NCBI GenBank assembly: GCA_020630835.1
Contig: JAHDIL010000022.1
Span: forward strand, 260-11,151
Direction of reading: 5' to 3'
Origin: Verrucomicrobiota bacterium
GTDB lineage: Bacteria; Verrucomicrobiota; Verrucomicrobiia; Verrucomicrobiales; DEV007
Length of the DNA stretch: 10,892 bases
The notes under the pieces are model-generated. The model made no database searches and had not been told where the DNA came from. It saw only the letters and a list, made by a program, of their open reading frames with translations. The position numbers and the translations under genes are program-made. Shown piece by piece: positions 1 through 10,892 of this stretch; positions within the stretch are counted from its first letter, which is position 1, and each line of letters starts with the position of its first letter.

Positions 1-199
1 CATTGATTGCGTCTTAGGTGCTCTACGCCGCGTGTTGCTGGCCCCAGAAATGCCGAGCCTCATTGAGGAAGGTTGCCGAAAGCTGAAGGTGCGACGTTTC
101 CCGTATGCGCTGATCTACACGTTGGAGGCTGGTGACGTTCGCATACTCTCGGTGAATCATCTACATCGAGAGCCGCTTTACTGGGTAGGGCGGATCTGA
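1..199 (+). CDS. RelE/ParE-family toxin, C-terminal fragment cut by window edge
   Basis: Only the last 65 codons are visible, read from base 2 and ending in TGA at 197-199. The fragment carries the family's C-terminal pattern: a basic strand (CRKLKVRRF), then FPYALIY, then a strand ending in an H-x-H (NHLHRE) and a terminal YW. The same signature (FPYAxIY ... H..R.P.YW) is found in the two complete toxins at 827 and 1631, so this is a third, divergent relative. In the RelE/ParE superfamily such proteins either cleave mRNA at the ribosome or poison gyrase; which applies here cannot be told. Its antitoxin would lie to the left of the window. The trailer after its stop resembles that after the toxin at 827, indicating that the cassettes share ancestry outside the genes too. 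Confidence 0.85.
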   Translation, partial: IDCVLGALRRVLLAPEMPSLIEEGCRKLKVRRFPYALIYTLEAGDVRILSVNHLHREPLYWVGRI

Positions 200-230
200 C
201 TGAAAAGCGCCCAAAAATTGTGCTTCCGGT
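200..230 (+). repeat. Cassette trailer repeat, copy 1
   Basis: The 31 bases directly after the toxin stop match, without gaps, 1118-1148 after the next toxin (shared pieces include AAAAGCG and TGTGCT). A weaker relative follows the third toxin at about 1926-1945. It marks the 3' boundary of a duplicated toxin-antitoxin unit. No terminator with a T-tract is visible. Confidence 0.55.
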
Positions 231-260
231 TGGTGCGCTGGCCGGTGTTAGGGTTGGTTT

Positions 261-352
261 CTAGCCAGGGGGAGATCGTGGATTGGGGAGAAGGGAGCCT
301 GTGTTTTGTTCAGTGGGCTGGCCTTGTTCCACGCGTTCACACGCGCGGCTAC
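261..352. repeat. REP doublet (REPIN/BIME-like), copy 1, left half degenerate
   Basis: Two palindromic units face each other. The right unit, read on the minus strand, has GTAG (complement of 349-352), arm CCGCGCGT, loop GTGA and arm ACGCGTGG (complement of 329-348), an 8-bp stem with one G-U wobble. The left unit at 261-282 is a damaged plus-strand relative: CTAG instead of GTAG, with a lost 5' arm but an intact 3' arm, GATCGTGG. The spacing and the intervening G-rich stretch match the doublets at 382 and 1179. GTAG followed by an imperfect hairpin is the hallmark of REP elements mobilised by RAYT-type (IS200/IS605-like) transposases. No RAYT gene is in the window. Calling it a REPIN is inference from structure. 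Confidence 0.65.
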
Positions 353-381
353 GGGGTTTGCATGTGTGTTAGGGTGGGTTT

Positions 382-464
382 GTCGCCACGATCGTGAGAT
401 CGTGGAATGGGGGAGAATTTGACAGTGGGCTGGCCTTGTTCCGCGCGTTTACACGCGCGGCTAC
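382..464. repeat. REP doublet (REPIN/BIME-like), copy 2
   Basis: Left unit on the plus strand: foot GTCG (382-385), arm CCACGATC (386-393), loop GTGA, arm GATCGTGG (398-405), a perfect 8-bp stem. Right unit on the minus strand: foot GTAG (complement of 461-464), arm CCGCGCGT, loop GTAA, arm ACGCGCGG (complement of 441-460), also a perfect 8-bp stem. The two units point toward each other with about 35 bases between. This doublet and the one at 261 form a tandem duplication of roughly 120 bases, both starting with GTGTTAGGG (245-253 and 366-374). Confidence 0.72.
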
Positions 465-550
465 GGGTGATGGCGTGGTAGCATATTTTGTCTGTCTCTG
501 CACGCACCCTCATGAGAGAAACCGGCAAGAGAAGACTGGAGAAAAGGAGG
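465..550 (+). promoter_or_regulatory. Conserved antitoxin leader, copy 1, with AGGAGG ribosome binding site
   Basis: These 86 bases align without gaps to 1274-1359, with about ten differences, and both end at the ribosome binding site of an antitoxin gene. Shared words include GCATATTTTG and TGTCTCTGCACG. A perfect AGGAGG lies at 545-550, three bases before the ATG at 554. The strip lies between a REP doublet and the antitoxin, so the promoter and autoregulatory operator are expected here, but I see no convincing -35/-10 pair. The frame is open back to a TTG at 488 and an ATG at 512, so a longer basic N-terminus cannot be excluded. Confidence 0.45.
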
Positions 551-553
551 ATG

Positions 554-823
554 ATGGTTTACACTGAGGCTATGAATGCTGCCACCGTTAGCTATGAGGA
601 AGTCGAGGATGTGACCTTACAGATGGCTCGTGCTGATCGGTCCCGCTTAGCCTCCAAGCTGCTGGAGAGCCTTGATGGGGATAACGGCACGGACATCAGC
701 CCTGAATGGATCTCTGAGCTAGATCGACGCGTGAAGGCTCATGAGGCTGGTGAAATGGGAAGCCTCTCCTTTGAAGAGGTGTGCCAGCGGCTCGATAATC
801 GGCGTTCCGCACTCGCCACCTAG
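554..823 (+). CDS. Addiction-module antitoxin (Unstab_antitox-like), cassette 1
   Basis: An 89-residue antitoxin that would bind and neutralise the toxin starting three bases after its stop. Its pattern fits the putative addiction-module component family: a helical N-terminal half ending in RSRLASKLLESLD, the conserved S-P-E-W, a charged helix (ELDRRVKAHEAG), then an S.EE. segment near the C-terminus. Family members pair with RelE/ParE toxins and usually repress their own operon. I chose the ATG at 554 for its spacing from AGGAGG; ATG at 551 and 572 are alternatives, and 572 would give the more usual 83 residues. The first 41 residues differ from the antitoxin at 1363 at only three positions, whereas the remainder is strongly diverged. 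Confidence 0.85.
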   Translation: MVYTEAMNAATVSYEEVEDVTLQMARADRSRLASKLLESLDGDNGTDISPEWISELDRRVKAHEAGEMGSLSFEEVCQRLDNRRSALAT

Positions 824-826
824 AGG

Positions 827-1117
827 ATGCAGATCACCTATCTGGATGCCGGCTGGAATGAGCTGTTGGAGGCGAATGACTGGTATGAGGAGCAGGGATC
901 GGATATAGCCGAGCGCTTCATCCTGGAATGGAAACGGGCTAATCGGCGTATGGTCGGTGACCCGGAGACAAACCGGGCCTTCCACGGGAACTATCGCCGT
1001 TGCCGATTCGATGTGTTCCCTTACGCTCTCATCTATCGGATTACAGAGGAAGCGACAGTCGAGGTGACCGCCGTGATGCACCAGCATCGTGCACCCGGCT
1101 ACTGGAGCGACCGTTGA
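827..1117 (+). CDS. RelE/ParE-family toxin, cassette 1
   Basis: A complete 96-residue toxin. It shows a first helix with WYEEQG, a second helix starting AERF, the loop GDPETNR, a basic strand (RRCRF), FPYALIY, and the C-terminal strand with H-x-H ending in GYW. This is the order expected for the ParE/RelE fold. A hand alignment to the toxin at 1631 is gapless over 96 residues, with about 43 identities, which supports the ATG at 827. The antitoxin stop is three bases upstream and its TAGAGG provides the only ribosome-binding sequence, so translation is probably coupled. The target (mRNA or gyrase) cannot be read from the sequence. Confidence 0.88.
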   Translation: MQITYLDAGWNELLEANDWYEEQGSDIAERFILEWKRANRRMVGDPETNRAFHGNYRRCRFDVFPYALIYRITEEATVEVTAVMHQHRAPGYWSDR

Positions 1118-1148
1118 CCAAAAAGCGTCCGAAAACTGTGCTCCTGGT
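1118..1148 (+). repeat. Cassette trailer repeat, copy 2
   Basis: Gapless match to 200-230 just after the toxin stop. AGCGACC at 1106-1112 (inside the toxin end) and GGTCGCT at 1146-1152 form a 7-bp inverted repeat with a 33-base loop. It has no T-tract and is not shared by the other copy, so I do not call it a terminator. Confidence 0.5.
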
Positions 1149-1178
1149 CGCTTCTTAGGCTGGTGTTAGGCTGAATTT

Positions 1179-1273
1179 GTAGCCGCGACCGTGAGGTCGT
1201 GGATTGGGGGGGAAGGGAGCCTGTGTTTTGTTAGTGGGCTGGCCTTGTGCCACGCGTTCACACGCGCGGCTAC
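1179..1273. repeat. REP doublet (REPIN/BIME-like), copy 3, most complete
   Basis: Left unit on the plus strand: foot GTAG (1179-1182), arm CCGCGACC (1183-1190), loop GTGA (1191-1194), arm GGTCGTGG (1195-1202), 8 bp with one G-U wobble. Right unit on the minus strand: foot GTAG (complement of 1270-1273), arm CCGCGCGT, loop GTGA, arm ACGCGTGG (complement of 1250-1269), again 8 bp with one G-U wobble at the same place. The two units share the foot, outer stem and loop and differ only in the three inner pairs, which change on both sides together. It occupies the same position, just before the antitoxin leader, as copy 2. Confidence 0.75.
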
Positions 1274-1359
1274 GGGTGTTGGCGTGGCGGCATATTTTGC
1301 CTGTCTCTGCACGTGCCTTCATGGGAGAAACCGGCAAGAGAAGACTGGAGAAAAGGAGA
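1274..1359 (+). promoter_or_regulatory. Conserved antitoxin leader, copy 2, with AGGAG ribosome binding site
   Basis: Counterpart of 465-550 in length and sequence. AGGAG at 1354-1358 sits four bases before the ATG at 1363. Conservation of the non-coding leader is about as high as that of the antitoxin N-terminal half. This suggests either recent duplication or sequence exchange, and makes it the likely site of the shared promoter and operator. No clear promoter boxes are seen. Confidence 0.45.
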
Positions 1360-1362
1360 ATG

Positions 1363-1626
1363 ATGGTTTACACTGAGCATATGAATGCCGCCGCCGTTAG
1401 CTATGAGGAAGTCGAAGACGTGAGCCTACAGATGGCCCGCGCTGATCGGTCCCGCTTAGCCTCCAAGCTGCTGGAGAGTCTTGATTACGAGGACGGTCTC
1501 AGCCCTGAATGGCTCGCTGAGGTCAAGCGGCGAATCGCTGCTATTGATGCGGGAACAGCGACGCTGGTTCCTCGTGAGGAAGCGATGAAGCGTATAACGG
1601 ACCATCTAGCGTCGTTGCGATCCTGA
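1363..1626 (+). CDS. Addiction-module antitoxin (Unstab_antitox-like), cassette 2
   Basis: An 87-residue antitoxin of the same family as that at 554. It has a near-identical N-terminal half through LLESLD, then S-P-E-W, a charged helix (EVKRRIAAIDAG), V.REEA and a basic C-terminus. The C-terminal half, which in this family contacts the toxin, fits the family consensus better than the first copy but shares little with it. In the common half most base differences are silent (GCT/GCC, GAG/GAA, GAT/GAC, CGT/CGC), a sign of selection on the protein. The open frame extends far upstream through the REP doublet, but I start at ATG 1363 for ribosome-site spacing; ATG 1360 and 1381 are alternatives. 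Confidence 0.85.
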   Translation: MVYTEHMNAAAVSYEEVEDVSLQMARADRSRLASKLLESLDYEDGLSPEWLAEVKRRIAAIDAGTATLVPREEAMKRITDHLASLRS

Positions 1627-1630
1627 AGTG

Positions 1631-1921
1631 ATGGAAGTTCGCATTGATGACCTCGCGATTGAAGAGATCCGCGAGGCAACGACCTGGTATCACGAGCAGG
1701 GAGGTCTGTTGGCTGAGCGCTTCGTTGGAGAACTCAACAAGGCGCTCGATAAGATGGAGAGTGATCCTGAGCGCAACGGTGTGATCGAAGCAGGCTTGCG
1801 AAAGTGCCGCCTGAACGCGTTCCCATACGCTGTGATCTACCGCCTGACCGCGCCCGATCAAATCGAGGTGGTGGCAGTCGCGCACCATAGCCGCTCGCCG
1901 CGATACTGGAGGGATCGCTGA
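1631..1921 (+). CDS. RelE/ParE-family toxin, cassette 2
   Basis: A 96-residue toxin with the same fold markers as the one at 827: WYHEQG, AERF, SDPERN, RKCRL, FPYAVIY, an H-H pair and the terminal RYW. The ATG at 1631 makes the protein line up end to end with the other toxin; a GTG at 1628 would add one residue. The gap to the antitoxin stop is four bases, so the pair is one transcription unit and translation is probably coupled. Toxin divergence (about 45% identity) against near-identical antitoxin N-termini suggests non-interchangeable toxin-antitoxin specificities. Confidence 0.88.
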   Translation: MEVRIDDLAIEEIREATTWYHEQGGLLAERFVGELNKALDKMESDPERNGVIEAGLRKCRLNAFPYAVIYRLTAPDQIEVVAVAHHSRSPRYWRDR

Positions 1922-2284
1922 GCTAGGAAAAGTGCCCAATAATCTTGGGGATATGCAAAATGTGCGAACGAACCCGACTTTATTAGCGGAATGTTAGTTT
2001 TAGGCCCGAGCTTAGGTCGCTTTCGGCACGGGCGCGGCTCAGAACCTTCAATTCGAGACAATTTGGCGCTTTGTGCAGTGCTGTTGTTCCACCTAATGAG
2101 CACAGCTCTGCCTCAGAGGATCTTTATTTCCTCTCGGTGAGTGGCGGCCGCTCCTACGGATTGTGTGATCTCAGCGAATTCACTCAATGGGGGGGATTCT
2201 GAGATCTCGAAGTGTTCGTATACTGCGCCACAGCGCTTCTTTCAATTCTCGCTGAACAGGGAACGATTGTGAGAAAATTGCACC
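1922..2284. other. Stretch without a recognisable gene, two weak dyads
   Basis: No convincing coding frame is present. Two structures are visible. GAGTGG / CCGCTC (2139-2153, loop CGG) is followed at once by the complement of GTAG (2154-2157), so it may be a REP of another type. GATCTCAG (2167-2174) is matched by CTGAGATC (2199-2206), an 8-bp inverted repeat with a 24-base spacer containing a run of seven Gs. Neither has a T-tract. The beginning weakly resembles the trailer of the other cassettes. The rest may be decayed cassette or intergenic sequence. Confidence 0.4.
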
Positions 2285-2366
2285 TATTTTGCCTGTCCCT
2301 GACCGCAGCTCGTCCCTGACCGCAGCTCTATTTTGCCTGTCCCTGCACGCACTGTCCCTGCACGCA
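2285..2366 (+). repeat. Degenerate, internally duplicated copy of the cassette leader
   Basis: Short tandem duplications are stacked here. GTCCCTGACCGCAGCTC occurs at 2295-2311 and 2312-2328, TATTTTGCCTGTCCCTG at 2285-2301 and 2329-2345, and CTGTCCCTGCACGCA at 2337-2351 and 2352-2366. The last two words correspond to the leader before both antitoxins (ATATTTTG.CTGTCTCTGCACG). It looks like a leader that lost its antitoxin gene and underwent slippage or nested duplication. Confidence 0.65.
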
Positions 2367-2398
2367 TTTGTGTGTTTTGACAGCGAGCTGGCCTTGTT

Positions 2399-2422
2399 CC
2401 ACGCGTTTACACGCGCGGCTAC
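2399..2422 (-). repeat. Single REP-like palindrome downstream of the DUF393 gene
   Basis: Read on the minus strand: foot GTAG (complement of 2419-2422), arm CCGCGCGT, loop GTAA, arm ACGCGTGG, 8 bp with one G-U wobble, identical in design to the right-hand unit of the three doublets. The flanking GCTGGCCTTGTT is also shared. No left partner is present. It begins 17 bases past the stop of the minus-strand gene at 2440 and reads in the same direction, so it would sit in that mRNA's 3' end. A role in stabilising or ending the transcript is possible but unproven. Confidence 0.68.
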
Positions 2423-2439
2423 GGGGGGATGGGGTGGTG

Positions 2440-2865
2440 TTAGTCTTTTTTATCAAATGAAATATCGCAGGATCCCTGACAACCGAGGAGTTTGCTGAAT
2501 TTTAGGCGCCTCTTGGCCACAAAGGTGTAGATGGGGTCTGCTACGTAAAATATACCCGGAATGGACAAGATGAGACCAAGGGGAAGGAGGAGAGGTATAC
2601 GAAACCCGAGCTGACGGAATGCGCGTGCGCCTCTGTGCACGCTGCCTTTATGAGAGAAGAAATGAATCTCTTCTTGGAGTTGCTGACGGGTGACTGCGGC
2701 GTCCAGGCCTTCTGAATCTGCCTGTTGCAGCGGTTTTCGGTCTATTCGGTCAAACCAATCGAGCCGTCCTATTAGTTGCATTTGTGTGGTGCACATGGGG
2801 CACTCGCCGTCGTAGAGGAGGAGGTCTCTGGAAAGTTTGAGATTATGTTTTCTGGGCGCCTGCAT
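2440..2865 (-). CDS. DCC-family (DUF393) thiol-disulfide oxidoreductase-like protein
   Basis: A 141-residue protein. Near the N-terminus it has the family signature LLYDGECPMC, with D19, C22 and C25 forming the D-G-x-C-x-x-C motif. A hydrophobic stretch follows at about residues 89-112 (IPLLLPLGLILSIPG), as is usual for this family, then a basic segment. Members are annotated as putative thiol-disulfide oxidoreductases; the substrate is generally unknown. The C-terminus carries a second close cysteine pair (LGCQGSCD), which could be a further redox or metal site (inference). It lies 36 bases downstream of the zinc-ribbon gene on the same strand, so they may be co-transcribed. No clear Shine-Dalgarno is seen before the ATG. 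Confidence 0.85.
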   Translation of the reverse strand: MQAPRKHNLKLSRDLLLYDGECPMCTTQMQLIGRLDWFDRIDRKPLQQADSEGLDAAVTRQQLQEEIHFFSHKGSVHRGARAFRQLGFRIPLLLPLGLILSIPGIFYVADPIYTFVAKRRLKFSKLLGCQGSCDISFDKKD

Positions 2866-2901
2866 GTTTTACCGTAAATGGATTACGAAGAAATTTATTT
2901 C

Positions 2902-3141
2902 TTAGCTTCCTTCTTGGCGGCGTTCTTCCAGGATTCTTCGTGCTTCGTCTGCCCATGCCGGACGGTCAGGTCCGCCACAGGAGTGGTTAGGATCTTCCAC
3001 TACAAGATCCCAGCGGTCTTGGCAGCCGCGGCAGCGATAGGCGACAAAGTCTCCGGTCTCCCATCCAAATTCAGGCTCGGGTGTCAGACGGTAGGCTTTT
3101 TCGCCGCAGTCGACGCAAATGATGTCTTCGGGGATGTCCAT
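2902..3141 (-). CDS. Small zinc-ribbon protein, function unknown
   Basis: From the ATG at 3141 this encodes 79 residues with two cysteine knuckles: CVDCGEKAYRL at the start and YRCRGCQDRW in the middle, i.e. C-x2-C ... C-x2-C as in a zinc ribbon. The tail is charged and helical (ADEARRILEERRQ). Longer starts exist, up to ATG 3201, but that one would leave only six bases to the divergent gene at 3208 and adds a low-complexity stretch before the knuckle, so I prefer 3141. It is probably first in an operon with the DUF393 gene. I do not recognise a specific role; RNA, DNA or protein binding are all possible for such domains. Confidence 0.65.
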   Translation of the reverse strand: MDIPEDIICVDCGEKAYRLTPEPEFGWETGDFVAYRCRGCQDRWDLVVEDPNHSCGGPDRPAWADEARRILEERRQEGS

Positions 3142-3207
3142 CTCACAGGATGAGGAAGTGGCGTTATCGCCCTTGCTCTGGTTGCTAAGTTGCCACACCA
3201 TGGATCA

Positions 3208-3942
3208 ATGAGCAAGAGAGCAAGGCCGCCTGTAGTCATTCTCGTGGAGCCGCAGATGGGGGAAAACATCGGAATGTGCGCGCGGGCTATGTTGAATTTC
3301 GGCCTTTCGGAGTTGCGCCTGGTCTCGCCGAGAGATGGGTGGCCAAATGCAGCGGCTATCGCTACAGCAGCTGACGCTGACGCGGTGCTGGAGGGGGCTC
3401 GGGTATTTCCTGACCTCAGGAGTGCTATCGCTGACTGCACCGCTGTCTATGCGACAACGGCGAGAAGCCGAGCTCTGGAGCTCCCCGTGTGGGAGGGTGA
3501 TGAGATACGGGATGTATTTTCGGAGTCGGAGAGTGCGGGCGATGACTCGAGGCGCTTGGGAGTCCTGTTTGGTGCCGAAGCCTCTGGTCTAACGAATGAA
3601 CAGGTAGCGCTGGCGACAGGGGTGTTTACCTTTGCGACGAATCCGCAGTTCCCTTCGCTGAATTTGGCCCAAGCTGTCCTGTTGGTGGCCTCTTATTGGT
3701 CAAGCTGCCAGGTGGTGGGGAACCCGCGGGAGGGGAGTCCAGTGGCGCCGCATGCTGCCGTGTATGCTTGGTTGGATCGGTTGTTTTTCGATCTTGAGGA
3801 ACGAGGTTTCTTTCTTTCTCAGGAGCAGCGGCCTGCCATGGAGCAGCAGTTGCAAGTTTTGCTATCGCGGGCGGCGGTGACGGACAGGGAGCTAAAGATC
3901 CTGCATGGTGTTTTGACGGCATTGACTGCGGATCGGAAATGA
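3208..3942 (+). CDS. trmJ: TrmJ-type tRNA (cytidine/uridine-2'-O-)-methyltransferase, SpoU family
   Basis: A 244-residue SPOUT-class methyltransferase expected to 2'-O-methylate a nucleotide in the tRNA anticodon loop using S-adenosylmethionine. The three family motifs are visible: N-terminal VEPQMGENIGMCARAMLNFG (N20, R26), the cofactor-knot motif VLFGAEASGLTNEQV (about 119-133), and FPSLNLAQAV (about 148-157). Length matches TrmJ (E. coli about 246 residues). The C-terminal helical part (RLFFDLEERGF...) also matches the TrmJ extension. A TTG at 3190 would add six residues; ATG 3208 is preferred. It diverges from the zinc-ribbon gene and is followed after 40 bases by the PurC-like gene in the same direction. 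The exact tRNA position cannot be read from the sequence. Confidence 0.85.
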   Translation: MSKRARPPVVILVEPQMGENIGMCARAMLNFGLSELRLVSPRDGWPNAAAIATAADADAVLEGARVFPDLRSAIADCTAVYATTARSRALELPVWEGDEIRDVFSESESAGDDSRRLGVLFGAEASGLTNEQVALATGVFTFATNPQFPSLNLAQAVLLVASYWSSCQVVGNPREGSPVAPHAAVYAWLDRLFFDLEERGFFLSQEQRPAMEQQLQVLLSRAAVTDRELKILHGVLTALTADRK

Positions 3943-3982
3943 CGAAAGCGGCCCGTTCTTTTCTCGTGACTTTTCAGTAGCT

Positions 3983-5305
3983 ATGGCTTTGTTGCGGCGT
4001 ATGAAGCTCCCGAAAAACGCCATCGCCAATCTGTTTTATGAAGGCTCTGTGCAGCGCCTGTATGAGGTGCCGGGTCATGATCATTTGATGGTAGCTGAAA
4101 CTCGTGAGCAGGGCTCGGTTATTGATGTCGGCGCGCTGTTCACTATTGAGGGCCACGACGTGAATCGAGCGCTGTTCCGCCATGTTGTGTATTCGCTGTT
4201 GGCTCAGCCGGAGACGTGGGTGGATGTGAAGGCTGATTTGGAAGCATCGAAGGATCTATCGGATGAAGCGAAGGGTAAGCTGATGGGGGAGGGGCTGGAG
4301 AACTGCTGCCGGAAGGGCTTGCGGACGCATCATGTAGGGATGTTCCAGCCAGAAACAGGAAAGGTGTTCGAGGGAGGGCTGCCGGATAAAGCGACGGCTT
4401 TTAATGTGGTCGAGAAATTTCAGATTTTGAAACCGGAACGGACCGACTATCTGGGTGTCCCTGTTTATGATTATTCACGCTATCATGGGGAAGATCGCTA
4501 TGTGATCCCGCTCGAATACATTGTGCGTTTTGGCATGACGAGCGCTAGCTCTGTCCTGAAGCGTTATGAGCGGATGGACGGCCCTGGCAAGCGCGCCTTT
4601 GAGCGGGAACTCGGCGTCTCTGAGCCGCTGCGGGCATGGCATTTCCTCAGTGAACCGATTTCTGACCTCACCACGAAGTTTGAGCCTGAAGATCGCATGC
4701 TCAATAAGCAGGAAGCGAGTGCGATTTCGGGACTAAGTGGGGAATCGTTTTCTCAGAGCGGGCAGATCGCGATTTTGGCAGGGCTTGTGGTTAGGCGCAT
4801 GTTGGAGCCTATCGGATTGTCTCTCTGGGACTTGAAATGGGAGTTCGCGATGGCTGGCGGGGAGCTGGTTTTAGTGGACACGATTGATACGGATTCGATA
4901 CGTGCTACGAAGTTCATCTCCTATGGCGCTCATCGATTTGTGTGTCATTTCAACAAGCAGGCTATGAGGGATTATTACACGGTATTCCATCCTGAGTGGC
5001 TCAATGCCATAAAGATGGCGAAAGCTGCTGGCGCCAGCAAAGGTATGCCTTTTACCGAACTGCTTAGCCAAGGGCAGGAGGAGGGGCGTTACCCGATTAA
5101 CCCAGCGGTGGCAGAGGAGTTTCTTCAGATTCAGAAGGAGAAGATGGCAGCCATTCGGTGGTATCTTCTCGGGGAAAGGAGCCGCTCGTCGATCAGTGCA
5201 CTCTTAGACGAAATCGGGAAGCGAGAAATCGAATACTATCATACGCGCGGTAAGTTGGAAGGTTACCACAAGCTCAACGGGATAGAAGGTCAGTCAGGGG
5301 AATAG
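3983..5305 (+). CDS. SAICAR synthetase (PurC)-like protein, long and divergent
   Basis: A 440-residue protein whose segments line up in order with phosphoribosylaminoimidazole-succinocarboxamide synthase of purine synthesis: YEGSVQRLYE (19-28), the DVNRALF helix (59-65), THHVG (115-119), IPLEYIVR (175-182) with SVLKRY (190-195), PISDLTTKFEPEDRMLN (225-241), GLSLWDLKWEF (278-288) and LVDTIDTDSIR (297-307). It is much longer than E. coli PurC (237 residues), with an insert at about 78-112 and about 100 extra C-terminal residues. Several usual active-site residues are changed. The glycine loop Y-x-G-K-x-K reads YEGSVQ, losing both lysines; G-K-G reads EGHD; G-D-E reads VDT. It may have altered activity or be a paralogue of a normal PurC elsewhere. 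It follows the methyltransferase gene on the same strand. ATG 4001 is an alternative start. Confidence 0.75.
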   Translation: MALLRRMKLPKNAIANLFYEGSVQRLYEVPGHDHLMVAETREQGSVIDVGALFTIEGHDVNRALFRHVVYSLLAQPETWVDVKADLEASKDLSDEAKGKLMGEGLENCCRKGLRTHHVGMFQPETGKVFEGGLPDKATAFNVVEKFQILKPERTDYLGVPVYDYSRYHGEDRYVIPLEYIVRFGMTSASSVLKRYERMDGPGKRAFERELGVSEPLRAWHFLSEPISDLTTKFEPEDRMLNKQEASAISGLSGESFSQSGQIAILAGLVVRRMLEPIGLSLWDLKWEFAMAGGELVLVDTIDTDSIRATKFISYGAHRFVCHFNKQAMRDYYTVFHPEWLNAIKMAKAAGASKGMPFTELLSQGQEEGRYPINPAVAEEFLQIQKEKMAAIRWYLLGERSRSSISALLDEIGKREIEYYHTRGKLEGYHKLNGIEGQSGE

Positions 5306-5365
5306 GGCCAATTCGGGGCGTCGGTGAGTTATCTCGCTGTTTCCCGTTGCTTGGCGAACAGGGCG

Positions 5366-6727
5366 CTAGCGCCAGGGGATTTTTCCACCGCGGTTGATGT
5401 GCTGCATGGACTCGGAGAGTAGGTCACGGTATTTTTGTGGTGCTTTTTGACGTGGGATGGGCTTTGTCTCGTAGGGATCTGACTTCAAATTATACAAGCG
5501 GTAGGGGCTGATGCTGTCATCTCTGAGTAGTTTCCAGTCGCCCATGCGAACGGCATGGTAGGGGACGCCTCCGTGTTTTCCGCCCTCTAACCTAACCCAG
5601 TAGAGGGAGCGCTCGTCGTCGCCATCGATTTTCTCGGCGCCCTTGAGAATAGGAAGGAAGCTTCTGCCATCGAGTTCATGAGAAACGGGGGCGTCGGCGA
5701 TTTCTGCTAAGGTAGGATAGATATCCATCGTCAGTGAGATATGGTCCTCACTAACTTGCCCTGGCTTGATCGTGCTGGGCCAGGCTACGCAGGTGCTGAC
5801 GGCAAGGCCGCCCTCGAGCATGTCCTGTTTTCCCCCGTTAAAGGGGAAGTTGCGAGCCTCGTAACGAAGGGCTCCCCCGTTGTCACTCGTAAAAATGGTG
5901 ACGGTATTCTCCCATTGTCCTGTCGTTTTTAAATGATTGATCACGCGGCCAATGCCGGCGTCGAGGTGCTCGATGAGTGCCACGAGCCCGGCCCGTTTTT
6001 CGGTAATGCCAGGTTCTCTGGCTTTTACCTTTTCTAGCCAATCGGCGGGCGGTTGGATGGGGTCATGGGGCGCATTGTAGGCGAGGAAGGTGAAGAATGG
6101 ATCGGCCGCGTCTTTGCGGCTTTCATGGTAGTCGATAGCCCAGTCACTGAATAGGTCTGTAGCGTGTCCTTTCGGGGTGATGACTTGTTCGCCCAGGCGC
6201 ATGTAGTTCTGCTCATGGCGCAGGTGGGTGTAGTAGTCGTCCATCATATCACCGAGAAAACCGTGGAAGTGTTGGAAGCCAACATCCGTGGGGCGGTCAG
6301 GTGCCTCTAAGCCGAGGTGCCACTTTCCGATCAAAGCGGTGTGGTAGCCAGCCTTTTGCAGATGTTGCGGTAGAGTGGTGACATCATTTCTGAGATTCCC
6401 CCACGATGTGGTGAATCCCTCTCGGGGCGTGCGTATGACACCGGGGACGCCGCTGCGATCAGGGTAGAGGCCGGTTAGAAAAGAGGCTCTCGTCGGCGAA
6501 CAGACGGTGCAGTTGGCATAAAAGGAATTAAACCGCATTCCGGCAGCAAAGAGTGCATCTATGTGCGGCGTCTGCATGTCGGTGGCGCCACAGCAGCCGA
6601 GGTCACCATAGCCTAAGTCATCGACCATGATGACGAGGAAGTTCGGGCTTTTTTCCTCAGCTGGGCTAGATGGGGCGAGGGCGCTGATCAGACTAACTCC
6701 GATCACGAGATGAAGAGATTTGAACAT
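5366..6727 (-). CDS. Secreted arylsulfatase, formylglycine type
   Basis: A 453-residue sulfatase that would hydrolyse sulfate esters outside the cytoplasm, on sulfated glycans or aryl sulfates. A signal peptide is evident (residues 1-23, cleavage near PAEEK). Catalytic elements: D36-D37 in MVDDLGYGD for calcium, C76-S-P-T-R80 followed by ASFLTG (Cys is matured to formylglycine), GKWHLG (K135, H137), NAPHDP (H221), SDNGG (D282, N283) and K300. Length and order are those of a complete type I sulfatase. The C-terminus holds the usual WKLLRD and LYNLKSDPYE segments. No formylglycine-generating enzyme is in the window. It converges with the PurC-like gene, leaving 60 bases, and diverges from the protease gene at 6832. 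The substrate cannot be deduced. Confidence 0.93.
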   Translation of the reverse strand: MFKSLHLVIGVSLISALAPSSPAEEKSPNFLVIMVDDLGYGDLGCCGATDMQTPHIDALFAAGMRFNSFYANCTVCSPTRASFLTGLYPDRSGVPGVIRTPREGFTTSWGNLRNDVTTLPQHLQKAGYHTALIGKWHLGLEAPDRPTDVGFQHFHGFLGDMMDDYYTHLRHEQNYMRLGEQVITPKGHATDLFSDWAIDYHESRKDAADPFFTFLAYNAPHDPIQPPADWLEKVKAREPGITEKRAGLVALIEHLDAGIGRVINHLKTTGQWENTVTIFTSDNGGALRYEARNFPFNGGKQDMLEGGLAVSTCVAWPSTIKPGQVSEDHISLTMDIYPTLAEIADAPVSHELDGRSFLPILKGAEKIDGDDERSLYWVRLEGGKHGGVPYHAVRMGDWKLLRDDSISPYRLYNLKSDPYETKPIPRQKAPQKYRDLLSESMQHINRGGKIPWR

Positions 6728-6766
6728 GATTTTGGTAGTTGAGCGTATCGACAGAGGAGGCTCGAG

Positions 6767-6782
6767 TCACGTAAACACGTGA
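6767..6782. promoter_or_regulatory. Perfect dyad TCACGT-N4-ACGTGA in the divergent intergenic region
   Basis: TCACGT (6767-6772) and ACGTGA (6777-6782) form a perfect 6-bp inverted repeat around AAAC, the geometry of a dimeric regulator's operator. It lies within the 104 bases separating the divergent sulfatase and protease genes, about 40 bases from the sulfatase start and 50 from the protease start, so it could act on both. No regulator is encoded nearby and no clear promoter boxes are visible, so function is inference. Confidence 0.3.
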
Positions 6783-6831
6783 ATGAGAGCAGCGCTAGCT
6801 GTGTTTCTCTGCTTGGCTTTGCCGGTAAGTC

Positions 6832-9168
6832 ATGGATATTTTCTCTATGCGAAACGGTATGACTCTGCAGGCGTTTGTTTTTTGTCTCGGGCTCTACGTT
6901 TCCAATCATCCCGGTAAGGCGGACGAGACGGCACCGTCTTCTTTTCAGGATTGGTTTGATGGAGAGGCTGTCTCGGCAGCGGTTGAAAAGGTGCAGCCAG
7001 CCACAGTCGTCGTGCAGCAGAAAGGTCGTGATGGGGATGTGCGGGGTAAAGCTTCCGGCTTTGTTATCGATGCCGAGATGGCTTTAGTGGCGACGAATTT
7101 TCATGTGATTGGGGAGGGGCGCCCGGTCGAAGTCGTATTTCAGAGTGGTGAGCGGCTCGAAGTTTCTGAGATTTATGCCTCTAGTCCAAATTCAGATTTG
7201 GCGATCCTCAAGTTAGATACACCGAAGGCTCTCGCCTCATCTCTTACCCTTCGCCCGGAAATCGCCAAGCAGGGGGAGATGGTTTTGGGGTTTGGGAATC
7301 CGCAGGGGCTTCAGTTCAGCGTTGTGCCGGGCCTGGTTTCTGCTGTGCGTGAGTTGGATGCAGCGGTGCGTGAGGATAATGATGAGCTGCCGGACTTTGA
7401 GCTCCTGCAACTGGCGATGCCGATCGAACAAGGAAACAGTGGGGGGCCGGTGGTCGATAGGAATGGCCAGGTCGTAGGGGTCGTCACGCTGCGGCATCGA
7501 GTCACTACGAATCTAGGTTTTGCGGTGCCCAGTCGAGAGTTGCAGCGCCTACTGGAGGAACCTAATCGGGTGTCTATGGAGCGGTGGCAGGTGCTCGGCC
7601 AGATTGACCGACGGATCTGGGAGCCGGTGATGGGATCTGATTGGGGGCAGAAAAATGGTGCCGTAACGGTGAGTGATCCCGGTGACGGTTTTGGTGGGAG
7701 GAGTTTGTGCCTTTATCACGAGATCCCATCGCAAGATGCCTGCGAAGCAACTGTCGAGGTCCGACTGGGCTCTGAGAGCGGGGCGGCGGGGCTGGTGCTT
7801 GCCTCTGATGGGGGAGACCGGCATATCGGGGTGTATCCGAGTAACGGCCGTATTCGAGTGACGGTCTTCGGCGGAGCGGATGTGTATAGCTGGAACATTC
7901 TCGATCAAATCGAAACGCCCAGCTATAAGCCGGAGTCGTGGAATCGGTTGCGCACTCGGCTGGAGAGCGGCCTGCTCACCGTATGGGTGAATGGAGATCA
8001 GATTTTTCAACAACAGCTCAGCCCGAGCCAACTTTTTGGAGGGCGCGTAGGGCTTTGCAAATTCCGAAATACCGCTGCCGAATTTCGTTATTTTGAGATT
8101 GGGGAATCGCTGGAGGATGATGTGCTAGATGAGGCGGATAGCGAAAAGCTCGATCGGGCGCTGACCCTGCTCCTGCGCGATGGTGATGTCGGGATAGCAA
8201 TGAAGCAACTCGCGCAGTCTCCTAAGGATTCACGGACGGTGATCGCTCAGCGTCGCCGAGAGATGCGGGCGCAGATCGCTCAGCTGGATGAACTGGAGCG
8301 GGAGCTGCATACGCAGCAGGTTAGCCGTGAACTGGTGATGGCGCTCGATAAACCGGAGGCAGAGATCGACTTGTTTGAGGTGGCTCTCCAAATCGCGGCT
8401 CTCGACAATGATGAGCTGCACCTTCAGCATTATCGGGACTCTTTTGAGCGTCTCGTTCACGAGGCTGACCTCTTTCTCAAATCGCAGGGCGACAGTTCGG
8501 TGGCGGAGGCCGAGACCTTGCGCGCGTTTCTTTTCGAAGAATGTGGGTATCACGGGAGCCGGTCTGAATATTACAACCCGGCGAATAGTCATATAAATCG
8601 AGTGCTGGACGATCGTGAAGGTCTGCCGATCACGCTTAGCCTGCTGTTTGTCGAGATGGCGCGTCGTCTCTCGATTACGCCTGTTTATGGGGTGCCTCTG
8701 CCAGGGCAGTTTATGGTTGGGTTCGCCTCGATGGATGAGGAATCCAGGAAGCCTGCCAAGCGCTATCTGAATGTTTTTGATAATGCTGAGGTCCTGAACC
8801 GCGCTGAGGCGAGTCAGGTCATCGCTAGGCTCACTGGCCAGGTCCCGCAGCGAGAAGATTTTCAGAGGGCTGATGCCCATTCTATCGCGCGCCGCATGCT
8901 GCAGAATCTGATCGTCATTCAGGTGGAGCAGGAGCGGACTCCTGTGGAGGCCTTACCTTATTTGGACGCGCTCCTGGCGATTGCGCCGGATTCGGGATCG
9001 GATCGCTTTCAGCGGGCGCTCATCCTTTTCGAAAAGAAAGCCTATCAAAGGTCTCTCAGCGATCTGGACTGGCTCCTACACCAGCGTCCGCCGGGGATTG
9101 ATTATGAAAAGCTCTCGCAATTTCGCGAGATGATCGCTGATCAGGTAACTACCAAAGCAGCGGAGTGA
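6832..9168 (+). CDS. Secreted HtrA-like serine protease fused to ConA-like, SirB1-like and TPR-like domains
   Basis: A 778-residue exported protein with four parts. (1) N-terminal signal sequence, cleavage near residue 30; the ATG at 6847 is an equally good start. (2) Trypsin-like HtrA/DegP protease, about 45-250, with the triad H91 (ATNFHVIG), D122 (SDLAILKL) and S203 (GNSGGPV), and no PDZ domain. (3) A beta-rich concanavalin/LamG-like segment, about 265-425, with WNRLRTRLESGLLTVWVNG typical of such lectin-like folds. (4) A helical linker, then a SirB1 (transglutaminase-like) domain, about 545-680, marked by YYNPANSHINRVLDDREG, LPITLS (from 598) and VYGVPLPGQFMV, then a TPR-like pair to about 770. 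SirB1 proteins normally have LPGHF; here Q626 replaces the histidine. Likely role: envelope protein quality control or processing, regulated by binding domains (inference). Its last 20 bases overlap the convergent batE. Confidence 0.85.
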   Translation: MDIFSMRNGMTLQAFVFCLGLYVSNHPGKADETAPSSFQDWFDGEAVSAAVEKVQPATVVVQQKGRDGDVRGKASGFVIDAEMALVATNFHVIGEGRPVEVVFQSGERLEVSEIYASSPNSDLAILKLDTPKALASSLTLRPEIAKQGEMVLGFGNPQGLQFSVVPGLVSAVRELDAAVREDNDELPDFELLQLAMPIEQGNSGGPVVDRNGQVVGVVTLRHRVTTNLGFAVPSRELQRLLEEPNRVSMERWQVLGQIDRRIWEPVMGSDWGQKNGAVTVSDPGDGFGGRSLCLYHEIPSQDACEATVEVRLGSESGAAGLVLASDGGDRHIGVYPSNGRIRVTVFGGADVYSWNILDQIETPSYKPESWNRLRTRLESGLLTVWVNGDQIFQQQLSPSQLFGGRVGLCKFRNTAAEFRYFEIGESLEDDVLDEADSEKLDRALTLLLRDGDVGIAMKQLAQSPKDSRTVIAQRRREMRAQIAQLDELERELHTQQVSRELVMALDKPEAEIDLFEVALQIAALDNDELHLQHYRDSFERLVHEADLFLKSQGDSSVAEAETLRAFLFEECGYHGSRSEYYNPANSHINRVLDDREGLPITLSLLFVEMARRLSITPVYGVPLPGQFMVGFASMDEESRKPAKRYLNVFDNAEVLNRAEASQVIARLTGQVPQREDFQRADAHSIARRMLQNLIVIQVEQERTPVEALPYLDALLAIAPDSGSDRFQRALILFEKKAYQRSLSDLDWLLHQRPPGIDYEKLSQFREMIADQVTTKAAE

Positions 9169-9919
9169 TCGACTCTTTTTCTACCCAACCCCTAACCCCA
9201 CTGGGGATCTGCACATAGACCCAGCTGACGTAGTCCTGAAGAATGGCGATCTCTGATCCTGGAGGGAGCGCGGTGACAGCCTTTCCTTCTGGTTCAGGCG
9301 TAGCGAGAGCTTCTACCTCCATTGCGGTTACTCGTGCTAGTGCCTCTGGGGCTGGCACATTGCGCAGTAGGTAGAGGCAAACTCCGGAGGCTAGGAGGAG
9401 AAAAAGAGAGAGTGCGCCAATGATTGCCGGACCTGATCGGTTTTTTCGCTGCCTGCGCAGGATAAAATAAAGAACAATCGATAATAGCACTGCCCAGATG
9501 GATAGGTGGATGCCCCACCAAAGCCAAATACGAGGGATTCCTGATAGAGCGGCAGCTGCCCCTTTCTGTTCGAAGTGCAGAAAGCCGTGTTCGTTCTCCA
9601 GAAACCGTAGGCTCTGCTTTGCTTCCGGATGTTGCGGCTCTAACACCTCGGCTCTAGCGAACCAAAGGGCTGCCTCGCCTGGGCGATCAAGTCTCTCAGC
9701 TGTGACTCCGAGATTGATAAACAGTTCATCAGCAACTGCTCCCGCCTGAAAGAGGTCTTGGTAGTTGGCCATAGCGGCGGATAGATCGTCATTCTCAAAC
9801 AGTTGATTGGCCTCTGCGAATTGTTCGTAAAAGCGCTCAGAGCCCGCTGCCTGCTGCGCTGTGAAACTCAATATGATGGCGGCGATAGCACCAGTGAAGG
9901 GGGAGAAAAAACACTTCAT
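9149..9919 (-). CDS. batE: BatE-like TPR and SH3 membrane protein
   Basis: A 256-residue membrane protein of the Bat (Bacteroides aerotolerance) operon type. It has a signal sequence (1-25), two TPR-like helical pairs (about 28-61 and 65-100, FINLGVTAERLDRPGEAALWFARAEVL), two transmembrane helices (about 131-154 and 164-186) and a C-terminal bacterial SH3-like domain (about 202-254: LPPGSEIAILQDYVSWVYVQ ... GVRGWV). In Bat operons such proteins accompany MoxR ATPases and VWA proteins (BatA, BatB) in the envelope; the biochemical role is not settled. The ATG is five bases after the batD stop, with AAGG just upstream, so the two are co-transcribed. The 3' end overlaps the convergent protease gene by 20 bases. 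Confidence 0.82.
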   Translation of the reverse strand: MKCFFSPFTGAIAAIILSFTAQQAAGSERFYEQFAEANQLFENDDLSAAMANYQDLFQAGAVADELFINLGVTAERLDRPGEAALWFARAEVLEPQHPEAKQSLRFLENEHGFLHFEQKGAAAALSGIPRIWLWWGIHLSIWAVLLSIVLYFILRRQRKNRSGPAIIGALSLFLLLASGVCLYLLRNVPAPEALARVTAMEVEALATPEPEGKAVTALPPGSEIAILQDYVSWVYVQIPSGVRGWVEKESITPLLW

Positions 9920-9924
9920 GAACC

Positions 9925-10892
9925 TTACCGAGAGAGTTTTGAGATTTCTCGTTTGAGGGAGGTGAGGAGGGAGAGCTTTTCTGCGTCGGTCCTCGTGTCG
10001 CTAAACGCAGCGGATTGCACTTGGGTAAGGATTTCTCGCTCTTGAGCTGTATCGAAAGCCTCTGGCTTGGCTTGTCGTAACTCGGAGAGTTTTTGATACA
10101 GGCTACGCAAAACGGTGGGGGAATCTTTTCCTTTGCTGTCCTGCAAAAAGCGTAAGACATCACGCCAGCTTTCGCACGGACCTAAGCTAGCTATCTTTCT
10201 TGCTCGGTAAATACGGCGGAAACCTAGCAGAAGCACCAAGGTGATGGATGCGGCTGCCATGATGATGTGGAAACGCAACATAACGGTCCAGGAATCATGG
10301 AAACTGGGTGCGGCAGAGGAGACCCAAGTCGGTCGGGTGCGTTTGATGTAGAGCACATCGGTGAACTGCGGTTCCGGTAGCTCGGCTTGGGATCCTCGCG
10401 CAGGCTCATCGGATGCGAGATTACTGGCCTGCTGTTTCACTGGTGATGCAGAGGATGAAGAGCTCGATTTCATTTCATCCTCGGCAATAGCTACCGCGAG
10501 AGGCTCGCTTTCGAGAGTCTCGTAGCGCTTTGTTTTCGGGTTGAAATAGGAAAGCTCGAAGCTGGGGAGTTCGGTGTGCGGTTTTTGCGGAATGATTACT
10601 TGTTGAAAACGCACGACGCCGGGGTTCAGGCCATCTGAGGATTTGCTAGGATCGTATTCGCGACTAGGCTCATATACTTTCCAGCCATCAGCCCGCTCAT
10701 CCGAGAGTTTGGGGGCGCCCATGATCTGCATGTTACCGACTCCGCTGACGATGAACTCTAATTGGACTGGATCTCCTACCTGCAAGCCCGACTTTTGAGA
10801 CATCTGAGTAAGCATTTGGAATTCACCTACGCTGTTGGTGAACGAATCCGGGGCACCTGGAGGGAGGGGGAGCACTTTGATTTTTACTGGGA
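9925..10892 (-). CDS. batD: BatD-like protein, N-terminus beyond window edge
   Basis: The frame stays open to the window end (visible upstream residues PVKIKV), so the apparent GTG start at 10875 is internal. About 321 C-terminal residues are seen. First comes a beta-rich periplasmic repeat with the BatD hallmark LPLPPGAPDSFTNSVGEF, then VGDPVQLEFIVSGVGNM and a second beta block (VRFQQVIIPQKPHTELPSFELSYFN is characteristic in layout). A serine-rich linker, one transmembrane helix (about 10222-10283) and a cytoplasmic helical tail follow. BatD proteins are envelope partners of the VWA proteins in Bat operons. It is immediately upstream of batE (five-base gap). The remaining operon (MoxR, DUF58, BatA, BatB) is expected beyond the right edge. 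Confidence 0.85.
   Translation of the reverse strand, partial: PVKIKVLPLPPGAPDSFTNSVGEFQMLTQMSQKSGLQVGDPVQLEFIVSGVGNMQIMGAPKLSDERADGWKVYEPSREYDPSKSSDGLNPGVVRFQQVIIPQKPHTELPSFELSYFNPKTKRYETLESEPLAVAIAEDEMKSSSSSSASPVKQQASNLASDEPARGSQAELPEPQFTDVLYIKRTRPTWVSSAAPSFHDSWTVMLRFHIIMAAASITLVLLLGFRRIYRARKIASLGPCESWRDVLRFLQDSKGKDSPTVLRSLYQKLSELRQAKPEAFDTAQEREILTQVQSAAFSDTRTDAEKLSLLTSLKREISKLSR

Follow-up and report, generated by a model that had tools for sequence, protein, structure and literature searches.

A GTAG REP family in opposed doublets and its associated RAYT clade in the PVC superphylum

GTAG-type REPs and the systems compared

REPs are a common bacterial repeat class, presumably spread by RAYT, an enzyme that cuts single-stranded DNA; those of the GTAG type consist of a 5' tetranucleotide, GTAG or GTGG, followed by a palindrome, and occur as dispersed, extragenic copies. 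Earlier studies provided the REP definition and described preserved complementarity in Stenotrophomonas (PMC3686654; PMC2817692), and subclasses of RAYT-type enzymes have been distinguished (PMC6006769). Reading of hairpin parts by RAYTs has been tested in three systems: the foot, plus stem irregularities or the loop, is read on single strands, and the essential loop bases are the first G for Sm and T, T and A for Mb (PMC8266576). Di Nocera et al. (2013; PMC3733652) described a GTAG REP superfamily that includes families from Opitutus terrae (Verrucomicrobia) and from Rhodopirellula baltica; they reported a heterodimer preference with 'no obvious explanation' and offered protection against SbcCD as a possibility.

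The window analyzed here, a stretch of 10,892 nucleotides from an uncultured Verrucomicrobiota bacterium, contains palindromes that make up a real REP/REPIN family belonging to a RAYT clade, a kind already known. They have in common with the superfamily of PMC3733652 the GTAG tag, stems of mostly 6–9 bp, a short loop, GTAG-outward (HH) dimers, subfamilies with complementary stem changes, REPtrons and heterodimers. However, many loops in that study, which gives 24 consensus families, one of which may coincide with the present stem, fit TY or CMA, whereas the window REPs have GNNA loops. The Pseudomonas fluorescens REPINs (PMC3116915) share the inverted REP doublet, tandem clusters, the RAYT link and compensatory changes, but their doublet is described as symmetrical and forming one long hairpin, whereas here the ends usually carry different inner stems. 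With the E. coli BIME (REP y with z1 or z2) and TnpAREP (4ER8; PMC8266576) the common features are the GTAG foot, two unlike partner types and strand-specific ssDNA recognition of foot and stem irregularity. In E. coli this irregularity is an AA-GC bulge; its place is taken here by G.T at pair 3 or, among sister RAYT clades, by a tandem G.A, and the RAYT is about 18% identical to 4ER8 (structural alignment). The group 3 REPtrons of Stenotrophomonas and Marinomonas (PMC8266576) likewise have a perfect stem and essential loop bases, but differ in loop length, loop sequence and host phylum. A search of literature texts met no description of the REP family of this PVC RAYT clade.

Anatomy, dispersal and pairing of the palindromes

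Read foot outward, the window contains three head-to-head units (261–352, 382–464 and 1179–1273) and one half unit (2399–2422). An earlier note on this DNA had listed six palindromes, all of which were recovered at their coordinates and strands (six matches at ≤3 mismatches; 200 shuffles gave a mean of 0.07 and at most 2). The range given there started at 261, which is a seventh element outside these six: a decayed plus-strand REP (261–281) with a CTAG foot and a 3-nt deletion, recognized as the left half of unit 1 in an alignment of the three units. The right half of unit 1, GTAG CCGC GCGT GTGA ACGC GTGG (329–352, minus strand), was identified by pattern match and DNA fold, as were both halves of unit 2, GTCG CCAC GATC GTGA GATC GTGG (382–405, plus) and GTAG CCGC GCGT GTAA ACGC GCGG (441–464, minus), and the left half of unit 3, GTAG CCGC GACC GTGA GGTC GTGG (1179–1202, plus). 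Its right half (1250–1273, minus), which reads as the element at 329, was identified by pattern match. The half unit at 2399–2422 (minus) has no recognizable left partner, but its spacer side (2375–2398) still resembles the other units. Units 2 and 3 are REPIN-like head-to-head doublets with spacers of 35 and 47 nt, so that the opposing pairs are spaced alike only roughly, and GTTAGGG or GTTAGGC precedes three units, which led to integron attC sites (structured recombination sites between core sites, accompanied by an integrase) being considered by eye. The described anatomy itself was borne out, with a GTAG foot in five of the six and GTCG at 382, GTGA or GTAA loops, the inner triplets CGT/ACG, ATC/GAT and ACC/GGT, and a third outer pair that is G.T at 329, 1179, 1250 and 2399, G-C at 441 and A-T at 382.

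Four of the six palindromes (329, 382, 441 and 1179) were folded, and each formed an 8-bp hairpin as ssDNA on the GTAG (GTCG) strand. The two folded elements with a G.T formed all eight pairs on the GTAG strand only (−8.8 versus −5.9 and −7.9 versus −4.9 kcal/mol for GTAG strand and complement, DNA folding); the copies with A-T or G-C at pair 3 folded nearly equally on both strands. Two RNA identities were rejected. No Rfam match at E≤1 overlapped the palindromes in the window, nor did any at gathering cut-off lie on palindromes of four loci; and none of five terminator-like stems in 1–3300 (3.6 in shuffled sequence) is a REP stem.

The source assembly comprises 1.8 Mb on 276 contigs and is 52% complete. 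The pattern GTAGCCRCGNNNGTRANNNCGYGG was found with ≤2 mismatches at 25 places on 10 contigs of this assembly (16 exact, 9 with one or two mismatches; reversed control 0), which excludes that the palindromes occur in this array only. A covariance model built from 41 rows, the search proposed in the earlier note, gave at least 33 matches at E≤1 in the own genome, where 150 of 933 candidates were scored, and at least 150 in the congeneric genome G016. At ≤1 mismatch, 29 of 95 genomes (own included) contained the pattern and 13 had at least four matches, led by G016 with 135, followed by G039 (51), G028 (41), G045 (39) and G024 (33); the reversed control gave 12 matches in 9 of the 95 genomes, at most two per genome. 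The proposed REPIN/BIME layout of opposed doublets was also apparent outside the window. Neighbors within 200 nt in the own genome were arranged +− seven times, −+ eight times and never ++ or −−; those in G016 comprised 17 +− cases, of which one is an overlap artefact, as well as 16 −+ cases and 15 with both copies on the same strand. By crude ORF calling, none of 12 clusters in the own genome lay inside an ORF of ≥80 aa and 3 of 24 in G016 inside one of ≥100 aa. The SpoU gene neighboring the array was found in 27 of the 33 congeneric genomes, the own among them but not G016, with 47–59% identity outside the own genome once a 45-residue fragment (40%) is set aside. Neither an empty site nor an excision product came to light, the congeneric genomes being too distant for such a comparison.

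Two-sided stem changes had been taken earlier as support for selection on a fold in RNA or single-stranded DNA. Within the window alone such changes are few, because units 1–3 are mutually related, but they are strong in the rest of the genome and in G016. In the elements analyzed, which were found by 12 outer bases on stretches matching a pattern with outer bases, fifth pair and GTRA loop fixed, and in which the inner three pairs alone are independent of this selection, complete closure of the four inner pairs was seen in 15 out of 17 and 52 out of 60 elements, against 4.0 and 6.2 on average after shuffling, and there were 6 and 19 distinct inner quartets. The covariation score of 34 distinct elements was 0.518 versus 0.111 when shuffled; two of five covariation measures did not beat the shuffles (two-sided-change pairs, 44/500; further pair types, 365/500). 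The 308 inner cells comprised 297 Watson-Crick pairs, 10 mismatches and a single G.T, and the third outer pair was G.T in 74 of 77 elements. The near-absence of G.T from the varying inner pairs favors ssDNA over RNA, as do the loops GTCA, GCCA and GCTA, so that of the earlier claim the fold stands and its DNA form is preferred. d(GNNA) loops are stable in DNA.

RAYT genes and the two-part stem

A Y1-type RAYT gene flanked by the same palindrome, which the earlier note had proposed to look for in the complete genome, exists in the congeneric G016. Its 192-residue product (P0001) has a HUH motif and a Tyr in a Y1_Tnp fold and matches NCBIfam NF047646 (REP_Tyr_transpos) with 51.7 bits (E 8.5e-14), below the curated cut-off of 80, which is a naming threshold rather than a biological feature. 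On one side, gene and REP array are separated by about 100 consecutive N. In the own, 52%-complete assembly, Pfam Y1_Tnp, the G016 RAYT as query and a 16-row RAYT profile (even at E≤10) gave no match; an assembly this incomplete would lack a given single-copy gene in about one case out of two.

In named genomes, scanning confirmed at least 244 relatives, and the 80 best were retained. Under a perfect-stem rule (7/8 pairs), GTAG hairpins were present within 450 nt at 43 of the 80 loci and on both sides at 37. With a tandem G.A step allowed, a rule added post hoc after the first flank scan had missed sister clades, these numbers rose to 68 and 57, compared to 61 and 1 of 1600 in shuffled flanks preserving base composition and nothing more, and 11 of 79 in distant stretches, which at up to 1.8 kb per locus are double the length of the flanks. 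Flanking GTAG hairpins are therefore the rule for homologues of the G016 RAYT. Under the same rule 12 loci had no GTAG hairpin, including L178 and L179, two of the four nearest homologues, and the sole match at a third, L176, is doubtful. Of the hairpins near RAYTs, 171 of the 210 perfect ones and 80 of the 84 of G.A type had a GNNA loop. The outermost pair was open in 86 of 180 perfect four-loop hairpins beside RAYTs, which often leaves a stem of 7 bp, and in this set G.T occurred 52 times at pair 3, 16 times at pair 2 and at most five times elsewhere.

In sister RAYT clades the REP stem contains a tandem G.A mismatch (5'-GA/3'-AG), as in GTAG GAGAC GA C GTGA G GA GTCTC, at 26 of 68 labelled loci (L177, L182, L185–L186, L192, L195 and others up to L253). 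The RAYT-REP arrangement as such was also seen at L190, L191, L235, L238, L240 and L245, whose records are named Lentisphaerae, Pirellula and Pirellulaceae.

The stem falls into two parts: outer pairs track the RAYT tree and are near-constant per locus, and inner pairs vary while remaining Watson-Crick. On a tree of the 80 RAYT proteins obtained by a quick search, with 20 of 77 inner branches starred, stem type required 6 changes, where shuffles gave a mean of 20.9 and a minimum of 16; for the outer quartet there were 20 changes (mean 47.8, minimum 43) for 68 labelled rows. In a set of 175 perfect four-loop REPs from 34 loci, in which fixing of foot and pairing (7/8) favors paired cells, outer bases differed in 0.7–13% and inner bases in 10–38% of within-locus comparisons, and outer bases in 31–70% of comparisons between loci. 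Two or more Watson-Crick pair types per locus were found at stem positions 5, 6, 7 and 8 in 19, 22, 13 and 7 of the 34 loci, at positions 3 and 4 in five and one, and at positions 1 and 2 in none.

Facing partners at RAYT loci were mostly unlike. In sets restricted to GNNA-loop hairpins with ≥7 pairs, the inner quartet was alike in 5 of 55 facing pairs versus 20.7 expected (5000 shuffles, minimum 10), and in 1 of 47 tail-to-tail neighbors versus 15.4 expected. Because the 55-pair null assumes that copies from one array are independent, fairer figures are those by locus: all facing pairs differed in 21 of the 25 loci (out of 80) that supplied such pairs (null mean 11.1, maximum 18), and the first facing pair was alike in 3 of 25. 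No alike facing pair occurred among 7 in the own genome and 14 in G016, which by itself is not telling, as random pairing expects about 0.9 and 1.1. The outer quartet was the same in just 32 of the 55 facing pairs and different in 23, indicating that the outer clamp is not absolute. When 20 native doublets were folded as DNA, the inner closing pairs had mean probabilities of 0.51 and 0.46 and the outermost REP pair 0.22 and 0.11; in homotypic versions all these values were 0.00. The outer stems of a doublet can also pair with each other. Given the modest native probabilities, unlike partners allow two complete hairpins without ensuring them.

The analysis establishes that the palindromes are dispersed, have a foot-stem-loop anatomy, stand in doublets and carry compensatory inner pairs, and that RAYT genes of this clade are flanked by REPs with clade-specific outer stems. 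The palindromes are very probably REPs in opposed doublets (BIME/REPIN layout), non-autonomous ssDNA repeats served in trans by a RAYT clade (TnpAREP family) of the PVC superphylum. The RAYT would read the GTAG foot, the outer pairs and the GNNA loop, cut the folded strand next to its foot and rejoin it; that the repeats move is inferred from published work on E. coli TnpAREP. The G.T at pair 3 in the window's REP family may restrict full folding to the GTAG strand. Inner pairs could drift as matched sets because pairing alone would be required of them, and facing partners may be kept unlike such that each folds its own hairpin instead of one long one.

Alternative readings and the setting of the array

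The window REPs sit among toxin-antitoxin modules, with Unstab_antitox and ParE_toxin pairs at 551–1117 and 1360–1921 and a partial toxin match at about 20–190 (C20:279–449). REP, leader and the beginning of the antitoxin gene form a 270-nt repeat (418–687 versus 1227–1496) with 89% identity, and for one window toxin the genome yielded no relatives other than the copies in this array, as would be expected if the REP copies were by-products of toxin-antitoxin cassette duplication with no mobility of their own. This reading was rejected as extremely improbable, since palindrome copies lie on nine further contigs and the toxins are just 39–45% identical whereas the REP units are far more alike, indicating that REP units were exchanged or inserted later. 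The repeats might instead be fossils in a species that has lost its RAYT, a view in line with the lack of a detected RAYT and with degenerate copies such as the decayed element at 261–281 and the nine with mismatches; the incompleteness of the assembly and the 16 exact copies make it rather unlikely. Transcribed hairpins acting as terminators or mRNA stabilizers, with covariation arising from RNA-structure selection, would suit the 24 G016 clusters with crude ORF neighbors (12 convergent, 7 co-directional, 1 divergent, 4 at stretch ends) and the two of the five terminator-like sites (460–479 and 1269–1288) that start within a REP foot, and frequent G-T pairs have been taken as a hint of RNA roles for GTAG repeats (PMC3733652). 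However, the own genome lacks such placement (3 convergent, 2 divergent and 3 co-directional among eight two-neighbor clusters), and RNA helices change through G-U, of which the inner cells hold one counterpart in 308. In addition, the loops GTCA (12/77), and GCCA and GCTA near other RAYTs, are GNNA but not GNRA. An RNA role as the primary explanation thus appears improbable, and we retain the RAYT-served ssDNA repeats as the best account.

Within this account, the unlikeness of partners may have another origin. Homotypic long palindromes may simply be removed by SbcCD-type hairpin nucleases, with no need of the RAYT involved, as proposed in PMC3733652; homotypic doublets lose their separate hairpins in DNA folding and would expose one long hairpin. 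Homodimers are, however, common in some other families described there, and tail-to-tail neighbors are equally heterotypic (1/47). Such clearance is a serious contender at somewhat under even chances, and the data do not separate it from the folding model because amplification of mixed arrays also gives tail-to-tail heterotypy. A two-part code, in which outer pairs and loop are recognized by and co-evolve with the RAYT, the inner quartet can be any complementary sequence, rewritten on both arms at once (e.g., by template switching at the hairpin, given the near-absence of G.T intermediates), and doublet ends must differ to fold apart, is put forward tentatively, with more doubt than confidence, the modest folding of native doublets having lowered its odds. 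If true, it would, together with unlike ends, account for the heterodimer preference called unexplained in PMC3733652. The two-part stem and the unlike partners make this long-standing preference testable: the 68 natural RAYT-REP associations predict that specificity comes from outer pairs and loop, not from the inner quartet, and that unlike partners fold apart.

Over their whole length, the antitoxins of the two modules are 61% and the toxins 45% identical, and from sequence comparison the intergenic part of the modules seems to have been exchanged or converted. A plasmid origin was rejected, as window 200–2500 had no megablast match in 72,556 plasmid records. A second repeat, TATTTTGCCTGTCCCTGCACGC, occurs at 484–507, 1293–1316, 2285–2308 and 2329–2352, precedes both antitoxin genes and recurs as a tandem close to a DUF433 gene on contig C54 (L151:7232–7420). 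Its exact 15-nt core TTTTGCCTGTCCCTG is present in 4 of 95 genomes, with six copies in the own and one in each of the other three. By letters only, TATTTTGCCTGTCCCTGCACGC resembles the GGGGWSAS motif from terminal repeats of other Y1 transposases given in PMC3733652. Further downstream, 3983–5305 encodes a 440-residue protein whose residues 174–339 match SAICAR synthetase (PF01259, model length 233).
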